Shown: positions 1 through 64,000 of the stretch, in pieces
Layout of the letters: each line of letters opens with the position of its first letter
Numbering within the stretch: position 1 is the first letter of the stretch
NCBI RefSeq assembly: GCF_000380105.1
Contig: NZ_KB904515.1
Coordinates: forward strand, 1-64,000
Direction of reading: 5' to 3'
Source of the DNA: Streptococcus orisratti DSM 15617
GTDB taxonomy: Bacteria > Bacillota > Bacilli > Lactobacillales > Streptococcaceae
Length of the DNA stretch: 64,000 nt
Made by a program: the position numbers and the translations under genes
The notes under the pieces: generated by a model
Databases searched by the model: none
What the model was told of the DNA's origin: nothing
Seen by the model: only the letters and a program-made list of their open reading frames with translations

Positions 1-254
1 TGCGTCATATAGGAGCGGCGGCGACCACCACGATTTTCCTTTAAGAGGGCTTCTAAGCCACCACTTAGATAGCGATTCAATAAGTTTCGGACTGTCTGAT
101 GGACAAAACCTACTGATTTAGCTACGGATGTTAAATTATGGCATTCAGAATAAAGAATGAGTGCCTGTATTTTTCTATGATGCGGAGCATTATTTTTATC
201 TTTAAGTGCTTGCTTTAATTCTTCGACTTGTGTTTGGGTAAGTTCTTTTGTCAT
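1..254 (-). CDS. IS630-family transposase, N-terminal part (runs off the window)
   Basis: The minus-strand frame begins with ATG at 254 and stays open to the window edge (84 codons). It encodes a helix-turn-helix start (MTKELTQTQVEELKQALKDK, then HQTVRNLLNRYLSGGLEALL and a basic GGRRRS stretch). This is the winged-helix DNA-binding half typical of IS630/Tc1-mariner transposases. The DDE catalytic part lies outside the window, so I cannot say whether the element is intact. It sits directly upstream of a decapitated CPBP protease gene, which suggests that the insertion or an associated deletion cut that gene. Family call is by pattern recognition only. Confidence 0.7.
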   Translation of the reverse strand, partial: MTKELTQTQVEELKQALKDKNNAPHHRKIQALILYSECHNLTSVAKSVGFVHQTVRNLLNRYLSGGLEALLKENRGGRRRSYMT

Positions 255-328
255 AATACTATTATAACGCTATTTATGATTTTTGTTAAGTATTACTAAA
301 TTTTTTCAAAAAGTTTTGTTCTGCAGGA

Positions 329-523
329 ATGTCTATTTTCCTATCTAGCCTATGCTTTGCTCTGATTCATGTTAATCATTTTACACTAAGTGAACTTCTG
401 GGTGTTTTACCGCACTTTATGTCAGGTCTTGTTTTTGCTTACACCTATCATAAAACAGACAATCTTTTATTTTCATCTGCTGTACATATCTTTAACAATG
501 CAAGCATATTTTTATTGATGTGA
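329..523 (+). pseudogene. CPBP-family intramembrane protease, C-terminal remnant
   Basis: Sixty-four codons encode the tail of a CAAX/CPBP (Abi) membrane endopeptidase: an FALIHVNH segment matching the second conserved motif (compare FLFGLAHLP in the intact gene at 45894-46547), a membrane segment, and a terminal HIFNN motif. The EExxR catalytic motif that should precede it is absent, because the sequence upstream belongs to an IS630-type element. The ATG at 329 has no good ribosome binding site. It is best read as a truncated, non-functional remnant. CPBP proteins in streptococci often act in bacteriocin immunity or peptide maturation; the role here is unknown. Confidence 0.7.
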
Positions 524-591
524 TATTTCTTTTCTAAGTGAAATTTACTCTGATAAAACCAACTCTCTTTATAGGGGTTGGTTTTATTGCG

Positions 592-1080
592 TCATTTAAC
601 TATATTTACTCGTGGTGCTAATTGATAAAAAATCCCAAATTATAAGCAAAAATCTTCCGCTCCAGCTCATTTTGAATTCCAGATAAAGATTTAGCGATAG
701 GGTGTTCAATATTAAACTCTGAATTTAATATTGAAAACGTGTTTCAATCGTTTTTCTAATAGCTAGGAGTTTTCCCGTTTGTTGTGTTCCTTAACTCCCC
801 TCATATTTGCGAGAAGCGGTGTTCAAAGTGTTACATGCCTACTCTCAAAATCTTCCTTTAAGGCTTTGCTTAGATAACCTAAATCAGCTAGAACATTGGG
901 AGCCTCTAAACCATCCAAAAGCTCTTTAGCAAGCTTGAAGGTCATGAACAGATGCAGGTGTGACAATATGATTCAAAATGTACCCCGACTCTGTGACTGC
1001 CATGTGGACTGTAAAGGTATAAAACCACATTCTCTTTGAAGCATTATAGCCAATATCTGCAAATCCCTCTAATAGCTTAT
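592..1080 (-). pseudogene. IS982-like transposase remnant, frameshifted
   Basis: Minus-strand fragments in several frames reassemble into the C-terminal half of a DDE transposase: FADIGYNASKRMWFYTF, ESGYILNHIVTPASVHD, a VLADLGYLSKALKEDFE-like block, an AIRKTIET(R/H)F block, and a tail ending QLAPRVNIVK-stop at 592. These resemble the IS982 family (FADIGYNA..K, ADxGYLSK, R.TIE..F). At least two frameshifts and a four-base deletion near the C-terminus make it inactive. The N-terminal half is not recognisable. Family assignment is moderate; pseudogene status is clear from the broken frame. Confidence 0.55.
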
Positions 1081-1082
1081 CT

Positions 1083-1235
1083 CTAGTATTTCTGATACCT
1101 TACATTTTGAGATATTTTTCCGATGAGTGCACTCCACTGGGGCCACTTTTTGATAAAGACTTTGACAAATTTTTCAACATTGTGATAAAGATAGTTGAAG
1201 ATAAGTATGTTTAGGATTATAATGTAAGTGCTCAT
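1083..1235 (-). CDS. Hypothetical 50-aa membrane-type small protein
   Basis: An intact 50-codon frame starts at ATG 1235, eight bases after a consensus AGGAGG (1244-1249 on the plus strand), an unusually strong ribosome binding site for a degenerate region. The product starts MSTYIIILNILIFNYLYH (hydrophobic) and continues with a lysine- and tryptophan-containing segment, VEKFVKVFIKKWPQWSALIG. One membrane segment or an amphipathic small peptide is plausible. It lies between two pieces of IS debris and is not recognised. It may be a chance ORF, or a small peptide (bacteriocin, toxin or holin-like) retained by its translation signal. Confidence 0.35.
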   Translation of the reverse strand: MSTYIIILNILIFNYLYHNVEKFVKVFIKKWPQWSALIGKISQNVRYQKY

Positions 1236-1274
1236 TTGGATGACCTCCTGTTTGTTTCGTCACTTGCAGTATAG

Positions 1275-1328
1275 TCCCAATGGGTTATTTTTGTTAATCG
1301 AAATCAACTAACACCACGGGTTAGATAA
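1275..1328 (+). pseudogene. Second IS982-like transposase C-terminal scrap, opposite orientation
   Basis: The plus-strand frame encodes VIFVNRNQLTPRVR-stop. This matches the C-terminus of the minus-strand remnant (GFFIN..QLAPRVNIVK-stop) ending at 592. Only about 16 codons are recognisable. It suggests that a second, oppositely oriented copy of a related element once ended here, so 592-1328 is bounded by two outward-facing transposase tails. Confidence 0.4.
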
Positions 1329-1400
1329 ATGTTACAGGAATAATTCAAATTAGAAAATTTGTAGTATAGAAAAAGCCGAGTAATGGGTTCTTTAATTTGT

Positions 1401-2103
1401 TTATTTCAGCGTTTTAAGAAAATTTCTTATTTCCTCATTCACCACAGCAGGATTATCACATTGGAGTTGTGAGCAGCGCCAGCAATCCAGACCAAAGGAT
1501 AGCCTGTGCACTTTGCCCATTCCTTATTGTAGACTTTAACCTTTCCCGTCTTATCTTTTTTACCAACAATTAGTAAAACAGGACAGAGAATGTCACACTC
1601 TCTGTTATCATCAAGAAAGGCAGTGTAATTAAGTCCCATCAAGTGGCAGAGCTCGGACTTGCCATAGTCTGCAATCATTGCAGCCATATTTTTCCGACCT
1701 GCGTCAGTCAGAGCAGTTTGCTTTGCGATAGAGGATTTCAAGAGTTTTTCTGGAAATAATTTTGCCATCCACTCAATCTGCCTGAGCCACCATTTATCAG
1801 ACGTTGAATAATAATCCCCGTAAGGCGTCGAATCAATGGCCACAAAAGCTTTTACCAAATATGGATGCGACAGATAAAGGCCTGCGCGATAAAACCTCCC
1901 ATAGACTGACCAATGAGAATAACAGATGACAATCCGCATTCATCAAAAATAGCTTTCATGCCTTATACCATATTCTCGTAGGTAAAGGCAATATAGGGAC
2001 GGGATTCCCCGTGAGCAGGTGCATCCCATGCAATGATATTGTAGCTGCCTTCAAAAGCAGGAAACTGCTACTCAAACATGGTGCCGCCAGCCAGATCCCG
2101 TTA
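1401..2103 (-). pseudogene. Alpha/beta hydrolase, truncated and frameshifted
   Basis: Minus-strand pieces align with an alpha/beta-hydrolase fold: DLAGGTMFE (oxyanion-loop region), YNIIAWDAPAHGES, a nucleophile elbow GQSMGGFIAQ (catalytic Ser), the cap-domain region covered by 1439-1939, CPVLLIVGKKD (acid-strand region) and GAAHNSN with the catalytic His. There are in-frame stops near 2070 and 1965, a frameshift between the elbow and the 1439-1939 frame, and a further 1-nt loss near 1460 that cuts the C-terminus (which would otherwise end at 1401). The N-terminus is missing at the junction with the MATE gene. It is non-functional. Confidence 0.8.
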
Positions 2104-3332
2104 AAACCTAAGCTTGTATGCGACAGAAAAACAGCCAACGGAACTTGCAGAAAACAGAAAGTGATGATAGAAGCAATTAATGGCAGCAAGGATTTTCCAT
2201 AACCTAATAACAAACCATTTAGTACCTGCATGGCGCCAAAAATAAAGTAGAAAACGGAAACAATCCGCAAATAATTTTGTCCAATCCAAACAATGGTTTT
2301 GCTATGATTAAAAAGAATAATAAAGTGGGGAGCAAAACTATAGATAAGCACGGAAATGGCAATGGAAATCAATAAAGTTGTTATTAAAGCACTCTTGCCA
2401 CCTTTTGTAATTCTTTTTTGCTTACCCGCTCCCTCATTCTGAGCTGTAAAATTCATCAGAGCTTGACCCAAATTAATAGCTGGCATTTCCGCAAAAGCAT
2501 CTACTTTAGAAGCTGCAGTATAAGCTGCAATAGCGCTGGTACCAAAACCATTAACCAAAAATTGAATAACCAGAAAACCTAAACTGATAAAAACTTGCTG
2601 CAACATGGCAGGAAATCCAATGGCTAAAGAATGCTTTAAAATACGCCGCCTCCATTTCAGATGAAAAAAGTTAGGAACCAACTCAGGATAATATTTGTGC
2701 ATATAAAGCAAGCATACGACAAAAGAAAATAACTGAGCTATCGCAGTAGCCAGAGCGGCTCCAACAAGGCCGTAGGCAAAGCCTTTTATGAAAAGGAGGT
2801 CTAACAAGGTGTTTAATAAGACAGAGCTAATTAAAATAGTAGTTGGTGTTTTAGAATCCCCCAGACCTCTTAAAATATTGGCTAGGGTATTGTAAGCAAA
2901 GAGAAAAGGCAGACCCAACAAAGTAGTTTTTAAATAAGCGCTCACATCAAAAAGTAAATGAACTGGAACATTTAATAATTTTAAAAGAAAATCAGAACAA
3001 AACAAAGTTAAAATCATTAACAAAGTAGAAAAAAGACTATTAAAAATAAGATTAGTATCAATAACCTCTTTCATATCTTTATTTTTCTTAGCACCATAAA
3101 GCTGGAAAATAATAACACTTGCACCGATAGACATTCCCGTGGATACAGAAATAGTTAGAGCAACTATTTGAGTGCTGGATCCAACAGCAGACAAACCTCT
3201 TGCTCCCACAAGATTACCAACAATAACAGTATCTATAATATTATAAAATTGTTCAAATAAATTTCCCAAGAAAATAGGAAGTGAGAAAATTAAAAGTACT
3301 CTCCATTCCTTTCCTTTTGTTAAATCCATCAT
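1956..3332 (-). CDS. MATE-family multidrug/Na+ efflux transporter, aberrant C-terminus
   Basis: The MatE polytopic membrane protein has 458 codons and starts with ATG 3332 behind a purine-rich GAAGGAAGG site. Two MatE repeats are visible: an N-terminal one (IFLGNLFEQFYNIIDTVIVGN near residues 18-38) and a second after about residue 235 (GFPAMLQQVFISLGF). MATE proteins export cationic drugs using a Na+ or H+ gradient. The native sequence ends at FNGIWLA (about residue 412), where the last transmembrane helix should start. From there the frame reads out of phase through the hydrolase remnant (PCLSSSFLLLKAATISLHG to the stop). Helix 12 is therefore lost and replaced by about 45 foreign residues, and function is doubtful. 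It is divergent from the MocR-type regulator at 3453. Confidence 0.75.
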   Translation of the reverse strand: MMDLTKGKEWRVLLIFSLPIFLGNLFEQFYNIIDTVIVGNLVGARGLSAVGSSTQIVALTISVSTGMSIGASVIIFQLYGAKKNKDMKEVIDTNLIFNSLFSTLLMILTLFCSDFLLKLLNVPVHLLFDVSAYLKTTLLGLPFLFAYNTLANILRGLGDSKTPTTILISSVLLNTLLDLLFIKGFAYGLVGAALATAIAQLFSFVVCLLYMHKYYPELVPNFFHLKWRRRILKHSLAIGFPAMLQQVFISLGFLVIQFLVNGFGTSAIAAYTAASKVDAFAEMPAINLGQALMNFTAQNEGAGKQKRITKGGKSALITTLLISIAISVLIYSFAPHFIILFNHSKTIVWIGQNYLRIVSVFYFIFGAMQVLNGLLLGYGKSLLPLIASIITFCFLQVPLAVFLSHTSLGFNGIWLAAPCLSSSFLLLKAATISLHGMHLLTGNPVPILPLPTRIWYKA

Positions 3333-3352
3333 TTTTTCCTTCCTTCAAAAGT

Positions 3353-3429
3353 GGTATAATAAAAATACCATACAATTCATACAATAATTATAAAGAAAAA
3401 TGGTCTGCAAAGATTGCTAATATTGTATG
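3353..3429. promoter_or_regulatory. Divergent MATE/MocR control region with CATACAAT repeats
   Basis: The octamer CATACAAT occurs at 3369-3376 and 3378-3385 as a direct repeat and again inverted (ATTGTATG) at 3422-3429. A GGTAT...ATACC inverted repeat lies at 3353-3369. A minus-strand promoter fits here: TTGTAT (3379-3384), 17 bp, TATTAT (3356-3361), for the MATE gene. A plus-strand extended -10 (TGGTATAAT, ending 3360) could serve the regulator. Direct-plus-inverted repeats are the usual architecture for MocR/PdxR-type regulators, so this is a likely operator for the divergent gene product. Confidence 0.6.
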
Positions 3430-3452
3430 CCAGACAATTTTAAGGAGAAAGA

Positions 3453-4838
3453 ATGCCTGTTAATTCATTTGAAAATTATCCCATGACTTGGAAACCTGAT
3501 AAAAATTTACTAAAAACACCTTTATATCTTTCTTTGGCTGAGCTTTTAGAGCAAGATGTTATAACAGGACGTCTACCTATCAGAACACAACTTCCGTCAC
3601 AGAGAGAACTGGCAGATTTCTTGGATATTAATTTGAGCACTGTTACAAGGGCTTTTAAAATTTGCACACAAAAAGGACTCATACATGCTATTATCGGCAA
3701 AGGCACCTTTGTCTCACCCAATCCTTCTATTCCTTTATCTTCCCTAAAAAAAGACAAGACTTGTATTTGCCTCAGCGTTTTACGTCCTTATTATCAGCTA
3801 AATCATATTATCTCCGATGTATCCAGAAAATTACTCCAAAGCCAGTCGGTTGACCGCCTGTTTGAATTTGATGCCAGTCAAACGGAGCAAAGACAGAAAA
3901 TAATCGCTCAAAACTGGCTACAAAAATTTCAAGTTAATACTTCCGTGGATAATATTTTACTGACCTATGGCAGTCAAAATGCCTTAGCTGTTGCATTTTT
4001 AAGCCTTTTTAAAGCTGGCGATAAGATTGCAGTAGACAGTTTTACCTACACCAATTTTATTGCTTTAGCTAATCAATTCCATATTGAATTAATTGCATTG
4101 AAAAGTGATAATAAAGGGATTTTAGCAGAGGATTTAGCTATAAAAGTGAAACAACATAATCTTAAGGCACTCTATCTCGTTCCCACTTCAAATAATCCAA
4201 CTGCTGTTGATTTAACACTAGAACGCCGAAAGCAACTAGCAGACATCATTGTCAAAAATCATCTCCTATTGATAGAAGATGATACTTACGCTTTCACGAA
4301 TGTTACGAAAATACCACCATTTGCTCGGATAATTCCTCAATATACGATTTATATTCATGGATTATCAAAATCTTTATTTGCAAGTCTGCGTCTAGCTTAT
4401 ATGGTTGTACCTGATAACTTAAGTAACCTCTTTATAAAAACAGCTAATACGCTTAATATTCATATTCCTTTATTCAATGCTCAGATTGTAAATGAACTTA
4501 TTGTCAGTGGTAAGGCCAACCAAGTTATTGAAAGGAAAAAGCTCTTGACCAAGGAACGCAATACACTTTATCGCCAATATTTCCCAGAATCTGCTTCTGC
4601 TAATTCTTATGCTTTATTTCAATGGTTGTCTTTACCTAAACATATAGATGGCTATGCCTTTGAGAAACTTGCCAAACAAGAGGGGATTGAGGTTCTGTGT
4701 GCAGAACGTTTCTTTACGGGGAGCTTGATAGAGCAATCAGCCATACGTATAGCTATTTGTTCCCCAGATACTGTAGAAGAACTGGAAGAAGGATTAATCA
4801 TCCTAAAAGCTCTGCATTCACGAATGCAAAAGAGATAA
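3453..4838 (+). CDS. MocR-type GntR/aminotransferase-fold transcriptional regulator
   Basis: The protein has 461 codons, with an ATG start four bases after AAGGAGA. Residues 20-85 form a GntR winged helix (LPSQRELADFLDINLSTVTRA, GLIHAIIGKGTFVSP). Residues of about 110-455 form a fold-type I aminotransferase domain with a PTSNNPTA loop, an IEDDTYA aspartate segment and the presumed PLP-binding lysine in GLSKSLFASLR. MocR/PdxR proteins sense PLP or amino-derived ligands and regulate nearby, often divergent genes. The divergent neighbour here is the MATE exporter, so control of that exporter is the simplest hypothesis. The exporter is damaged but the regulator appears intact. Confidence 0.88.
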   Translation: MPVNSFENYPMTWKPDKNLLKTPLYLSLAELLEQDVITGRLPIRTQLPSQRELADFLDINLSTVTRAFKICTQKGLIHAIIGKGTFVSPNPSIPLSSLKKDKTCICLSVLRPYYQLNHIISDVSRKLLQSQSVDRLFEFDASQTEQRQKIIAQNWLQKFQVNTSVDNILLTYGSQNALAVAFLSLFKAGDKIAVDSFTYTNFIALANQFHIELIALKSDNKGILAEDLAIKVKQHNLKALYLVPTSNNPTAVDLTLERRKQLADIIVKNHLLLIEDDTYAFTNVTKIPPFARIIPQYTIYIHGLSKSLFASLRLAYMVVPDNLSNLFIKTANTLNIHIPLFNAQIVNELIVSGKANQVIERKKLLTKERNTLYRQYFPESASANSYALFQWLSLPKHIDGYAFEKLAKQEGIEVLCAERFFTGSLIEQSAIRIAICSPDTVEELEEGLIILKALHSRMQKR

Positions 4839-5052
4839 ATCTTCACTAGTCAAATGGAAAACGAGACAACTGTGCTCAAACAATCATAACAGACCAAAGC
4901 GAATATCGTCGAAAATGTTATTTGGGTGTGCCAAGACAGCTTAGATTGTGGACTTTGGTATAACTACGAACTTATTGAGTTCGACTTGATAAATGAGCTT
5001 CAAATAAAACGCGGGAAATAAAAAAGGCTTCAAATAAAAATTTTAAAAAAGC
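4839..5052. other. Intergenic stretch, no gene
   Basis: No supported ORF lies between the MocR regulator and the S10 promoter. The only structure I see is a 13-bp direct repeat GCTTCAAATAAAA at 4997-5009 and 5027-5039 (30 bp apart), immediately upstream of the ribosomal promoter. Confidence 0.5.
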
Positions 5053-5081
5053 TTGCAAAGGCCTGTGAAATCTGGTATTAT
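5053..5081 (+). promoter_or_regulatory. Promoter of the S10 ribosomal operon
   Basis: A -35 TTGCAA (5053-5058), 17-bp spacer and -10 TATTAT (5076-5081) lie about 130 bp before rpsJ. This is the only well-spaced sigma-A-like promoter in the gap and fits a strongly expressed ribosomal operon with a long leader. Confidence 0.75.
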
Positions 5082-5132
5082 ATACTGGTGCTGTAAAAAA
5101 AAACAGCTTTAGCTATGATGCAAGAGGTTGCG

Positions 5133-5166
5133 ACACGCTCGGTTGCATTGCCACGCAATAGCGTGT
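5133..5166 (+). promoter_or_regulatory. Stem-loop in the S10 operon leader
   Basis: ACACGCT (5133-5139) pairs with AGCGTGT (5160-5166), with an inner TTG/CAA extension. This gives a hairpin in the untranslated leader about 55 bases before rpsJ. There is no U-run after it, so it is not an intrinsic terminator. It may be a regulatory or stabilising leader structure; its ligand, if any, is unknown. Confidence 0.5.
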
Positions 5167-5220
5167 TGGTTTTCTTGAGGAGCTAGCCTATTATCTTAAA
5201 TAGACGAAAAGGAGAAAAAG

Positions 5221-5529
5221 ATGGCAAACAAAAAAATCCGTATCCGTTTAAAAGCCTACGAGCATCGTACACTGGATACAGCGGCAGAAAAGATCGTTGA
5301 AACTGCGACACGTACAGGTGCTACAGTTGCTGGACCAGTTCCACTTCCAACTGAGCGTAGCCTTTACACAATTATTCGTGCGACACACAAATACAAAGAT
5401 TCTCGCGAACAATTTGAAATGCGTACGCACAAACGTCTTGTTGACATCATTAACCCAACACAAAAAACGGTTGACGCTTTGATGAAGCTTGACTTGCCAA
5501 GCGGTGTTAATGTAGAGATCAAACTTTAA
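5221..5529 (+). CDS. rpsJ: 30S ribosomal protein S10
   Basis: S10 has 102 codons, the usual length. It has a start typical of streptococcal S10 ([20 protein letters not shown]) and the conserved R-(T)HKRL-D-I-(I/N)P loop ([14 protein letters not shown]). It belongs to the 3' domain of the 30S subunit near the A site and also acts in antitermination as NusE. ATG follows AAGGAGAAAAAG. It is the first gene of the S10-spc-alpha operon. The 244-bp gap to rplC is unusually long and holds repeats (listed separately). Confidence 0.98.
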
Positions 5530-5548
5530 TCGTTTGAAAAGCAAGTAA

Positions 5549-5675
5549 GAAGTAGGTTCGGATGTAACTGAACGCAGGCTGAACTCTGTGTGAGAAAGAC
5601 AAATCTTTCTAGAAAGTAATGTTTCTTCGTCGGTTTTCTTGTTTTTACATTGAGTTTGAGTCTTCAGTATCTTAG
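5549..5675 (+). repeat. Stem-loop repeat unit, family R (plus orientation)
   Basis: The unit runs from GAACGCAGGCTGAACTC to CAGTATCTTAG with a central hairpin (TTTCTAGAAAGTAATGTTTCTTCG). Its core TCTAGAAAGTAATGTTTCTTCGTC is near-identical in pattern to CCTAGAAGTAAACTTCTTCGTC in the (reversed) unit at 12185-12310. Its end AGTATCTTAG matches the unit ends near 62.8 kb. It belongs to a dispersed family of roughly 110-140 bp stem-loop repeats in this window. Confidence 0.55.
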
Positions 5676-5679
5676 CTTT

Positions 5680-5742
5680 GAGCACAAAAAACGCTCGTTA
5701 AAAACTTTTTTGAGCATGAAAAACGCTCATAAAAAACTTTTT
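5680..5742 (+). repeat. 32-bp tandem repeat with GAGC/GCTC hairpins
   Basis: Two copies, offset 32 bp (5680 and 5712), read GAGC-N-AAAAACGCTC-N-TAAAAAACTTTTT-like. Each contains a small GAGC...GCTC hairpin followed by A- and T-rich sequence. They lie between rpsJ and rplC, just upstream of the rplC ribosome binding site. Confidence 0.6.
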
Positions 5743-5773
5743 AAATACAAATAAGAAAAGGAAATATTTTCTC

Positions 5774-6400
5774 ATGACAAAAGGAATCTTAGGGAAAAAA
5801 GTGGGAATGACTCAAATCTTCACTGAAAACGGTGAATTTATCCCTGTTACTGTCATCGAAGCGACTCCAAACGTTGTGCTTCAAGTGAAAACTGTTGAAA
5901 TAGATGGTTACGAAGCAGTTCAAGTTGGTTTTGATGACAAACGTGAAGTATTGAGCAACAAACCTGCCAAAGGCCATGTAGCAAAAGCTAACACTGCTCC
6001 TAAGCGCTTCATTCGTGAATTCAAAAACATTGAAGGCTTGGAAGTTGGACAAGAAATTACAGTTGAAACTTTCGCAGCTGGTGATGTTGTTGATGTAACT
6101 GGTACATCTAAAGGTAAAGGGTTCCAAGGTGTTATCAAACGCCATGGCCAATCACGTGGACCTATGGCTCACGGTTCTCGTTACCATCGTCGTCCAGGTT
6201 CTATGGGACCTGTTGCGCCTAACCGTGTTTTCAAAAATAAGCACTTGGCAGGACGTATGGGTGGCAATCGTGTAACCATTCAAAATCTTGAAATTGTACA
6301 AGTTATTCCTGAGAAGAACGTTATCCTAATCAAAGGTAACGTACCAGGTGCTAAGAAATCTCTTATCACTATCAAATCAGCTGTTAAAGCTGCTAAATAA
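5774..6400 (+). CDS. rplC: 50S ribosomal protein L3
   Basis: L3 has 208 codons, standard length. It starts [16 protein letters not shown] and carries the [13 protein letters not shown] and [15 protein letters not shown] regions that form the loop reaching the peptidyl transferase centre. L3 is an early 23S assembly protein. It precedes rplD by 23 bp with AAGGAGA as ribosome binding site for the next gene. Confidence 0.98.
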
Positions 6401-6423
6401 TAAGAAAGGAGAAAACAGTTAAA

Positions 6424-7047
6424 ATGGCAAACGTAAAACTATTTGACCAAACTGGTAAAGAAGTTAGTTCAGTTGAATTAAACGACGCTATCTTCGGTAT
6501 CGAACCAAACGAATCAGTAGTATTTGATGTCGTCATCAGCCAACGTGCTAGCCTTCGCCAAGGGACTCATGCAGTTAAAAACCGCTCAGCAGTATCTGGT
6601 GGCGGACGTAAACCATGGCGTCAAAAAGGAACTGGACGTGCGCGTCAAGGTTCTATCCGCTCACCACAATGGCGTGGTGGTGGTGTTGTCTTCGGACCTA
6701 CTCCGCGTTCATATGGATACAAACTTCCACAAAAAGTTCGTCGCCTTGCTTTGAAATCAGTTTACTCAGCAAAAGTTGCTGAAGATAAATTTGTAGCTGT
6801 AGAAAGCCTTTCATTTGCAGCTCCAAAAACTGCTGAATTTGCAAACGTACTTTCAGCGCTTAACGTTGATTCAAAAGTACTTGTAATCCTTGAAGAAGGA
6901 AATGAATTTGCAGCGCTTTCTGCACGTAACCTTCCAAACGTAACGGTTGCAACTGCAACTACTGCAAGTGTTCTTGACATCGTGAACGCAGACAAACTTC
7001 TTGTTACTAAAGAAGCAATCTCTACAATTGAGGAGGTTCTTGCATAA
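6424..7047 (+). CDS. rplD: 50S ribosomal protein L4
   Basis: L4 has 207 codons. The exit-tunnel loop [25 protein letters not shown] (about residues 63-87) is intact and shows none of the insertions or substitutions in the GTGRA segment that are associated with macrolide resistance. L4 binds 23S domain I. In enterobacteria it autoregulates the S10 operon; no equivalent is established for streptococci. Its stop overlaps the rplW start by one base (TAATG), indicating translational coupling. Confidence 0.98.
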
Positions 7048-7343
7048 TGAATTTGTATGACGTAATCAAAAAACCAGTTATTACTGAAAAATCTATGTAC
7101 GACCTCGAAGCAGGGAAATACACATTTGAAGTTGACACTCGTGCACACAAACTTTTGATCAAACAAGCTATCGAAGCAGCGTTTGACGGAGTTAAAGTTG
7201 CGAACGTGAACACTGTAACGGTTAAACCTAAAGCTAAACGCGTAGGGCGTTACACAGGTTTCACAAGCAAAACTAAAAAAGCTATCATCACTCTTACAGC
7301 TGATTCTAAAGCAATCGAGTTGTTCGCAGCTGAAGCTGAATAA
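7047..7343 (+). CDS. rplW: 50S ribosomal protein L23
   Basis: L23 has 98 codons with the family start [17 protein letters not shown] and an extended C-terminal loop ([22 protein letters not shown]). L23 sits at the tunnel exit and docks trigger factor and SRP. It is coupled to rplD by the TAATG overlap. Confidence 0.98.
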
Positions 7344-7360
7344 TCTAAGGAGGAATTAAC

Positions 7361-8194
7361 GTGGGTATTAAAGTTTATAAACCAACGACAAATGGCCGTC
7401 GTAACATGACTTCTTTGGATTTTGCTGAAATCACAACAAGTACTCCTGAGAAATCATTGCTTGTTTCACTTAAAAACAAAGCTGGTCGTAACAACAACGG
7501 TCGCATTACTGTACGTCACCAAGGTGGCGGACACAAACGTCACTACCGTTTGATTGACTTCAAACGCAACAAAGACGGCGTTGAAGCAGTTGTTAAAACT
7601 ATCGAGTATGATCCAAATCGTACAGCTAACATCGCTCTCGTACACTACACTGACGGTGTGAAAGCTTACATTCTTGCACCAAAAGGTCTTGAAGTAGGTC
7701 AACGTATCATTTCTGGTCCAGATGCAGATATTAAAGTTGGTAATGCACTTCCACTTGCAAATATCCCAGTTGGTACAGTTATCCACAATATTGAACTTCA
7801 ACCAGGTAAAGGTGCCGAGTTGATTCGTGCCGCTGGAGCTTCTGCTCAAGTGCTTGGTCAAGAAGGTAAATATGTTCTGGTTCGTCTTCAATCAGGTGAA
7901 GTTCGTATGATTCTCGGAACTTGTCGTGCTACAATCGGTACAGTTGGTAACGAACAACAATCACTTGTTAACTTGGGTAAAGCTGGTCGTAGCCGTTGGA
8001 TGGGTATTCGTCCTACTGTTCGTGGTTCTGTAATGAACCCTAACGATCACCCACACGGTGGTGGTGAAGGTAAGGCACCAGTTGGACGTAAAGCACCGTC
8101 TACTCCTTGGGGTAAACCTGCGCTTGGTCTTAAAACTCGTAACAAAAAAGCTAAATCTGACAAACTTATTGTTCGTCGCCGTAACGAAAAATAG
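7361..8194 (+). CDS. rplB: 50S ribosomal protein L2
   Basis: L2 has 277 codons and a GTG start at 7361 after AAGGAGG (7348-7354). The C-terminal [14 protein letters not shown] motif contains the conserved histidine near the peptidyl transferase centre. The N-terminal OB fold and SH3-like domain are full length. L2 is required for subunit association and peptidyl transfer. An atypically long 207-bp gap with hairpins follows before rpsS. Confidence 0.98.
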
Positions 8195-8242
8195 GCGGCC
8201 GAGCAGAAGGTTGTTAAAACTTCGTAGCGAGACCCCCGCACA

Positions 8243-8292
8243 GTTGACGAGGAAAATAGCAAGTTGAAAAATGCCGCTATTTGACCGTCAAC
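8243..8292 (+). repeat. Nested inverted repeat in the rplB-rpsS gap
   Basis: GTTGAC (8243-8248) pairs with GTCAAC (8287-8292), and inside it AAATAGC (8254-8260) pairs with GCTATTT (8276-8282). The spacing of the AAATAG...CTATTT arms recalls the GATAG...CTATTTTC core of the family R repeats, but the flanks are GC-richer and do not clearly match. The whole 8195-8401 gap has no ORF that I can support. Confidence 0.5.
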
Positions 8293-8401
8293 CACTGCGC
8301 CGGTCGGTTATGATAAATCCGCCAGCTCGGTAGGGTAAGTTGGGTTATTCTCCCAGCTCCCAAGCCGCTGTGGTACTATATTTAAAGGAGAAAACTACAC
8401 A

Positions 8402-8680
8402 ATGGGACGTAGTCTTAAAAAAGGACCTTTCGTCGATGAGCATTTGATGAAAAAAGTTGAAGCTCAAGCAAATGACGAAAAGAAAAAAGTAATTAAAACT
8501 TGGTCACGTCGTTCAACGATTTTCCCAAGTTTCATCGGATATACAATTGCAGTTTATGATGGACGTAAACACGTACCAGTTTACATTCAAGAGGACATGG
8601 TAGGTCACAAACTTGGTGAATTTGCGCCAACACGTACTTACAAAGGTCACGCTGCAGACGATAAGAAAACACGTCGTTAA
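8402..8680 (+). CDS. rpsS: 30S ribosomal protein S19
   Basis: S19 has 92 codons with family sequences [29 protein letters not shown] and [17 protein letters not shown]19 is in the 30S head and contacts the A-site tRNA and bridge B1a. ATG follows AAAGGAGAAAACTACACA. It is followed after 15 bp by rplV. Confidence 0.98.
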
Positions 8681-8695
8681 TAGGAGGAGGACACA

Positions 8696-9040
8696 ATGGC
8701 AGAAATTACTTCAGCTAAAGCAATGGCTCGTACAGTGCGTGTTTCACCTCGTAAAACACGTCTTGTGCTTGATCTTATCCGTGGTAAGAAAGTTGCTGAT
8801 GCAATCGCAATCTTGAAATTCACTCCAACTAAAGCTGCTACAGAAGTTGAAAAAGTTCTTAACTCAGCTATTGCAAATGCTGAAAACAACTTTGGGTTGG
8901 AAAAAGCTAATTTGGTAGTATCTGAAACATTCGCTAACGAAGGACCAACAATGAAACGTTTCCGTCCTCGCGCGAAAGGTTCAGCTTCACCAATCAACAA
9001 ACGTACTACACATATTACTGTAGTAGTTGCAGAAAAATAA
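8696..9040 (+). CDS. rplV: 50S ribosomal protein L22
   Basis: L22 has 114 codons, with a start behind AGGAGGA. It contains [18 protein letters not shown] and the beta-hairpin region near the C-terminus ([20 protein letters not shown]) that lines the exit tunnel and is a macrolide-resistance site in streptococci. The hairpin shows no obvious insertion or deletion. L22 binds all 23S domains. Confidence 0.98.
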
Positions 9041-9052
9041 GGAGGTAAAATC

Positions 9053-9706
9053 GTGGGTCAAAAAGTACATCCAATTGGTATGCGTGTCGGAATCATCCGT
9101 GACTGGGATGCGAAATGGTATGCTGAAAAAGAATACGCGGATTACCTTCATGAAGATCTTGCAATCCGTAAATTCATCAATAAAGAATTGGCTGACGCTT
9201 CGGTTTCAACTATCGAAATTGAACGTGCAGTAAATAAAGTAATTGTTTCACTTCACACTGCTAAACCAGGTATGGTTATCGGTAAAGGTGGAGCTAATGT
9301 TGACGCTCTTCGCGTTCAACTTAATAAGTTGACTGGAAAACAAGTTCACATCAATATCATCGAAATCAAACAACCTGATCTTGATGCTCATCTTGTTGGT
9401 GAAAACATTGCTCGTCAACTTGAGCAACGTGTTGCTTTCCGTCGCGCTCAAAAACAAGCTATCCAACGTACAATGCGTGCAGGTGCTAAAGGAATCAAAA
9501 CTCAAGTATCTGGTCGTTTGAACGGTGCTGATATCGCTCGTGCTGAAGGTTATTCAGAAGGAACAGTTCCACTTCACACACTTCGTGCAGATATCGATTA
9601 TGCTTGGGAAGAAGCTGATACTACATACGGTAAACTTGGAGTTAAAGTTTGGATTTATCGTGGTGAAGTTCTTCCAGCTCGCAAAAACACTAAAGGAGGC
9701 AAATAA
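9053..9706 (+). CDS. rpsC: 30S ribosomal protein S3
   Basis: S3 has 217 codons and a GTG start at 9053 after AAGGAGG. It has a KH domain with the GxxG loop in [13 protein letters not shown] (about residues 76-88) and a conserved C-terminal domain ([21 protein letters not shown]). S3 forms part of the mRNA entry channel and its helicase function. Three bases separate it from rplP. Confidence 0.98.
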
Positions 9707-9709
9707 CAG

Positions 9710-10123
9710 ATGTTAGTACCTAAACGTGTTAAACACCGTCGCGAATTCCGTGGAAAAATGCGCGGTGAAGCTAAAGGTGGTAAGGAAGTCGCATTTGGTG
9801 AATACGGTCTTCAAGCCACTACTAGCCACTGGATTACAAACCGTCAAATCGAAGCTGCCCGTATTGCGATGACGCGTTACATGAAACGTGGCGGTAAAGT
9901 TTGGATTAAAATCTTCCCACACAAATCATACACTGCTAAAGCTATCGGTGTACGTATGGGTTCTGGTAAAGGGGCGCCTGAAGGTTGGGTAGCACCAGTT
10001 AAACGTGGAAAAGTTATGTTTGAAATTGCTGGTGTATCTGAAGAAGTCGCACGTGAAGCACTTCGTCTTGCGAGCCACAAATTACCAGTTAAATGTAAAT
10101 TCGTAAAACGTGAAGCAGAATAA
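9710..10123 (+). CDS. rplP: 50S ribosomal protein L16
   Basis: L16 has 137 codons with the family start [19 protein letters not shown] and the [19 protein letters not shown] region. It helps organise the A-site tRNA region of the 50S subunit and is a known site for evernimicin/avilamycin resistance. Nothing unusual is visible. The start is preceded by AAAGGAGG that lies inside the end of rpsC. Confidence 0.98.
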
Positions 10124-10132
10124 GGAGAGCAC

Positions 10133-10339
10133 ATGAAACTTCAAGAAATTAAAGATTTTGTTAAAGAGCTTCGTGGACTTTCTCAAGAAGAACTTGCTAA
10201 GAAAGAAAACGAACTTAAGAAAGAACTTTTTGAACTTCGTTTCCAAGCAGCAACAGGTCAACTTGATCAAACTGCGCGTTTGAACGAAGTGAAGAAGCAA
10301 ATTGCACGTGTTAAAACTGTGCAATCAGAAAACAAATAA
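10133..10339 (+). CDS. rpmC: 50S ribosomal protein L29
   Basis: L29 has 68 codons and is nearly all helical, with [32 protein letters not shown] and [13 protein letters not shown]. It sits at the polypeptide exit near L23. ATG lies nine bases after rplP with AAGGAG as ribosome binding site. Confidence 0.97.
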
Positions 10340-10366
10340 TAGATTGGGAAAGGAGAAATTCTAATA

Positions 10367-10627
10367 ATGGAACGTAATCAACGTAAAACCCTTGTTGGAC
10401 GTGTCGTATCTGACAAGATGGATAAAACAATCACTGTTGTAGTTGAAACAAAGCGTAACCACCCAGTCTATGGTAAACGTATCAACTATTCAAAAAAATA
10501 CAAAGCACATGATGAAAATAATGTTGCCAAAGAAGGCGATATCGTACGTATCATGGAAACTCGTCCACTCTCAGCTACAAAACGCTTCCGTCTTGTAGAA
10601 GTTGTGGAAGAAGCTGTTATTATCTAA
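10367..10627 (+). CDS. rpsQ: 30S ribosomal protein S17
   Basis: S17 has 86 codons and an OB fold. It begins [24 protein letters not shown] and has the KRxNHPVYGK and [15 protein letters not shown] motifs. It is a primary 16S-binding protein of the 5' domain. The ribosome binding site is AAAGGAG. Confidence 0.97.
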
Positions 10628-10651
10628 ACAAACTAAAAGGAGAAAATTGGA

Positions 10652-11020
10652 ATGATTCAACAAGAAACTCGCTTGAAAGTTGCTGATAATAGCGGTGCCC
10701 GTGAAATTCTCACCATCAAAGTTCTTGGTGGTTCAGGACGTAAATTCGCTAATATCGGTGATATCATCGTTGCATCTGTAAAACAAGCTACTCCTGGTGG
10801 AGCGGTTAAAAAAGGTGACGTGGTTAAGGCTGTTGTTGTTCGTACAAAAACTGGTGCTCGTCGTGCAGACGGTTCATACATCAAATTTGACGATAACGCT
10901 GCGGTAATCATCCGTGAAGACAAAAATCCTCGCGGAACTCGTATCTTCGGTCCTGTTGCACGTGAATTGCGTGACGGTGGCTTCATGAAGATTGTTTCAC
11001 TTGCACCAGAAGTACTTTAA
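10652..11020 (+). CDS. rplN: 50S ribosomal protein L14
   Basis: L14 has 122 codons, starting [20 protein letters not shown]. It has the conserved [13 protein letters not shown] and [14 protein letters not shown] blocks. It lies at the subunit interface (bridges B5/B8) and is a docking point for silencing factor RsfS. The 87-bp gap to rplX carries two perfect hairpins. Confidence 0.98.
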
Positions 11021-11050
11021 TTTATAATTATAAAAAAGCAAACTTAGTCC

Positions 11051-11080
11051 CCTGACGTTTGTCAGGGTGCCCATTTGGGC
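11051..11080 (+). repeat. Two small hairpins between rplN and rplX
   Basis: CCTGACGTTTGTCAGG (11051-11066) and GCCCATTTGGGC (11069-11080) are perfect adjacent inverted repeats with 4-nt loops. No U-tract follows, so they are more likely RNA processing or stability elements than a terminator. Confidence 0.6.
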
Positions 11081-11107
11081 GTAAGAAAAAATAGGAGAAA
11101 TACTCAC

Positions 11108-11413
11108 ATGTTTGTAAAAAAAGGCGACAAAGTTCGCGTTATTGCTGGTAAGGACAAAGGTGTTGAAGCTGTAGTTCTTAAAGCTCTTCCAAAAGTTAAC
11201 AAAGTAATTGTTGAAGGTGTTGCAATTGTCAAAAAGCACCAAAAACCAAACAATGAAAACCCTCAAGGTGCTATTGTAGAAAAAGAAGCACCAATCCATG
11301 TGTCAAACGTCCAAGTACTTGACAAAAATGGCGTTGCGGGCCGTGTTGGTTACAAAGTTGTAGATGGCAAGAAAGTTCGTTACAACAAAAAATCAGGCGA
11401 AGTACTTGATTAA
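11108..11413 (+). CDS. rplX: 50S ribosomal protein L24
   Basis: L24 has 101 codons from ATG 11108. The frame is open upstream (to 11075), but the start [18 protein letters not shown] with a KOW motif and the preceding TAGGAGAAA ribosome binding site (11091-11099) fix the true start. L24 initiates 50S assembly near the tunnel exit. Confidence 0.97.
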
Positions 11414-11436
11414 TCACGAAGGAAAGGAGAAGCATA

Positions 11437-11979
11437 ATGGCAAATCGCTTAAAAGAAAAATATACTAATGAAGTTGTTCCTGCGTTGACTGAAAAATTTA
11501 ACTATTCTTCAGTAATGGCTGTGCCAAAAGTTGAGAAAATCGTTCTTAACATGGGTGTCGGTGATGCTGTATCAAACGCTAAAAATCTTGAAAAAGCTGC
11601 TGCTGAGTTAGCACTTATCTCAGGTCAAAAACCACTTATTACTAAAGCTAAGAAATCAATCGCTGGCTTCCGTCTTCGTGAAGGTGTAGCGATCGGTGCA
11701 AAAGTAACCCTTCGCGGTGAACGCATGTACGAATTTTTGGATAAATTGGTTACTGTTTCACTTCCACGTGTGCGTGACTTCCATGGTGTTCCAACAAAAT
11801 CTTTTGACGGACGTGGTAACTACACACTTGGTGTGAAAGAACAATTGATCTTCCCAGAAATTAATTTCGACGATGTTGATAAAGTACGTGGTCTTGATAT
11901 TGTTATCGTTACTACTGCTAACACTGACGAAGAAGGACGTGAATTGCTTAAAGGCCTTGGAATGCCTTTTGCAAAATAA
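11437..11979 (+). CDS. rplE: 50S ribosomal protein L5
   Basis: L5 has 180 codons, with MANRLKEKY and the [38 protein letters not shown] and PRVRDFHGV motifs. L5 binds 5S rRNA and contacts P-site tRNA and the 30S head. Its ribosome binding site is AAAGGAG, and rpsN follows after 17 bp. Confidence 0.98.
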
Positions 11980-11996
11980 TTTAGGAGGTAAATCAA

Positions 11997-12182
11997 TTGG
12001 CTAAAAAATCTATGATTGCTAAGAACAAACGTCCAGCGAAGTTCTCTACGCAAGCTTACACACGTTGCGAAAAATGTGGTCGTCCACATTCAGTTTACCG
12101 CAAATTTAAACTTTGCCGTGTTTGCTTCCGTGAATTAGCATACAAAGGACAAATCCCAGGCGTTACCAAAGCTTCTTGGTAA
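11997..12182 (+). CDS. rpsN: 30S ribosomal protein S14, zinc-ribbon type
   Basis: S14 has 61 codons and a TTG start at 11997 after TTAGGAGGTAAATCAA. Two CxxC pairs (CEKC, about residues 24-27, and CRVC, about 39-42) form a zinc ribbon, so this is the short type Z S14. Zn-type S14 is replaced by a Zn-free paralogue under zinc starvation in many Firmicutes. A 429-bp gap filled by repeats follows before rpsH. Confidence 0.97.
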
Positions 12183-12184
12183 AA

Positions 12185-12525
12185 ATAAGATGTGAGAGCG
12201 TTAAGCAACCAACGCAAAGATAGGAGATTTGACGAAGAAGTTTACTTCTAGGAAAATCTATCTTCTTTGCTAAGGTTGTAGCTCGAACTCAATTAAATGA
12301 TGATGCAAAGGACGTGAAAAAATCCGTATGAAAATAGGAGGCTGCCGCAGAAGTCATTAGACTTTGAGAAAGCCTATCTTTTTCACTAGGATTTTAGTCC
12401 GTGCTCAAAAATTATGATACTAAGCCCGTGGTGAACAAAGCAAAATTAGGAAATCGAGGATGCTTGCAAATGAGTCGATTTATCTATTTTGCACAGTTCA
12501 TAGGGCGAGTTCAAATTAGCTTTTC
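12185..12525 (-). repeat. Three family R stem-loop repeat units, reverse orientation
   Basis: Read on the minus strand, three successive units (about 12413-12525, 12304-12423 and 12185-12310) follow one pattern: (T)AGTATCAT or GCATCAT, a GAGC(A/T)CGGACTAAAA-like stretch, AAAAAGATAG, a variable hairpin, CTATTTTC-like sequence, and CTTTGCATCAT or a variant. Hairpin cores differ (AGAAGT/ACTTCT, AAGTC/GACTT, TCGA/TCGA), while the flanks are conserved, and unit ends are shared between neighbours. They lie in the rpsN-rpsH gap (12183-12611) and are presumably transcribed with the operon. Confidence 0.6.
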
Positions 12526-12611
12526 GTCTGAGAAGCATACAACCAGCCCACTTGGGCGACATTAACTAGCAAGTGCAACTTGCAAACTACTAGTAAGAGG
12601 AGAAATTTAAA

Positions 12612-13010
12612 ATGGTTATGACTGACCCAATCGCAGACTTTCTGACACGTATTCGTAATGCTAATCAAGCAAAACACGAAGTGCTTGAAGTACCTGCATC
12701 AAACATCAAAAAAGGGATTGCTGAAATCCTTAAACGCGAAGGTTTTGTGAAAAACGTTGAAATTATTGAAGACGACAAACAAGGCATTATCCGTGTATTC
12801 TTGAAATATGGCCAAAACGGTGAACGTGTTATCACTAACTTGAAACGTGTTTCAAAACCAGGTCTTCGTGTTTACTCAAAACGTGAAGATATCCCTAAAG
12901 TTCTTAACGGACTTGGAATCGCAATCATTTCAACATCAGAAGGTCTTTTGACTGACAAAGAAGCACGTCAAAAGAACGTTGGTGGAGAAGTTATTGCTTA
13001 CGTTTGGTAA
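12612..13010 (+). CDS. rpsH: 30S ribosomal protein S8
   Basis: S8 has 132 codons, starting [19 protein letters not shown], with the C-terminal [26 protein letters not shown] signature. S8 is central to assembly of the 16S central domain, and in E. coli it is the spc-operon autoregulator. The ribosome binding site AAGAGGAGAAA sits directly after the repeat block. Confidence 0.98.
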
Positions 13011-13011
13011 T

Positions 13012-13150
13012 TAGATGATACCAAGAGCGTAGTGAACCAAGTGAAAATAGGAAATCAAACAAAGAATACTTACATTCTAGTTTGACTTATCTTTTTCACA
13101 CAGGTCACAGCTCGGGTTCAAATCAGATTTTCTGATTATTTAGTATCATG
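13012..13150 (-). repeat. Family R stem-loop repeat unit, reverse orientation
   Basis: On the minus strand this reads TAGTATC-like start (GATACTAAATAATC), GAACCCGAGCTGTGACC, GTGAAAAAGATAAG, a hairpin CAAACTAGAAT...ATTCTTTGTTTG, CCTATTTTCACTTGG and a GGTATCAT end. It matches the units at 12185-12525 and 62768-63006 in layout and in the GAGCT, AAAAAGATA and CTATTTTC blocks. Confidence 0.6.
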
Positions 13151-13436
13151 AAACCAAATTAGAACAAGATTCACTAATTGAATACGCCTACAACTCTTTG
13201 AAAAAAGTGAAAAGCAGTTTCAGAAATGTTCACTTTATGCGTCGTAAACGTCTGAACTTTCTCTGCCCTTCGGTCAGGAAAGCCCTAGTCGTTCTGACGA
13301 GGGTGCGTCTACGAAATCAAAGATTTCGAACTTACCGCTTATTTTTCTTCGAGTTGCTTAACGGCTTTGTATCTTGTTCACCCCGTGAAAACTAGTCGCT
13401 TGACGGCTTGATAATTTAACAGGAGAAATAAATATT
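13151..13436 (+). other. Structured rpsH-rplF gap, second half, no gene
   Basis: The gap holds several inverted repeats: AAGTGA (about 13206) with TCACTT (about 13229), and CGAAATCAAAGATTTCG (about 13313-13329). A CTTTGTATCTTG block near 13366-13377 resembles the family R unit end. A 65-codon frame at 13198-13395 has no ribosome binding site and no recognisable product, so I do not call it a gene. Confidence 0.4.
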
Positions 13437-13973
13437 ATGTCACGTATTGGTAATAAAGTAATTACGTTGCCTGCTGGTGTTGAAATTACTAATAACGATA
13501 ACGTTGTTACTGTAAAAGGACCTAAGGGCGAACTCACTCGTGAGTTTAACAAAAACATTGAAATCAAAGTTGAAGGCAATGAAGTTTCACTTCATCGTCC
13601 AAACGACTCAAAAGAAATGAAAACAATTCATGGTACGACTCGTGCTAATTTGAACAACATGGTTGTTGGTGTTTCTGAAGGTTTCAAAAAAGCACTTGAA
13701 ATGAAAGGTGTTGGTTACCGTGCACAATTGCAAGGTACTAAGCTTGTTCTTTCAGTTGGTAAATCTCACCAAGATGAAGTTGAAGCTCCAGAAGGTATCA
13801 CTTTTACAGTAGCTAACCCAACTTCAATCGAGGTTGCAGGTATCAACAAAGAAGTTGTTGGTCAAACTGCAGCTTACATCCGTAGTCTTCGTGCTCCAGA
13901 ACCGTATAAAGGTAAAGGTATCCGCTACGTTGGTGAATATGTACGCCGTAAAGAAGGTAAAACAGGTAAATAA
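13437..13973 (+). CDS. rplF: 50S ribosomal protein L6
   Basis: L6 has 178 codons, starting [16 protein letters not shown], with two KOW-like/alpha-beta repeats and a C-terminal [25 protein letters not shown] signature. It binds near the sarcin-ricin loop region. Its ribosome binding site is CAGGAGA. Confidence 0.98.
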
Positions 13974-13988
13974 TAGTTTGAGTTTGCT

Positions 13989-14009
13989 CTGTGAAATATT
14001 AATTCACAG
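13989..14009 (+). repeat. Hairpin between rplF and rplR
   Basis: CTGTGAA (13989-13995) pairs with TTCACAG (14003-14009) across a 7-nt loop. It has no U-tract and is probably an RNA structural element within the operon message. Confidence 0.5.
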
Positions 14010-14075
14010 GTACTCGCTATTTCTACCCAAACTTGTCCATTTGGCAAGGATATAATTAATTAAGAGGTGAAAATT

Positions 14076-14432
14076 GTGATTTCGAAACCAGATAAAAACA
14101 AAATCCGCCAAAAACGCCATCGTCGCGTACGCGGTAAACTCTCTGGAACTGCAGAACGCCCACGTTTGAACGTATTCCGTTCTAATACAGGCATCTACGC
14201 TCAAGTGATTGATGACGTAGCGGGTGTAACGCTCGCAAGTGCATCAACTCTTGATAAAGAAGTTTCTAAAGGAACTAAAACAGAACAAGCCGTTGTTGTC
14301 GGCAAACTTGTTGCTGAACGCGCAGTAGCTAAAGGTATTTCTGAAGTGGTCTTTGACCGCGGTGGATATCTCTATCACGGACGTGTTAAAGCTTTGGCTG
14401 ATGCAGCTCGTGAAAACGGATTGAAATTCTAA
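14076..14432 (+). CDS. rplR: 50S ribosomal protein L18
   Basis: L18 has 118 codons from GTG 14076, six bases after AGAGGTGA (14063-14070). An apparent upstream GTG at 14067 lies inside that ribosome binding site and is rejected. The protein reads [36 protein letters not shown], the standard 5S rRNA-binding L18. Confidence 0.96.
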
Positions 14433-14449
14433 TAGGAGGACACTAAGAA

Positions 14450-14944
14450 ATGGCTTTTAAAGATAACGCAGTTGAACTTGAAGAACGCGTTGTTGCGATT
14501 AACCGTGTTACTAAAGTTGTTAAAGGTGGACGTCGTCTTCGTTTTGCAGCTTTGGTAGTTGTTGGTGACCGCAATGGTAACGTTGGTTTTGGTACTGGTA
14601 AAGCTCAAGAAGTACCAGAAGCTATTCGTAAAGCAGTTGAAGCTGCTAAAAAGAATCTGATCGCAGTACCAATGGTTGGTACAACAATTCCACACGAAGT
14701 TCATTCAGAATTTGGTGGAGCTAAAGTATTGTTGAAACCTGCTGCAGAAGGTTCGGGAGTTGCCGCTGGTGGTGCAGTTCGTGCCGTCATCGAATTGGCC
14801 GGTGTTGCAGATGTTACATCTAAATCACTTGGTTCAAACACTCCAATCAACATCGTTCGTGCTACAGTTGAAGGTTTGAAGCAACTTAAACGTGCAGAAG
14901 ACGTTGCTGCTCTTCGTGGCATCTCAGTTTCTGATTTGGCATAA
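14450..14944 (+). CDS. rpsE: 30S ribosomal protein S5
   Basis: S5 has 164 codons: an N-terminal double-stranded RNA-binding domain with [22 protein letters not shown], which includes the loop altered in spectinomycin resistance (V-V-K-G-G, unaltered here), and a C-terminal domain with [12 protein letters not shown]. It functions in mRNA entry and translational fidelity. Its ribosome binding site is TAGGAGG. Confidence 0.98.
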
Positions 14945-14958
14945 GAAAGGGGATTATC

Positions 14959-15141
14959 ATGGCTCAAATTAAAATTACTTTGACTAAGTCTCCAATCGGT
15001 CGCATTCCTGCACAACGTAAAACAGTTGTTGCCCTTGGACTTGGTAAGTTGAATAGCTCAGTTGTCAAAGAAGACACCCCAGCTATTCGTGGTATGGTTA
15101 ATGCAGTATCTCACTTGGTTACTGTAGAAGATGTTAAGTAA
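14959..15141 (+). CDS. rpmD: 50S ribosomal protein L30
   Basis: L30 has 60 codons: [21 protein letters not shown], then [11 protein letters not shown] and the D-TPAIRGM segment. Length and motifs are standard. AAAGGGGATTATC provides the ribosome binding site. The next gap (138 bp) has two strong hairpins. Confidence 0.97.
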
Positions 15142-15162
15142 TTAACATTTATAATGACATTT

Positions 15163-15244
15163 AGGTCGCAGAGCTTTTCTCTTGCGACTTAAAGTGAATA
15201 GAGGTATAGGCGAGTTTCTATGGGGAGTCCTTTCCCCTCATAGA
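15163..15244 (+). repeat. Two hairpins between rpmD and rplO
   Basis: GTCGCAGAG pairs with CTCTTGCGAC within 15163-15190, and TCTATGGGGA (15217-15226) pairs with TCCCCTCATAGA (15233-15244). Both are strong stems without following U-tracts. Confidence 0.55.
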
Positions 15245-15279
15245 GGCGCTAGCATTTTACAAATAAGGAGAAAACTATA

Positions 15280-15720
15280 ATGAAACTTCATGAATTACAC
15301 CCTGCTGCAGGTTCACGTAAAGTTCGTAACCGTGTAGGTCGTGGGACATCATCAGGCAACGGTAAAACGTCTGGTCGTGGTCAAAAAGGTCAAAAGGCTC
15401 GTTCAGGCGGCGGTGTTCGTCTTGGTTTTGAAGGTGGACAAACTCCATTGTTCCGTCGTATGCCAAAACGTGGTTTCTTGAACATCAACGCTAAGGAATA
15501 TGCACTTGTAAATCTTGAACAATTGAATATTTTTGAAGATGGTGCAGAAGTAACTCCAGTTGTTCTTAAAGAAGCTGGAATTGTTCGCGCTGAAAAATCA
15601 GGTGTTAAAATTCTTGGTAATGGTGAACTAACTAAGAAATTGACTGTTAAGGCAGCAAAATTCTCAAAATCTGCTGAAGCAGCTATCGTGGCTAAAGGTG
15701 GTTCTGTAGAAGTCATCTAA
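15280..15720 (+). CDS. rplO: 50S ribosomal protein L15
   Basis: L15 has 146 codons. It has [22 protein letters not shown], the glycine/arginine-rich unstructured N-terminal extension ([35 protein letters not shown]) and a globular C-terminus. L15 is a late 50S assembly protein. secY follows after 15 bp with GAGGGGGA as ribosome binding site. Confidence 0.98.
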
Positions 15721-15735
15721 TGAGGGGGACCCTAG

Positions 15736-17040
15736 ATGTTCTTTAAATTACTAAAAGATGCTTTGAAGGTGAAACATGTTAGAAATAAAATTTTCTATAC
15801 ATTATTCATCATTCTCGTATTTCGAATTGGAACTCATATTACTGTTCCAGGTATCAATGCCAAAAGCTTGGAACAACTCAGTGATTTACCTTTCTTAAAT
15901 ATGTTGAACTTGGTTTCAGGTAACGCTATGAGAAACTTCTCAGTTTTCTCAATGGGAGTTAGCCCGTACATTACAGCTTCTATTGTGGTTCAACTATTGC
16001 AAATGGATATTTTACCTAAATTTGTTGAGTGGGGTAAGCAGGGGGAAGTCGGTCGTAGAAAGCTTAATCAAGCAACTCGCTATATTTCACTTGCCTTGGC
16101 CTTTATTCAGTCAATTGGTATTACTGCTGGCTTTAACACATTGTCATCAGTAGCTTTGGTTAAAAATCCAGATATTAAAACATATATGTTGATAGGTGCT
16201 TTACTGACAACAGGTAGTATGATTGTGACCTGGTTGGGTGAGCAGATTACAGACAAAGGGTTTGGTAACGGTGTATCAATGATTATCTTTGCAGGTATCA
16301 TTTCATCAATTCCAAGTGCTATTTCGACCATTTATCAAGATTTCTTTGTCAATGTCCGTGCGACCGATATGATGTCATCATATATCTATGTTGCAATCCT
16401 TATCTTTGCTGTTTTGGCGATTGTATTCTTTACAACGTTCGTTCAACAAGCAGAGTATAAAATTCCAATTCAATATACCAAGCTTGCTCAAGGAGCTCCA
16501 ACAAGTTCTTATTTACCTTTAAAAGTTAATCCTGCTGGTGTCATTCCCGTTATTTTTGCCAGCTCGATTACAACGATTCCAAGTACGATTATTCCATTCT
16601 TTCAACATGGGAAAGATATTCCTTGGTTAACGACTTTGCAGAATGTACTGAATTATCAAACACCGACCGGTATGCTAATATACGCAGTACTAATTATTCT
16701 CTTCTCGTTCTTTTATACTTTTGTTCAAGTTAATCCGGAAAAAACAGCTGAAAACTTACAAAAGAGTGCGTCCTATATTCCAAGAGTTAGACCTGGACGT
16801 GAAACAGAAGAGTATATGTCTTCAACATTGAAGAAATTGGCGACGATTGGTTCAGTATTCTTAGCATTTATTTCGTTAACACCAATTGCAGCACAGCAGA
16901 TGCTAAACTTATCTTCAAGTATTGCATTGGGAGGAACTAGTCTTCTTATCTTGATTTCAACAGGAATTGAAGGTATGAAACAACTTGAAGGTTACCTCTT
17001 GAAGAGACAGTATGTAGGTTTTATGAACACAGCAGAGTAA
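15736..17040 (+). CDS. secY: Preprotein translocase subunit SecY
   Basis: SecY has 434 codons and ten predicted transmembrane segments. Family motifs include FRIGTHITVPGIN at the start, the plug region after TM1, GEQITDKGFGNGVSMIIFAGI, YKIPIQYTKLAQGAPTSSYLPLKVNPAGVIPVIFASS, and the cytoplasmic loop with PRVRPGRETEEY that contacts SecA and the ribosome. It is the channel of the Sec pathway, in its usual place between rplO and adk. Confidence 0.98.
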   Translation: MFFKLLKDALKVKHVRNKIFYTLFIILVFRIGTHITVPGINAKSLEQLSDLPFLNMLNLVSGNAMRNFSVFSMGVSPYITASIVVQLLQMDILPKFVEWGKQGEVGRRKLNQATRYISLALAFIQSIGITAGFNTLSSVALVKNPDIKTYMLIGALLTTGSMIVTWLGEQITDKGFGNGVSMIIFAGIISSIPSAISTIYQDFFVNVRATDMMSSYIYVAILIFAVLAIVFFTTFVQQAEYKIPIQYTKLAQGAPTSSYLPLKVNPAGVIPVIFASSITTIPSTIIPFFQHGKDIPWLTTLQNVLNYQTPTGMLIYAVLIILFSFFYTFVQVNPEKTAENLQKSASYIPRVRPGRETEEYMSSTLKKLATIGSVFLAFISLTPIAAQQMLNLSSSIALGGTSLLILISTGIEGMKQLEGYLLKRQYVGFMNTAE

Positions 17041-17058
17041 GAAACCCTACAATATCTT

Positions 17059-17154
17059 AAAACAAAATTGAGGATCGGGGAGATCTCCCTGTCCTTCTCT
17101 TTTGTTTTTAAATCAGTTTAGCAGGTCGTATGTTTGCTTGGCTGATTTAAAAAC
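17059..17154 (+). promoter_or_regulatory. Overlapping, mutually exclusive hairpins upstream of adk
   Basis: Hairpin 1 pairs AAAACAAAA (17059-17067) with TTTTGTTTT (17100-17108) around a GGGAGATCTCCC core. Hairpin 2 pairs GTTTTTAAATCAG (17104-17116) with CTGATTTAAAAAC (17142-17154). The 3' arm of hairpin 1 shares five bases (17104-17108) with the 5' arm of hairpin 2, so they compete. Hairpin 1 is followed by a T-rich run and could be a weak terminator or attenuator between secY and adk. Confidence 0.5.
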
Positions 17155-17171
17155 AAAATAAGGAGACAATC

Positions 17172-17810
17172 ATGAATCTTTTAATCATGGGTTTACCAGG
17201 TGCTGGTAAAGGTACTCAAGCCACAAAAATTGTTGAAAAATTTGGTGTTGCACATATCTCAACTGGGGATATGTTTCGTGCTGCAATGGCGAATCAAACT
17301 GAGATGGGGCTGCTTGCTAAATCATATATAGACAGAGGTGATTTAGTACCAGATGAAGTGACTAATGGTATTGTTAAAGAACGCCTTTCTCAAAAAGACA
17401 TTGCTGAAAAAGGCTTCTTACTTGATGGTTACCCACGGACGATTGAACAAGCTTATGCTTTGGATGAAACACTTGCGAATCTTGGAATAAAGCTTGATGG
17501 CGTTATTAATATTGATGTGGATCCATCGTGTTTGTTGGAACGTTTAAGTGGTCGTATCATTAATCGTAAAACAGGGGAATCTTTCCACAAAGTTTTCAAT
17601 CCACCAGTTGATTATAATGAAGAAGATTACTACCAACGTGAAGATGACAAACCTGAGTCGGTTCAACGTCGCTTAGAAGTTAATATTGCTCAAGGCGAAC
17701 CAATTCTTGAACATTATCGTAAAGCTGGGCTTGTTACAGATATTGAAGGTAATCAAGAAATTGCTGACGTTTTTGCAGATGTCGAAAAAGCTATCGTAAC
17801 ATTGAAATAA
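17172..17810 (+). CDS. adk: Adenylate kinase
   Basis: Adenylate kinase has 212 codons and catalyses ATP + AMP = 2 ADP. The P-loop [10 protein letters not shown] is at residues 7-16, and the AMP-binding segment STGDMFRAA and the DGYPRT motif are present. The LID region ([19 protein letters not shown]) lacks the four cysteines of the zinc form, so this is the non-zinc LID type even though it has the long-form length. ATG follows AAGGAGACAATC. Confidence 0.97.
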
Positions 17811-17825
17811 TTTAGTAATTTCTAC

Positions 17826-17854
17826 TTGCGTAAGCTAACAACTCATGATATACT
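17826..17854 (+). promoter_or_regulatory. Internal promoter before infA
   Basis: TTGCGT (17826-17831), a 17-bp spacer and TATACT (17849-17854) lie 75 bp before the infA start. This is good spacing for a housekeeping promoter, so infA-rpmJ-rpsM-rpsK-rpoA-rplQ may be boosted independently of the upstream operon. Confidence 0.6.
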
Positions 17855-17928
17855 AGAATAGTCTGGCTTATAATTGTTACCTCTGTACTCAGAGGATATC
17901 AAATCGAATTTTTAGGGGGTACTTTTGC

Positions 17929-18147
17929 GTGGCAAAAGAAGATGTGATTGAAATTGAAGGCAAAGTTGTTGAGACAATGCCAAATGCAATGTTTACTGTT
18001 GAATTGGAAAATGGACACCAAATTTTGGCGACTGTTTCAGGAAAAATCCGTAAAAACTACATCCGTATTTTGGTTGGAGATCGTGTAACTGTTGAAATGA
18101 GTCCATATGATTTGACACGTGGGCGCATCACATACCGCTTTAAATAA
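17929..18147 (+). CDS. infA: Translation initiation factor IF-1
   Basis: IF-1 has 72 codons and a GTG start at 17929 after TAGGGGGT. It is an OB-fold protein reading (V/M)[21 protein letters not shown]...[32 protein letters not shown], nearly invariant in Firmicutes. It occupies the A site during initiation. Confidence 0.98.
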
Positions 18148-18172
18148 TCGAAATAATTGGAGGGATTAAAAC

Positions 18173-18289
18173 ATGAAGGTAAGACCATCGGTTAAACCAA
18201 TTTGCGAATACTGTAAAGTTATTCGTCGTAACGGTCGTGTTATGGTTATTTGTCCAACAAATCCAAAACACAAACAACGTCAAGGATAA
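18173..18289 (+). CDS. rpmJ: 50S ribosomal protein L36, zinc type
   Basis: L36 has 38 codons. ATG at 18173 follows GGAGGGATTAAAAC. The sequence starts [19 protein letters not shown] and ends [12 protein letters not shown]. Three cysteines and one histidine (C11, C14, C27, H32) form the zinc ribbon, so it is the C+ form. It sits in its canonical place between infA and rpsM. Confidence 0.98.
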
Positions 18290-18307
18290 AAATAGAAAGG
18301 AGAAAAA

Positions 18308-18673
18308 ATGGCTCGTATTGCTGGAGTTGATATTCCAAACGATAAACGTGTAGTAATTTCACTTACTTATGTGTACGGTATCGGTCTTGCGACATCTAAG
18401 AAAATCTTAGCTGCAGCTGGAATCTCAGAAGATATCCGTGTTAAAGATTTAACATCAGATCAAGAAGATGCTATCCGTCGTGAAGTAGATGCAATTAAAG
18501 TTGAAGGTGACCTTCGTCGTGAAGTTAACTTGAACATCAAACGTTTGATGGAAATCGGTTCATACCGTGGAATTCGTCATCGTCGTGGACTTCCTGTCCG
18601 TGGACAAAACACTAAAAACAACGCCCGTACTCGTAAAGGTAAAGCTGTTGCGATTGCTGGTAAGAAAAAATAA
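18308..18673 (+). CDS. rpsM: 30S ribosomal protein S13
   Basis: S13 has 121 codons, starting [26 protein letters not shown], with the basic C-terminal tail [20 protein letters not shown] that reaches P-site tRNA. It lies in the 30S head and forms bridges B1a and B1b. Its ribosome binding site is AAAGGAG. Confidence 0.98.
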
Positions 18674-18690
18674 TATAGGAGGTTAAAAAA

Positions 18691-19074
18691 TTGGCTAAAC
18701 CAACACGTAAACGTCGTGTGAAAAAGAACATCGAATCTGGTGTTGCTCATATTCACGCTACATTTAATAACACTATTGTTATGATTACAGATGTGCACGG
18801 TAATGCTATTGCTTGGTCATCAGCAGGTGCTCTTGGTTTTAAAGGTTCTCGTAAATCTACACCATTTGCTGCTCAAATGGCTGCTGAAGCTGCTGCAAAA
18901 TCTGCGCAAGATCATGGTCTTAAAACAGTTGAAGTTACTGTAAAAGGACCTGGTTCAGGTCGTGAGTCTGCTATTCGTGCTCTTGCTGCTGCTGGTCTTG
19001 AAGTGACTGCTATTCGTGACGTTACTCCTGTACCACATAATGGTGCTCGTCCTCCAAAACGTCGTCGTGTGTAA
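18691..19074 (+). CDS. rpsK: 30S ribosomal protein S11
   Basis: S11 has 127 codons and a TTG start at 18691 after TAGGAGG. Motifs include [15 protein letters not shown] and the C-terminal [16 protein letters not shown]. It forms part of the platform near the mRNA exit. The start triplet TTG is unusual but is supported by ribosome binding site spacing and family alignment. Confidence 0.97.
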
Positions 19075-19121
19075 TCATTATTGTCAATAGTACACAAGAT
19101 TCGTTTCGAGGGAGTATATAA

Positions 19122-20060
19122 ATGATTGAGTTTGAAAAACCAATAATAACAAAAATTGATGAAAATAAAGATTACGGCAGATTTGTCATCGAACCGCTTG
19201 AACGTGGTTATGGTACAACTCTAGGTAACTCTCTTCGTCGTGTACTTTTGTCATCACTTCCGGGTGCTGCAGTAACATCAATTAAAATTGATGGAGTACT
19301 CCACGAATTTGATACTATCCCAGGTGTACGCGAAGATGTGATGCAAATCATCCTTAATATTAAGGGGCTTGCTGTAAAATCATACGTTGAAGACGAAAAA
19401 ATTATCGAACTTGACGTTGAAGGTCCTGCAGAAATCACTGCTGGTGATATCTTAACGGATAGCGACATTGAGATCGTGAACCCAAATCATTATCTTTTCA
19501 CCATTGCTGAAGGCCACAGTCTTAAAGCTACAATGACTGTCAATACTAACCGAGGTTATGTTCCAGCAGAAGGTAATAAAAAAGATGATGCTCCAGTGGG
19601 GACATTGGCTGTGGATTCTATTTACACACCAGTGAAAAAAGTTAACTATCAAGTTGAGCCAGCTCGTGTAGGTAGCAATGATGGCTTTGATAAGTTGACT
19701 ATTGAAATCATGACAAATGGCACAATCATTCCTGAAGATGCAATAGGTCTATCAGCTCGTGTTTTGATTGAACACTTGAATCTCTTTACTGATTTAACGG
19801 ATGTTGCTAAAGCAACGGATGTGATGAAGGAAGTTGAAAAAGTGAACGATGAAAAGGTGCTTGACCGAACTATCGAAGAACTTGATTTGTCAGTACGCTC
19901 ATATAACTGTCTTAAACGTGCAGGTATTAACACTGTGTTTGATTTGACAGAGAAAACTGAGCCTGAAATGATGAAAGTTCGGAACCTTGGACGCAAGAGT
20001 CTTGAAGAAGTTAAAGTTAAACTTGCTGATCTTGGTCTCGGCTTAAAAAACGATAAATAA
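19122..20060 (+). CDS. rpoA: DNA-directed RNA polymerase subunit alpha
   Basis: The alpha subunit has 312 codons. The N-terminal dimerisation domain (residues of about 1-230) includes [30 protein letters not shown]. The C-terminal domain (about 245-305) has [23 protein letters not shown] and the [15 protein letters not shown] helix that binds UP elements and activators such as Spx. It lies between rpsK and rplQ as in all streptococci. Confidence 0.98.
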
Positions 20061-20074
20061 AATAGGAGGACAAA

Positions 20075-20461
20075 ATGGCTTACCGTAAACTAGGACGTAC
20101 TAGCTCACAACGTAAAGCAATGCTTCGTGATTTGACAACAGATCTTTTAATTAACGAATCCATTGTAACAACTGAAGCTCGTGCTAAAGAAATCCGTAAA
20201 ACAGTTGAAAAAATGATTACTCTAGGTAAACGTGGTGATCTTCATGCTCGCCGTCAAGCAGCAGCTTTTGTACGTAATGAAATTGCATCAGAAAACTATG
20301 ATGAAGCAACTGATAAATATACATCACAAACTGCTCTTCAAAAACTTTTTGATGACATCGCACCTCGTTATGCTGAACGTAACGGCGGATACACTCGTAT
20401 CCTTAAAACAGAACCACGCCGTGGAGATGCTGCTCCAATGGCAATTATTGAATTAGTATAA
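20075..20461 (+). CDS. rplQ: 50S ribosomal protein L17
   Basis: L17 has 128 codons: [25 protein letters not shown], the [14 protein letters not shown] region and C-terminal [23 protein letters not shown]. It surrounds the tunnel exit. It is the last gene of the operon and is followed by multiple hairpins. Confidence 0.98.
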
Positions 20462-20479
20462 TTTTTATCAATTTTGTTG

Positions 20480-20735
20480 AGTGTTATGATGATGGGTTTT
20501 ATCTATTTAGATATCCTTAGTCTAGCTCTGGTCTACCGCTGAGTTTATCTCAGCGGTAACACTCATCATATTGGTAATGATTAACGCTTGTTTACGAAAT
20601 GCCTCTATTTTTAGAAGCACTTCGTAAGCAGGCGTTTTTTCGATCGTTATCAATTGAAGTGGGGTGTGGCAGCGACACTTTTGAAGCTAGCTGAGATAAG
20701 GTCGAGGAGTTTTCCCGGCCTTATCTTGTTGTTTT
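20480..20735 (+). terminator. Hairpin cluster ending the ribosomal operon
   Basis: Three structures follow rplQ. First, ACCGCTGAG/CTCAGCGGT (20535-20557) is nested inside GAGTGTTA...TAACACTC (20480 to about 20564). Second, AACGC..G.TTACGAA pairs with TTCGTAAGCAGGCGTT followed by TTTTTT (20583-20640), a strong intrinsic terminator. Third, AGATAAGG (20694-20701) pairs with CCTTATCT (20719-20726), followed by a T-rich run. The 346-bp gap to ispE contains no gene. Confidence 0.8.
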
Positions 20736-20747
20736 TAAAGTAAACTT

Positions 20748-20777
20748 TTGAGTTCTTTTAAGTTTTTCTGTTATAAT
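20748..20777 (+). promoter_or_regulatory. Promoter of ispE
   Basis: TTGAGT (20748-20753), an 18-bp spacer and TATAAT (20772-20777) lie 29 bp before the ispE start. Confidence 0.65.
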
Positions 20778-20806
20778 ACTAGTAACTAGCAATTAAAGGA
20801 AGGGCT

Positions 20807-21658
20807 ATGACTAGTATTATTGAAAGAGCACCAGCAAAAATCAATTTGGGATTAGATATTATCGGTAAACATGAAGATGGCTATCATGAATTGTCTATGA
20901 TTATGATTAGTGTGGATTTGAATGACTATGTAACAGTTTCTGATCTTGAAACTGATGGTATTATCATGGAATCTAACAACCATAAGATGCCTTTAAATGC
21001 CAGAAATGATGTCTTTAAAGCGGCCTCCCTGATAAAGGAGCGTTATGGGATTAAAAAGGGTGTCAAGATTGTTTTAGAAAAATCTATTCCTATTTGCGCT
21101 GGCCTAGGTGGAGGTTCTACGGATGCAGCTGCGACAATTCGAGCTCTGAACAAGCTTTGGGAGCTCAATCTTTCTAAGGATGAGATGATAGAGATTGGTT
21201 TTGCTATTGGCAGTGATGTCCCTTATTGTTTGGATGCTGGCTGTGCCTTGATTACTGGTAAAGGGGAGGTTGTTCAATGTTTGAATACCCATTTATCGTC
21301 TTGGGTAGTCTTGGTTAAACCTGACTTTGGAGTTTCAACAAGAACTATTTTTTCAGAGATTGACTGTAACACTATTTCTCGTGTGGATATTGAAGCTTTA
21401 AAAGCTGCTATTTTGGCTGAGGATTATAAAGCTATGATTGAGCACATGGGAAATTCGTTGGAGGACGTCACCATTTCGCGCAAGCCATTTATCCAAAAAA
21501 TAAAAGATAAAATGATGAAATGTGGAGCTGACGTGGCTCTGATGACGGGGAGTGGACCAACAGTTTTTGCCCTTTGTCCGAGCGAGAAACGAGCAGACCG
21601 AGTTGTTAATGGCATGCGAGGTTTCTGTAAGGAAGTTTATAAGGTGAGGACGATATAA
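20807..21658 (+). CDS. ispE: 4-diphosphocytidyl-2-C-methyl-D-erythritol kinase (IspE-like GHMP kinase)
   Basis: The protein has 283 codons and the GHMP-kinase layout: RAPAKINLGLDI at residues 7-18, the ATP-binding PICAGLGGGSTDAAA (95-109), and C-terminal LMTGSGPTVFAL. IspE normally phosphorylates CDP-methylerythritol in the MEP isoprenoid pathway. Streptococci make isoprenoids by the mevalonate route, so this gene is an orphan of that pathway and its real substrate is open. Its position directly before adcR is conserved in streptococci. ATG follows AAGGAAGGGCT. Confidence 0.9.
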   Translation: MTSIIERAPAKINLGLDIIGKHEDGYHELSMIMISVDLNDYVTVSDLETDGIIMESNNHKMPLNARNDVFKAASLIKERYGIKKGVKIVLEKSIPICAGLGGGSTDAAATIRALNKLWELNLSKDEMIEIGFAIGSDVPYCLDAGCALITGKGEVVQCLNTHLSSWVVLVKPDFGVSTRTIFSEIDCNTISRVDIEALKAAILAEDYKAMIEHMGNSLEDVTISRKPFIQKIKDKMMKCGADVALMTGSGPTVFALCPSEKRADRVVNGMRGFCKEVYKVRTI

Positions 21659-21671
21659 GAGTCAGAGATAT

Positions 21672-21711
21672 TTGATTCTTTTTTTACTTTTTGATATAAT
21701 TAACTGGTTAA
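21672..21711 (+). promoter_or_regulatory. adcRCB promoter with AdcR operator
   Basis: TTGATT (21672-21677), 17 bp and TATAAT (21695-21700) form a promoter. A perfect AdcR box TTAACTGGTTAA (21700-21711) starts at the last base of the -10 and covers the start site. This predicts zinc-dependent autorepression of the operon. AdcR binding to TTAACYRGTTAA palindromes is established in streptococci. Confidence 0.85.
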
Positions 21712-21728
21712 TAAATAGAGGTGAACGT

Positions 21729-22178
21729 ATGAAACAACTAGAGAAACAAATTGATGCTTTGGTTAATCAGATTTTGTTGAAGGCGGAAAATCAGCACGAA
21801 CTACTTTTTGGGTCCTGTGAGAGTGGTGTTAAACTGACCAACACTCAGGAGCATATTTTGATGCTCTTATCACAAGAACGTTTAACTAATTCTGACTTGG
21901 CTAAAAAGTTAAATGTCAGCCAAGCAGCGATTACTAAGGCTATTAAGAGTTTGCTGGCTCAGGAAATGCTGGCTGCTAAGAAAGACGCGGTGGATGCGCG
22001 TGTGACTTATTTTGAGTTGACAGAGTTAGCGCAGCCGATTGCTCATGAACACACGCATCATCACGATAAGACTTTGGATGTTTATAGTAAGTTGATTAGT
22101 CAGTTTTCTGAAGATGAGCAGCTTGTGGTTAGTCGTTTTTTGGAGCTTTTTTCTAACGAATTAGAAGGAGAAGCATGA
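21729..22178 (+). CDS. adcR: Zinc-responsive MarR-family repressor AdcR
   Basis: AdcR has 149 codons from ATG 21729 (ribosome binding site GAGGTGAA); a longer upstream reading frame is rejected. The MarR winged helix contains [24 protein letters not shown]. The zinc ligands known from pneumococcal AdcR are all present at the same numbers: E24, H42, H108, H112 (site 1) and C30, E41, E107 (site 2). It represses zinc uptake genes when zinc is sufficient. Its stop overlaps the adcC start (ATGAG). Confidence 0.96.
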
Positions 22179-22885
22179 GGTATATTACGGTGGACAATTT
22201 GACCTTCCAGTATGATAGTGATCCTGTTCTGGAAGGAATCAATTATTATTTAGACAGTGGAGAGTTTGTAACTCTAACAGGTGAAAATGGTGCTGCAAAG
22301 TCAACTCTGATTAAAGCAACACTAGGAATATTGACACCAAAGGTTGGTACAGTCACTATCTCTAAGACCAACAAGGATGGAAAGAAACTACGTTTGGCTT
22401 ATTTGCCTCAACAAATTGCTAGTTTTAATGCAGGTTTCCCTTCAACGGTTTATGAATTTGTTAAGTCGGGTCGTTATCCGCGTAATGGCTGGTTTCGTCG
22501 TTTAAATAAGCATGACGATGAACATGTTAAGGTTAGTTTAGAAGCGGTAGGGATGTGGGAGAATCGCCATAAGCGTATCGGTAGCTTGTCAGGAGGTCAA
22601 AAACAACGCGCGGTGATTGCACGTATGTTTGCTTCTGATCCTGATATTTTTGTTTTGGACGAACCTACGACTGGTATGGATGCTGGAACAACGGCGACTT
22701 TTTATGAGTTGATGCACCATAGTGCTCATAAACATGGGAAGTCAGTCCTTATGATTACGCATGATCCTGAGGAGGTCAAGGCATATGCGGACCGAAATAT
22801 TCATTTGGTACGCAATCAAGATTTACCTTGGCGTTGTTTCAATGTTCATGAGAATGACCAGAAAGGGGACAGCCATGCTTACTGA
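22175..22885 (+). CDS. adcC: Zinc ABC transporter ATP-binding protein AdcC
   Basis: AdcC has 236 codons. The Walker A motif GENGAAKST (36-44) has Ala for the usual second Gly, as is common in AdcC proteins. The signature LSGGQKQRA and Walker [13 protein letters not shown] are present, with the switch histidine in MITHDPEE. It powers Zn2+ uptake with AdcB and lipoprotein AdcA (not in the window). It overlaps adcR by four bases and adcB by eleven. Confidence 0.96.
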
Positions 22886-23690
22886 GATTTTTGCATATGA
22901 TTTTATGCAACGTGCTGTTTTGGCGGTGGTTGCTATTAGTATTTTTGCACCGATTTTAGGGATTTTCCTAATTTTACGGCGTCAGAGTTTGATGAGCGAT
23001 ACTTTGAGCCACGTTTCTTTGGCTGGAGTAGCTTTTGGAATTTTACTAGGAATTTCAACGACTTGGTCAACTATCGTGGTTGTCACGCTTGCGGCTGTTG
23101 TACTGGAGTATTTGAGGACGGTTTACAAGCATTACATGGAAATTTCCACAGCCATCTTAATGTCGCTTGGTTTGGCAGTTTCGTTGATTATTATGAGCAA
23201 GTCGGATAATGCTGGCAGTATGAGTTTGGAACAATATCTCTTTGGTTCGATTATTACGATTAGTCAGGAGCAAGTTGTTGCACTTTTTGTCATTGCGGCC
23301 ATTATCTTGGTGTTGACACTCTTGTTTATTCGTCCGATGTACATTTTGACTTTTGATGAGGATACTGCTTTTGTTGACGGCTTACCTGTTCGGCTGATGT
23401 CAATTTTATTTAACATTGTTACTGGTATTGCAATTGCTTTGACTATTCCTGCGGCAGGCGCTTTGTTGGTATCTACGATTATGGTTTTACCAGCCAGTAT
23501 TGCGATGAGAATTGGAAAGAACTTCAAGTCGGTTATTTTCCTAGGAATTATCATTGGATTTGTTGGTATGGTAGCAGGAATTGTTATTTCGTATTATTGG
23601 GAAACACCTGCTAGTGCAACTATTACAATGATATTTATTGCCTTATTTGTTTTGGTTAGTTTGGTTAATCGCTTGATCAAGGCATCATAA
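22875..23690 (+). CDS. adcB: Zinc ABC transporter permease AdcB
   Basis: AdcB has 271 codons from ATG 22875 (ribosome binding site AAAGGGGAC). The frame is open further upstream inside adcC, but the family starts at [14 protein letters not shown]. It is an ABC-3 metal permease with about eight membrane segments and a [18 protein letters not shown] coupling region. It forms the membrane pore of the AdcABC zinc importer. Confidence 0.95.
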
Positions 23691-23707
23691 CTTGGACAAA
23701 TGACAAA

Positions 23708-23731
23708 CAAACACCCTTTTAAGAGTGTTTG
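23708..23731. terminator. Hairpin between convergent adcB and the TMEM175-family gene
   Basis: CAAACAC (23708-23714) pairs with GTGTTTG (23725-23731) around a short loop. On the minus strand it is followed by TTTGTTTGTC, so it could terminate the minus-strand operon, and more weakly adcRCB. The remaining gap to 23855 holds a 71-codon frame that I reject as a gene. Confidence 0.55.
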
Positions 23732-23854
23732 TTACCTGTATCTAATATAGAATTGAGGAGATTGGTTTGAGTCCAATCTTTTTTGTAGTAGGAACTATCA
23801 TTAATTCAAGAGAAGATGAGGCAATGACTGTCATGGATGTCTTGCCCAGCCTCA

Positions 23855-24637
23855 TTAAATTATCAGTGAAGTGTTCTTATTTTTTCGCCACCGTTCTTGG
23901 TGTTTCTTTTCAAAGAAAGCAGCTCCTAAGAAGGAGACTATTGGCCTTAAGATATAGAAATAAAAGGCAACTGTTGGGTTAAAGTAGGCAAATATAATAA
24001 CTGTAAGGTTGAAAATAGCAACCGTTAGTAATTGACGTAAATGGGCGACAGAGGCAAATTTGCGCGTGTAAGTCGTTCCAGAAAACTTTTCTTGTATGAC
24101 AAAATAATTTAAGATTGACTGGCAAAGATTAACTGCAATCGTGACAATACCATATCCAACAACTGCACTTGTTGTAATGCCTTCCATCATCCATCTTGTA
24201 AAGAGGGGGATGAGAGCAAGTGTTGCCATAAAATTGAATTGAACAATTAAGATTTTACTGGTTGCATGTTCAATCTGACCGAGAATCTTGTGGTTATCAT
24301 ACCAAAAATCCGCTACGATGAAAAAGGATACAAAGAAGATAAGGATACCTGTTAAAAAATGATGTAAATCAATGGTATCGCTTGGTAGCGGAATTTCTAA
24401 CAACATCATGGTGATAATCACTCCGATAACGGCATCAGAGAAGACCTCTATATGTTCTTTCAAGCGTTTGGCACGACGTATTTCATCATCGTGATAGACT
24501 TGTTCTAGAGCCTTTTGCCGTTCCTTGGCAGATAGCTTCTCTAACTCGGGATGAAGGAGGCTGGCCTCTTGTGCCATTTGTTCAAAGTAGTCATTCCAAT
24601 CCTTTTGTTTTTCTGTCTTTTCTTTCACCTTCTGCAT
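23855..24637 (-). CDS. TMEM175-family (DUF1211) potassium channel-like membrane protein
   Basis: The protein has 260 codons. After a charged, coiled-coil-prone N-terminus of about 70 residues comes the TMEM175 signature RxxxFSD in the form KEHIEVFSDAVIGVIITMMLLEI (about residues 60-82), then five further membrane segments. One TMEM175 unit has six helices; bacterial members assemble as tetrameric K+ channels. It is nine bases downstream of tyrS and likely cotranscribed. The extended N-terminus is longer than in minimal bacterial TMEM175 proteins. Confidence 0.8.
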   Translation of the reverse strand: MQKVKEKTEKQKDWNDYFEQMAQEASLLHPELEKLSAKERQKALEQVYHDDEIRRAKRLKEHIEVFSDAVIGVIITMMLLEIPLPSDTIDLHHFLTGILIFFVSFFIVADFWYDNHKILGQIEHATSKILIVQFNFMATLALIPLFTRWMMEGITTSAVVGYGIVTIAVNLCQSILNYFVIQEKFSGTTYTRKFASVAHLRQLLTVAIFNLTVIIFAYFNPTVAFYFYILRPIVSFLGAAFFEKKHQERWRKNKNTSLII

Positions 24638-24646
24638 GTCGTTCTC

Positions 24647-25903
24647 CTAGTAGGTCAAGACAGAATATTTTTTCTTCCCACGGCGGATAACTGTTAATTC
24701 GTTGTCAATCTTGTCACTATCAGAAAGGCTGTAATCTAGATCTTGTACACGTTCTCCATTGATGTAGATGGCACCGTTTTGGACATCTTCTCGAGCTTGG
24801 CGCTTAGATGGACTAATGCCAGCAGCCACTAAGATGTCGACGATATTAAGGTTATCGTCAGCTTGTACGGCGTAGTTTGGTACGTTGCTAAGACCTTGTT
24901 TAAGTTCCTTAGCAGAGAGGTTTTTGATATTTCCTGCAAATAGTTGCTCTGTGATGTTGAGAGCCTGCATGTAAGCTTCCTCACCGTGTACAAGTGTCAC
25001 AACTTCTTTGGCCAAGATTTTTTGGGCTAAACGTTCATGACGGGCAGCGTTAAATTGTTCCTCAATCTCTGCAATCTCATCAAGGGATAAGAAAGTAAAG
25101 ATTTTCAAGAAACGGACAGCATCATCGTCCATGACATTGAGCCAGAACTGGTACATTTCATATGGTGACGTCTTGTCGGCATCTAACCAAACGGCGTTAC
25201 CTTCTGATTTACCAAATTTCTTTCCAGTTGAGTCTGTGATGAGTGGAACAGTCATGACATGTCCTGTTTTATCTGCTTTACGGCGAAGCAATTCAGTACC
25301 TGCTGTCATGTTGCCCCATTGGTCAGAACCACCGATTTGGAGGGTAACATTATGGGTACGGTTGAGTTCGTAAAAATCGTAACCTTGCATGATTTGGTAG
25401 GCGAATTCGGTGTAAGAAATCCCTGTTTCGATACGTTTTTTGACAGAGTCTTTACTCATCATGTAGTTAACGGTAAAGTATTTTCCGACATCACGTAAGA
25501 AGTCGATAAAGCTAATGGTTCCAAACCAGTCGTAGTTGTTAACCATTTCGGCTTTATTGTCACCATTTTCAAAATCGAGGAAACGAGAGAGTTGACCTTG
25601 GATTTTAGTAACCCATCCCTCTACCGTTTCTTTGGTTTGAAGGCTGCGCTCTGCGTCTTTGAAAGAGGGATCACCGATCAGACCAGTAGCTCCACCAACT
25701 AGAGCGTAAGGTTTGTGCCCTGCTAATTGCAAGTGACGGCAGACGAGGATTGGTACCAAATGCCCCAAATGCAGGCTGTCGGCAGTTGGGTCGTAGCCAG
25801 AATAATAGGATACTTGCCCTTCTGTTAATGCTTTTACTAGGGCTTCTTCATCAGTCGTTTGAAAGACCAAGCCACGTGCTTTGAGTTCTTCGAAAATATT
25901 CAT
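24647..25903 (-). CDS. tyrS: Tyrosyl-tRNA synthetase
   Basis: TyrRS has 418 codons and is a class I enzyme. The HIGH-type motif HLGH is at residues 45-48 ([12 protein letters not shown]), and the KMSKS equivalent is KFGKS in [15 protein letters not shown]-terminal S4 RNA-binding domain lies at about 350-412 ([23 protein letters not shown]). ATG is preceded by AAAGGAGAAAGCTC. The leader is short (about 30 nt), so there is no T-box riboswitch here, in contrast to many Bacillus tyrS genes. Confidence 0.97.
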
Positions 25904-25938
25904 GAGCTTTCTCCTTTATCTTTATTGATTTACAGGCT

Positions 25939-25991
25939 ATTATATCAAAAATTAGTGCTACTATGCAAGCTTGTTGAAAATTTGGTATAAT
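25939..25991. promoter_or_regulatory. Divergent tyrS / pbp1b promoters sharing one -35 hexamer
   Basis: For tyrS (minus): TTGCAT (25963-25968), 18 bp, TATAAT (25939-25944). For pbp1b (plus): an extended -10 TGGTATAAT (TATAAT at 25986-25991), with ATGCAA at 25963-25968 exactly 17 bp upstream. Both directions thus use the same hexamer as -35, so polymerase binding would be mutually exclusive. Confidence 0.6.
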
Positions 25992-26009
25992 GAAAAGTGA
26001 GGTATTTTA

Positions 26010-28307
26010 ATGTTCAAAGGAAAGAAAAATAAGAAAAAAAGCGAAAAGCATACTTTGACGGTATTGGATGTTGGAGCAGTTTTTTTACGGACTCTGAAGC
26101 TGATGATTGATTTTGCTTATGTCATCATTTTGCTCTTTGTGATGTTGGGAACAGGTATGGCCTTTGGCTATCTGGCAAGTCAAATTGATACAATCAAAGT
26201 ACCGAGTAAAGACAGCTTGGTTAGTCAAGTGAGTTCTCTGACTCGTATTTCTCAGTTGGCTTACTCTGATGGTTCTGCCATCGGACAAATAGATTCAGAT
26301 TTGTTGAGGACACCTGTTGCGAGCACAGATATTTCTGATAATATCAAACATGCTATTATTGCCACAGAAGATGAAAATTTTGAGCATCACAAAGGAGTGG
26401 TTCCAAAGGCAGTTTTTCGTGCTACGTTAGCTTCAGTGCTCGGGTTTGGAGAATCAAGTGGTGGTTCGACTTTGACACAGCAATTGCTGAAACAGCAAGT
26501 TCTGGGAGATGATCCTACCTTTAAACGTAAATCTAAGGAGATTATCTACGCATTGGCCTTAGAACGTTATATGAGCAAGGATGAGATTTTGACAGACTAC
26601 CTTAATGTTTCGCCATTTGGGCGTAATAATAAGGGACAAAATATTGCAGGGATTGAAGAGGCAGCGCAGGGAATTTTTGGAGTAAGAGCCAAGGATTTAA
26701 CAGTTCCTCAAGCTGCTTTCTTGGCAGGACTGCCACAAAGTCCAATTGTTTATTCTCCGTACATGTCAGATGGTCAATTGAAATCTGAGGAAGATATGGC
26801 TTATGGTCTGAAACGTCAGAAGGATGTACTCTACAATATGTACCGCGCAGGCTATTTAACAAAGGCGGAGTATGAGGAATATAAGTCTTATAATGTTGTT
26901 CAAGACTTTAAACAGCCAGAAGCCGCTTCAACCACTTCCCACGATTTTCTCTACTATACGGTATTATCGGCCGCTCAGGATGTTATGTATGACTACTTGA
27001 TTCAACGCGATCAAGTTTCAGAACAAGATTTGAAAAATGATGCAACCAAAGAAAGCTATAAAAAGCGTGCTTTGAGCGAATTACAGCAAGGTGGCTACAC
27101 GGTAACTTCCACGATTGATAGAGCTGTTAATGATGCAATGCAATCCGCTGCTGCTCAGTTTGGTGCTTTACTAGATGATGGAACAGGAACTGTTCAGATG
27201 GGGAATGTTCTAATGGATAACGCTACAGGTGCAGTTCTTGGTTTTATCGGAGGTAGGGATTACCTTAGTAATCAGAATAATCACGCTTTTGATACCAAAC
27301 GCTCACCAGGGTCAAGTATTAAACCAATCTTGCCTTACGGAATAGCAATTGATCAGGGAATAATGGGGAGTGCCAGTGTCTTGTCCAATTACCCGACGAC
27401 CTTCTCAAGTGGTGAAAAAATCATGCACGGAGACGAAGAAGGTACAGGAATGATTAACCTTCAGGAAGCGCTGAATGTTTCTTGGAATATTCCAGCCTAT
27501 TGGACGTATCAAAAGTTGCTGAATCAAGGTGTTGATGTTGAAGATTACATGAATAAGATGGGCTATGATATTGACAATTACAATATTGAAAGTTTGCCAT
27601 TGGGAGGTGGTGTTGAAGTTTCTGTTGCTACTCAGACTAATGCTTACCAGATGGTAGCAAATAACGGAAACTATCAAGAACAGTACCTTATAGAAAAAAT
27701 CACTACAAGTGATGGGACTGTTATCTACCAACATGAGTCTAAACCTGTTCGTGTTTTCTCTAAGGCAACCGCCACTATTTTGCAAGACCTTTTGAGAGGC
27801 CCAATTAGTTCTGGCAAAACGACAACCTTTAAATCACGTCTAGCAGGTTTGAATGCTAGTTTGGCAAATGCGGATTGGATTGGTAAAACAGGGACCACCA
27901 ACTCAACGTCAGACGTTTGGCTGATGTTGGCTACTCCTAAGGTAACTTTGGGGGGCTGGGCCGGACATGATGACAACCATTCAATGGCCGCTTTAACGGG
28001 TTACAATAACAACGCCAATTACATGGCTAATCTCGTCAATGCTATTGATCAAGCTTCTCCAAATATTTTTGGAAATTCTGACAAGTTCAGTTTGGATTCT
28101 AGCGTCATCAAGGCAACAGTTTTGAAATCGACTGGATTACAGGCAGGAACCGTGACAGTTAATGGTCGTAGTATAACTGTTGGAGGTGAAACAACCGTTA
28201 GTTACTGGGCTCAGGGCGGTCCAGGCACCATGACCTATAAATTTGCTATCGGAGGTACGGATAGTGATTATGCTAAGGCTTGGTCAAGTTTAGGTAATAA
28301 GAAATAA
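26010..28307 (+). CDS. pbp1b: Bifunctional penicillin-binding protein 1B (class A PBP)
   Basis: PBP1B has 765 codons. A basic N-terminal tail is followed by one membrane helix (about 28-55). The GT51 glycosyltransferase (about 100-275) has [13 protein letters not shown] with the catalytic Glu, and [12 protein letters not shown]. The transpeptidase carries SSIK (435-438, catalytic Ser435), an SWN motif in [10 protein letters not shown], and KTG (626-628). It polymerises and cross-links peptidoglycan. The C-terminal tail (about 690-765) is a beta-rich extension. It is divergent from tyrS, as in pneumococcus. Confidence 0.94.
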
Positions 28308-28309
28308 AT

Positions 28310-28338
28310 TTGCTTTTTTGAGAAAAATAAGGTATAAT
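28310..28338 (+). promoter_or_regulatory. Promoter of rpoBC
   Basis: TTGCTT (28310-28315), a 17-bp spacer and TATAAT (28333-28338) lie directly after the pbp1b stop. They predict a leader of about 220 nt before rpoB. Confidence 0.7.
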
Positions 28339-28391
28339 ATCTTAGATATTTGTCGTCTTCTTTGGTTGAAATATTGTCCAACCAAGGTTTA

Positions 28392-28440
28392 CAGCAGTTA
28401 AATCAAACTTTAAAGTCCGATTTAGCTGCTCTTTTTGTGC
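28392..28440 (+). terminator. Terminator-like hairpin in the rpoB leader
   Basis: AGCAGTTAAATC pairs with GATTTAGCTGCT and is followed by CTTTTTG. It lies after the rpoBC promoter rather than before it, so it can end pbp1b read-through but can also attenuate rpoBC itself. A further hairpin, GACTTGCT/AGCAAGTC, lies at about 28522-28539. Confidence 0.6.
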
Positions 28441-28564
28441 CTATTTTTAGGAAATATAAGAAATGTAACTTATATTTAAAGTTTCTAAAAATTCACACAT
28501 AGACGAGCGATTTTTGTTGCTTGACTTGCTTAGCAAGTCCAAACACATAGAAGGAGTTAATATT

Positions 28565-31500
28565 TTGGCAGGACATGACGTTCAATACGGGAAACATCGT
28601 ACCCGTCGTAGCTTTTCAAGAATTAAAGAAGTTCTTGATTTACCAAATTTGATTGAAATTCAAACAGACTCTTTCAAGGACTTCTTGGATAATGGTTTAA
28701 AAGAAGTTTTTGAAGATGTACTTCCAATCACTAACTTTACAGATACTATGGAATTGGAGTTTGTTGGTTATGAACTAAAGGAGCCTAAGTACACTTTAGA
28801 AGAAGCACGAATCCATGATGCTTCATACTCTGCGCCAATCTTTGTTACTTTCCGTTTAGTAAACAAAGAAACTGGAGAAATCAAAACTCAGGAAGTATTC
28901 TTTGGTGATTTTCCAATCATGACTGAAATGGGAACTTTCATCATCAATGGTGGTGAACGTATCATTGTTTCTCAGTTGGTGCGTTCTCCAGGTGTTTACT
29001 TTAATGATAAAGTGGATAAAAACGGTAAGATTGGATATGGTTCAACGGTTATCCCTAACCGCGGGGCATGGTTAGAATTAGAATCTGATTCAAAAGACAT
29101 CGCCTATACACGTATTGACCGTACGCGTAAAATTCCATTTACAACTCTAGTTCGTGCTCTAGGCTTCTCTGGAGATGATGAGATTTTGGATATTTTTGGA
29201 GAGAGCGAATTGGTTCGCAATACTATCGAAAAAGATATTCACAAAAATCCTGCAGATTCACGTACGGATGAAGCCCTCAAAGAAATTTACGAACGCCTTC
29301 GTCCAGGTGAACCCAAAACGGCTGACAGTTCACGCAGCTTGTTGATAGCTCGTTTCTTTGATCCAAAACGTTATGATTTAGCAGCTGTTGGTCGTTATAA
29401 AATTAACAAGAAACTTAATCTTAAAACGCGTCTTTTGAACCAAACGATTGCAGAAAATTTGGTTGATGGAGAGACCGGTGAAATCCTTGTTGAAGCTGGT
29501 ACGGTCATGACTCGTGATGTGATTGATTCCATCGCTGACTACATTGACGGAGACCTTAACAAATTTGTTTACACACCAAATGATTATGCCGTTGTAACAG
29601 AACCTGTTGTTCTTCAAAAATTTAAGGTTGTGGCTCCAACGGATCCAGATCGCGTTGTTACAATCGTTGGTAATGCTAACCCACACGACAAGGTGCGTGC
29701 GCTTACTCCAGCTGATATTTTGGCTGAGATGTCTTATTTCCTCAATTTGGCCGAAGGAATTGGTAAGGTTGACGACATTGACCACCTTGGAAACCGTCGT
29801 ATTCGTGCCGTTGGTGAATTGCTTGCAAACCAGTTCCGTATTGGTCTTGCCCGTATGGAACGTAATGTTCGTGAACGTATGTCAGTTCAAGATAATGAAG
29901 TATTGACACCAACAGGTATTATTAACATTCGTCCAGTGACAGCAGCGGTTAAAGAATTCTTTGGTTCATCTCAGTTGTCACAGTTCATGGACCAGCACAA
30001 CCCACTTTCTGAGTTGTCTCACAAACGTCGTTTGTCAGCCTTGGGACCTGGCGGTTTGACCCGCGATCGCGCTGGTTACGAAGTGCGTGACGTTCACTAC
30101 ACTCACTATGGTCGTATGTGTCCTATCGAAACCCCTGAAGGACCTAATATCGGTTTGATTAACAACTTGTCTTCTTATGGTCATTTGAACAAGTATGGAT
30201 TCATCCAAACACCATACCGTAAGGTTGACCGTGCAACAGGTGTTGTCACAAATGAGATTGTTTGGTTAACAGCTGATGAAGAAGATGAGTACACTGTGGC
30301 TCAAGCAAACTCACCATTAACTGAAGATGGCAAATTCGCTAACGAAATTGTCATGGGACGTCATCAAGGGAATAACCAAGAATTTCCTGCAAGTATTGTT
30401 GATTATGTGGACGTATCACCTAAACAGGTAGTTGCGGTAGCAACTGCATGTATTCCGTTTTTGGAAAATGACGACTCCAACCGTGCCCTTATGGGTGCCA
30501 ACATGCAACGTCAGGCTGTTCCATTGATTGATCCACATGCGCCTTATGTCGGTACAGGTATGGAATATCAAGCTGCTCATGACTCAGGTGCTGCGGTTAT
30601 CGCCCAACACGATGGACGTGTTGTATTCTCAGATGCTGAAAAAGTTGAAGTTCGTCGCGAAGATGGCTCACTAGATGTTTACCACATCACAAAATTCCGT
30701 CGCTCAAACTCAGGAACTGCCTATAACCAACGTACTTTGGTTAAGGTTGGCGACCTTGTTGAAAAAGGTGATTTCATTGCTGATGGGCCTTCTATGGAAA
30801 ATGGTGAAATGGCTCTCGGTCAAAATCCAATTGTCGCTTACATGACATGGGAAGGTTACAACTTTGAGGATGCCGTTATCATGTCTGAGCGTCTTGTTAA
30901 AGAGGATGTTTACACATCTGTCCATTTGGAAGAATTCGAATCAGAAACACGTGATACAAAGCTTGGCCCTGAAGAAATCACTCGTGAAATTCCAAACGTT
31001 GGTGAGGAAGCCCTTAAAGATCTTGATGAAATGGGTATCATCCGTATTGGTGCTGAAGTTAAAGAAGGCGATATCCTTGTTGGTAAGGTAACACCTAAGG
31101 GTGAAAAAGACCTTTCTGCGGAAGAACGTCTCTTGCATGCCATCTTTGGTGACAAGTCACGTGAAGTGCGTGATACATCGCTCCGCGTACCTCACGGTGG
31201 TGATGGTATCGTTCGTGATGTGAAGATCTTTACACGTGCTAATGGTGATGAATTGCAATCGGGTGTTAACATGCTTGTTCGTGTGTACATTGCCCAAAAA
31301 CGTAAGATTAAGGTCGGAGATAAAATGGCCGGTCGTCACGGAAACAAAGGGGTTGTTTCTCGTATCGTTCCTGTTGAGGACATGCCTTACCTTCCAGACG
31401 GGACACCAGTTGATATCATGCTGAACCCACTTGGGGTGCCATCTCGTATGAATATCGGACAAGTTATGGAGCTCCACCTTGGTATGGCTGCGCGTAACTT

Positions 31501-32158
31501 GGGTATCCACATTGCGACGCCAGTCTTTGACGGAGCAACTTCAGATGACCTTTGGTCAACCGTTCAAGAAGCTGGTATGGACTCAGATGCTAAGACAGTC
31601 CTTTATGATGGTCGTACCGGTGAACCATTTGATAACCGTGTATCCGTTGGGGTCATGTACATGATCAAACTTCACCACATGGTTGATGATAAACTTCATG
31701 CGCGTTCTGTTGGTCCTTACTCACTGGTTACCCAACAGCCACTTGGTGGTAAAGCACAATTTGGTGGACAACGTTTTGGTGAAATGGAAGTGTGGGCTTT
31801 GGAAGCTTATGGTGCTTCAAACGTTCTTCAAGAAATCTTGACTTACAAATCAGATGATGTTAATGGTCGTTTGAAAGCTTATGAAGCGATTACCAAAGGA
31901 AAACCAATTCCAAAACCAGGAGTGCCAGAATCCTTCCGCGTTCTTGTGAAAGAGTTGCAATCCCTTGGACTTGATATGCGTGTCCTTGATGAAGATGATC
32001 AAGAAGTTGAACTTCGTGATCTTGATGAGGGTGAAGATGATGACGTGATGCATGTCGAGGAACTTGAAAAAGCCCGCCAAAAACAAGAAGAAGAGGAACG
32101 TGCAGCAGCGGTGGCTGCCGCTGCTGAAACAGCAGCAGAAGTTGTCGAAGAAGACTAA
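28565..32158 (+). CDS. rpoB: DNA-directed RNA polymerase subunit beta
   Basis: RpoB has 1197 codons from TTG 28565, eight bases after AAGGAG (28551-28556). The frame is open 17 codons further upstream, but the family begins (M/L)[29 protein letters not shown]. The rifampicin region reads [30 protein letters not shown], which looks wild type at the usual resistance positions. The C-terminus has an acidic and alanine/glutamate-rich tail. Together with RpoC it forms the catalytic core. Confidence 0.97.
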
Positions 32159-32187
32159 GACAGAGTAAAGATAAGAGCTCTGAAAGC

Positions 32188-32218
32188 AAGGCAAACACTA
32201 ACAAATGCGGTTTGCCTT
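32188..32218 (+). repeat. Hairpin in the rpoB-rpoC gap
   Basis: AAGGCAAAC (32188-32196) pairs perfectly with GTTTGCCTT (32210-32218). No U-tract follows; it is probably a processing or stability element in the 145-bp gap. Confidence 0.5.
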
Positions 32219-32303
32219 GAGAGTATCTGTTCCTAAGTTGGAAAGATAAAAAGAGCGCGTTCCTTGTGGAATGCTATTGCTAAATCAAAGAAAGGTAAAA
32301 CTA

Positions 32304-35300
32304 GTGGTTGACGTAAATCGTTTTAAAAGTATGCAAATCACATTAGCCTCACCAAGCAAAGTCCGTTCTTGGTCTTATGGTGAAGTTAAAAAACCTGAAA
32401 CAATCAACTATCGTACGCTCAAACCAGAACGTGAAGGACTCTTTGACGAAGTCATTTTTGGTCCGACAAAAGACTGGGAATGCGCCTGCGGCAAATATAA
32501 ACGTATCCGTTACAAAGGGATTGTTTGTGACCGTTGTGGGGTTGAAGTAACTCGTGCTAAAGTTCGTCGTGAACGCATGGGTCACATTGAATTGAAAGCG
32601 CCAGTATCGCACATTTGGTACTTCAAAGGTATCCCATCGCGTATGGGACTTACCCTTGATATGAGTCCACGTGCCCTTGAAGAAGTTATTTACTTCGCAG
32701 CTTATGTGGTTATCGACCCAATGGACACACCGCTTGAGCCAAAATCTCTCTTGACAGAGCGCGAATACCGTGAAAAATTACAAGAATATGGTTACGGTTC
32801 ATTTGTGGCTAAAATGGGTGCAGAAGCTATTCAAGACTTGCTCAAACGTGTGGATCTTGAAGCTGAAATCGCAGAGCTTAAAGAGGAATTAAAATCTGCA
32901 ACTGGTCAAAAACGTGTGAAAGCTGTTCGTCGTTTGGATGTGCTGGATGCCTTTTACAAATCTGGTAACAAACCAGAATGGATGGTTCTGAACATCTTGC
33001 CAGTTATCCCACCAGATCTTCGTCCAATGGTTCAATTGGACGGTGGACGTTTCGCCGCCTCTGACTTGAATGACCTTTACCGCCGTGTTATCAACCGTAA
33101 CAACCGTTTGGCGCGCTTGCTCGAATTGAATGCCCCAGGTATCATCGTGCAAAATGAAAAACGGATGCTTCAAGAAGCAGTAGATGCTTTAATTGATAAC
33201 GGTCGTCGTGGCCGTCCTATCACAGGACCAGGTAGTCGTCCGCTTAAATCGCTCAGTCACATGCTGAAAGGTAAACAAGGACGTTTCCGTCAAAACTTGC
33301 TCGGGAAACGTGTTGACTTCTCAGGCCGTTCCGTTATTGCCGTTGGCCCAACATTGAAAATGTATCAATGTGGTGTGCCACGTGAGATGGCAATTGAACT
33401 CTTTAAACCATTTGTGATGCGCGAAATCGTTGCACGTGATTTTGCTGGTAATGTCAAAGCAGCTAAACGTATGGTTGAACGTGGAGACGAACGTATCTGG
33501 GATATTCTGGAAGAAGTCATCAAAGAACACCCAGTTCTTCTTAACCGAGCACCGACTCTTCACCGTTTGGGTATCCAAGCCTTTGAACCTGTTTTGATTG
33601 ATGGTAAGGCGCTTCGTCTTCATCCACTTGTCTGTGAAGCCTACAATGCCGACTTTGACGGAGACCAAATGGCCATCCACGTGCCACTTTCTGAAGAAGC
33701 GCAAGCTGAAGCACGTCTTTTGATGCTCGCTGCCGAACACATCCTTAATCCTAAAGATGGTAAGCCAGTCGTAACCCCATCGCAGGACATGGTTCTTGGT
33801 AACTACTACTTAACTATGGAAGATGCTGGACGTGAAGGTGAAGGTATGATTTTCAAAGACCGTGATGAAGCTGTTATGGCTTACCGCAATGGATACGTTC
33901 ACTTGCATTCACGTGTTGGTATTGCCGTTGACAGCATGCCAAACAAACCATGGACAGATGAACAACGTCATAAAATTATGGTCACAACTGTTGGTAAGAT
34001 TCTCTTCAACGATATCATGCCAGATGACCTACCATATCTTCAAGAGCCAAATAATGCTAACTTGACTGAAAAAACACCGGATAAATACTTCTTGGCACCA
34101 GGACAAGATATTCAAACCGTTATTGATAGTTTGGATATTAATATCCCATTCAAGAAGAAAAATCTTGGTAATATCATCGCTGAAACCTTTAAACGTTTCC
34201 GTACAACTGAAACATCAGCTTTCCTTGACCGCTTGAAAGACCTTGGGTACTACCATTCAACACTTGCTGGTTTGACTGTAGGGATTGCCGATATTCCAGT
34301 CATTGATAACAAAGCAGAGATTATTGAAGCGGCTCACGAGAAAGTTGAGCAAATCAACAAAGCCTTCCGTCGTGGTTTGATGACAGACGACGATCGTTAC
34401 GTTGCTGTAACAACAACATGGCGTGAAGCTAAGGAAGAACTTGAAAAACGTCTGATTGAAACACAAGATCCTAAGAACCCTATCGTTATGATGATGGACT
34501 CTGGAGCGCGTGGTAACATCTCAAACTTCTCACAGCTTGCCGGTATGCGTGGTTTGATGGCTGCTCCTAATGGACGTATCATGGAACTGCCTATCTTGTC
34601 TAACTTCCGTGAAGGTTTGAGCGTTTTGGAAATGTTCTTCTCAACTCACGGTGCGCGTAAAGGTATGACGGATACCGCTCTGAAGACTGCCGACTCAGGT
34701 TACTTGACCCGTCGTCTGGTTGACGTGGCCCAAGATGTTATCATTCGTGAAGATGACTGTGGAACCGACCGTGGTCTTGTCATCACAGCCATTACAGATG
34801 GTAAAGAAGTAACCGAAACTCTTGAAGAACGTCTTATTGGGCGTTACACTAAGAAATCTGTTAAACACCCAGAAACTGGTGAAGTTATCGTTGGTCCTGA
34901 TACCTTGATTACGGAGGACACGGCTGCTGAAATTGTCAAAGCTGGGGTAGAAGAAGTGACTATTCGTTCTGTCTTCACATGTAATACCCGTCATGGTGTC
35001 TGCCGTCATTGTTATGGTATTAACCTTGCTACTGGAGATGCTGTTGAAGTGGGTGAAGCAGTCGGTACAGTTGCTGCCCAATCTATTGGGGAGCCTGGTA
35101 CACAGTTGACCATGCGGACCTTCCACACGGGTGGTGTTGCGTCAAATACTGACATTACGCAAGGTCTTCCTCGTATCCAAGAAATTTTTGAAGCCCGTAA
35201 TCCTAAAGGGGAGGCTGTTATTACCGAAGTCAAAGGTACTGTTGTTGACATTGAAGAAGATGCTGCAACTCGTACGAAGAAAGTCTTCGTAGAAGGTAAA

Positions 35301-35957
35301 ACTGGTACAGGTGAGTACGTGGTGCCATTTACAGCCCGTATGAAAGTACAAGTTGGAGATGAAATCCACCGTGGTGCGCCTTTGACTGAAGGCTCTATCC
35401 AACCAAAACGTCTCCTTGAAGTGCGTGACACCTTGTCAGTTGAAACTTATCTCCTTGCTGAGGTACAAAAAGTTTACCGCAGCCAAGGGGTAGAAATCGG
35501 TGACAAGCACGTCGAAGTTATGGTTCGCCAAATGCTTCGAAAAGTTCGTGTCATGGATCCAGGTGATACCGATCTCCTTCCAGGAACTCTTATGGACATC
35601 ACCGATTTCACTGATGCTAACAAGGATATTGTCATCATTGGCGGCATTCCTGCGACATCACGCCCAGTCCTTATGGGAATCACTAAGGCTTCTCTTGAAA
35701 CCAATTCATTCTTGTCAGCGGCTTCCTTCCAAGAAACAACACGAGTTCTGACAGATGCGGCTATCCGTGGTAAGAAGGATCATCTTCTTGGTCTTAAAGA
35801 AAATGTTATCATCGGTAAGATTATCCCAGCTGGTACAGGTATGGCACGTTACCGTAACCTTGAACCACAAGCAATCAATGATCCACTTGATGGTACTGAA
35901 GAAAATACACCAGCAGAAGAAGCTTCCGAAGAAGTACAAGCTACAGAAGCTGATTAA
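32304..35957 (+). CDS. rpoC: DNA-directed RNA polymerase subunit beta'
   Basis: RpoC has 1217 codons from GTG 32304 (weak AAAGG site), matching the family start [16 protein letters not shown]. An in-frame upstream extension is rejected. The N-terminal zinc finger is CAC...CDRC, the catalytic Mg motif [12 protein letters not shown] is near residue 450, and a second Zn site is [13 protein letters not shown]. The bridge helix and trigger loop are present ([19 protein letters not shown]). The C-terminus ends in an acidic tail. Confidence 0.97.
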
Positions 35958-35967
35958 TAACGTAAAA

Positions 35968-35996
35968 ATGTCTGAGAGTTATCTCAGGCTTTTTGT
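35968..35996 (+). terminator. Intrinsic terminator after rpoC
   Basis: CTGAGA (35972-35977) pairs with TCTCAG (35982-35987), followed by GCTTTTTG, ten bases after the rpoC stop. Confidence 0.8.
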
Positions 35997-36133
35997 TATC
36001 GAAGAAAGATGTTCTCATCTATGAGGATTGACAGGGGCGAATAGGTTAGCTATACTAGAGAAAAGAGTGAAGTAAACGGAGCCTCAACGCTTATTGTTGA
36101 GATTTTTACTTTAATGAGAAATTGGAGTTATTG

Positions 36134-38185
36134 ATGTCAGATTTACTGAAATATTTACCTAAGAAGTTTCGCTGGGAGTCTATTCTCCCCGTGGTAAATG
36201 CCTACCTTTTTTACGCCTTTTTGAGTTCGCTAGTCTTATCAAGTGATGTCCAGTTTATTACCCTAGCACGAACCCTACCGCTATTTATAGGAATTTTGCT
36301 AGTTTTTGCTCTCAGTCTTATATTTTACTTAGCAGAGCGGCGTTTGAAGTGGTGTAAGATGTCTGAGACTTTTGTTTTCCTTATGGCAGCTTATCTTTTT
36401 GTCGTTTTAATAAAAAGCCCCTCGCTGCTTATTGATTTTGGATTTGTTCTACTGGGATTTGCTGTTTATGTGAAGTTGTCTTGGGATAAGACTAAGTGGC
36501 GCCAGCTAATTCCCTTTAGCCTTTTGTTAACTTTTCCTAGATTGCTTTATTTGATTTATCATCCAGTGGCAATGGATCTCAAGCGTTTTGTTATTGATAA
36601 TAGTTCTTGGAATATTAACCGAATTTGGGTTATTATTTCGGTCATGCTCTATATTGTTTGTGCTTATATTCTTTGTCAACATCTACCTGATAGTTTTATT
36701 GAAAAGTTATTAAGTAATCGACATCTGGCTCGTTGCTTGTATATTTTGGTTGGTATAGTGTGTATCGCTTATATTGCTTATATCTGTCTAGTGAGTGCCT
36801 ATAAGGTGACAACTTTATCAGTGTCAACGTTTGATATTGGCATTTTCACACAGATGTTTGAAAGTATGCGTAGGGATTTATCACAAATAACTACCTTGGA
36901 GAGAGATAAATTTCTATCACATTTTAATGTGCACATTTCCCCGATTTACTACCTAATGCTCCCCATCTATCACTTGCTTCCATACGGTGAAACATTAGAA
37001 GTTTTGCAAGTTTTGATTGTTTTTTCAGGGTTGATTCCTCTATATCTTATTCTTAAGAAAATGGACTTCCCGCAATTTACTAAACCGTTAGCTCTGCTAT
37101 GGTTTTTGGTAACCCCAGCTATGACAACAGCAGGTGCTTACCATTTGCATGAAAATTGCTTCCTAGTTCCACTCTTGCTTTGGTTGATTTATGCCAATAT
37201 GCGTCAGTGGAAATGGCAGCTAGGACTTATTGTACTTCTGACCTTGATGATTAAGGAAGATGCCTTTATTTATGTTGTCAGTGTCGGTCTCTACTTCCTC
37301 TTGCAAAAGCGATTTGATCAGTCCCAACGCTCCAAGTTGACCATCGTCTTTAGCCAGTTGATTTTTCCGATGCTTTACTTTGCCATCTCTCTTTTTATTC
37401 TGAATCATTTTGGTGAGGGAGTGATGGCTGGGCGGTTTGATATTGATAATTTTTTGCCAGGTGGTCAAAAAGGTTTCCTAAAAGTTTTGGAAAACATCTT
37501 CCTCAGTCCAACCTATACTTTTGCTAGCTTCTTTACTCAGGCCAAATTGAAGTATATCTTTATCCTCTTTTTAACTCAGGCCTTCCTCCCTATTCTCCAA
37601 AAGGAATGGGTCAACTATCTTCTCCTTATTCCCCTTGTAGTGATTAACCTGCTATCTAACTGGCTCTATCAGGTGGATTTTGGTTTTCAGTACAGCTATG
37701 GGACAAATGTTTTAGTGTTGTTTATGTCGCTTTTGGCCTTGGAAGCAATTTGGCAAAGCACTCAGGCTAAGGAAATATTTAAACTGTGCAAAACAGTCCT
37801 CAGTTTTCTTAGTGTGGCTGTTTTGATGTCTGTTGGTGTTCTTTACACTCATATTAACGGTTGGTCACAAGATATGTTGGCTTATCGTCGAGATAGTGAG
37901 CGATATGATGACGTTCATTATGTCTTATCAACGATTGATTCGAATAAACGCGTACTAGCTTACCATTCTTACACAGTAGATCTCCGCAGAGTGAGGGAGC
38001 TATATGATGTGTTTTATCACAACGATAGGAAATTTGATAATACTATAGATCTTGTTGTTGTTCCTCGCTCGGTAACAGAGTCAAACGAAAGCACAGAATC
38101 AAAAGTTGTCGCAATTTATAATGAAAAAGGCTACAAGGAAGCTCCTCAATCAACCAAACAAGTGTTAGTCCTTGAGAAGCCTTGA
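36134..38185 (+). CDS. DUF2079 polytopic membrane protein
   Basis: The protein has 683 codons from ATG 36134 (GGAG at 36124-36127). A TTG four codons upstream is possible but less likely. It has a dozen or more hydrophobic segments. The DUF2079 hallmarks are STFDIGIFTQMFESM and SHFNVHISPIYYLMLPIYHLLP, with a glycosyltransferase-C-like topology and an extracytoplasmic C-terminal domain (about 590-683). The function is not established. Such proteins resemble lipid-linked sugar glycosyltransferases. It stands alone between rpoC and the DUF1033 gene. Confidence 0.75.
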   Translation: MSDLLKYLPKKFRWESILPVVNAYLFYAFLSSLVLSSDVQFITLARTLPLFIGILLVFALSLIFYLAERRLKWCKMSETFVFLMAAYLFVVLIKSPSLLIDFGFVLLGFAVYVKLSWDKTKWRQLIPFSLLLTFPRLLYLIYHPVAMDLKRFVIDNSSWNINRIWVIISVMLYIVCAYILCQHLPDSFIEKLLSNRHLARCLYILVGIVCIAYIAYICLVSAYKVTTLSVSTFDIGIFTQMFESMRRDLSQITTLERDKFLSHFNVHISPIYYLMLPIYHLLPYGETLEVLQVLIVFSGLIPLYLILKKMDFPQFTKPLALLWFLVTPAMTTAGAYHLHENCFLVPLLLWLIYANMRQWKWQLGLIVLLTLMIKEDAFIYVVSVGLYFLLQKRFDQSQRSKLTIVFSQLIFPMLYFAISLFILNHFGEGVMAGRFDIDNFLPGGQKGFLKVLENIFLSPTYTFASFFTQAKLKYIFILFLTQAFLPILQKEWVNYLLLIPLVVINLLSNWLYQVDFGFQYSYGTNVLVLFMSLLALEAIWQSTQAKEIFKLCKTVLSFLSVAVLMSVGVLYTHINGWSQDMLAYRRDSERYDDVHYVLSTIDSNKRVLAYHSYTVDLRRVRELYDVFYHNDRKFDNTIDLVVVPRSVTESNESTESKVVAIYNEKGYKEAPQSTKQVLVLEKP

Positions 38186-38297
38186 TAAGATAACTAAAAA
38201 ATTTCGTAATGTTTTTTAAGAAAATAGTTAGCAATAAGCAGATTTCTTTCAAAATAATTTCAATTCCTATATAATAACTTCATAGAGGAAAGAAATT

Positions 38298-38663
38298 ATG
38301 TATCAAGTGATAAAAATGTATGGGGACTGGGAACCTTGGTGGTTTCTTGAAAATTGGCAAGATGATATCATTGCGGAACTAAGTTTCGAGTGTTTTGAGG
38401 ATGCTTTGTTGGTTTATGAAGCGGAGTGGCAATTTTTGAAAAATTGTTTGCCGAGCTATCAAAGTCGTAAAAATCTTCTGGCGGCCTTTTGGGATAAAAA
38501 GGAGCAACGGTGGTGTGAGGAGTGCGATGACTATTTACAGCAATACTATTCTCTACTCTTGTTAAAAGATGGTAAGGAACTTGCAATGACTTATGAATTG
38601 CCGACTTTTGAGAGTTCCAACGACCACCCTACCCGCCCCTCAAACTGTGCCGTAAAACATTAG
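38298..38663 (+). CDS. DUF1033 family protein
   Basis: The protein has 121 codons, starting MYQVIKMYGDWEPWWFLENWQDDI, rich in Trp, Tyr and acidic residues, with no membrane segment. This family lies just upstream of comGA in many streptococci. Its role is unknown. ATG follows AGAGGAAAGAAATT. A terminator-like hairpin separates it from comGA, so it is probably not part of the competence transcript. Confidence 0.8.
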   Translation: MYQVIKMYGDWEPWWFLENWQDDIIAELSFECFEDALLVYEAEWQFLKNCLPSYQSRKNLLAAFWDKKEQRWCEECDDYLQQYYSLLLLKDGKELAMTYELPTFESSNDHPTRPSNCAVKH

Positions 38664-38692
38664 AACGACTTAAACAGATTTCGATAAGAAAT

Positions 38693-38722
38693 AAAAACTT
38701 TGTATTTTTGCAGAGTTTTTTT
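38693..38722 (+). terminator. Terminator between DUF1033 gene and comGA
   Basis: AAAACTTTG pairs with CAGAGTTTT across an AT-rich loop, followed by a run of T (to 38722). Confidence 0.6.
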
Positions 38723-38729
38723 CTTTGCC

Positions 38730-38737
38730 TGCGAATA
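38730..38737 (+). promoter_or_regulatory. ComX (SigX) box of the comG operon
   Basis: TGCGAATA, one base from the streptococcal late-competence consensus TACGAATA, sits 20 bp before the comGA ATG. The identical octamer occurs before ssbB at 55157-55164. It predicts transcription by the competence sigma factor ComX/SigX. Confidence 0.85.
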
Positions 38738-38757
38738 GTTATGGTGAGGAGGTTATT

Positions 38758-39699
38758 ATGGTTCAAGACATGGCAAAAAAGATTATCAGTGAGGCTGTGG
38801 CACTCAATGCCCAGGATATTTATATGATACCTCTATCTGAGAATTATGAGCTTTATATGAGGATTGGAGACGAACGCCGCTTTATCAACGATTATGACAC
38901 AGAGCAAATGATGAGTTTGATTAGTCATTTTAAGTTTGTATCTGGGATGAATGTCGGAGAGAAACGACGTAGTCAACTGGGATCCTGTGATTACCCATTT
39001 TCAGATGAAGAGGAGATTTCGCTCAGACTTTCCAGTGTGGGAGATTATCGTGGGCGTGAGAGTTTGGTCATTCGCTTGCTCTACTCGGGTCGTCATGATT
39101 TGAAATATTGGTTTAATGGCATGCACAATATTATGGAGGCGATTGGTGGTCGAGGACTTTACCTTTTTTCGGGTCCAGTTGGGAGTGGTAAAACCACTCT
39201 CATGTACCAGCTGATTGCGGAGAAATTTCCAGACAAGCAAATTATTACCATTGAAGATCCAGTTGAGATTAAGCAGGATAATATGTTGCAACTACAATTA
39301 AACGATAGCATTGGTATGACTTATGACAATCTGATAAAGCTATCTCTGCGACACCGTCCTGATATTCTCATCATCGGGGAAATTCGAGATAGCGAAACAG
39401 CACGGGCGGTCATTCGAGCCAGTCTGACGGGAGCTATGGTTTTCTCAACCATTCACGCTAAGAGTATTCAAGGAGTTTATGCCCGTCTGCTAGAGCTTGG
39501 GGTCAGTCGGGAAGAGCTGGACAATAGCTTGCGCTTAATTGCCTACCAGCGTTTGATTGGGGGAGGAGGTGTGATTGACTTTGCATGTAAAGACTTCCAA
39601 AATCATATCGCAGACAAGTGGAATGGGCAAATTGAAAGCCTTGCTCATGACGGACATATCAGTGCTGCGCAGGCAAAAATCGAAAAAATTACCGCTTAA
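38758..39699 (+). CDS. comGA: Competence type IV pilus assembly ATPase ComGA
   Basis: ComGA has 313 codons from ATG 38758 behind GAGGAGG (38746-38752). It is a GspE/PilB-type ATPase with Walker A GPVGSGKTT (139-147), Asp box-like TIEDPVE, and Walker B RPDILIIGEIRDSETARAVIRASLTGAMVFSTIHA. It drives assembly of the transformation pilus. It overlaps comGB by about 50 bp. Confidence 0.95.
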   Translation: MVQDMAKKIISEAVALNAQDIYMIPLSENYELYMRIGDERRFINDYDTEQMMSLISHFKFVSGMNVGEKRRSQLGSCDYPFSDEEEISLRLSSVGDYRGRESLVIRLLYSGRHDLKYWFNGMHNIMEAIGGRGLYLFSGPVGSGKTTLMYQLIAEKFPDKQIITIEDPVEIKQDNMLQLQLNDSIGMTYDNLIKLSLRHRPDILIIGEIRDSETARAVIRASLTGAMVFSTIHAKSIQGVYARLLELGVSREELDNSLRLIAYQRLIGGGGVIDFACKDFQNHIADKWNGQIESLAHDGHISAAQAKIEKITA

Positions 39700-40666
39700 G
39701 AAGCAACGTAAACTACTTCAGCTTTTCAATAACTTGATGGAAAGTGGTTTTAATTTGACAGAAATGGTTGATTTTCTGAGACGTAGTCAGCTCTTGGCCG
39801 ACGAGTACACAGACTGTATGCAGGAAAGTTTATTGAGTGGGCTTGGAATGGCTGAAATGTTAGCAAAATTGGGCTTCTCAGACACTGTAGTTACCCAGCT
39901 GGCCTTGGCCGATGTTCATGGTAACACCAGAAAAAGTTTGCAAAAAATAGAAAGCTATTTGATTGAGGTTTTTAAGGTTAGAAAAAAAGTGATTGAAGTG
40001 GCAACTTATCCCCTAATTCTGTTGACATTTTTGATTTTGATTATGCTGGGATTGAAAAATTATCTGCTGCCGCAGTTGCAAGGTGGAAATTTTGCAACCA
40101 AGATAATCAATCATTTTCCGATGATTTTTCTAGGGAGTTTTGCTTTATTAGTAGTTACGATCCTTGCTATTTACCTTTACAGTAGGAGATTATCGCGCAT
40201 CCGTTTAATGAGCTATATGAGTTGTTTGCCAGTTTTTGGGGTGTATGTCCGTCTTTACCTGACAGCTTATTATGCGCGTGAGTGGGGGAACCTTATCGGG
40301 CAAGGTATTGAGCTGGCACAAATCGTTCAGCTAATGCAGACTCAAAAAGCTCGGCTATTTCAAGAAATTGGCGAAGATATGGAAATTGGGCTACTATCTG
40401 GCAGAGAGTTTCATCAGAAGGTTTTAGATTATTCTTTTTTCAACAAAGAACTGGGACTTATCATCGAGTATGGTGAAGTGAAGTCAAAATTGGGTAGTGA
40501 GCTTGATGTTTATGCTGAGGAATGCTGGGAAAGCTTTTTTAATAAACTAACTCAGGCAACACAACTGATACAGCCATTGGTTTTTGTATTTGTTGCTTTA
40601 GTGATTGTTATGATTTATGCGGCAATGCTTTTGCCGATGTACCAAAATATGGGAGGAACATTTTAA
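39647..40666 (+). CDS. comGB: Competence type IV pilus assembly protein ComGB
   Basis: ComGB has about 339 codons from ATG 39647 (MTDISVLRRQKSKKLPLKKQRK), matching the length of pneumococcal CglB. Earlier starts at 39623 and 39575 are open but would overlap comGA more. It is a GspF-type platform protein with three membrane segments (about 140-160, 185-205, 310-335). No strong ribosome binding site is visible, so translational coupling with comGA is likely. Confidence 0.92.
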   Translation: MTDISVLRRQKSKKLPLKKQRKLLQLFNNLMESGFNLTEMVDFLRRSQLLADEYTDCMQESLLSGLGMAEMLAKLGFSDTVVTQLALADVHGNTRKSLQKIESYLIEVFKVRKKVIEVATYPLILLTFLILIMLGLKNYLLPQLQGGNFATKIINHFPMIFLGSFALLVVTILAIYLYSRRLSRIRLMSYMSCLPVFGVYVRLYLTAYYAREWGNLIGQGIELAQIVQLMQTQKARLFQEIGEDMEIGLLSGREFHQKVLDYSFFNKELGLIIEYGEVKSKLGSELDVYAEECWESFFNKLTQATQLIQPLVFVFVALVIVMIYAAMLLPMYQNMGGTF

Positions 40667-40999
40667 ATGAAATTATTATGGAGAAAATTACAGAAAAAGG
40701 CTGCACCCGCTTTCACTCTGGTAGAAATGTTGGTCGTCCTTCTTATCATCAGCGTTCTCATGTTGCTTTTTGTACCTAATTTGACCAAGCAAAAAGATGC
40801 TATCAATGAAAAAGGCAATGCAGCAGTAGTTAAAGTGGTAGAAAGTCAAGCGGAGCTTTATGAGCTCAATAATGATTCTACTGCAACGTTGAGCAAGCTA
40901 GTGTCAGATGGTAGTATCACTGCTAAACAACAAAAGGCTTACAATGATTATTATGCCAATCCTCCAAAAGATGCTCCAAGTCGTCAAGTATCAAACTAA
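40667..40999 (+). CDS. comGC: Major competence pseudopilin ComGC
   Basis: ComGC has 110 codons; ATG directly abuts the comGB stop. The class III prepilin signal is KAAPA|FTLVEMLVVLLIISVLMLLFVP, with cleavage before Phe by ComC/PilD and Glu at +5. The mature domain includes QAELYELNNDS. It is the main subunit of the DNA-uptake pilus. Confidence 0.95.
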   Translation: MKLLWRKLQKKAAPAFTLVEMLVVLLIISVLMLLFVPNLTKQKDAINEKGNAAVVKVVESQAELYELNNDSTATLSKLVSDGSITAKQQKAYNDYYANPPKDAPSRQVSN

Positions 41000-41402
41000 G
41001 GCCTTCACCTTGTTGGAAAGTCTTTTAACCTTAGGCGTGACCTGCTTTTTACTGCTTTGTCTTTCAGGAACGGTATCGAGAACTTTTCAGAAGGTAGAGG
41101 AAACCTTGTTTTTCCTCTCATTTGAAAATTTCTACCGTGATACCCAAAAATTAAGTATTACCAAACAGAAAAGTATGAGTTTAGACTTGTCTTCTGAAAA
41201 AGTTTCTAATGGTATAGGAGAACTTCATTTGCCTAAGACTGTGGATTTCTCAGGGCAACAGACTGTTAAATTTGATCAAGCAGGGGGTAATTCCTCTTTG
41301 AGTAAAGTAACATTTAAAACATCTGAAAAAGAGGTGGTTTATCAATTGTATCTAGGGAGTGGTAATTATAAAAAAATCAGTAAAAGCCTACATTCTCCTT
41401 GA
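40971..41402 (+). CDS. comGD: Minor competence pseudopilin ComGD
   Basis: ComGD has about 143 codons if ATG 40971 is used; ATG 40953 is the alternative. Neither has a clear ribosome binding site, and the start lies inside the end of comGC. The prepilin signal is KA|FTLLESLLTLGVTCFLLLCL. A globular C-terminus has FDQAGGNSSLSKVTF and YQLYLGSGNYKKI, as in CglD. It is a minor pilin initiating pilus assembly. Confidence 0.9.
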   Translation: MLQVVKYQTKAFTLLESLLTLGVTCFLLLCLSGTVSRTFQKVEETLFFLSFENFYRDTQKLSITKQKSMSLDLSSEKVSNGIGELHLPKTVDFSGQQTVKFDQAGGNSSLSKVTFKTSEKEVVYQLYLGSGNYKKISKSLHSP

Positions 41403-41649
41403 AAGTCTTTTATCTCTGGGCATTCTAGCCTTGATTGTTAGTCTAGTTTTAGGAGAGGTTGATAAAAATCGTCAGCGGGTGGCAGAAAGTCTTCATCAAC
41501 AAGAAGTTCTCAATGTTGCTGCTATGGCTGTACAGACTGATCAGGAAGATTTGATATTAAATGGTGTTAATGTTCATGTTGAGAGAAACAAGGAAGGAAT
41601 TTCGATTAATGAAAATGGCAGAATTGTTTTGCAGGTGTCAAAAAATTAA
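41359..41649 (+). CDS. comGE: Minor competence pseudopilin ComGE
   Basis: ComGE has about 96 codons. The apparent start is GTG 41359, inside the comGD 3' end and overlapping an AGGGAG; the exact start is uncertain. The prepilin-like segment is KAYILLESLLSLGILALIVSLVL, followed by EVDKNRQRVAESLHQQEVLNVA. Confidence 0.88.
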   Translation: MVIIKKSVKAYILLESLLSLGILALIVSLVLGEVDKNRQRVAESLHQQEVLNVAAMAVQTDQEDLILNGVNVHVERNKEGISINENGRIVLQVSKN

Positions 41650-42070
41650 GCTAGCCGCCTTTAGTTTACTTGAGTGTCTAGTGGCCCTTTTTGTCCTATC
41701 AGGTTCCATACTGGTCTACCAAGGTCTGACCAAGTCAGTTTCAGCTAATGTTCATTATTTATCTGATAATGATAATGGCAATTGGTTGCTTTTTTCTCAG
41801 CAACTGCGCTCTGAGTTAGAGACTAGCCATTTGGATAAGGTTGAAAACAATAAACTGTATGTAACAAAATCGGGGCAAACCTTGGCTTTCGGGCAGTCTA
41901 AGGCAGATGATTTTAGAAAAACAAACGCTGATGGCCGTGGTTATCAACCCATGCTGTATGGGCTGAAAAGCTCTGCAATCTCCCAAAAAGAAAACATGAT
42001 TCAAATTAATCTGACGTTTAAAAATGGCCTAGAGAGGAGTCTAATTTATGCTTTTGAAGAGGCAGTCTAA
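41609..42070 (+). CDS. comGF: Minor competence pseudopilin ComGF
   Basis: ComGF has 153 codons from ATG 41609, chosen because AAGGAAGGA (about 41590-41598) lies at good spacing; upstream codons in the frame lack a site. The signal segment is KLAA|FSLLECLVALFVLSGSI, and the C-terminal domain includes NWLLFSQQLRSELE and YQPMLYGLKSSAISQKENMIQINL. It overlaps comGE and comGG. Confidence 0.9.
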   Translation: MKMAELFCRCQKIKLAAFSLLECLVALFVLSGSILVYQGLTKSVSANVHYLSDNDNGNWLLFSQQLRSELETSHLDKVENNKLYVTKSGQTLAFGQSKADDFRKTNADGRGYQPMLYGLKSSAISQKENMIQINLTFKNGLERSLIYAFEEAV

Positions 42071-42404
42071 GGCTGGGATTTTGCTCTATGCTCTGTTCAT
42101 GTCTGCCATCTTTGTGTTACTTTTACAGTTTTACTTGAATCGTGTAGTAGCGATGGAGCGTCAACAGCAGAGTCAGTTATCTGCTAGTCGAGCTTACCTT
42201 ATGGCTGAAGTAACAAAAGAATTAGCAAAAGATGATTCGGGCGAGCTAGTTTTTAAGGAGGGACTTGCTAGATATAAGCAAGAAAAGGAGCAATTGCAGG
42301 TGAGTATTCATCTGGAACAGGGAGATGAATACAGTTATCGTTTCCAGCAAAAAGCACCAGCCAAGTTACCTGAAGAGAAGAGGGAAAGTTCTACAGAGAA
42401 GTAG
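42048..42404 (+). CDS. comGG: Competence protein ComGG
   Basis: ComGG has 118 codons: a short basic start (MLLKRQSKAGILLYALFMSAIFVLLLQFYLNR), one membrane helix, and a charged C-terminus ending EEKRESSTEK. It lacks the Glu+5 of canonical pilins, as is usual for ComGG. It overlaps comGF by 23 bp and completes the comG cluster. Confidence 0.9.
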   Translation: MLLKRQSKAGILLYALFMSAIFVLLLQFYLNRVVAMERQQQSQLSASRAYLMAEVTKELAKDDSGELVFKEGLARYKQEKEQLQVSIHLEQGDEYSYRFQQKAPAKLPEEKRESSTEK

Positions 42405-42457
42405 GGCTTTCTTTTCATTTAATGTGTTTTTTGATATGATAGGAAGCGGAGGAAATC

Positions 42458-43414
42458 ATGAATTTTGAAAATATTGAAGCAGCTTACGAGCTGATTTTAG
42501 AGAATATCCAGTTAATTGAAAATGATTTAAAAACGCATATTTACGATGCTCTAATTGAACAAAATTCTTTTTATCTGGGAGCAAAAGGAGCCAGTGAGCA
42601 AGTTACAGCTAATAATGACAGGTTGCGCCAGCTCCATTTGTCCAAAGAAGAATGGCGACGCGCTTTTCAATTTATTTTTATCAAGGCTTCGCAAACGGAA
42701 AAACTGCAAGCTAATCACCAATTTACACCTGATGCGATTGGTTTTATCATCTTGTACCTTGTGGAAAATTTAACCAAGTCAGATAAGCTTGATGTACTTG
42801 AAATAGGTAGTGGTACGGGGAATTTGGCGCAAACCCTGCTCAATAACAGTTCCAAGGAATTAGATTATTTGGGGATTGAAGTTGATGACCTCTTGATTGA
42901 CTTATCTGCCAGTATTGCGGAAATCATGGGGTCAAATGCTCAATTCTTACAAGAAGATGCTGTTCGTCCGCATATTTTAAAGGAAAGTGATGTTATTATT
43001 AGTGATTTGCCGATAGGTTTTTATCCCAATGATGATATTGCTAAGCGCTATCAGGTGGCGAGTGCTGAAGGGCATACCTACGCCCACCATCTACTGATGG
43101 AGCAATCACTCAAATACCTCAAAAAAAATGGCGTTGCCATATTCTTAGCACCAGTATCATTACTGACTAGCCAGCAAAGTGATTTACTTAAGTCTTGGCT
43201 CAAAGGTTATGCTGATGTTATTGCAGTGATAACACTTCCTGAGACGATTTTTGGCAATAGTGCGAATGCTAAGTCAATATTTATTTTGCAAAAGCAATCA
43301 AATGTGACACCTGAAACCTTTGTTTATCCCCTCTCTGACTTGCAAAATCGAAATGTGTTAACAACCTTTATTGAAAATTTTCAAAATTGGAAAAGAGATA
43401 ATATGAATTTATGA
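42458..43414 (+). CDS. Class I SAM-dependent methyltransferase (ComYH-like)
   Basis: The protein has 318 codons. A helical N-terminal domain (1-100) precedes a Rossmann methylase domain with motif I DVLEIGSGTGNLAQTLL, acidic EVDDLLIDLSA, and motif IV as SDLPIGFYP where N6-adenine DNA methylases have NPPY/DPPF. The last part (VSLLTSQQSDLLKSWL, SIFILQK) also resembles type I restriction M subunits. The gene after comGG is comYH in S. mutans and belongs to the late-competence transcript there. Its substrate is not established. Confidence 0.85.
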   Translation: MNFENIEAAYELILENIQLIENDLKTHIYDALIEQNSFYLGAKGASEQVTANNDRLRQLHLSKEEWRRAFQFIFIKASQTEKLQANHQFTPDAIGFIILYLVENLTKSDKLDVLEIGSGTGNLAQTLLNNSSKELDYLGIEVDDLLIDLSASIAEIMGSNAQFLQEDAVRPHILKESDVIISDLPIGFYPNDDIAKRYQVASAEGHTYAHHLLMEQSLKYLKKNGVAIFLAPVSLLTSQQSDLLKSWLKGYADVIAVITLPETIFGNSANAKSIFILQKQSNVTPETFVYPLSDLQNRNVLTTFIENFQNWKRDNMNL

Positions 43415-43465
43415 CAATTTATGGTAAAATAGGGTTACATTCTGAAAACGCTTTAGAGGTGAATT

Positions 43466-44659
43466 ATGTCAAAAACTATTTCTATTAACGCAGGAAGTTC
43501 CAGCTTAAAATGGCAACTTTATAAAATGCCAGAGGAGGAAGTTATTGCCAAAGGTTTGATTGAACGTATTGGTCTTACAGATGGTATTTCCACAGTTAAG
43601 TTTAATGGTCAATCAGAGTCTGAAACAACAGACATTCCAAACCATACTGTCGCTGTTAAGATTCTTTTAGAAGATCTTTTACGCCTAAATATTATTGCAA
43701 ATTATGATGAGATTACTGGCGTTGGGCACCGTGTAGTGGCTGGTGGTGAAATCTTCAAAGAATCAACAGTGATTGGTGAAAAAGAAATCCAAGAAATTGA
43801 AGAACTTAGTGCTCTGGCACCCTTGCATAATCCAGCCCATGTTGCTGCTATGCGTGCCTTCCAAGAAGTCTTACCAAACGTAACAAATGTTGCTGTTTTT
43901 GATACCGCCTTTCATACAACAATGCCCGCAGTAGCCTATCGTTACCCGATTGCCAACCGTTATTATGACGACTATCAAGTTCGCAAGTATGGTGCACACG
44001 GAACAAGCCACCAGTACGTTGCTCAAGAAGCAGCTAAATTGCTAGATAAGCCTGTTGAAGATACAAAAATTATCACTTGCCACATTGGTAACGGAGCTTC
44101 TATTACAGCAGTTAAAGGTGGTAAATCTATTGATACCTCAATGGGCTTGACACCGCTGGGTGGTATTATGATGGGAACGCGTTCTGGAGATCTTGATCCG
44201 GCTATCATTCCATTCTTGATTGATCGCGAACCAGAGTTGGCTGATGCTGAAAAGATTCGTAATATCTTCAATCGTGAGTCTGGATTACTTGGAATTTCTG
44301 AAAAATCAAGTGATATGCGTGACATCATTGAAGGCAGAGATGCGGGTGATGCCAAATGCACATTAGCATTTGACATGTATGTTGATCGTGTGAAAAAGTA
44401 TATTGGACAATATATTGCTGTTTTGAATGGAGTTGATGCCATTGTCTTTACAGCAGGTATCGGTGAAAATTCTGTACCATTCCGTCAAGCGGTCCTTGAT
44501 GACTTGACTTGGTTTGGGATTGATGTTGATCCAGAAAAAAATGTTTTTGGAGTTGAAGGTGCTATCACCGCTTCAGAGTCTAAGGTGAAAGTTTTTGTTA
44601 TTCCAACCGATGAAGAACTTGTCATTGCGCGTGATGTAGAACGCCTTAAAACTAAATAA
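43466..44659 (+). CDS. ackA: Acetate kinase
   Basis: Acetate kinase has 397 codons: NAGSSSLKW (7-15), [10 protein letters not shown], the signature HGTSHQYV and [38 protein letters not shown]. It converts acetyl phosphate + ADP to acetate + ATP, the ATP-yielding step of mixed-acid fermentation. It lies downstream of the comG cluster, as in other streptococci. Its ribosome binding site is AGAGGTGAA. Confidence 0.98.
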
Positions 44660-44689
44660 GTTATCAAAAAATTTGATAAGACCAGAAAA

Positions 44690-44717
44690 GCTGGCTGAGT
44701 ATTCGGTCAGCTTTTTT
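44690..44717 (+). terminator. Terminator after ackA
   Basis: GCTGGCTGA pairs with TCGGTCAGC (with G-U pairs), followed by TTTTTT. Confidence 0.75.
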
Positions 44718-44802
44718 GTTTTTCTATAGACTTGCTTGGTAACTATCCTACTTTTTGTTATCGAGTAAGCCTAATATTAAAAGTGAAGAAAATTTTATAA
44801 AA

Positions 44803-44879
44803 AATGTAAAATTAGCTTGACAAAAAATGTAAAGCATACTATGCTAAAAATGTAAAGAAAACTTTACTTTAAATGTTAT
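44803..44879 (+). promoter_or_regulatory. Promoter with four 23-bp-spaced AATGTAAA repeats
   Basis: AATGTAAA occurs at 44803-44810, 44826-44833 and 44849-44856, and a degenerate AATGTTAT at 44872-44879. Each step is exactly 23 bp. A promoter TTGACA (44817-44822), 17 bp, TATGCT (44840-44845) is interleaved between the repeats. The third repeat also starts an inverted repeat GTAAAG...CTTTAC. The array is a likely multi-site operator for a regulator binding every two helical turns; the XRE protein at 45024 is the obvious candidate. The remaining sequence to 45024 contains no gene. Confidence 0.7.
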
Positions 44880-45023
44880 GGTTGGCTTTGTTTTCAGGGT
44901 ATGACTGCTTGTTCTGATTATTACGATAGCTTATACCCTCCTAGCCTGTAATAAGCATATTTTTGATAAGTGGTATAGCAAATACTGTCAAGTGTAATTT
45001 TTCCAAAAAATGAAAGGAGTGTA

Positions 45024-45221
45024 ATGAAAACAAAAATTCAGGAATTGCGTAAGGTTAACAAGGTTAGTCAGGCAGAATTGGCAGATGAGTTGAATGTGAC
45101 GCGACAGACTATTATTTCCCTTGAAAAAGGTCGTTATAATGCATCGTTGGAATTAGCTTATAAGATAGCCAAATATTTTGGAAAAACAATTGAAGAGGTT
45201 TTTCTGTTTGAAGAAGAGTGA
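45024..45221 (+). CDS. Small XRE/Cro-type transcriptional regulator
   Basis: The protein has 65 codons, almost entirely one HTH_3 domain: KIQELRKVNKVSQAELADELNVTRQTIISLEKGRYNASLELAYKIAKYFGKTIEEVF. It belongs to the class of short stand-alone Cro-like regulators that accompany small membrane-protein operons in Firmicutes. Its ribosome binding site is GAAAGGAGTG. It probably controls the operon through the repeats upstream. Confidence 0.9.
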   Translation: MKTKIQELRKVNKVSQAELADELNVTRQTIISLEKGRYNASLELAYKIAKYFGKTIEEVFLFEEE

Positions 45222-45232
45222 GGTGAGATATT

Positions 45233-45427
45233 ATGTCAGAAAAAAATGGGTTTGCTCAATGTGTTGCTTTGGTTTGTTCAGGTCAGAGTTGTTTAGTGTC
45301 TGGATTGGTTATTCGTGAAGTTGCTTTTATATCTGGTTTGTTGATTGGAGCTAGCATCTTGTTAAATGGTCTGGGCTTGGTCTTTTTCACTCGGATGATT
45401 AAGCAGCAACGAAAGGAGAAAGAATGA
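45233..45427 (+). CDS. Small membrane protein of the XRE-CPBP cassette
   Basis: The protein has 64 codons: a short N-terminus with three cysteines (AQCVALVCSGQSCLVSG), one or two hydrophobic segments (VAFISGLLIGASILLNGLGLVFF) and a basic tail (MIKQQRKEKE). I do not recognise a family. It overlaps the next gene by four bases, which supports real translation. Confidence 0.65.
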   Translation: MSEKNGFAQCVALVCSGQSCLVSGLVIREVAFISGLLIGASILLNGLGLVFFTRMIKQQRKEKE

Positions 45428-45879
45428 TGTTATTAAAAATGATTCAGACTTTTGGCAAGAGACGTTCAGAAGAAGCCTATAAAAATTATCTCAAGAATAT
45501 TGGTATTACCAGCATCGTTTTGGGGCTGTTTGGATTAGTTATCACTTATTTTGCTAAATTTAGTAGCTTTGGTCTAGGACTGATGACTGGTATGACATTC
45601 AGCTTATTGGTCTTGGGAATCTATTTTATGTTGATTGTTAGGTATCCAAAACGTTTGCATAAAATGTATATTGAAGCATATGATGAGCGCAATAGTAGTA
45701 TTTTAATGGTGACAGCGGTAGCCACACTCGTTTTTCTGTTTTTCTTTCTATTTGCCTTGATTGCCCTATTTGCATTTACAGGGATTACGTTGTCTTATCC
45801 GATTTTGCTAGTGGTATTGCTTTATGTTTTAGTGTTGGGCTTTGTCATCTTACAAGTGATATTTTCAAAACTGTTATAA
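45424..45879 (+). CDS. Four-helix membrane protein of the XRE-CPBP cassette
   Basis: The protein has 151 codons with two pairs of membrane segments (about 28-48, 52-72, 95-118, 122-145), separated by a charged cytoplasmic stretch RYPKRLHKMYIEAYDERNSS that resembles DUF3169/DUF6442-type proteins adjacent to small XRE regulators. The YDERN-like motif is typical of that group. The role is unknown. It is coupled to both neighbours (4-bp overlap upstream, 14-bp gap downstream). Confidence 0.7.
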   Translation: MMLLKMIQTFGKRRSEEAYKNYLKNIGITSIVLGLFGLVITYFAKFSSFGLGLMTGMTFSLLVLGIYFMLIVRYPKRLHKMYIEAYDERNSSILMVTAVATLVFLFFFLFALIALFAFTGITLSYPILLVVLLYVLVLGFVILQVIFSKLL

Positions 45880-45893
45880 GAAAGGATATTTTT

Positions 45894-46547
45894 ATGAAAA
45901 ATAATTCTATTTTAAAACGCTGTTTGTATTTTGGATGTGCTTTTTTGATTTTTCTTGTGGAGCAATTGCCAATATTTTTTATTGGTGTCAGTCAGCTTTG
46001 GCAAGTTCTTTTGCTGTCTGCGGTGCTTCTTATCATCAGCGGATTAACTCTTTATATTGCTAAACGAGCAAATCTCCTTGAAGGGTTCAAAGCTTTGGCA
46101 AATGGCAGAGCTTGGTTGTATATTCTGTTAGGTTTTCTTGTACTCTATCTGGTTAAGATTCTTGGAGGAATCACGCTTGTCTTAGAAGGTCTAGAAAGCA
46201 CGAGTAATCAGGCGGCTATTGAAAATGCGGGCATGCATCCACTCGTTATGGTTTTACTAACAGTGATTGTGGCACCAATCGTGGAAGAGACAGTCTTTCG
46301 CGGTTTTATCATGGGTCGTGTGTTTGACAGACAATCCATCCTTGGTTTACTGATTAGTAGTTTTCTCTTTGGCCTTGCCCATCTTCCAACAAGTATCGGT
46401 GCTTGGATTATATATGGTGGAATGGGGCTTGTTCTAGGCTGGGTTTACCGTAAAACAGAGAAGCTTGAATATACCATGATGATTCATTTTCTCAATAACG
46501 GTTTTGCAATTGCCTTAATGTACTTGCTGATGATGTTAATGAATTAA
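45894..46547 (+). CDS. CPBP-family intramembrane glutamic endopeptidase
   Basis: The protein has 217 codons with about six membrane segments. Motif 1 is PIVEETVFRG (E131, E132, R136), motif 2 FLFGLAHLP (H163) and motif 3 HFLNN (H198, N201-202). All expected catalytic residues of the Abi/CPBP family are present. Bacterial members include Abi-type bacteriocin immunity proteins and peptide processors. It is the last gene of the XRE cassette. A truncated homologue lies at 329-523. Confidence 0.88.
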   Translation: MKNNSILKRCLYFGCAFLIFLVEQLPIFFIGVSQLWQVLLLSAVLLIISGLTLYIAKRANLLEGFKALANGRAWLYILLGFLVLYLVKILGGITLVLEGLESTSNQAAIENAGMHPLVMVLLTVIVAPIVEETVFRGFIMGRVFDRQSILGLLISSFLFGLAHLPTSIGAWIIYGGMGLVLGWVYRKTEKLEYTMMIHFLNNGFAIALMYLLMMLMN

Positions 46548-46650
46548 TACTCTTCGAAAATCAAAATTATCCGTTGTCAACTTGCCTTGATGAACTCAAG
46601 TTCTATCGTCGGCTTCGTTTCCTAGGCTACTTTTGATTTTCATTGAGTAT
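46546..46650. repeat. BOX-like repeat element (boxA + boxC type)
   Basis: ATACTCTTCGAAAATCAAA at the left and TTTTGATTTTCATTGAGTAT at the right are the ends of the streptococcal BOX element. The inner sequence (GTCAACTTGCCTTGATGAACTC) matches the boxA core recognised by BOX-PCR primers. The ends are inverted, so the RNA can fold into a long hairpin. It sits between the convergent CPBP gene and proC. Confidence 0.75.
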
Positions 46651-46694
46651 AAAAAAACAGATACCGTCAAGTATCTGTTTACCTTTGAGTCTGC

Positions 46695-47465
46695 TCAAAG
46701 GTTTTTTGCTTTGTTAATGGTTGTGTCAATACTAGAGATGACACTAGCAGTTAGTCCTGTTTTTTCAAGTTCAAGAAGACCAGCAATGGTTGTGCCACCA
46801 GGACTACAAACCTTGTCAATCAAATCATGTGGACTGTCTGTTCCTGTTAGAATGGTTTCAGCAGTTGCCAGTACAGTTTGCGTAGCAATATTTAAAGATT
46901 CTGCTTTAGGGAGGCCATATTTGACACCTGCTTTTGCTAGTGCCTCGATGAAGAGAGCGATGTAGGCAGGACTTGAACCTGCTAAAGCAGTGAAAGTGTC
47001 GAAATCTTTTTCAGCAATCTCAAACGTTGAACCAAAGCTATCTGTGATTTCTTTTGCTGTTGTCAATAGCTGCGCTGACACATTCTCATTGGTACAGATA
47101 GCAGTTGTACTTTTGAGGATTTGAGCGTTGAGATTTGGCATGATGCGAATGAGCGGTAACTCTGGACTGGTTAGGTTTGCCAGACGTTCTAAGGTCATAC
47201 CAGCTGCCATGCTCATGATTGGTTGATGAAAGGCCAAGTCAGCTAAAACAGTGTCAAACATCTGTGGTTTTATGCCGAGAATAACCAAATCTGCTTGGTC
47301 AATGAGTTCTTGATGTGATGCTGCTGCCGTTACCTCTAACTGCTCTGCTATTTCCCGAGAGCGCGCTAGAGATGATCCTGAAATGATGATATCGTGCGAG
47401 GTACTGTTGAGACCGTTGATAATAGCGCTAGCCATTTTTCCAACACCAATGAATCCAATTTTCAT
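46695..47465 (-). CDS. proC: Pyrroline-5-carboxylate reductase
   Basis: ProC has 256 codons: an N-terminal Rossmann motif GFIGVGKMASAII, ILGIKPQMF, and the C-terminal dimerisation domain signature ALAGSSPAYIALFIEALA...PHDLIDKVCSPGGTTIAGLLELE. It reduces P5C to proline. It is separated by one base from pepA and likely cotranscribed. Its length is slightly short for the family but complete. Confidence 0.96.
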   Translation of the reverse strand: MKIGFIGVGKMASAIINGLNSTSHDIIISGSSLARSREIAEQLEVTAAASHQELIDQADLVILGIKPQMFDTVLADLAFHQPIMSMAAGMTLERLANLTSPELPLIRIMPNLNAQILKSTTAICTNENVSAQLLTTAKEITDSFGSTFEIAEKDFDTFTALAGSSPAYIALFIEALAKAGVKYGLPKAESLNIATQTVLATAETILTGTDSPHDLIDKVCSPGGTTIAGLLELEKTGLTASVISSIDTTINKAKNL

Positions 47466-47466
47466 T

Positions 47467-48534
47467 TTAGTACCCCTTAATTAAATCTACAGTTGAGCGG
47501 TCAAGCTTTTTAACAATAGCTTGGAGGAAGGCTTGTGCTTGAAGAAAGTCATCCATCGCGTAAAGTGTTTGATGGGAGTGAATGTAGCGTGCGCATACTC
47601 CGATCGTTGTTGAAGGTACTCCGCCGTTTTTGAGATGAGCTGCACCAGCATCCGTACCTCCTTTAGCGCAATAATACTGATATTTGACACCAGCTTCTTC
47701 GGCAGTTGTGAGCAAAAAGTCGCGCATGTCTTTAAGCATAACATGACCGGGATCGTAGAAGCGAATCAAAGTACCCTCACCAATATTTCCTTGCCCTCCA
47801 TAGACATCTCCAGCGGGAGAGCAATCAACGGCTAAAAAGATTTCTGGTTCGAACTTGGTGGTTGATACATGAGCACCACGCAAGCCGACTTCTTCTTGGA
47901 CATTAGCGCCTGCGATGAGGGTATTGTTCAGTTGTTTATCTTTCAGATTTTCTAGGAGTTCTGTTACCATGAGGACACCGTAGCGATTATCCCAAGCTTT
48001 AGAGATGATATTCTTTTGGTTAGCGGTCAAGATAGCTTCTGATTGTGGCACAATGATGTCACCAGGGCGCACGCCAAAGCTCTCAGCTTCTTCCTTGTTG
48101 CTAAAACCACCATCAAAGACAATATCTTCCACTTTCGGTAAGGAAGCACTGCCATTGTTTCCACGTAGGAAATGAGGTGGGACTGAGCCAGAAATAACTG
48201 GAATTGCACTATTGTCGCGTGTGTAAAGCGTAAAGCGTTGTGAACTAACAACGAGGGGATTCCATCCGCCAATACCAACCACGCGCAAGGTGCCATCAGA
48301 CTTGATATCACTGACCATGAAACCAACTTCATCCATATGGGCAGCAACCATGATACGAGGAGCATGATCAGCTAGACTATGCTTAATACCAAAAATACCA
48401 CCAAGTCCATCAGTTTCTACCTCATCCACTAAAGGAGTGATTTTTTGACGCAGGTAGTTACGTATGTTATGCTCATAGCCTGCGATACCATCTAATTCAG
48501 TTACAGTTTTAATTTTATCAAACAATTCAGTCAT
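47467..48534 (-). CDS. pepA: Glutamyl aminopeptidase, M42 family
   Basis: PepA has 355 codons. M42 metal ligands and catalytic residues are recognisable in AHMDEVGFMV (H), AWDNRYG (D), NVQEEVGLRG (EE), VDCSPAGD (D) and CARYIHSHQTL (H). It is a tetrahedral cytosolic aminopeptidase releasing N-terminal Glu/Asp, important for peptide nutrition in lactic streptococci. ATG 48534 follows a GAGGTATT site. Confidence 0.95.
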   Translation of the reverse strand: MTELFDKIKTVTELDGIAGYEHNIRNYLRQKITPLVDEVETDGLGGIFGIKHSLADHAPRIMVAAHMDEVGFMVSDIKSDGTLRVVGIGGWNPLVVSSQRFTLYTRDNSAIPVISGSVPPHFLRGNNGSASLPKVEDIVFDGGFSNKEEAESFGVRPGDIIVPQSEAILTANQKNIISKAWDNRYGVLMVTELLENLKDKQLNNTLIAGANVQEEVGLRGAHVSTTKFEPEIFLAVDCSPAGDVYGGQGNIGEGTLIRFYDPGHVMLKDMRDFLLTTAEEAGVKYQYYCAKGGTDAGAAHLKNGGVPSTTIGVCARYIHSHQTLYAMDDFLQAQAFLQAIVKKLDRSTVDLIKGY

Positions 48535-48699
48535 AAATACCTCATTTCTATCCCCTTTATTTTAGCACTTTCGGTTAAAAATAAAAACCATTTTTCAAAG
48601 GAGAACTTTATTATCTGCGGGGGAAACTATCATTTTTTGTTATGAAAATTTAGAGTAAAGTCAGAACCTAGAAGCATTTTTTATGTTACAATAGTAGGC

Positions 48700-48981
48700 A
48701 TGAAGAAAAAGAATGTTGCCCTACTGTCAGGTCTTTTAGGGCTGGGAGGCCTGTTTGTGACAGGGGTTGTTGTCAAAAAGCAGCTCGATGAGAAAAGACG
48801 TCAGCGTATTTTGGCTGAAGTCCGCCGTTTTTTTGATACTTTTGGGACAATTGCAGTGCTTTACATCAATGATTTTGAGTCTACGCTAGATTGTGTCAAG
48901 GGTGGAGTTGTCTTTGATGATGACGTCACTTTTTATTTTGAATACCGACAGGGTGAAATCGATTATCGGGAGGCTGAATGA
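48700..48981 (+). CDS. DUF4651 domain protein
   Basis: The protein has 93 codons: an N-terminal membrane anchor (VALLSGLLGLGGLFVTGVVV) then a basic linker and the DUF4651 domain RRFFDTFGTIAVLYINDFES...DDDVTFYFEYRQGEIDYREA. The function is unknown. An extended -10 TGTTACAAT lies just upstream. Its stop overlaps the thioredoxin-like start (ATGATGA), so the two are cotranslated. Confidence 0.82.
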   Translation: MKKKNVALLSGLLGLGGLFVTGVVVKKQLDEKRRQRILAEVRRFFDTFGTIAVLYINDFESTLDCVKGGVVFDDDVTFYFEYRQGEIDYREAE

Positions 48982-49295
48982 TGATTATTCCAAAAAGTTA
49001 TGAAGAATTGGCAGAATTTCTTGAAAAAGAAGGGAAATTTGTTTTCTTTTTTACGGCAGATTGGTGCCCAGACTGTCAGTTCATTTACCCAGCTTTGCCA
49101 AATATTGAGGCTGAAAATCCAGATTTTCACTTTATTCGGGTTGACCGCGATGACTTTATAGAAGTTGCCCAACGTTGGAATATTTTTGGTATTCCAAGCT
49201 TTGTCGTTGTGGAAAATGGTAAAGAAATCGGCCGTCTAGTTAATAAACTGTGCAAGAGCAAGGCAGAAATTAACAGCTTTTTGGCTAATCTGTAA
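48978..49295 (+). CDS. Thioredoxin-family protein
   Basis: The protein has 105 codons and a thioredoxin fold with active site WCPDC (C30, C33) instead of WCGPC, plus the cis-Pro loop IFGIPSFVVVENGKE. It has no signal peptide and is probably cytosolic. WCPDC is typical of a streptococcal thioredoxin-like family next to DUF4651. Its redox partner is unknown. Confidence 0.88.
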   Translation: MMIIPKSYEELAEFLEKEGKFVFFFTADWCPDCQFIYPALPNIEAENPDFHFIRVDRDDFIEVAQRWNIFGIPSFVVVENGKEIGRLVNKLCKSKAEINSFLANL

Positions 49296-49449
49296 TACCA
49301 AGTAAGCTTAGAAGCTATAATACTCAGGGATGAATATCGGGCATGGAGACCTTGAAGTGTTCTGTCTGCTTAGACAAAGTTAAGGGAATTTTGAAATTGG
49401 AGCTTTATTTCGAGAAAAACGAATGATTTTATATAGGAAAGGAAAAAAG

Positions 49450-50073
49450 ATGATTTTTGCATATAATAGAGAACATATTGGAGACGTTTTATTGGTTATC
49501 TTTCAAGACACTGAAGATGTCAAACGTAGTGTTGAACGTCGTGGGAATGTTGCACGTGTTTATCGTGATGACAACGGAGAGACTCTGGCTTGGAATATTT
49601 TTGAGGTTTCAAGTCTGATTGAGCTTGATGGAAATGGTCAAGTTTTTCTGACAGACGAAAATGTTGCACGGTTGAATGATGAGTTGGTCAAAGAAGGTTT
49701 TGAGCCGGTTTTAGAAAATGATGCTACCCCTAAATTTGTCGTTGCACAAATTGTGGAAATGATTGACCATCCAGACAGTGATCATTTGCATATTTGTCAA
49801 GTGGCAATCAACGATGATGAGCGAGTTCAGATTGTCTGTGGGGCTCCCAATGCGGCTCTTGGTCTGAAAACTGTTGCGGCCTTGCCAGGCGCTATGATGC
49901 CAAGTGGTAACTTAATTTTTCCAGGCAAGCTGCGCGGTCAAGATAGTTTTGGAATGCTTTGCTCTGCTCGTGAGCTTGAATTGCCAAATGCTCCACAGGT
50001 ACGAGGTATCATTGAGCTAAACGATAGCGCTATTGTTGGTGAAGCTTTTAACCCAGAAAAACATTGGGCATAA
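49450..50073 (+). CDS. YtpR-family tRNA-binding protein
   Basis: The protein has 207 codons from ATG 49450 (AAAGGAAA site). The in-frame upstream start at 49423 is rejected as lacking a site. The C-terminal half is the EMAP/tRNA-binding domain of PheT type: FVVAQIVEMIDHPDSDHLHICQVAI...QIVCGAPNAALGLKTVAALPGAMMP...GMLCSARELELP. The N-terminal part is a DUF4479 domain. It probably binds tRNA; the biological role is not settled. Confidence 0.9.
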   Translation: MIFAYNREHIGDVLLVIFQDTEDVKRSVERRGNVARVYRDDNGETLAWNIFEVSSLIELDGNGQVFLTDENVARLNDELVKEGFEPVLENDATPKFVVAQIVEMIDHPDSDHLHICQVAINDDERVQIVCGAPNAALGLKTVAALPGAMMPSGNLIFPGKLRGQDSFGMLCSARELELPNAPQVRGIIELNDSAIVGEAFNPEKHWA

Positions 50074-50082
50074 GTATTGAGT

Positions 50083-50113
50083 AAAAAACATCTTTTCGGA
50101 GGTGTTTTTTTGT
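50083..50113 (+). terminator. Terminator after the YtpR-like gene
   Basis: AAACATCT pairs with AGGTGTTT, followed by TTTTT. Confidence 0.8.
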
Positions 50114-50521
50114 AACCTTTTGAAACTTTGTTCGTTTTATTAATATAAAGAACATTGGGCTGCTGGCTGTAATCAGAGACTCAGATTAATGCTCAAAGAA
50201 AATCAGACTGGGTGATAAACCGCAATCAGCCGTCTCGCGCTAAAAAGCTATAATATGCGAATGATTTTTGAAGAGATATGTTTATCTTTGGAAAATTAAT
50301 GATTACAGAAGATTGGTATAAAAATTGAAAATCTTGTATCAATATGATAATATAAAACTATAAGCGCTTACATCTGCGGTTTTAAAAGTTTTTAGATCAT
50401 TGTTTTTTAGCTATGCAAGCTGATTTAGTACTAGGTATAATTTCAGCAGAAGAGCTTTAGGGGTGTTGTAGGTAATTTGCACAGTGCTACCTTCTATTAC
50501 CTACAAATGAAAGGAGAAGTT
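50114..50521 (+). promoter_or_regulatory. Control region of the ABC-PASTA operon
   Basis: A 400-bp gap holds a promoter TTGAAA (50325-50330), 17 bp, TAATAT (50348-50353) and a perfect 11-bp inverted repeat, TTGTAGGTAAT (50466-50476) and ATTACCTACAA (50496-50506), directly before the ribosome binding site AAGGAGAAG (50511-50519). As DNA it could be an operator. As RNA its stem could control translation of the permease. No gene is supported in the gap. Confidence 0.6.
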
Positions 50522-51985
50522 ATGAATTATCTCAAACGTGCTTGGTTAAGTGTTACTCGTCGTAAGGGAAAATCCCTCTTGCTGTTTATTATTATTTTTA
50601 TACTCAGCAACGTGATTGCTGGTGCAGTGTCTATTCAGCAAGCGACGCAGAATGTTGAAAAGACCATCAAGAACAAAATGGGAGCGACAGTAACCCTTCG
50701 TCTGGATTATGAGAATATGAAAGATGGTGATTATGAAAATATTGAAAATCTAAAGATGAAAACAATCACGGCGGTTGGTGAGCTTCCTTATGTCAAGTAT
50801 TATGACTATGTTTTGATGGGAAATATCGGCTCTTCCGGTCTCAAATCTTATGTTTCCTCGATGATTGAAGATAATGGAGGAATGGGCAATGATGAGATTG
50901 CTAGCTATTATGCCTTTGGTCTTAGAGGTGTTCAATCTTCCAAACTTTTGCCTCTTGAAGAAGGAAAGATTACGATGGTAGAAGGACGAGCGTTTACAGA
51001 AGAGGAAGTGACAAAGGGCAAAGCTGTAACCTTGATTTCCAAGGAATTAGCGGATCTTAACCATTTGAGTGTTGGAGATACAGCAACCTTTACTAACTAT
51101 ATTGTAGATTATGAGAAAAATGAAAAGAAAAGTCAAACGGACTATCCTCTTGAAATTGTTGGGATTTATCAAAATAAATCCACACAAAAGAAAGTTGGTA
51201 AAACGGATAAGTCCAGTGATGCTGATCGGTGGAATCAAGCTTACCAAGAGCAAACGGCAATCAATCAGATTTATGTGCCAAATAAGATAGTTGAGGAAAC
51301 AAGGCGGGAACAGGCAGAAGCAAACACCTCTGAGGTATCTGAGGAAGAATTGAGTGAAAGCATTGGTATCGGTGAACCTCTCTACGTCTTGAAAAATCCT
51401 GAAGATCTTGAAAAATTCAAACAGGAAGCGCAAGCCCTGTTACCAAAACACTATATCGCTTATGCGTCATCAGATAATTATGATAACATTGCTGGACCAG
51501 TTAAGTCTATGTCAAAAATAGCAGGTTATGTTCTTATTGCAGCTGTTAGTGCTAGTGTTATGGTCATTACTCTGGTTGTACTTCTTTTCTTGCGTGATCG
51601 AAAACATGAGCTTGGCATCTATCTTTCTCTCGGTGAGGCAAAGGTAAAAGTTGTTTTACAGGCTTTGGTAGAAGTCTTTATCATAGCACTTGTGGCTCTG
51701 AGCCTCTCGGTCGTTTCAGGGAATGTCTTGGCCAAAGGTCTCTCAAATACTCTTATCCAAAGTCAGATTGAGCAGCAAAAAAATGATAATGGAGTGTCTT
51801 ACGTTGGCTTAGATGAACTCAATGATTCGACGACAATCGACGATGTGGTAGAAGAGTATGATGTTCGCTTGACACCAAGTTATGTCGTTTTGATGTATGT
51901 CATCGGACTTGGAACAGTTTTGGTAGCCACTATTGTACCAACGACCTATATTGTTCGCCTTAACCCTAAGCGGATTATGATGTAG
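50522..51985 (+). CDS. FtsX/MacB-type ABC transporter permease (Vex-like)
   Basis: The permease has 487 codons from ATG 50522. A frame open upstream to 50477 runs through the inverted repeat and is rejected. One N-terminal membrane helix (about 17-38: KSLLLFIIIFILSNVIAGAVSI) is followed by a large extracellular domain (about 40-335), then three C-terminal helices with the FtsX motif (GYVLIAAVSASVMVITLVVLLFLRDRKHELGIYLSLG). MacB-type systems act as mechanotransmitters or peptide exporters. Its relatives include pneumococcal Vex permeases. Confidence 0.88.
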   Translation: MNYLKRAWLSVTRRKGKSLLLFIIIFILSNVIAGAVSIQQATQNVEKTIKNKMGATVTLRLDYENMKDGDYENIENLKMKTITAVGELPYVKYYDYVLMGNIGSSGLKSYVSSMIEDNGGMGNDEIASYYAFGLRGVQSSKLLPLEEGKITMVEGRAFTEEEVTKGKAVTLISKELADLNHLSVGDTATFTNYIVDYEKNEKKSQTDYPLEIVGIYQNKSTQKKVGKTDKSSDADRWNQAYQEQTAINQIYVPNKIVEETRREQAEANTSEVSEEELSESIGIGEPLYVLKNPEDLEKFKQEAQALLPKHYIAYASSDNYDNIAGPVKSMSKIAGYVLIAAVSASVMVITLVVLLFLRDRKHELGIYLSLGEAKVKVVLQALVEVFIIALVALSLSVVSGNVLAKGLSNTLIQSQIEQQKNDNGVSYVGLDELNDSTTIDDVVEEYDVRLTPSYVVLMYVIGLGTVLVATIVPTTYIVRLNPKRIMM

Positions 51986-52010
51986 TTCTGATGATTGAAA
52001 GGAGATTGGT

Positions 52011-52685
52011 ATGCCAATTTTAGAAGCGAAAAATTTATCTTATTTTTATCAAGATGGGGAAAATCGTCGCTATATTTTGAAAAATACAGATATCAGTTTT
52101 GAAAAGGGAAAATTTTATACGATTTTAGGACAATCAGGTTCGGGCAAGACAACCTTACTATCTTTGTTGAGTGCTTTAGAAGTTCCTAAAGAAGGGCAAG
52201 TTTTTTATAATGGTAAGGATCTCAAGGAGATTGGCTATGAAACCTTTCGTCGTAATAATGTTGGAATAGTCTTTCAGCATTATAATCTTATTCCTTATAT
52301 GACTGCGGTAGAAAATGTCATGGTTCCTATGGCTATTACAGAAAATGAAATACCAGCCAATCAAAAAGAAGTTGCTTACAATTTGCTTGATTATATTGGG
52401 ATTGTCAAAAGCAAGGCAGATCGTTTAGTCAATCAGCTATCAGGTGGGGAACAGCAGCGTGTCGCTATTGCGCGCTCTTTGGCTACAAATGTGGATGTCA
52501 TTTTAGCTGATGAGCCTACTGGAAACTTAGATGAGGAGATGGAAGGTGAGATTGTTGAAATCTTCAAGAAATTAGCTCATGAGCATGAAAAATGTGTTGT
52601 TGTGGTAACCCACTCGCAGGAAATTGCCGCCTTATCTGATAAAACTTACTATTTAAGGAAGGGGAAGTTGAAAGCATATGAGTGA
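52011..52685 (+). CDS. ABC transporter ATP-binding protein (MacB/LolD type)
   Basis: The ATPase has 224 codons: Walker [11 protein letters not shown] (about 38-47), signature [15 protein letters not shown], Walker [19 protein letters not shown], and H-loop VVVTHSQE. It pairs with the permease 25 bp upstream. The last 8 bp overlap the start of the PASTA protein gene, tying the three genes into one translational unit. Confidence 0.94.
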
Positions 52686-54177
52686 TTTTTTATCAAAATT
52701 CTCAGGTGATAAGTACACGGAATTACTTGAGACAGATCAGAAAAATCCAGAAAACGAAAGCAAAGAGCTTGAAAAAAATTCGGTCGTGTCAGCTTCTTCA
52801 GAAGATGAGGCTCATCAAATTCCAACTGTGATATCAGCAGTTGATACAGATGAGAATGGTTTATCCAGTCAATCAGTTAACCTCGAGACACCAGAAGAAG
52901 CACCTGTTCGGTATGATAGGGCAAAGAAGCGTCGGGATGATTTTCACGAAGAGGTTGAGATTGATCCAACTTATCAAAAGAAAAAGAAACGTAAGTTGGT
53001 AATTCTTGTAGCTAGTGTGTCTCTTGCTATATTGGTCATTGCTTTTTCTGCTTATCACTTTACCCATGTTACTTTGCCAAATTTTGTTGGAAAAAGTATA
53101 ACTGAAGTTAGAGAGTGGGGAAATCAGCATCAAGTGACTATTGATTTGACTCAAAAATATAGCACAAAATATGATGCAAATTTCATTATTTCCCAAAAAA
53201 CTAAGGCAGGTAAGAAAATTGCCAAGGGGAGTCAGTTAGGCGTTGTCAGCTCTCTTGGTGCAGATCCTGAAGAAGTTTTGAAATTGCCAGATTTTTCCAA
53301 GATGACATATAGTCAGGCGGTTAAGTGGGTTGAAAAGAATAAAGCTGAAAATCTAAAGGTCAGTCAGGAATTTAACGAGACAATTAAGAAAGGTGAGTTT
53401 ATCAAACTTGATATTGCTAACTCCGTTCCTGCTAGCGAATATACACGTGGCACAAAGGCTACATTAACCTATTCACGTGGTGCCGAAGTTTTAGAGGCCA
53501 ATATCTCGGTGCCAGATTTTAATGGGAAACAAAAGTCTGAGGTTGAGAGTTGGGCAAAGACAAACGGTATTGAAGTTACTTATGTTGAAAAAGCCAGTTC
53601 AACAATTGCAACAGGCTTGGTTATGGGGCAGTCAGTAGTGGCTAATGAAAAAGTAGCCAAAAAGTCTAAAATGGAAATTACGGTTTCAGCAGGAAAAGGT
53701 GTGACAGTTCCCGATTTTTCACAGATTACGATGGGCCAAGCCAGCTCCGTTTCGGGATTAACAGTGATTGTTCGTCAGGTTTATGGGGACAAACCTTATG
53801 GACAATTGATCTCACAATCTCAACCGGCTGGTACAGAATTGACTGAAAAAGATAACCGTAATGTTGAGGTCGTCTATTCAGCAGGAACTCCTTATATTCG
53901 TGATTTGACAGGTAAAAATGAAGGGGAACTCCAACAATATTTCTATGAAGAGTTTCGATCCAAAGGGGCTGAAATTTACTTTAGCAGTTATTATGTAAAT
54001 TCAGATCAGCCAAAAGGAACTGTTGTCAAACAAAGTGCCGAAGAAACATGGTTACCCCTAAACTATACTGTCAACGTTGGTATCAGCAACGGCGCTTGGT
54101 ACACAGGGGCTCCAGTTCCTACTCCATCTACAGACAAGTCAACTAGCGATTCTGGAGAAACACAGACTGCAGATTAA
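52678..54177 (+). CDS. Membrane-anchored protein with five PASTA domains and no kinase
   Basis: The protein has 499 codons. About 105 acidic cytoplasmic residues come first, then a basic stop (KKKKRK) and one membrane helix (about 106-130). Five consecutive PASTA-like repeats follow, beginning near VTLPNFVGKS (131), LKLPDFSKMT (204), ISVPDFNGKQ (279), VTVPDFSQIT (341) and PYIRDLTGKN (404). The tail is Pro/Ser/Thr-rich. PASTA domains bind muropeptides or peptidoglycan and are normally fused to Ser/Thr kinases or PBPs; there is no catalytic domain here. The acidic tail has many Ser/Thr and could be a phosphorylation or docking site. Its overlap with the ABC ATPase gene implies a shared function in envelope sensing. 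Confidence 0.85.
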   Translation: MSDFLSKFSGDKYTELLETDQKNPENESKELEKNSVVSASSEDEAHQIPTVISAVDTDENGLSSQSVNLETPEEAPVRYDRAKKRRDDFHEEVEIDPTYQKKKKRKLVILVASVSLAILVIAFSAYHFTHVTLPNFVGKSITEVREWGNQHQVTIDLTQKYSTKYDANFIISQKTKAGKKIAKGSQLGVVSSLGADPEEVLKLPDFSKMTYSQAVKWVEKNKAENLKVSQEFNETIKKGEFIKLDIANSVPASEYTRGTKATLTYSRGAEVLEANISVPDFNGKQKSEVESWAKTNGIEVTYVEKASSTIATGLVMGQSVVANEKVAKKSKMEITVSAGKGVTVPDFSQITMGQASSVSGLTVIVRQVYGDKPYGQLISQSQPAGTELTEKDNRNVEVVYSAGTPYIRDLTGKNEGELQQYFYEEFRSKGAEIYFSSYYVNSDQPKGTVVKQSAEETWLPLNYTVNVGISNGAWYTGAPVPTPSTDKSTSDSGETQTAD

Positions 54178-54290
54178 AATGACACTCGGCAAAAATCAAA
54201 AAAGATGCGAAAATGAATTGTAGATATAGCTGGAATTTACCAAGATGAGTTGACGGATAGAGTTTTGATTTTCGAAGAATCTGAGGTTAT
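54178..54290 (-). repeat. Degenerate BOX-like element, reverse orientation
   Basis: On the minus strand this begins TTCTTCGAAAATCAAAA, continues CTATCCGTCAACTCATCTTGG and ends TTTTTTGATTTTTGCCGAGTG. These align with the BOX-like element at 46546-46650 (TACTCTTCGAAAATCAAAA, ATCCGTTGTCAACTTGCCTTG, TTTTGATTTTCATTGAGT), with a decayed middle. Confidence 0.5.
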
Positions 54291-54317
54291 TGAGAGTTTC
54301 TATTCTAATTAAAAAGG

Positions 54318-54369
54318 CAGAAAGATTTCGACTTGATAAGGTCCGTTACAAAATCTTTCTGTGCTTTTT
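54318..54369 (+). terminator. Terminator after the PASTA gene
   Basis: CAGAAAGATTT (54318-54328) pairs with AAATCTTTCTG (54351-54361), followed by TGCTTTTTG. Confidence 0.7.
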
Positions 54370-54388
54370 GTTTTCATTGGATATTGTA

Positions 54389-55108
54389 CTAATATTTTTT
54401 TCGTAAGGTCACATGATGGAAGAACGCTATATCTTTATAAGGTTTCTGATTGGCAACAGCGAGTTCAAATTTGGTCAGATTTTCTATCCAACCTTCTTGG
54501 GTTTTGAAATGATTGGGTTGGAGGGCATAGAGAGTTCGGATGCCTTGGTAGTTTTCAATGGTTAGTTTGGTATTTTCAGCGAGCTCTTCCAATGTGTATG
54601 TATCTCCTTTTGTGAAGGCTGCACTTTGGTAACTATCTTTTCCAGCCAGAGTATCTAAAGCGGATGCTATGTCATTATTAAAAACCACGCTATGCAAGAC
54701 TTTACCGACAGAATGATGTTTAATCAATGATAACTCGCCTCCAGATTTTAGCAGACGCTCAAATTGGGCGAGGTAGTCTGCGTGTTGGTTTTTAGGCACA
54801 TATTCAAGAACGTTGTGGCAGATGATGATATCAAAACTGTGATCTGGTAACTTTTTGAGGGCATCTAGACTGCCTTGGATTTTGGTTAAATTTTGTGTGT
54901 TGTCAGCGAAAAGCAAATCAGAATTTGGCTCAATAGCAGTAACGGTATTGTTTTGGGACAACTGCTGCGCGGTGATACCAAAACCTGCACCAAAGTCTAG
55001 TACATTTTGATTTTGGACATGAGATAGTTGTGCAAAAATCAATTCATACATTATTTTGCCCCATGGCTGCGCCAGCATTTCTTGATAAGCCTTTAAATCA
55101 ATTGTCAT
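54389..55108 (-). CDS. Class I SAM-dependent methyltransferase
   Basis: The protein has 239 codons from ATG 55108 behind GGAGGTTT; an in-frame start four codons upstream lies before that site and is rejected. Motif I is NVLDFGAGFGITAQQL, with acidic AIEPNSDLL and FDIIICHNVLEYV as motif IV. This is a UbiE/COQ5-like (Methyltransf_11) fold; the substrate is unknown. It is divergent from ssbB. Confidence 0.85.
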   Translation of the reverse strand: MTIDLKAYQEMLAQPWGKIMYELIFAQLSHVQNQNVLDFGAGFGITAQQLSQNNTVTAIEPNSDLLFADNTQNLTKIQGSLDALKKLPDHSFDIIICHNVLEYVPKNQHADYLAQFERLLKSGGELSLIKHHSVGKVLHSVVFNNDIASALDTLAGKDSYQSAAFTKGDTYTLEELAENTKLTIENYQGIRTLYALQPNHFKTQEGWIENLTKFELAVANQKPYKDIAFFHHVTLRKKY

Positions 55109-55156
55109 AAAAACCTCCAAATATTTTTTCTTATTTTAGCATTTTTTTGGAAACCT

Positions 55157-55164
55157 TGCGAATA
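55157..55164 (+). promoter_or_regulatory. ComX (SigX) box of ssbB
   Basis: TGCGAATA, identical to the comGA box, 22 bp before the ssbB ATG. It is followed by AAGGAGG. It marks ssbB as a late-competence gene. Confidence 0.85.
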
Positions 55165-55186
55165 GTAGAGGTAAGGAGGTACATCA

Positions 55187-55582
55187 ATGTACAATAAAGT
55201 GATTATCATCGGACGTCTCACAGCTACACCAGAGATGGTCAAGACACCAAACGACAAATCAGTCACGCGCGTGACAGTGGCAGTCAATCGCAGATTTAAG
55301 AGTCAAAATGGCGAGCGAGAAGCAGACTTCGTCAATGTAGTCGTCTGGGGGCGTCTGGCAGAAACACTAGCCTCTTATGGCAGCAAAGGTAGTCTTATTT
55401 CTTTAGATGGCGAATTGCGTACTCGCAAATATGAAAAAGATGGCCAAACGCACTATATCACTGAAGTTTTAGCACATTCTTTCCAACTTTTGGAAAGCCG
55501 TGCTCAACGTGCTATGCGTGAAAATAATACAGCAGGTGACTTAGCAGATTTGGTTTTAGAGGAGGAAGAGTTGCCCTTTTAA
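55187..55582 (+). CDS. ssbB: Competence single-stranded DNA-binding protein SsbB
   Basis: SsbB has 131 codons: MYNKVIIIGRLTATPEMVKTPNDKSVTRVTVAVNRRFKSQNGEREADFVNVVVWGRLAE, an OB fold, and a short C-terminus ending DLVLEEEELPF with an acidic DNA-SSB interaction tip (EELPF). It is shorter than housekeeping SsbA (about 165 aa), as expected for the transformation-specific protein that shields internalised ssDNA. The ComX box supports the assignment. Confidence 0.95.
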   Translation: MYNKVIIIGRLTATPEMVKTPNDKSVTRVTVAVNRRFKSQNGEREADFVNVVVWGRLAETLASYGSKGSLISLDGELRTRKYEKDGQTHYITEVLAHSFQLLESRAQRAMRENNTAGDLADLVLEEEELPF

Positions 55583-55720
55583 AATACTGATGGAGGTTTC
55601 AGAACCCAATGTCTAGAAAGGCAGGTAAGGCTTTTGCTGAGGTACTCTTATCGTAATGCTAAGGATATGGTATTTTATAGATATCTTGAGAAATCAACGA
55701 TTTCATAGTAAACTATTGCT

Positions 55721-56278
55721 ATGAATAACAAGAGTAGCTTATTTGATAATTTTCCTTTCATCCAGACTTCTTTTTTACAGTTGCGCGCCATTCAAGACAG
55801 TGATTTTGAGGATTTATGGGAAATCTATTCCAATCCGCTTCATTTTCAGTTTACCCCAAACACATCAACTCAAAATAAGGATACTTTGCGTAAGCGTATT
55901 GATCATTTTCAACGAGACTTTATTAAGAAAAGGCGATTGTTTCTTGGAGCGGTTTATCAAGAAAAATTGATTAGCGTTTTAGAAGTTTTTGACTATAAAA
56001 AACGATCAGATTCAGTCACTATTGGCTATCGTACCAACCATGATTATTGGAATCAAGGTTTAACCAGTCAAGCACTCTACTTGCTCTGCCATTTTCTAGT
56101 AGAAGAATGTCATATTGAGACAATTAAAGCATTCGTCATGCCTGAAAATAAGGCTTCTCAAAGAGTTCTCATCAAAAATGGTTTCCAGCCAGTCGGAGAA
56201 TCTAGAGAAAATTGGAAAGGACAGGGAGAAGTTAATCTGCTAATTTTTCAACGATCTCGAAACTTATCAAGGCACTAA
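55721..56278 (+). CDS. GNAT-family N-acetyltransferase (RimJ/RimL type)
   Basis: The protein has 185 codons: LQLRAIQDSDFEDLWEIYSNP, TIGYRTNHDYWNQGLTSQALYLLCHFLVEE with the acetyl-CoA loop, and IKAFVMPENKASQRVLIKNGFQPVG. It acetylates an unknown amine, possibly protein N-termini or a metabolite. Its stop codon lies inside the terminator stem. Confidence 0.88.
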   Translation: MNNKSSLFDNFPFIQTSFLQLRAIQDSDFEDLWEIYSNPLHFQFTPNTSTQNKDTLRKRIDHFQRDFIKKRRLFLGAVYQEKLISVLEVFDYKKRSDSVTIGYRTNHDYWNQGLTSQALYLLCHFLVEECHIETIKAFVMPENKASQRVLIKNGFQPVGESRENWKGQGEVNLLIFQRSRNLSRH

Positions 56279-56311
56279 ATCCCTACAGGTCATTTTTGTA
56301 GGGATTTTATT
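56277..56311 (+). terminator. Terminator after the GNAT gene
   Basis: AAATCCCTACA pairs with TGTAGGGATTT, with T residues following. A perfect 11-bp stem. Confidence 0.85.
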
Positions 56312-56386
56312 GTCCCTAAAAACGTGTTATAATGATAAAAAAGCTAATCATTTTTTAATAGTTGTAGGGGTAAAGGAGTGCAGACG

Positions 56387-57181
56387 ATGAGTATTAAAAT
56401 GATTTTCAGTGATATTGATGGAACTTTAATTAACAGTGAATTTCAGGTAACTCCCAAAACTCAAGCGGCTATCCGTCAAGCGGTGAAGCAAGGGATAGTT
56501 TTTGTGCCAGTATCAGCACGGATGCCAGAGGGAATCAAGCCCATTGTCAACAGTATCGGCATTAAAACTCCTATTATTTCATACAACGGAGCTCTGGTGC
56601 AGACGGACAAGGAAGAGACTGTCGCCTCAAATCCGATGGGGACAGAGACGGCTTTGAGAATCTGTCGCTTTATTAGCCAAAATTATCCTGAGATTGCGTG
56701 GAATGTTTACAGCTATCACGATTGGTATGCCATGGATCGTGACAATGTTTGGGTTAAACGGGAAGAAGATATTGTAGGGGTACGCTCTCATGAAGCGGAC
56801 TTATCACAACTCCAGTTCTTGCCTGCTGTTCACAAAGTCCTCTTGATGGGAGAGCCAGATTTGATTGCTCCGCTTGAGTTATCCCTAAAGAAGTTATATC
56901 CAGACTTGTCTATTGCCAAATCAGCGCCTTATTTTGTTGAAATCATGGCACCGGGGATAAAGAAAGGGCAGGCTGTTAAGGTTTTGGCTGACTATATGAA
57001 GGTAGAGCTCTCTGACACCATTGCTTTTGGAGATAATTTTAATGATTTGGACATGCTAGAAACAGTGGGTAAGGGCTACGTGATGAGCAATGGCCCCAAG
57101 GAAGTTCAAGAAGCTATTGGTCACATTACTTCTGACCATAATCATGATGGTATTGCCCAAGTGCTTTTTACCTATCTTTAA
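56387..57181 (+). CDS. Cof-type HAD-IIB phosphatase
   Basis: The protein has 264 codons from ATG 56387, nine bases after AAAGGAG; a GTG three codons upstream overlaps that site. HAD motif I is SDIDGTLIN (D9, D11), with GIVFVPVSARM, a C2-type cap, and motif IV IAFGDNFNDLDML. It is likely a sugar phosphate or flavin-type phosphatase; specificity cannot be told. It precedes the sugar-sensing cluster by nine bases and may be cotranscribed with it. Confidence 0.9.
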   Translation: MSIKMIFSDIDGTLINSEFQVTPKTQAAIRQAVKQGIVFVPVSARMPEGIKPIVNSIGIKTPIISYNGALVQTDKEETVASNPMGTETALRICRFISQNYPEIAWNVYSYHDWYAMDRDNVWVKREEDIVGVRSHEADLSQLQFLPAVHKVLLMGEPDLIAPLELSLKKLYPDLSIAKSAPYFVEIMAPGIKKGQAVKVLADYMKVELSDTIAFGDNFNDLDMLETVGKGYVMSNGPKEVQEAIGHITSDHNHDGIAQVLFTYL

Positions 57182-57190
57182 GGAGAGGTT

Positions 57191-58156
57191 ATGTTCAAAA
57201 AAGAAAAGACCAAGTCGTTAATAGCCTTGATATTAGGTTTATTATTAGTTTTTGGGATTTATGTAAATTATCGTAATCTGGTTTTGTCTCCCAACCAACG
57301 TAAGATTGGTGTAACTTATATGACTATGAACAATGCCTTTTACAAGGTCGTTAATGCGGAGGTTGAGAAAGTTGCAGACAGCAAAGGGGATATTCTTTAC
57401 ACTAGAGATCCAGCCTTGAGTGTGGAGAAACAATGCCAACAAGTGGAAACATTTATCAGTAAAAAAGTGGATGCCATCATCATTAATCCTGTGGATAGTA
57501 CTAGTAAGCAAATTGTATCTGTTTTAAAGAAAGCCCATAAAAAAGGAATCAAGATAATTGTTGTTGATAGTCAATTAGAGGATGATTCAGTTGCAGATAC
57601 GACAGTTGTCTCTGATAATTACAATGCTGGGGTTCTCGATGCACAACAGATGATGGCAACAGTTTCTCAAGCTGATATTTTATTGCTGGAGCATTCGGAA
57701 ACCTTATCAGCTGTTGATAGGATTAAGGGGTTTATGGACACTATCTCTGGACATGATGCCTATCGCATTGTCGCGCGACGAGAGTCTTTTGGTCAGACGG
57801 AAAGAGCTATGCCAGTAGTTGAAGGGGTTATTGAAAGAGAAAATTATTTTGATGTGGTTATGGCTCTCAACGATCAAAGCGCTTTAGGAGCACTAGCAGC
57901 CATCAAAGAAAAGAACCTTTCCCGAAAAATCTACATTTATGGCGTGGATGGCTCGCCAGACATGAAAAATTTCCTAAATACGACTAATGACGTTGAAGCC
58001 ACGGTTGCACAATCTCCAATCGCGATGGGGGAAAAAGCTATTACGACCACCTATCAACTTTTAGAAGGTAAAAAAGTGGATAGGCTTATCACCATCCCAG
58101 TAAGCTTGATTACCAAGGAAAATATCAGCGATTATGATGTAACGGGGTGGCAATGA
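57191..58156 (+). CDS. Membrane-anchored sugar-binding protein, RbsB/LacI-like (LevQ/LevT type)
   Basis: The protein has 321 codons. An N-terminal hydrophobic anchor (LIALILGLLLVFGIYVNY, about 10-27) without a lipobox cysteine is followed by a periplasmic-binding type 1 domain (KIGVTYMTMNNAFYKVVNAEVEK, DAIIINPVDSTSKQ, IYIYGVDGSPD). The anchor and the absence of any sugar ABC permease nearby indicate a sensing rather than a transport role. It overlaps the kinase gene by 4 bp (ATGA). The architecture matches the LevQRST sugar-sensing system of S. mutans. Confidence 0.82.
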   Translation: MFKKEKTKSLIALILGLLLVFGIYVNYRNLVLSPNQRKIGVTYMTMNNAFYKVVNAEVEKVADSKGDILYTRDPALSVEKQCQQVETFISKKVDAIIINPVDSTSKQIVSVLKKAHKKGIKIIVVDSQLEDDSVADTTVVSDNYNAGVLDAQQMMATVSQADILLLEHSETLSAVDRIKGFMDTISGHDAYRIVARRESFGQTERAMPVVEGVIERENYFDVVMALNDQSALGALAAIKEKNLSRKIYIYGVDGSPDMKNFLNTTNDVEATVAQSPIAMGEKAITTTYQLLEGKKVDRLITIPVSLITKENISDYDVTGWQ

Positions 58157-59472
58157 TGGCTCATTTAAAAACAATTCGCTATCTGCGTCAGGTACTCCTT
58201 TTAATCAATTTTGTAGCCGTTGTTTACAATGCTTCGCTATATCTTTTTGCAACCAAATACATCACTGAAAAAGGTCTTAGTCACTCATTGTTGGAAAATC
58301 TGACAGCCCTACCAACACAACCGATTGTCGTTTTTTGGACTTCTATTGGTTCATTTGCCTTGCTTTTATTGGTTATGCAAATTAAGAACGGTTTGTCTCG
58401 TGAGCGGCAATCGTTGATGGACTGGCTACTGGTATTAGAGATTTTTCTCCTGTTGACTACTTTCATTGCTTTACAGTCATCCTATAATGGATTAATTTTG
58501 CTGGTATTTATAGATATTTTTTACAGCTACACAGATTTTTACACCTTGCAACAGCGACGTAGCTGGCTAGCTTTCATTATTCTCAGTTTCGGCGCATTGT
58601 TGATTTCTAATTATGATATTTTATCCTTGGTTGTTGAAATCCCTTCCTTGGATACTTATTTAGATTTCTTTCCAGAGTCAATTCGTTTTATGACCCTTTT
58701 TGTTAAAAATCTTTTGGCATCCTTAAATATCGTTGTTTTTATCAGCTCTCTTATTACTTATACCATGTATTCTGTTTCTGAGAACCATAAGATTGAGGAA
58801 GAGTTACGGATGGCAGCACAAGCTAACCGAGAAATGAATAATTATATTGCAGTAACTGAAAAGATTGCTGAGGATAGAGAGCGAAAGCGTATCGCAAGAG
58901 AAATCCATGATACCTTGGGACACGCTCTGACAGGGATTTCGGCAGGAATTGATGCAGTCATGGTATTGGTTGATTTAGATCCTAACCGAGCCAAAGAGCA
59001 ACTCAAGAATATCTCTAATGTAGTGCGTGAAGGTATCCGTGATGTTAGGCGGTCGCTGGAAAAATTGCGCCCAGGTGCTCTGGAAGGAAGAAGTCTGAAA
59101 GATGCTTTGGAAAAAATGGTAGCTGATTATCAAGAATTATCACGTCTAACCATTTCCTTTGCCTATGATTGGGGAGATGTTGATTTGGACGCCACAAAGG
59201 AAGACATTATTTTCCGCGTGATTCAGGAATCCATTACCAATTCGCTTCGCCATGGTCATGCAAGGCAGGTCACAATCAAGATGGTCAGTGATTCCTGTTA
59301 TCGCTTGATTATTCAGGATGATGGGATTGGTTTTGACGACTTGCATTATGGCTATGGGCTGACTCAAATGCGCGAACGTCTATCTATTATTGGAGGAAAA
59401 GCTGAATTTTACAATGATCATGGATTTAAAACAGTAGTTTCTATTCCAAAAGCTAAGGGGGAAGAAGAATGA
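58153..59472 (+). CDS. Sensor histidine kinase (LevRS-type two-component system)
   Basis: The kinase has about 439 codons (ATG 58153 or 58156). Up to six membrane segments lie in residues of about 10-215. A HisKA_3 phosphoacceptor reads KRIAREIHDTLGHALTG (His in REIHD), and a HATPase_c domain has QESITNSLRHGHA and QDDGIGFDDLHYGYGLTQMRERL. It is NarX/DesK-like. Its extracellular part is small, so ligand sensing is probably delegated to the neighbouring binding proteins. It overlaps the regulator gene by 4 bp. Confidence 0.9.
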   Translation: MMAHLKTIRYLRQVLLLINFVAVVYNASLYLFATKYITEKGLSHSLLENLTALPTQPIVVFWTSIGSFALLLLVMQIKNGLSRERQSLMDWLLVLEIFLLLTTFIALQSSYNGLILLVFIDIFYSYTDFYTLQQRRSWLAFIILSFGALLISNYDILSLVVEIPSLDTYLDFFPESIRFMTLFVKNLLASLNIVVFISSLITYTMYSVSENHKIEEELRMAAQANREMNNYIAVTEKIAEDRERKRIAREIHDTLGHALTGISAGIDAVMVLVDLDPNRAKEQLKNISNVVREGIRDVRRSLEKLRPGALEGRSLKDALEKMVADYQELSRLTISFAYDWGDVDLDATKEDIIFRVIQESITNSLRHGHARQVTIKMVSDSCYRLIIQDDGIGFDDLHYGYGLTQMRERLSIIGGKAEFYNDHGFKTVVSIPKAKGEEE

Positions 59473-60149
59473 TAAAAGTGTTGATAGCAGACGATCAAGC
59501 TCTAATTCGAGAGTCCTTACAAATTGTCCTGTCTGCTCACGATGATATTGAAGTGGTTGCTGCTGTTGGTGATGGGCTAGAAGTTATTGAGGCCTTAAAA
59601 AATTGTCATCCTGATGTTATTTTAATGGATATCCGCATGCCAAAGATGGATGGTGTTCTCTGCACAAAGCAAGTAAAAGAACAATATCCAGATATTAAAA
59701 TTATCATCCTAACCACCTTTGATGATGACGATTTTATCTTTAGCGCCCTAAAATACGGAGCTTCGGGATATATGCTTAAAGGAGTGTCAACCGATGAACT
59801 CCATCAGGCTATCATTACGGTTAGCAGTGGTGGTGCCATGATCAACCCTGATATTGCGACTAAGGTCTTTAAAATTTTCTCCCGTATGGCTCAGTCAAAT
59901 TTTGCCATTCAGGTAGAAGAAAATAACGTTGATGATTTATCCAAGGTTGAGTGGCGGATTATACAGCAAATCGGATTTGGCTTGTCTAACAAGGAAATCG
60001 CTAGCAAGCTCTTTTTGTCTGAAGGAACTGTTAGAAATTATCTGTCAAACATTTTATCCAAACTGAGCCTGAGAGACCGTACTCAGCTAGCAATCTGGGC
60101 AGTGCAAACTGGTGTGACAACCCAAGATTTCGGTGATGGTCATGATTAA
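59469..60149 (+). CDS. NarL/FixJ-family response regulator
   Basis: The regulator has 226 codons. The receiver has acidic D8-D9, phospho-acceptor D54 (DVILMDIRMPKMDG) and conserved T/K (LTTFDDDDF, MLKGVSTDE). The C-terminal LuxR-type HTH is VEWRIIQQIGFGLSNKEIASKLFLSEGTVRNYLSNILSKL. It is the probable activator of the PTS operon downstream via the direct repeats at 61654-61705. Confidence 0.92.
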   Translation: MIKVLIADDQALIRESLQIVLSAHDDIEVVAAVGDGLEVIEALKNCHPDVILMDIRMPKMDGVLCTKQVKEQYPDIKIIILTTFDDDDFIFSALKYGASGYMLKGVSTDELHQAIITVSSGGAMINPDIATKVFKIFSRMAQSNFAIQVEENNVDDLSKVEWRIIQQIGFGLSNKEIASKLFLSEGTVRNYLSNILSKLSLRDRTQLAIWAVQTGVTTQDFGDGHD

Positions 60150-61455
60150 GATGTTGAAAATTTGGACGAAGAAAAGACTCATTATCCTTCTTGTTTGTTT
60201 AGTTGTTGTTTTATCTGCCTTCTTGATCTATCATCAAAAGGTAAAAAAGATTGAACTGCACTTAGGAATTTATTCGGGAAGCAGCTGGGGAGTTCCAAAT
60301 GGTAACGATTATCAAGTTATTGACCAGGTGATTGCTGAGTTTGAAAAGAAGCACCCTAATGTCACAGTAACCTATGAGAGCGGCATTTCCAAGGATGATT
60401 ATTCTACTTGGCTTTCAGACGCTATCATTAATGGTGAACAACCTGACATTTTCATCTTACCTGAAAATGACTTTAATCTTTTGGCTTCAACGGGCTCTCT
60501 TAAAAAATTAGACAGTTTTATTCAGTCCGACTTAAAGGTATCTGATTTTTACAACTCTGCTTATCAAGCAGGACGCTATGGAAATGTTCAATACGCCCTT
60601 CCTTATGAAAGTAATCCAACCATGATGTGTATCAATAAGGATTTGTTAGAAAAAGAAGGTATTACAATTCCAAGTTCGGGTTGGACTCTGGCTGAATTTT
60701 ACGATATTTGCCAACAAGTAACCAAGGATACCAATGGTGATGGAATACTTGATCAATACGGTTTGACAGGATACACTTGGCAACAAGCTTTAGCGGCCTA
60801 TGGTGTACAACTTTTTGATGAATATGGGACCAAGACCTACTTGAACACGGAGAAAGTCAAGTCTGCCTTGGGAGTTTGGAGCAAGTTGAATGCCTTAACT
60901 GGAAATTACCAAGTTAGCACAGAAGATTTCGATGAGGGTAGGGTGGCTTTCTTGCCCATGACTTTAGCTCAGTATCGTACCTACAAACCTTATCCTTATC
61001 ATGTGGCCAAATATTCTTCTTTTGCTTGGACTTGCGTACAAATGCCAGCGGCTAAGTCAAGTATCAATGCCACTCAAGTCAGCACCTCTCTTTATGGCAT
61101 TTCGGTCAAAACCCAAAATGCCAAATTGTCGTGGGAATTTCTTAAGCTCCTGACAGATAATGAAGCTACTCAACAAATGCTTTTTGAAACTTCACAGGGA
61201 ACTTCTGTGCTCAAGAAAATCATGAAAAATACTGAGACTAAGGATATTTTGAAAAATGATGATTTTGGCTCAACAGCCTTGAGTGCAGATACCTTAGATT
61301 CTATGATGACAAATGCCAATATCCAACCGAAATTTAAAAAATATAATTCCGTCTTGGAAAAGGTGGACTACCTCATTACCCAGTCTTTGAAAAATAAGAC
61401 GATAGATAGTGATTTAGCGGATATTCAACACCAAATTGAAGATCAATTGAAATAA
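60142..61455 (+). CDS. Membrane-anchored extracellular solute-binding protein (family 1-like)
   Basis: The protein has about 437 codons; ATG 60142 lies inside the regulator's 3' end, with alternatives at 60136 and 60151. An N-terminal anchor (RLIILLVCLVVVLSAFLIYHQ) has no lipobox. It has an SBP_bac_1-like fold with IAEFEKKHPNVTVTYESG, PDIFILPENDFNLL, YALPYESNPTMMCINKDLLEKEG and SGWTLAEFYDI. There are no permease genes nearby. Together with the first binding protein it flanks the kinase pair as in LevQ/LevT, so a sensory co-receptor role is inferred. Confidence 0.85.
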   Translation: MIKMLKIWTKKRLIILLVCLVVVLSAFLIYHQKVKKIELHLGIYSGSSWGVPNGNDYQVIDQVIAEFEKKHPNVTVTYESGISKDDYSTWLSDAIINGEQPDIFILPENDFNLLASTGSLKKLDSFIQSDLKVSDFYNSAYQAGRYGNVQYALPYESNPTMMCINKDLLEKEGITIPSSGWTLAEFYDICQQVTKDTNGDGILDQYGLTGYTWQQALAAYGVQLFDEYGTKTYLNTEKVKSALGVWSKLNALTGNYQVSTEDFDEGRVAFLPMTLAQYRTYKPYPYHVAKYSSFAWTCVQMPAAKSSINATQVSTSLYGISVKTQNAKLSWEFLKLLTDNEATQQMLFETSQGTSVLKKIMKNTETKDILKNDDFGSTALSADTLDSMMTNANIQPKFKKYNSVLEKVDYLITQSLKNKTIDSDLADIQHQIEDQLK

Positions 61456-61740
61456 AAATAAGACGAAACAGGGAAGTTGTTGAAGGTTATCTAGACTTTT
61501 GATTTTAGGGGACTTCTCTTCTCTAATTGTAGTCCTTCTTTGTTCTTCTCATTTTGATAGATTTTCAAAACTACCACTGTTCTGTCATCATCTTTTACAA
61601 AAGACAAGCTTCTGGATTTTTCTTTCAGTTGCTTGTCTTTTTTTGTTCAAAGTTGACATTTGTCACATTTTAGATGACATTTATCCTTCTATCAAGGTGA
61701 CATTTTACAATTATAAAGCGTTTCCAAATACTTTACAATA
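61456..61740 (+). promoter_or_regulatory. PTS operon control region with TGACATTT repeats and cre-like site
   Basis: TGACATTT occurs at 61654-61661, 61675-61682 and 61698-61705, with TCACATTT at 61663-61670. This array suits a LuxR-type regulator. A cre-like TATAAAGCGTTTCCA (61712-61726) for CcpA overlaps a weak promoter TTATAA (61711-61716), 17 bp, TACAAT (61734-61739). The upstream part (61456-61650) has T-rich runs but no convincing gene; an 80-codon frame there lacks a ribosome binding site. Confidence 0.6.
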
Positions 61741-61764
61741 AGTGTGAATAAAGGAGGAGAGAGC

Positions 61765-62202
61765 ATGAAGTATTTAGTACTGGTCAGCCATGGCGGCTTT
61801 GCAGAAGGGTTGAAAACTTCTCTTGCCATGTTTGCTGGCGACAAGATGGACCAAGTCATTGCAGTTGGCTTGCAAAATGGGAAATCGGTTGATGATTTTG
61901 CGGTTGATTTCAAGGCTGCGATGGCACCATTGAAAGAAGATGATAGCGTTGTTGTTTTGGCAGACATCGTTGGCGGAAGTCCACTAACAACAGCATGTGG
62001 TGTTCTCGAAGAACTCGGCAAATTGGACACAGCAGTTGTTCTGGGAGGTATGAACTTACCAATGGCTTTAACATCTGTTGTGATGAAGGATGCCTTAGAA
62101 GGAGCTGACTTTGTAGCTGCTGTATTACCAGAAGCACAAGCTGCTCTTCAAGAATTTAAGGTCACATCAGATGATGCTGACGATGAAGATGACGATATTT
62201 AA
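61765..62202 (+). CDS. Mannose-family PTS IIA component
   Basis: IIA has 145 codons from ATG 61765 behind AAGGAGG (61751-61757). The EIIA-man fold has the phosphorylated His in LVSHGGFAEG (H9), then ADIVGGSPLTTAC and VLGGMNLPMAL. It accepts phosphate from HPr and passes it to IIB. It ends in an unusual acidic tail TSDDADDEDDDI. The closest described analogues are LevD/ManX-type IIA. It is the first gene of the PTS operon after the sensory module. Confidence 0.92.
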   Translation: MKYLVLVSHGGFAEGLKTSLAMFAGDKMDQVIAVGLQNGKSVDDFAVDFKAAMAPLKEDDSVVVLADIVGGSPLTTACGVLEELGKLDTAVVLGGMNLPMALTSVVMKDALEGADFVAAVLPEAQAALQEFKVTSDDADDEDDDI

Positions 62203-62223
62203 TAGGGCTAAAGCTCTGCTATT
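62201..62223 (+). repeat. Hairpin between IIA and IIB
   Basis: AATAGGGC pairs with GCTCTGCTATT (with a bulge), just after the IIA stop. There is no strong U-run. It may affect relative expression of the PTS subunits. Confidence 0.45.
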
Positions 62224-62244
62224 TTACAAAAAAGGAGATATATA

Positions 62245-62739
62245 ATGGTAGTTTCATTTGTACGTATTGACGATCGTATGATTCACGGTCAAACCGTTAC
62301 GCGCTGGGCAAAGGAATACCCATGTGATGGTCTTATTGCTGTCAATGATGCGGCAGCTAAGAACAAAGTTTTGACACAGGCTTACAAAGGTGCTTCTGAT
62401 AAGAAAACTTTTGTTTGGTCAGTTGACGCTTTTGGTCAAAAATCACAAAAAGTTTTGGATTCAGATACCCGTTACTTCGTTATCACAAAAAATCCAATTG
62501 ACATGAAGAAACTCTTGGTTGATCAAGGTTTTGTACCAAGTGATGTCAAGGAAATTATCGTCGGTCCAGCTAATGACCGTCCAGGAGCTGTTAAACTTGG
62601 GAACAATCAATCCATTACTCAGGAAGAAGCAGATGCTATTGAAGCCATCGAAAAAGCTGGCTACAAAGTGAAATTCCAACTTCTGCCAGATGTCTCAATT
62701 GGTTACTGGTCGGACTTCAAATCTAAATTTGGTTATTAA
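62245..62739 (+). CDS. Mannose-family PTS IIB component
   Basis: IIB has 164 codons of PTS_IIB_man type: VSFVRIDDRMIHGQTVTRWAKE with the active-site His14, FVITKNPIDMKKLL and GPANDRPGAVKLGNNQSIT. It transfers phosphate from IIA to the incoming sugar. Its ribosome binding site is AAGGAGA. A 283-bp repeat-filled gap separates it from IIC, unusual for a PTS operon. Confidence 0.93.
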   Translation: MVVSFVRIDDRMIHGQTVTRWAKEYPCDGLIAVNDAAAKNKVLTQAYKGASDKKTFVWSVDAFGQKSQKVLDSDTRYFVITKNPIDMKKLLVDQGFVPSDVKEIIVGPANDRPGAVKLGNNQSITQEEADAIEAIEKAGYKVKFQLLPDVSIGYWSDFKSKFGY

Positions 62740-62767
62740 TCTTTATCGTTAGTAAAGATTTAATGTT

Positions 62768-63006
62768 CTTTGTATCTTAATAATTGAACACGGGCTAAAA
62801 GTATCGAGAAAAAGATAGCCATGCCTTATGCGCAAAGCGCATGGCGTTAGGCTCCTATTTTCTTCTCACTTTCTCAATGCCCTTTGTATCTTAGTAATTG
62901 AACACGAGCTAAAATCCTAGTAAAAAAGATAAACTTCCTTGTATCTTAACGACACAGCATCAGTTTTCTATTTTTATACGGATTTATTAACGCTCTTTGT
63001 ATCTTA
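62768..63006 (+). repeat. Tandem family R repeats in the IIB-IIC gap
   Basis: CTTTGTATCTTA recurs at 62768, 62882 and 62995, i.e. two units of 114 and 113 bp. Each unit continues AATTGAACACG(G/A)GCTAAAA and AAAAAGATA. The first contains a strong ATGCGCAAAGCGCAT hairpin within GCCTTATGCGC...GGCGTTAGGC and then CTATTTTC. The second has a CCTTGTATCTTAA copy inside and CTATTTTTATACGGATT. The same blocks occur, reversed, in the rpsN-rpsH and rpsH-rplF gaps. Confidence 0.7.
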
Positions 63007-63022
63007 GTATAGGAGATGTATT

Positions 63023-63874
63023 ATGACAATTTCTTGGCTTCAAGCAGCCTTGCTAGGCTTATTTGCTTGTTTATCTTCAATGCCTGGTCTTGGTGGTACC
63101 TCGATTGGTAACTACACATTGGGTCGTCCCTTAGTTGGTGGTTTGGTCTGTGGTCTTATCTTAGGTGATGTTAAAACGGGTATCATCTGTGGGGTTGCCA
63201 TGCAATTAGTTTACATTGCTCTTGTAACACCAGGAGGTACTGTTTCAGCAGACGTTCGTGCCGTATCTTATATTGGTATTCCTCTTGCAATGGTTGCTAT
63301 TCATTCACAAGGTCTCTCAGCTGGTTCAGCTGATGCTGCTAACTTGGCTAAATCAATGGGGACTCTTGTTGGTACTGTTGGTACTGTTCTTTTCTACGGT
63401 ACTGCAACAATGAACCTTGTTTGGCAACATATCGGCTGGAAAGCTGTTGAAAAAGGAAACTTCAAACAACTTTACAAAGTTGACTGGCTCTATCCATGGG
63501 TTTCTCACATCGTTTTCTCATTCATTCCGACGCTAATTATGTGTAAACTCGGTGCAACTGCTGTTACTGCTATGAAAGATGCCCTCCCAATGGATGGTAT
63601 CCCAATGAAAACCCTCTTCACGGTAGGTGCTTTGCTTCCATGTGTAGGGATTGCAATCCTGTTGAAGCAAATTGTTGATAAAGTAACTGACTTTATCCCA
63701 TTCTTTGTTGGTTTCACTTTGGCTGCTTCACTTGGTTTGAACCTCGTGTCATGTGCAGTAATCTCATTGATCTTTGCAGTATTGTTCTATGAACTTGAAA
63801 TGGCTAAAAATGTGAGAGCTACGGCTGTTGCAGCTGGTGACGATTTTGATGACGATGATGAGGAGGATATCTAA
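63023..63874 (+). CDS. Mannose-family PTS IIC component
   Basis: IIC has 283 codons and is a polytopic membrane protein of EII-Sor type: LQAALLGLFACLSSMPGLGGTSIGNYTLGRPLVGGLVCGLILGDVKTGIICGVAMQLVYIAL, with a further 5-6 helices. It forms the sugar channel with IID. Like IIA it ends in an acidic tail (DDFDDDDEEDI). Its ribosome binding site is TAGGAGATG. Confidence 0.93.
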   Translation: MTISWLQAALLGLFACLSSMPGLGGTSIGNYTLGRPLVGGLVCGLILGDVKTGIICGVAMQLVYIALVTPGGTVSADVRAVSYIGIPLAMVAIHSQGLSAGSADAANLAKSMGTLVGTVGTVLFYGTATMNLVWQHIGWKAVEKGNFKQLYKVDWLYPWVSHIVFSFIPTLIMCKLGATAVTAMKDALPMDGIPMKTLFTVGALLPCVGIAILLKQIVDKVTDFIPFFVGFTLAASLGLNLVSCAVISLIFAVLFYELEMAKNVRATAVAAGDDFDDDDEEDI

Positions 63875-63875
63875 G

Positions 63876-64000
63876 ATGGCACAAAAGAAAATTACAAAGA
63901 AAACCCTAATGAAATCTTTCCATCATTGGTACTATGGTAACTTGACTTGCTTCTCTCAAGAACACATGCAAACTTTTGGTTACCTGACATCAATGTTGCC
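63876..64000 (+). CDS. Mannose-family PTS IID component (partial, runs off the window)
   Basis: ATG 63876 lies one base after the IIC stop, behind GAGGAGG within IIC. The visible 41 codons (MAQKKITKKTLMKSFHHWYY, then GNLTCFSQEHMQTFGYLTSM) match the EIID start. It completes the IIA-IIB-IIC-IID order of man/lev-type PTS operons. Confidence 0.93.
   Translation, partial: MAQKKITKKTLMKSFHHWYYGNLTCFSQEHMQTFGYLTSML

What the first reader, a model, noticed from the sequence alone, without database searches (positions are those of the whole stretch)
44803..46547. XRE-membrane-CPBP cassette under a four-repeat, 23-bp-periodic operator
Four AATGTAAA-type repeats spaced exactly 23 bp interleave the -35 and -10 of a good promoter. 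Behind it are a 65-aa Cro-like regulator, a 64-aa cysteine-containing membrane protein, a four-helix membrane protein and an intact CPBP protease, with two overlaps or very short gaps. Such a compact, self-contained unit looks like an immunity or peptide-sensing system. The 23-bp phasing suggests cooperative binding along one DNA face. The small membrane proteins could hold the regulator at the membrane or be protease substrates.
Basis: partly seen in the sequence, partly recalled or inferred. Interest (0 to 1): 0.62.

Follow-up and report, generated by a model that had tools for sequence, protein, structure and literature searches.

The report
Autorepressed membrane immunity cassette, triple operator
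A small gene cluster in a Streptococcus carries a DNA-binding switch whose three landing sites are built into its own promoter, and the same switch-plus-membrane-protein pair with the same sites occurs in many other gut and oral bacteria, where it probably controls protection against antimicrobial peptides.

Summary
The unit is real. The "four AATGTAAA repeats" are left halves of three 18-bp palindromes (TGTAAAG-N4-CTTTACA) at a 23-bp pitch; the fourth repeat is not an operator. The right halves double as -35 (cTTGACA) and -10 (cTATACT), so the pitch equals hexamer plus 17-bp spacer; it does not put the sites on one DNA face (2.19 turns). A scan of about 85,000 species genomes found the array core in at least 119 stretches (1-4 expected by chance). 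Of 67 listed loci with at least 1.2 kb downstream, 64 carry a small XRE gene after it and 63 also a four-helix "DER" membrane protein. In Streptococcus 67 of 78 XRE copies have the array, and eight arrays without an XRE gene precede one ABC exporter pair, which predicts regulation in trans. The CPBP protease is common cargo in Streptococcus (25 of 30 loci) but not core; the 64-aa protein (5 of 30) is a truncated DER relative. The closest characterised systems are LtnR/LtnI of lacticin 3147 immunity and CylR1/CylR2. Best reading: an autorepressed antimicrobial-peptide immunity or sensing cassette. DNA recognition is well supported; inducer and immunity are inferred.

The parts
44805..44822 (+). 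operator O1, TGTAAAATTAGCTTGACA; right half contains the -35 TTGACA (44817-44822)
   Evidence: O1 was not part of the search pattern yet is conserved (19.2 bits over 80 loci)
44828..44845 (+). operator O2, TGTAAAGCATACTATGCT; right half contains the -10 TATGCT (44840-44845)
44851..44868 (+). operator O3, TGTAAAGAAAACTTTACT; covers the expected start of transcription
   Evidence: start point inferred from the -10
45024..45221 (+). 65-aa XRE (Cro/CylR2-like) regulator, recognition helix VTRQTIISLE (helix assignment recalled from the fold)
   Evidence: HTH_3 E 3e-15; CylR2 1utx E 2e-12
45233..45427 (+). 64-aa membrane protein, truncated relative of the N-terminal half of the DER protein, lacking DER
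   Evidence: five of 30 genus loci
45424..45879 (+). 151-aa four-helix membrane protein with DER motif (D87-E88-R89) on the predicted cytoplasmic side: core partner of the XRE
45894..46547 (+). 217-aa CPBP (Abi/Rce1-like) intramembrane protease, motifs intact
46655..46702 (.). terminator-like hairpins on both strands between the unit and convergent proC

Best explanation
An autorepressed membrane-protection cassette. The 65-aa XRE protein binds, presumably as a dimer, three 18-bp palindromes laid over the -35, the -10 and the start of its own strong promoter and so keeps the operon at a low level by shutting out RNA polymerase. The 151-aa DER membrane protein is its dedicated partner: it most likely detects a membrane-acting peptide (bacteriocin or lantibiotic) or the damage it causes and relieves repression through its cytoplasmic DER loop, and like its distant relative LtnI it may itself protect. 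The cargo, here a CPBP protease and in other lineages an ABC exporter beside it or elsewhere under the same operator, then confers tolerance. Shown by computation: the operators, the XRE link, the XRE-DER pairing, the array at the exporter in relatives, the distant LtnI relation. Inferred: binding itself, repression, induction by peptide, immunity.
For: Array, XRE and DER gene travel together: 64 of 67 named loci with at least 1.2 kb after the array start have the XRE, 63 also a DER protein, 59 with DER starting less than 120 nt after the XRE. In Streptococcus 67 of 78 XRE copies have an array hit (up to 3 mismatches) within 800 bp, and 31 of 35 exact arrays precede an XRE copy. O1, not used in the search, lies at 23 bp in 73 of 79 loci (shuffles 44 of 1580), and the promoter spacer is 17 in 74 of 79. 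The six other XRE hits of this genome have no array (best score -8.7). Eight arrays lacking an XRE gene, in eight genomes, precede the same ABC ATPase plus permease pair; two more (L070 Oscillospiraceae, L106 uncultured bacterium, near-identical) precede an ABC ATPase. Relation to LtnR (37.5% identity, E 2e-15 in a four-sequence comparison) and LtnI (hhalign 78.6%, E 1.7e-5; controls 0.8% or less); PMC3857288 passages state that lacticin 3147 immunity rests on LtnFE and LtnI. DER is invariant in 12 streptococcal proteins chosen by similarity, and a motif-blind check finds DER or EER in 60 of 60 membrane ORFs next to the XRE.
Against: No binding, expression or immunity data exist here. 11 of 78 streptococcal XRE copies show no array at the threshold used (two of them have it with a 24-bp step). 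Outside Streptococcus the layout is less fixed: of 29 order-level XRE loci 11 score above zero and only three, two of them Streptococcus, have all three operators. The array is patchy: 2 of 199 genomes in a phylum-wide sample (one the window's own) match at up to one mismatch. LtnR itself has no such operator. I saw no lanthipeptide or bacteriocin gene among the ORFs at 41-50 kb (by eye). In the window genome no second target was found (single operators 20 per strand against 19 in the control), and the orphan exporter permease was not found (no positive control).
Confidence: 0.55

Rival explanations
1. Pure sensor pair: the DER protein is only an anti-repressor or co-repressor (CylR1-like) that passes a membrane signal to the XRE and gives no protection itself; all protection lies in CPBP or ABC cargo, which may respond to general envelope stress rather than to a peptide.
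For: The pair stays fixed while cargo varies: CPBP, ABC or neither. The conserved residues are in the predicted cytoplasmic loop, where a DNA-binding protein could dock. CylR1/CylR2 is discussed as such a pair (PMC3709268 passages).
Against: In many clostridial loci nothing but the pair is evident in the operon, so the DER protein would have nothing local to regulate; its distant relative LtnI is an immunity protein.
Confidence: 0.25
2. The CPBP protease is the heart of the unit: it cleaves the DER protein or the 64-aa protein to release the regulator (regulated intramembrane proteolysis).
For: CPBP is the commonest third partner in Streptococcus, 25 of 30 loci, and its active-site motifs are intact.
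Against: ABC genes stand in its place in 3 of 30 loci, and most clostridial loci keep operator, XRE and DER without a flagged CPBP gene. The 64-aa protein is absent from 25 of 30 loci.
Confidence: 0.08
3. Toxin-antitoxin or other selfish unit carried by mobile DNA.
For: Small XRE genes are often antitoxins; weak HipB-like model hits below cut-off.
Against: The same chromosomal place next to ackA in many, though not all, of the Streptococcus loci; the window's DER protein has no match in 72,556 plasmids or 50,697 phages at E 1e-5; arrays at an unlinked exporter are unusual for such units.
Confidence: 0.05

Closest known systems
LtnR-LtnI-LtnF-LtnE immunity operon of lacticin 3147 (pMRC01)
   Same: Small XRE regulator (37.5% identical to the window's) directly followed by a small membrane protein with a DER motif, then an ABC exporter whose ATPase is 29% identical to that of an orphan-array exporter.
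   Different: LtnI is 116 aa and only distantly alike; LtnR has another recognition helix (VSKQTIFVME) and no GTAAAG operator; it sits beside lantibiotic genes, which the window unit does not. Gene names were assigned by me from position and product lines; the record names only ltnA2 and lanM.
CylR1/CylR2 regulatory pair of the enterococcal cytolysin
   Same: CylR2 is a 66-aa XRE of the same group (E 2e-12), a repressor paired with a small membrane protein (PMC3709268 passages).
   Different: CylR1 is described with three predicted helices; its relation to the DER protein was not tested; the pair is divergent from a toxin operon, here it leads its own operon.
Abi/CPBP bacteriocin self-immunity proteins
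   Same: Intact CPBP protein with all motifs.
   Different: No bacteriocin gene seen nearby; here it is under an XRE-DER switch.
lambda-type tandem operators (recalled, from no call)
   Same: Three dyad sites over a promoter at 23-24 bp spacing.
   Different: Single promoter, single 65-aa Cro-like protein, hexamers inside the half-sites.
Computed XRE palindromes, PMC12565409 (abstract and passages seen)
   Same: General finding that XRE genes are preceded by palindromes; may include this one in Table S1, which could not be read.
   Different: Main text shows no GTAAA string and does not use the word membrane.

Membership tests
LtnR/LtnI-type immunity pair | XRE regulator homologous to LtnR | tested here: met
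   37.5% identity over 64 aa, E 1.7e-15 in a four-sequence comparison
LtnR/LtnI-type immunity pair | LtnI-family membrane protein directly downstream | tested here: inconclusive
   distant relation only: hhalign 78.6%, E 1.7e-5 against controls of 0.8% or less; not directly downstream in the window (64-aa gene between)
LtnR/LtnI-type immunity pair | adjacent lantibiotic production genes | tested here: not met
   none seen among the ORFs of 41-50 kb (by eye; two flanking genes, a methyltransferase and proC, checked by profile)
LtnR/LtnI-type immunity pair | confers immunity | not testable with these tools
   needs a bench test
CylR1/CylR2 | CylR2-like XRE | tested here: met
   1utx E 2e-12
CylR1/CylR2 | CylR1-like membrane protein | not tested
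   CylR1 was not fetched because it lies in a toxin operon
CylR1/CylR2 | divergent toxin operon under the same regulator | tested here: not met
   upstream of the promoter lies ackA on the same strand
CPBP/Abi (PF02517) | domain above gathering score with EExxxR, FxxxH and HxxxN motifs (motifs recalled) | tested here: met
   88.2 bits against 22.4; motifs
Pfam DUF2178 | score above the curated cut-off | tested here: not met
   window protein: no hit at E 1; the best of 10 relatives reached 21.9 against 22.8
toxin-antitoxin antitoxin families (HipB, HigA, Y4mF) | NCBIfam cut-off | tested here: not met
   best 37.8 bits against 71.65

The most novel reading that the evidence does not exclude
A widespread, so far undescribed one-component membrane alarm of Bacillota: a Cro-like repressor plus a DER membrane receptor, with an operator code written into both promoter hexamers, from which the regulon (CPBP proteases, peptide exporters) can be read directly in many species, the lacticin and cytolysin regulators being specialised offshoots.
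Probability: 0.35. Interest if true: 0.72.

Novelty: new variant of a known kind. Interest (0 to 1): 0.52.

Why it matters
How CylR1 passes a peptide signal to CylR2 is described as not understood (PMC3709268 passages). This family offers a simpler, widespread, non-toxin version of such a pair with a sharply defined operator, so the question becomes testable with a reporter in a harmless host. The operator also predicts which genes answer the switch, including exporters far from the regulator, and gives an annotation handle for a membrane family of which the 11 members tested all fall below Pfam cut-offs.

Tried and rejected
One-face cooperative binding: rejected, 23 bp is 2.19 turns and the pitch follows the 17-bp promoter spacer. 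Fourth operator: rejected. Regulon of single operators in the window genome: no excess over control. RNA element or attenuator in the 5' leader: no Rfam match in 44600-46750, folding z -0.98. Mobile origin: the window's DER protein has no match in plasmids or phages at E 1e-5; the XRE alone has distant relatives there, and LtnI relatives are on plasmids. Fold of the DER protein: model of good confidence (pLDDT 83.9, pTM 0.64), but Foldseek's best PDB match has E 0.92, and all VIA-align rows are under Z 8, uninformative for a helical bundle. SrtR of S. suis (PMC6335249, passages) is an XRE protein of 86 residues, 159 after a stop-codon change, not this one. A solved-structure profile search with the streptococcal DER family listed only ribosomal proteins at E 0.14 and above.

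Literature: ten searches used; DUF2178, SMU.1977c, XRE with DUF2178, and the five-term CPBP query returned no paper. None of the titles and abstract starts listed named this cassette or operator, but most subscription journals are not held and the supplement of PMC12565409 could not be read. In PMC7609970 the word LtnI was not found; PMC11343131 and PMC10269507 were searched for passages only.

Weaknesses of my own steps: the CPBP profile was contaminated by acetate kinase sequences, so I count only its hits after the DER gene. Those 30 loci are the best of 48 matches and about 3.4 kb long, so genes further away are unseen. The 50 proteins of A2 were picked by a DER/EER pattern, so their invariance is partly by choice; searches are free of that. 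One search uses arrays at up to 3 mismatches, where chance hits occur: 130 matches against 22 control matches (my count from the table); 54 of the 130 have 3 mismatches and only 10 of those precede an XRE copy. Three of the 12 arrays at up to 2 mismatches without an XRE hit are chance by score.

Full report
What is there. Neighbours, named by me from sequence except where a profile is cited, are comG-type pilin genes, a methyltransferase, acetate kinase, then this unit, then convergent proC and a peptidase. Between the ackA terminator (44683-44718) and a pair of opposed terminators (46655-46702) lie one promoter with 10 of 12 consensus bases and four ORFs. The gaps are 11 nt, a 4-nt overlap, and 14 nt.

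The repeats are operators. Read as palindromes, the sequence holds TGTAAAATTAGCTTGACA (44805), TGTAAAGCATACTATGCT (44828) and TGTAAAGAAAACTTTACT (44851), consensus TGTAAAG-N4-CTTTACA. The right half of the first contains the -35 hexamer, that of the second the -10, and the third covers the expected start of transcription. 80 loci are listed: Streptococcus, Enterococcus, Clostridium, Lachnospiraceae, Ruminococcus, Oscillospiraceae and others. In these 80, O1, which the pattern did not ask for, is conserved (19.2 bits), whereas the places one step further out carry almost nothing (1.5 and 2.8 bits), so the canonical number is three. O1 lies at exactly 23 bp from O2 in 73 of 79 loci (one at 22, five without a match of 10 of 14; shuffles reach this in 44 of 1580), and the hexamer spacer is 17 with a -35 of at least 5 of 6 in 74 of 79. 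The pitch is therefore that of the promoter: 6 plus 17. Sites laid over both hexamers and the start point argue for repression rather than activation (inference).

The XRE gene is the partner of the array. In the named loci 67 of 80 arrays have a VTRQTI or VSRQTI regulator starting within 450 bp; of 67 with at least 1.2 kb of sequence from the array on, 64 have it by profile. The three exceptions are L070 and L106, where the array precedes an ABC ATPase gene, and L072, a Bacteroidota locus that is probably chance. In Streptococcus the XRE (E at most 1e-18) occurs in 77 of 279 genomes at 78 places. 67 of the 78 have an array hit (up to 3 mismatches) within 800 bp upstream, and of 35 exact arrays 31 precede an XRE copy. 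The six other XRE hits of the window genome (E at most 0.01) have none; the best scores -8.7. A matrix trained only on 71 non-streptococcal loci finds the window array at 68.9 bits. Against a uniform picture: among 29 order-level XRE loci read, 11 score above zero on that matrix and only three, two of them Streptococcus, have all three operators; others have O1 and O3 at 46 bp without O2 (L196, L206, L207, L212, L220) or a single palindrome, and some none that I recognise.

A second target. I read all 12 arrays with at most 2 mismatches that lack an XRE hit. Eight (L249-L254, L256, L296) lie just upstream of the same gene pair, an ABC ATPase of about 300 aa and a 405-aa permease (ATPases of L249-L254 and L256 68-99% identical to that of L251; L296 by inspection). 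One (L255) is an XRE locus whose XRE frame is degenerate. Three have low matrix scores (-6.8 to -27.6) and are chance. Seven of the eight exporter arrays are in genomes with an XRE hit; the eighth genome, G228, carries the degenerate locus L255. The two ATPases tested match many generic ABC exporter models, all listed ones below curated cut-off, so the substrate is open. The window genome gave no match to this permease at E 1e-5, an answer without a positive control.

The membrane partner. In 63 of the 64 named XRE loci a relative of the 151-aa protein is present, in 59 starting less than 120 nt after the XRE gene. Chosen by position alone, 60 of 68 loci have a membrane ORF of 100-200 aa directly after the XRE, and all 60 contain DER or EER. 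D87, E88 and R89 are invariant in 12 streptococcal proteins; in a wider set of 50, picked with the help of that motif, E88 and R89 are invariant and D87 and G56 at least 90% conserved. The AlphaFold model (pLDDT 83.9) shows four long helices, shorter ones at 2-9 and 75-85, and DER at the start of the third long helix. The basic residues around it suggest the cytoplasmic side (inference). Pfam knows the family only below cut-off (DUF2178, DUF6442, DUF3796). No clear solved fold was found.

Cargo and the 64-aa protein. In 30 Streptococcus loci brought in by the 151-aa protein (best of 48 matches), DER is in 30, XRE in 29, a CPBP gene after DER in 25, an ABC ATPase in 3 and the small protein in 5 (CPBP counted only after DER, since the profile also hits ackA). 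The full quartet is thus a minority form. The small protein aligns with the first half of the DER family (hhalign 90.3%, E 1.5e-6; reversed control 2.5%, shuffled columns at most 0.6%) and lacks DER; its cysteines are not conserved among the four aligned.

What it works like. The XRE is close to CylR2 (1utx, E 2e-12) and to a PbsX-family regulator (9k3w, E 2e-14). CylR2 is described as a repressor and CylR1 as a suspected membrane sensor of unknown mechanism (PMC3709268, passages). The lacticin 3147 immunity operon has the same order: XRE (LtnR), small membrane protein (LtnI), ABC exporter (LtnFE) (names assigned by me). The title of McAuliffe 2001, seen in a reference list, calls LtnR the transcriptional repressor of that immunity. 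PMC3857288 passages credit immunity to LtnFE and LtnI. LtnI carries KKDERT; its six-member alignment has D, E, R and T invariant and matches the DER family at the same place (78.6%, E 1.7e-5; reversed 0.8%, CPBP 0.5%, shuffles at most 0.2%). A plain profile search scores LtnI only weakly (8.7 bits). One genome (L279) holds, side by side, an XRE-DER pair with two GTAAAG operators, an LtnR-LtnI pair and a third XRE next to a small membrane protein. LtnR itself has no such operator, so the window unit is a sister form, not an LtnRI member.

Verdict. Binding of the XRE to this array and autorepression: I would put about 0.9. Antimicrobial-peptide sensing or immunity as the purpose: about 0.55. It is a new variant of a known kind, notable for its breadth and for an operator code fused with the promoter hexamers.

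Noticed in passing
46540-46660: An element of about 110-120 bp right after the CPBP gene is repeated across the window genome: 40 matches listed including this one (97-100% identical; 40 of 121 candidates scored). It looks like a RUP-type short mobile repeat (name recalled).
   Followed up: partly
44869-45023: Long 5' leader: 155 nt from O3 to the XRE start, against a median of 25 nt in 71 named loci (7 over 100). Unique in the genome, no Rfam match, not unusually structured.
   Followed up: partly
L279 1-2529: Three adjacent pairs of XRE and small membrane protein genes (GTAAAG-operator type, LtnR-LtnI type, and a reversed-order pair) in one Lactobacillales genome.
   Followed up: partly
L007, L008, L009: A second CPBP gene sits between the XRE and the DER gene, so CPBP may have been acquired twice.
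   Followed up: no
L140 2644 onward: A further operator copy follows the first array before the XRE gene.
   Followed up: no
L258, L259: Arrays with a 24-bp step before the last operator, natural one-base pitch variants useful for testing spacing.
   Followed up: no
L016, L017, L027, L030, L255, L262: DER, CPBP or XRE frames look broken or split in several genomes, so the unit may be dispensable and decaying in places.
   Followed up: no
window O2, 44840-44845: The window has TATGCT where its near relative L112 has TATACT, which weakens both the -10 and the half-site.
   Followed up: no
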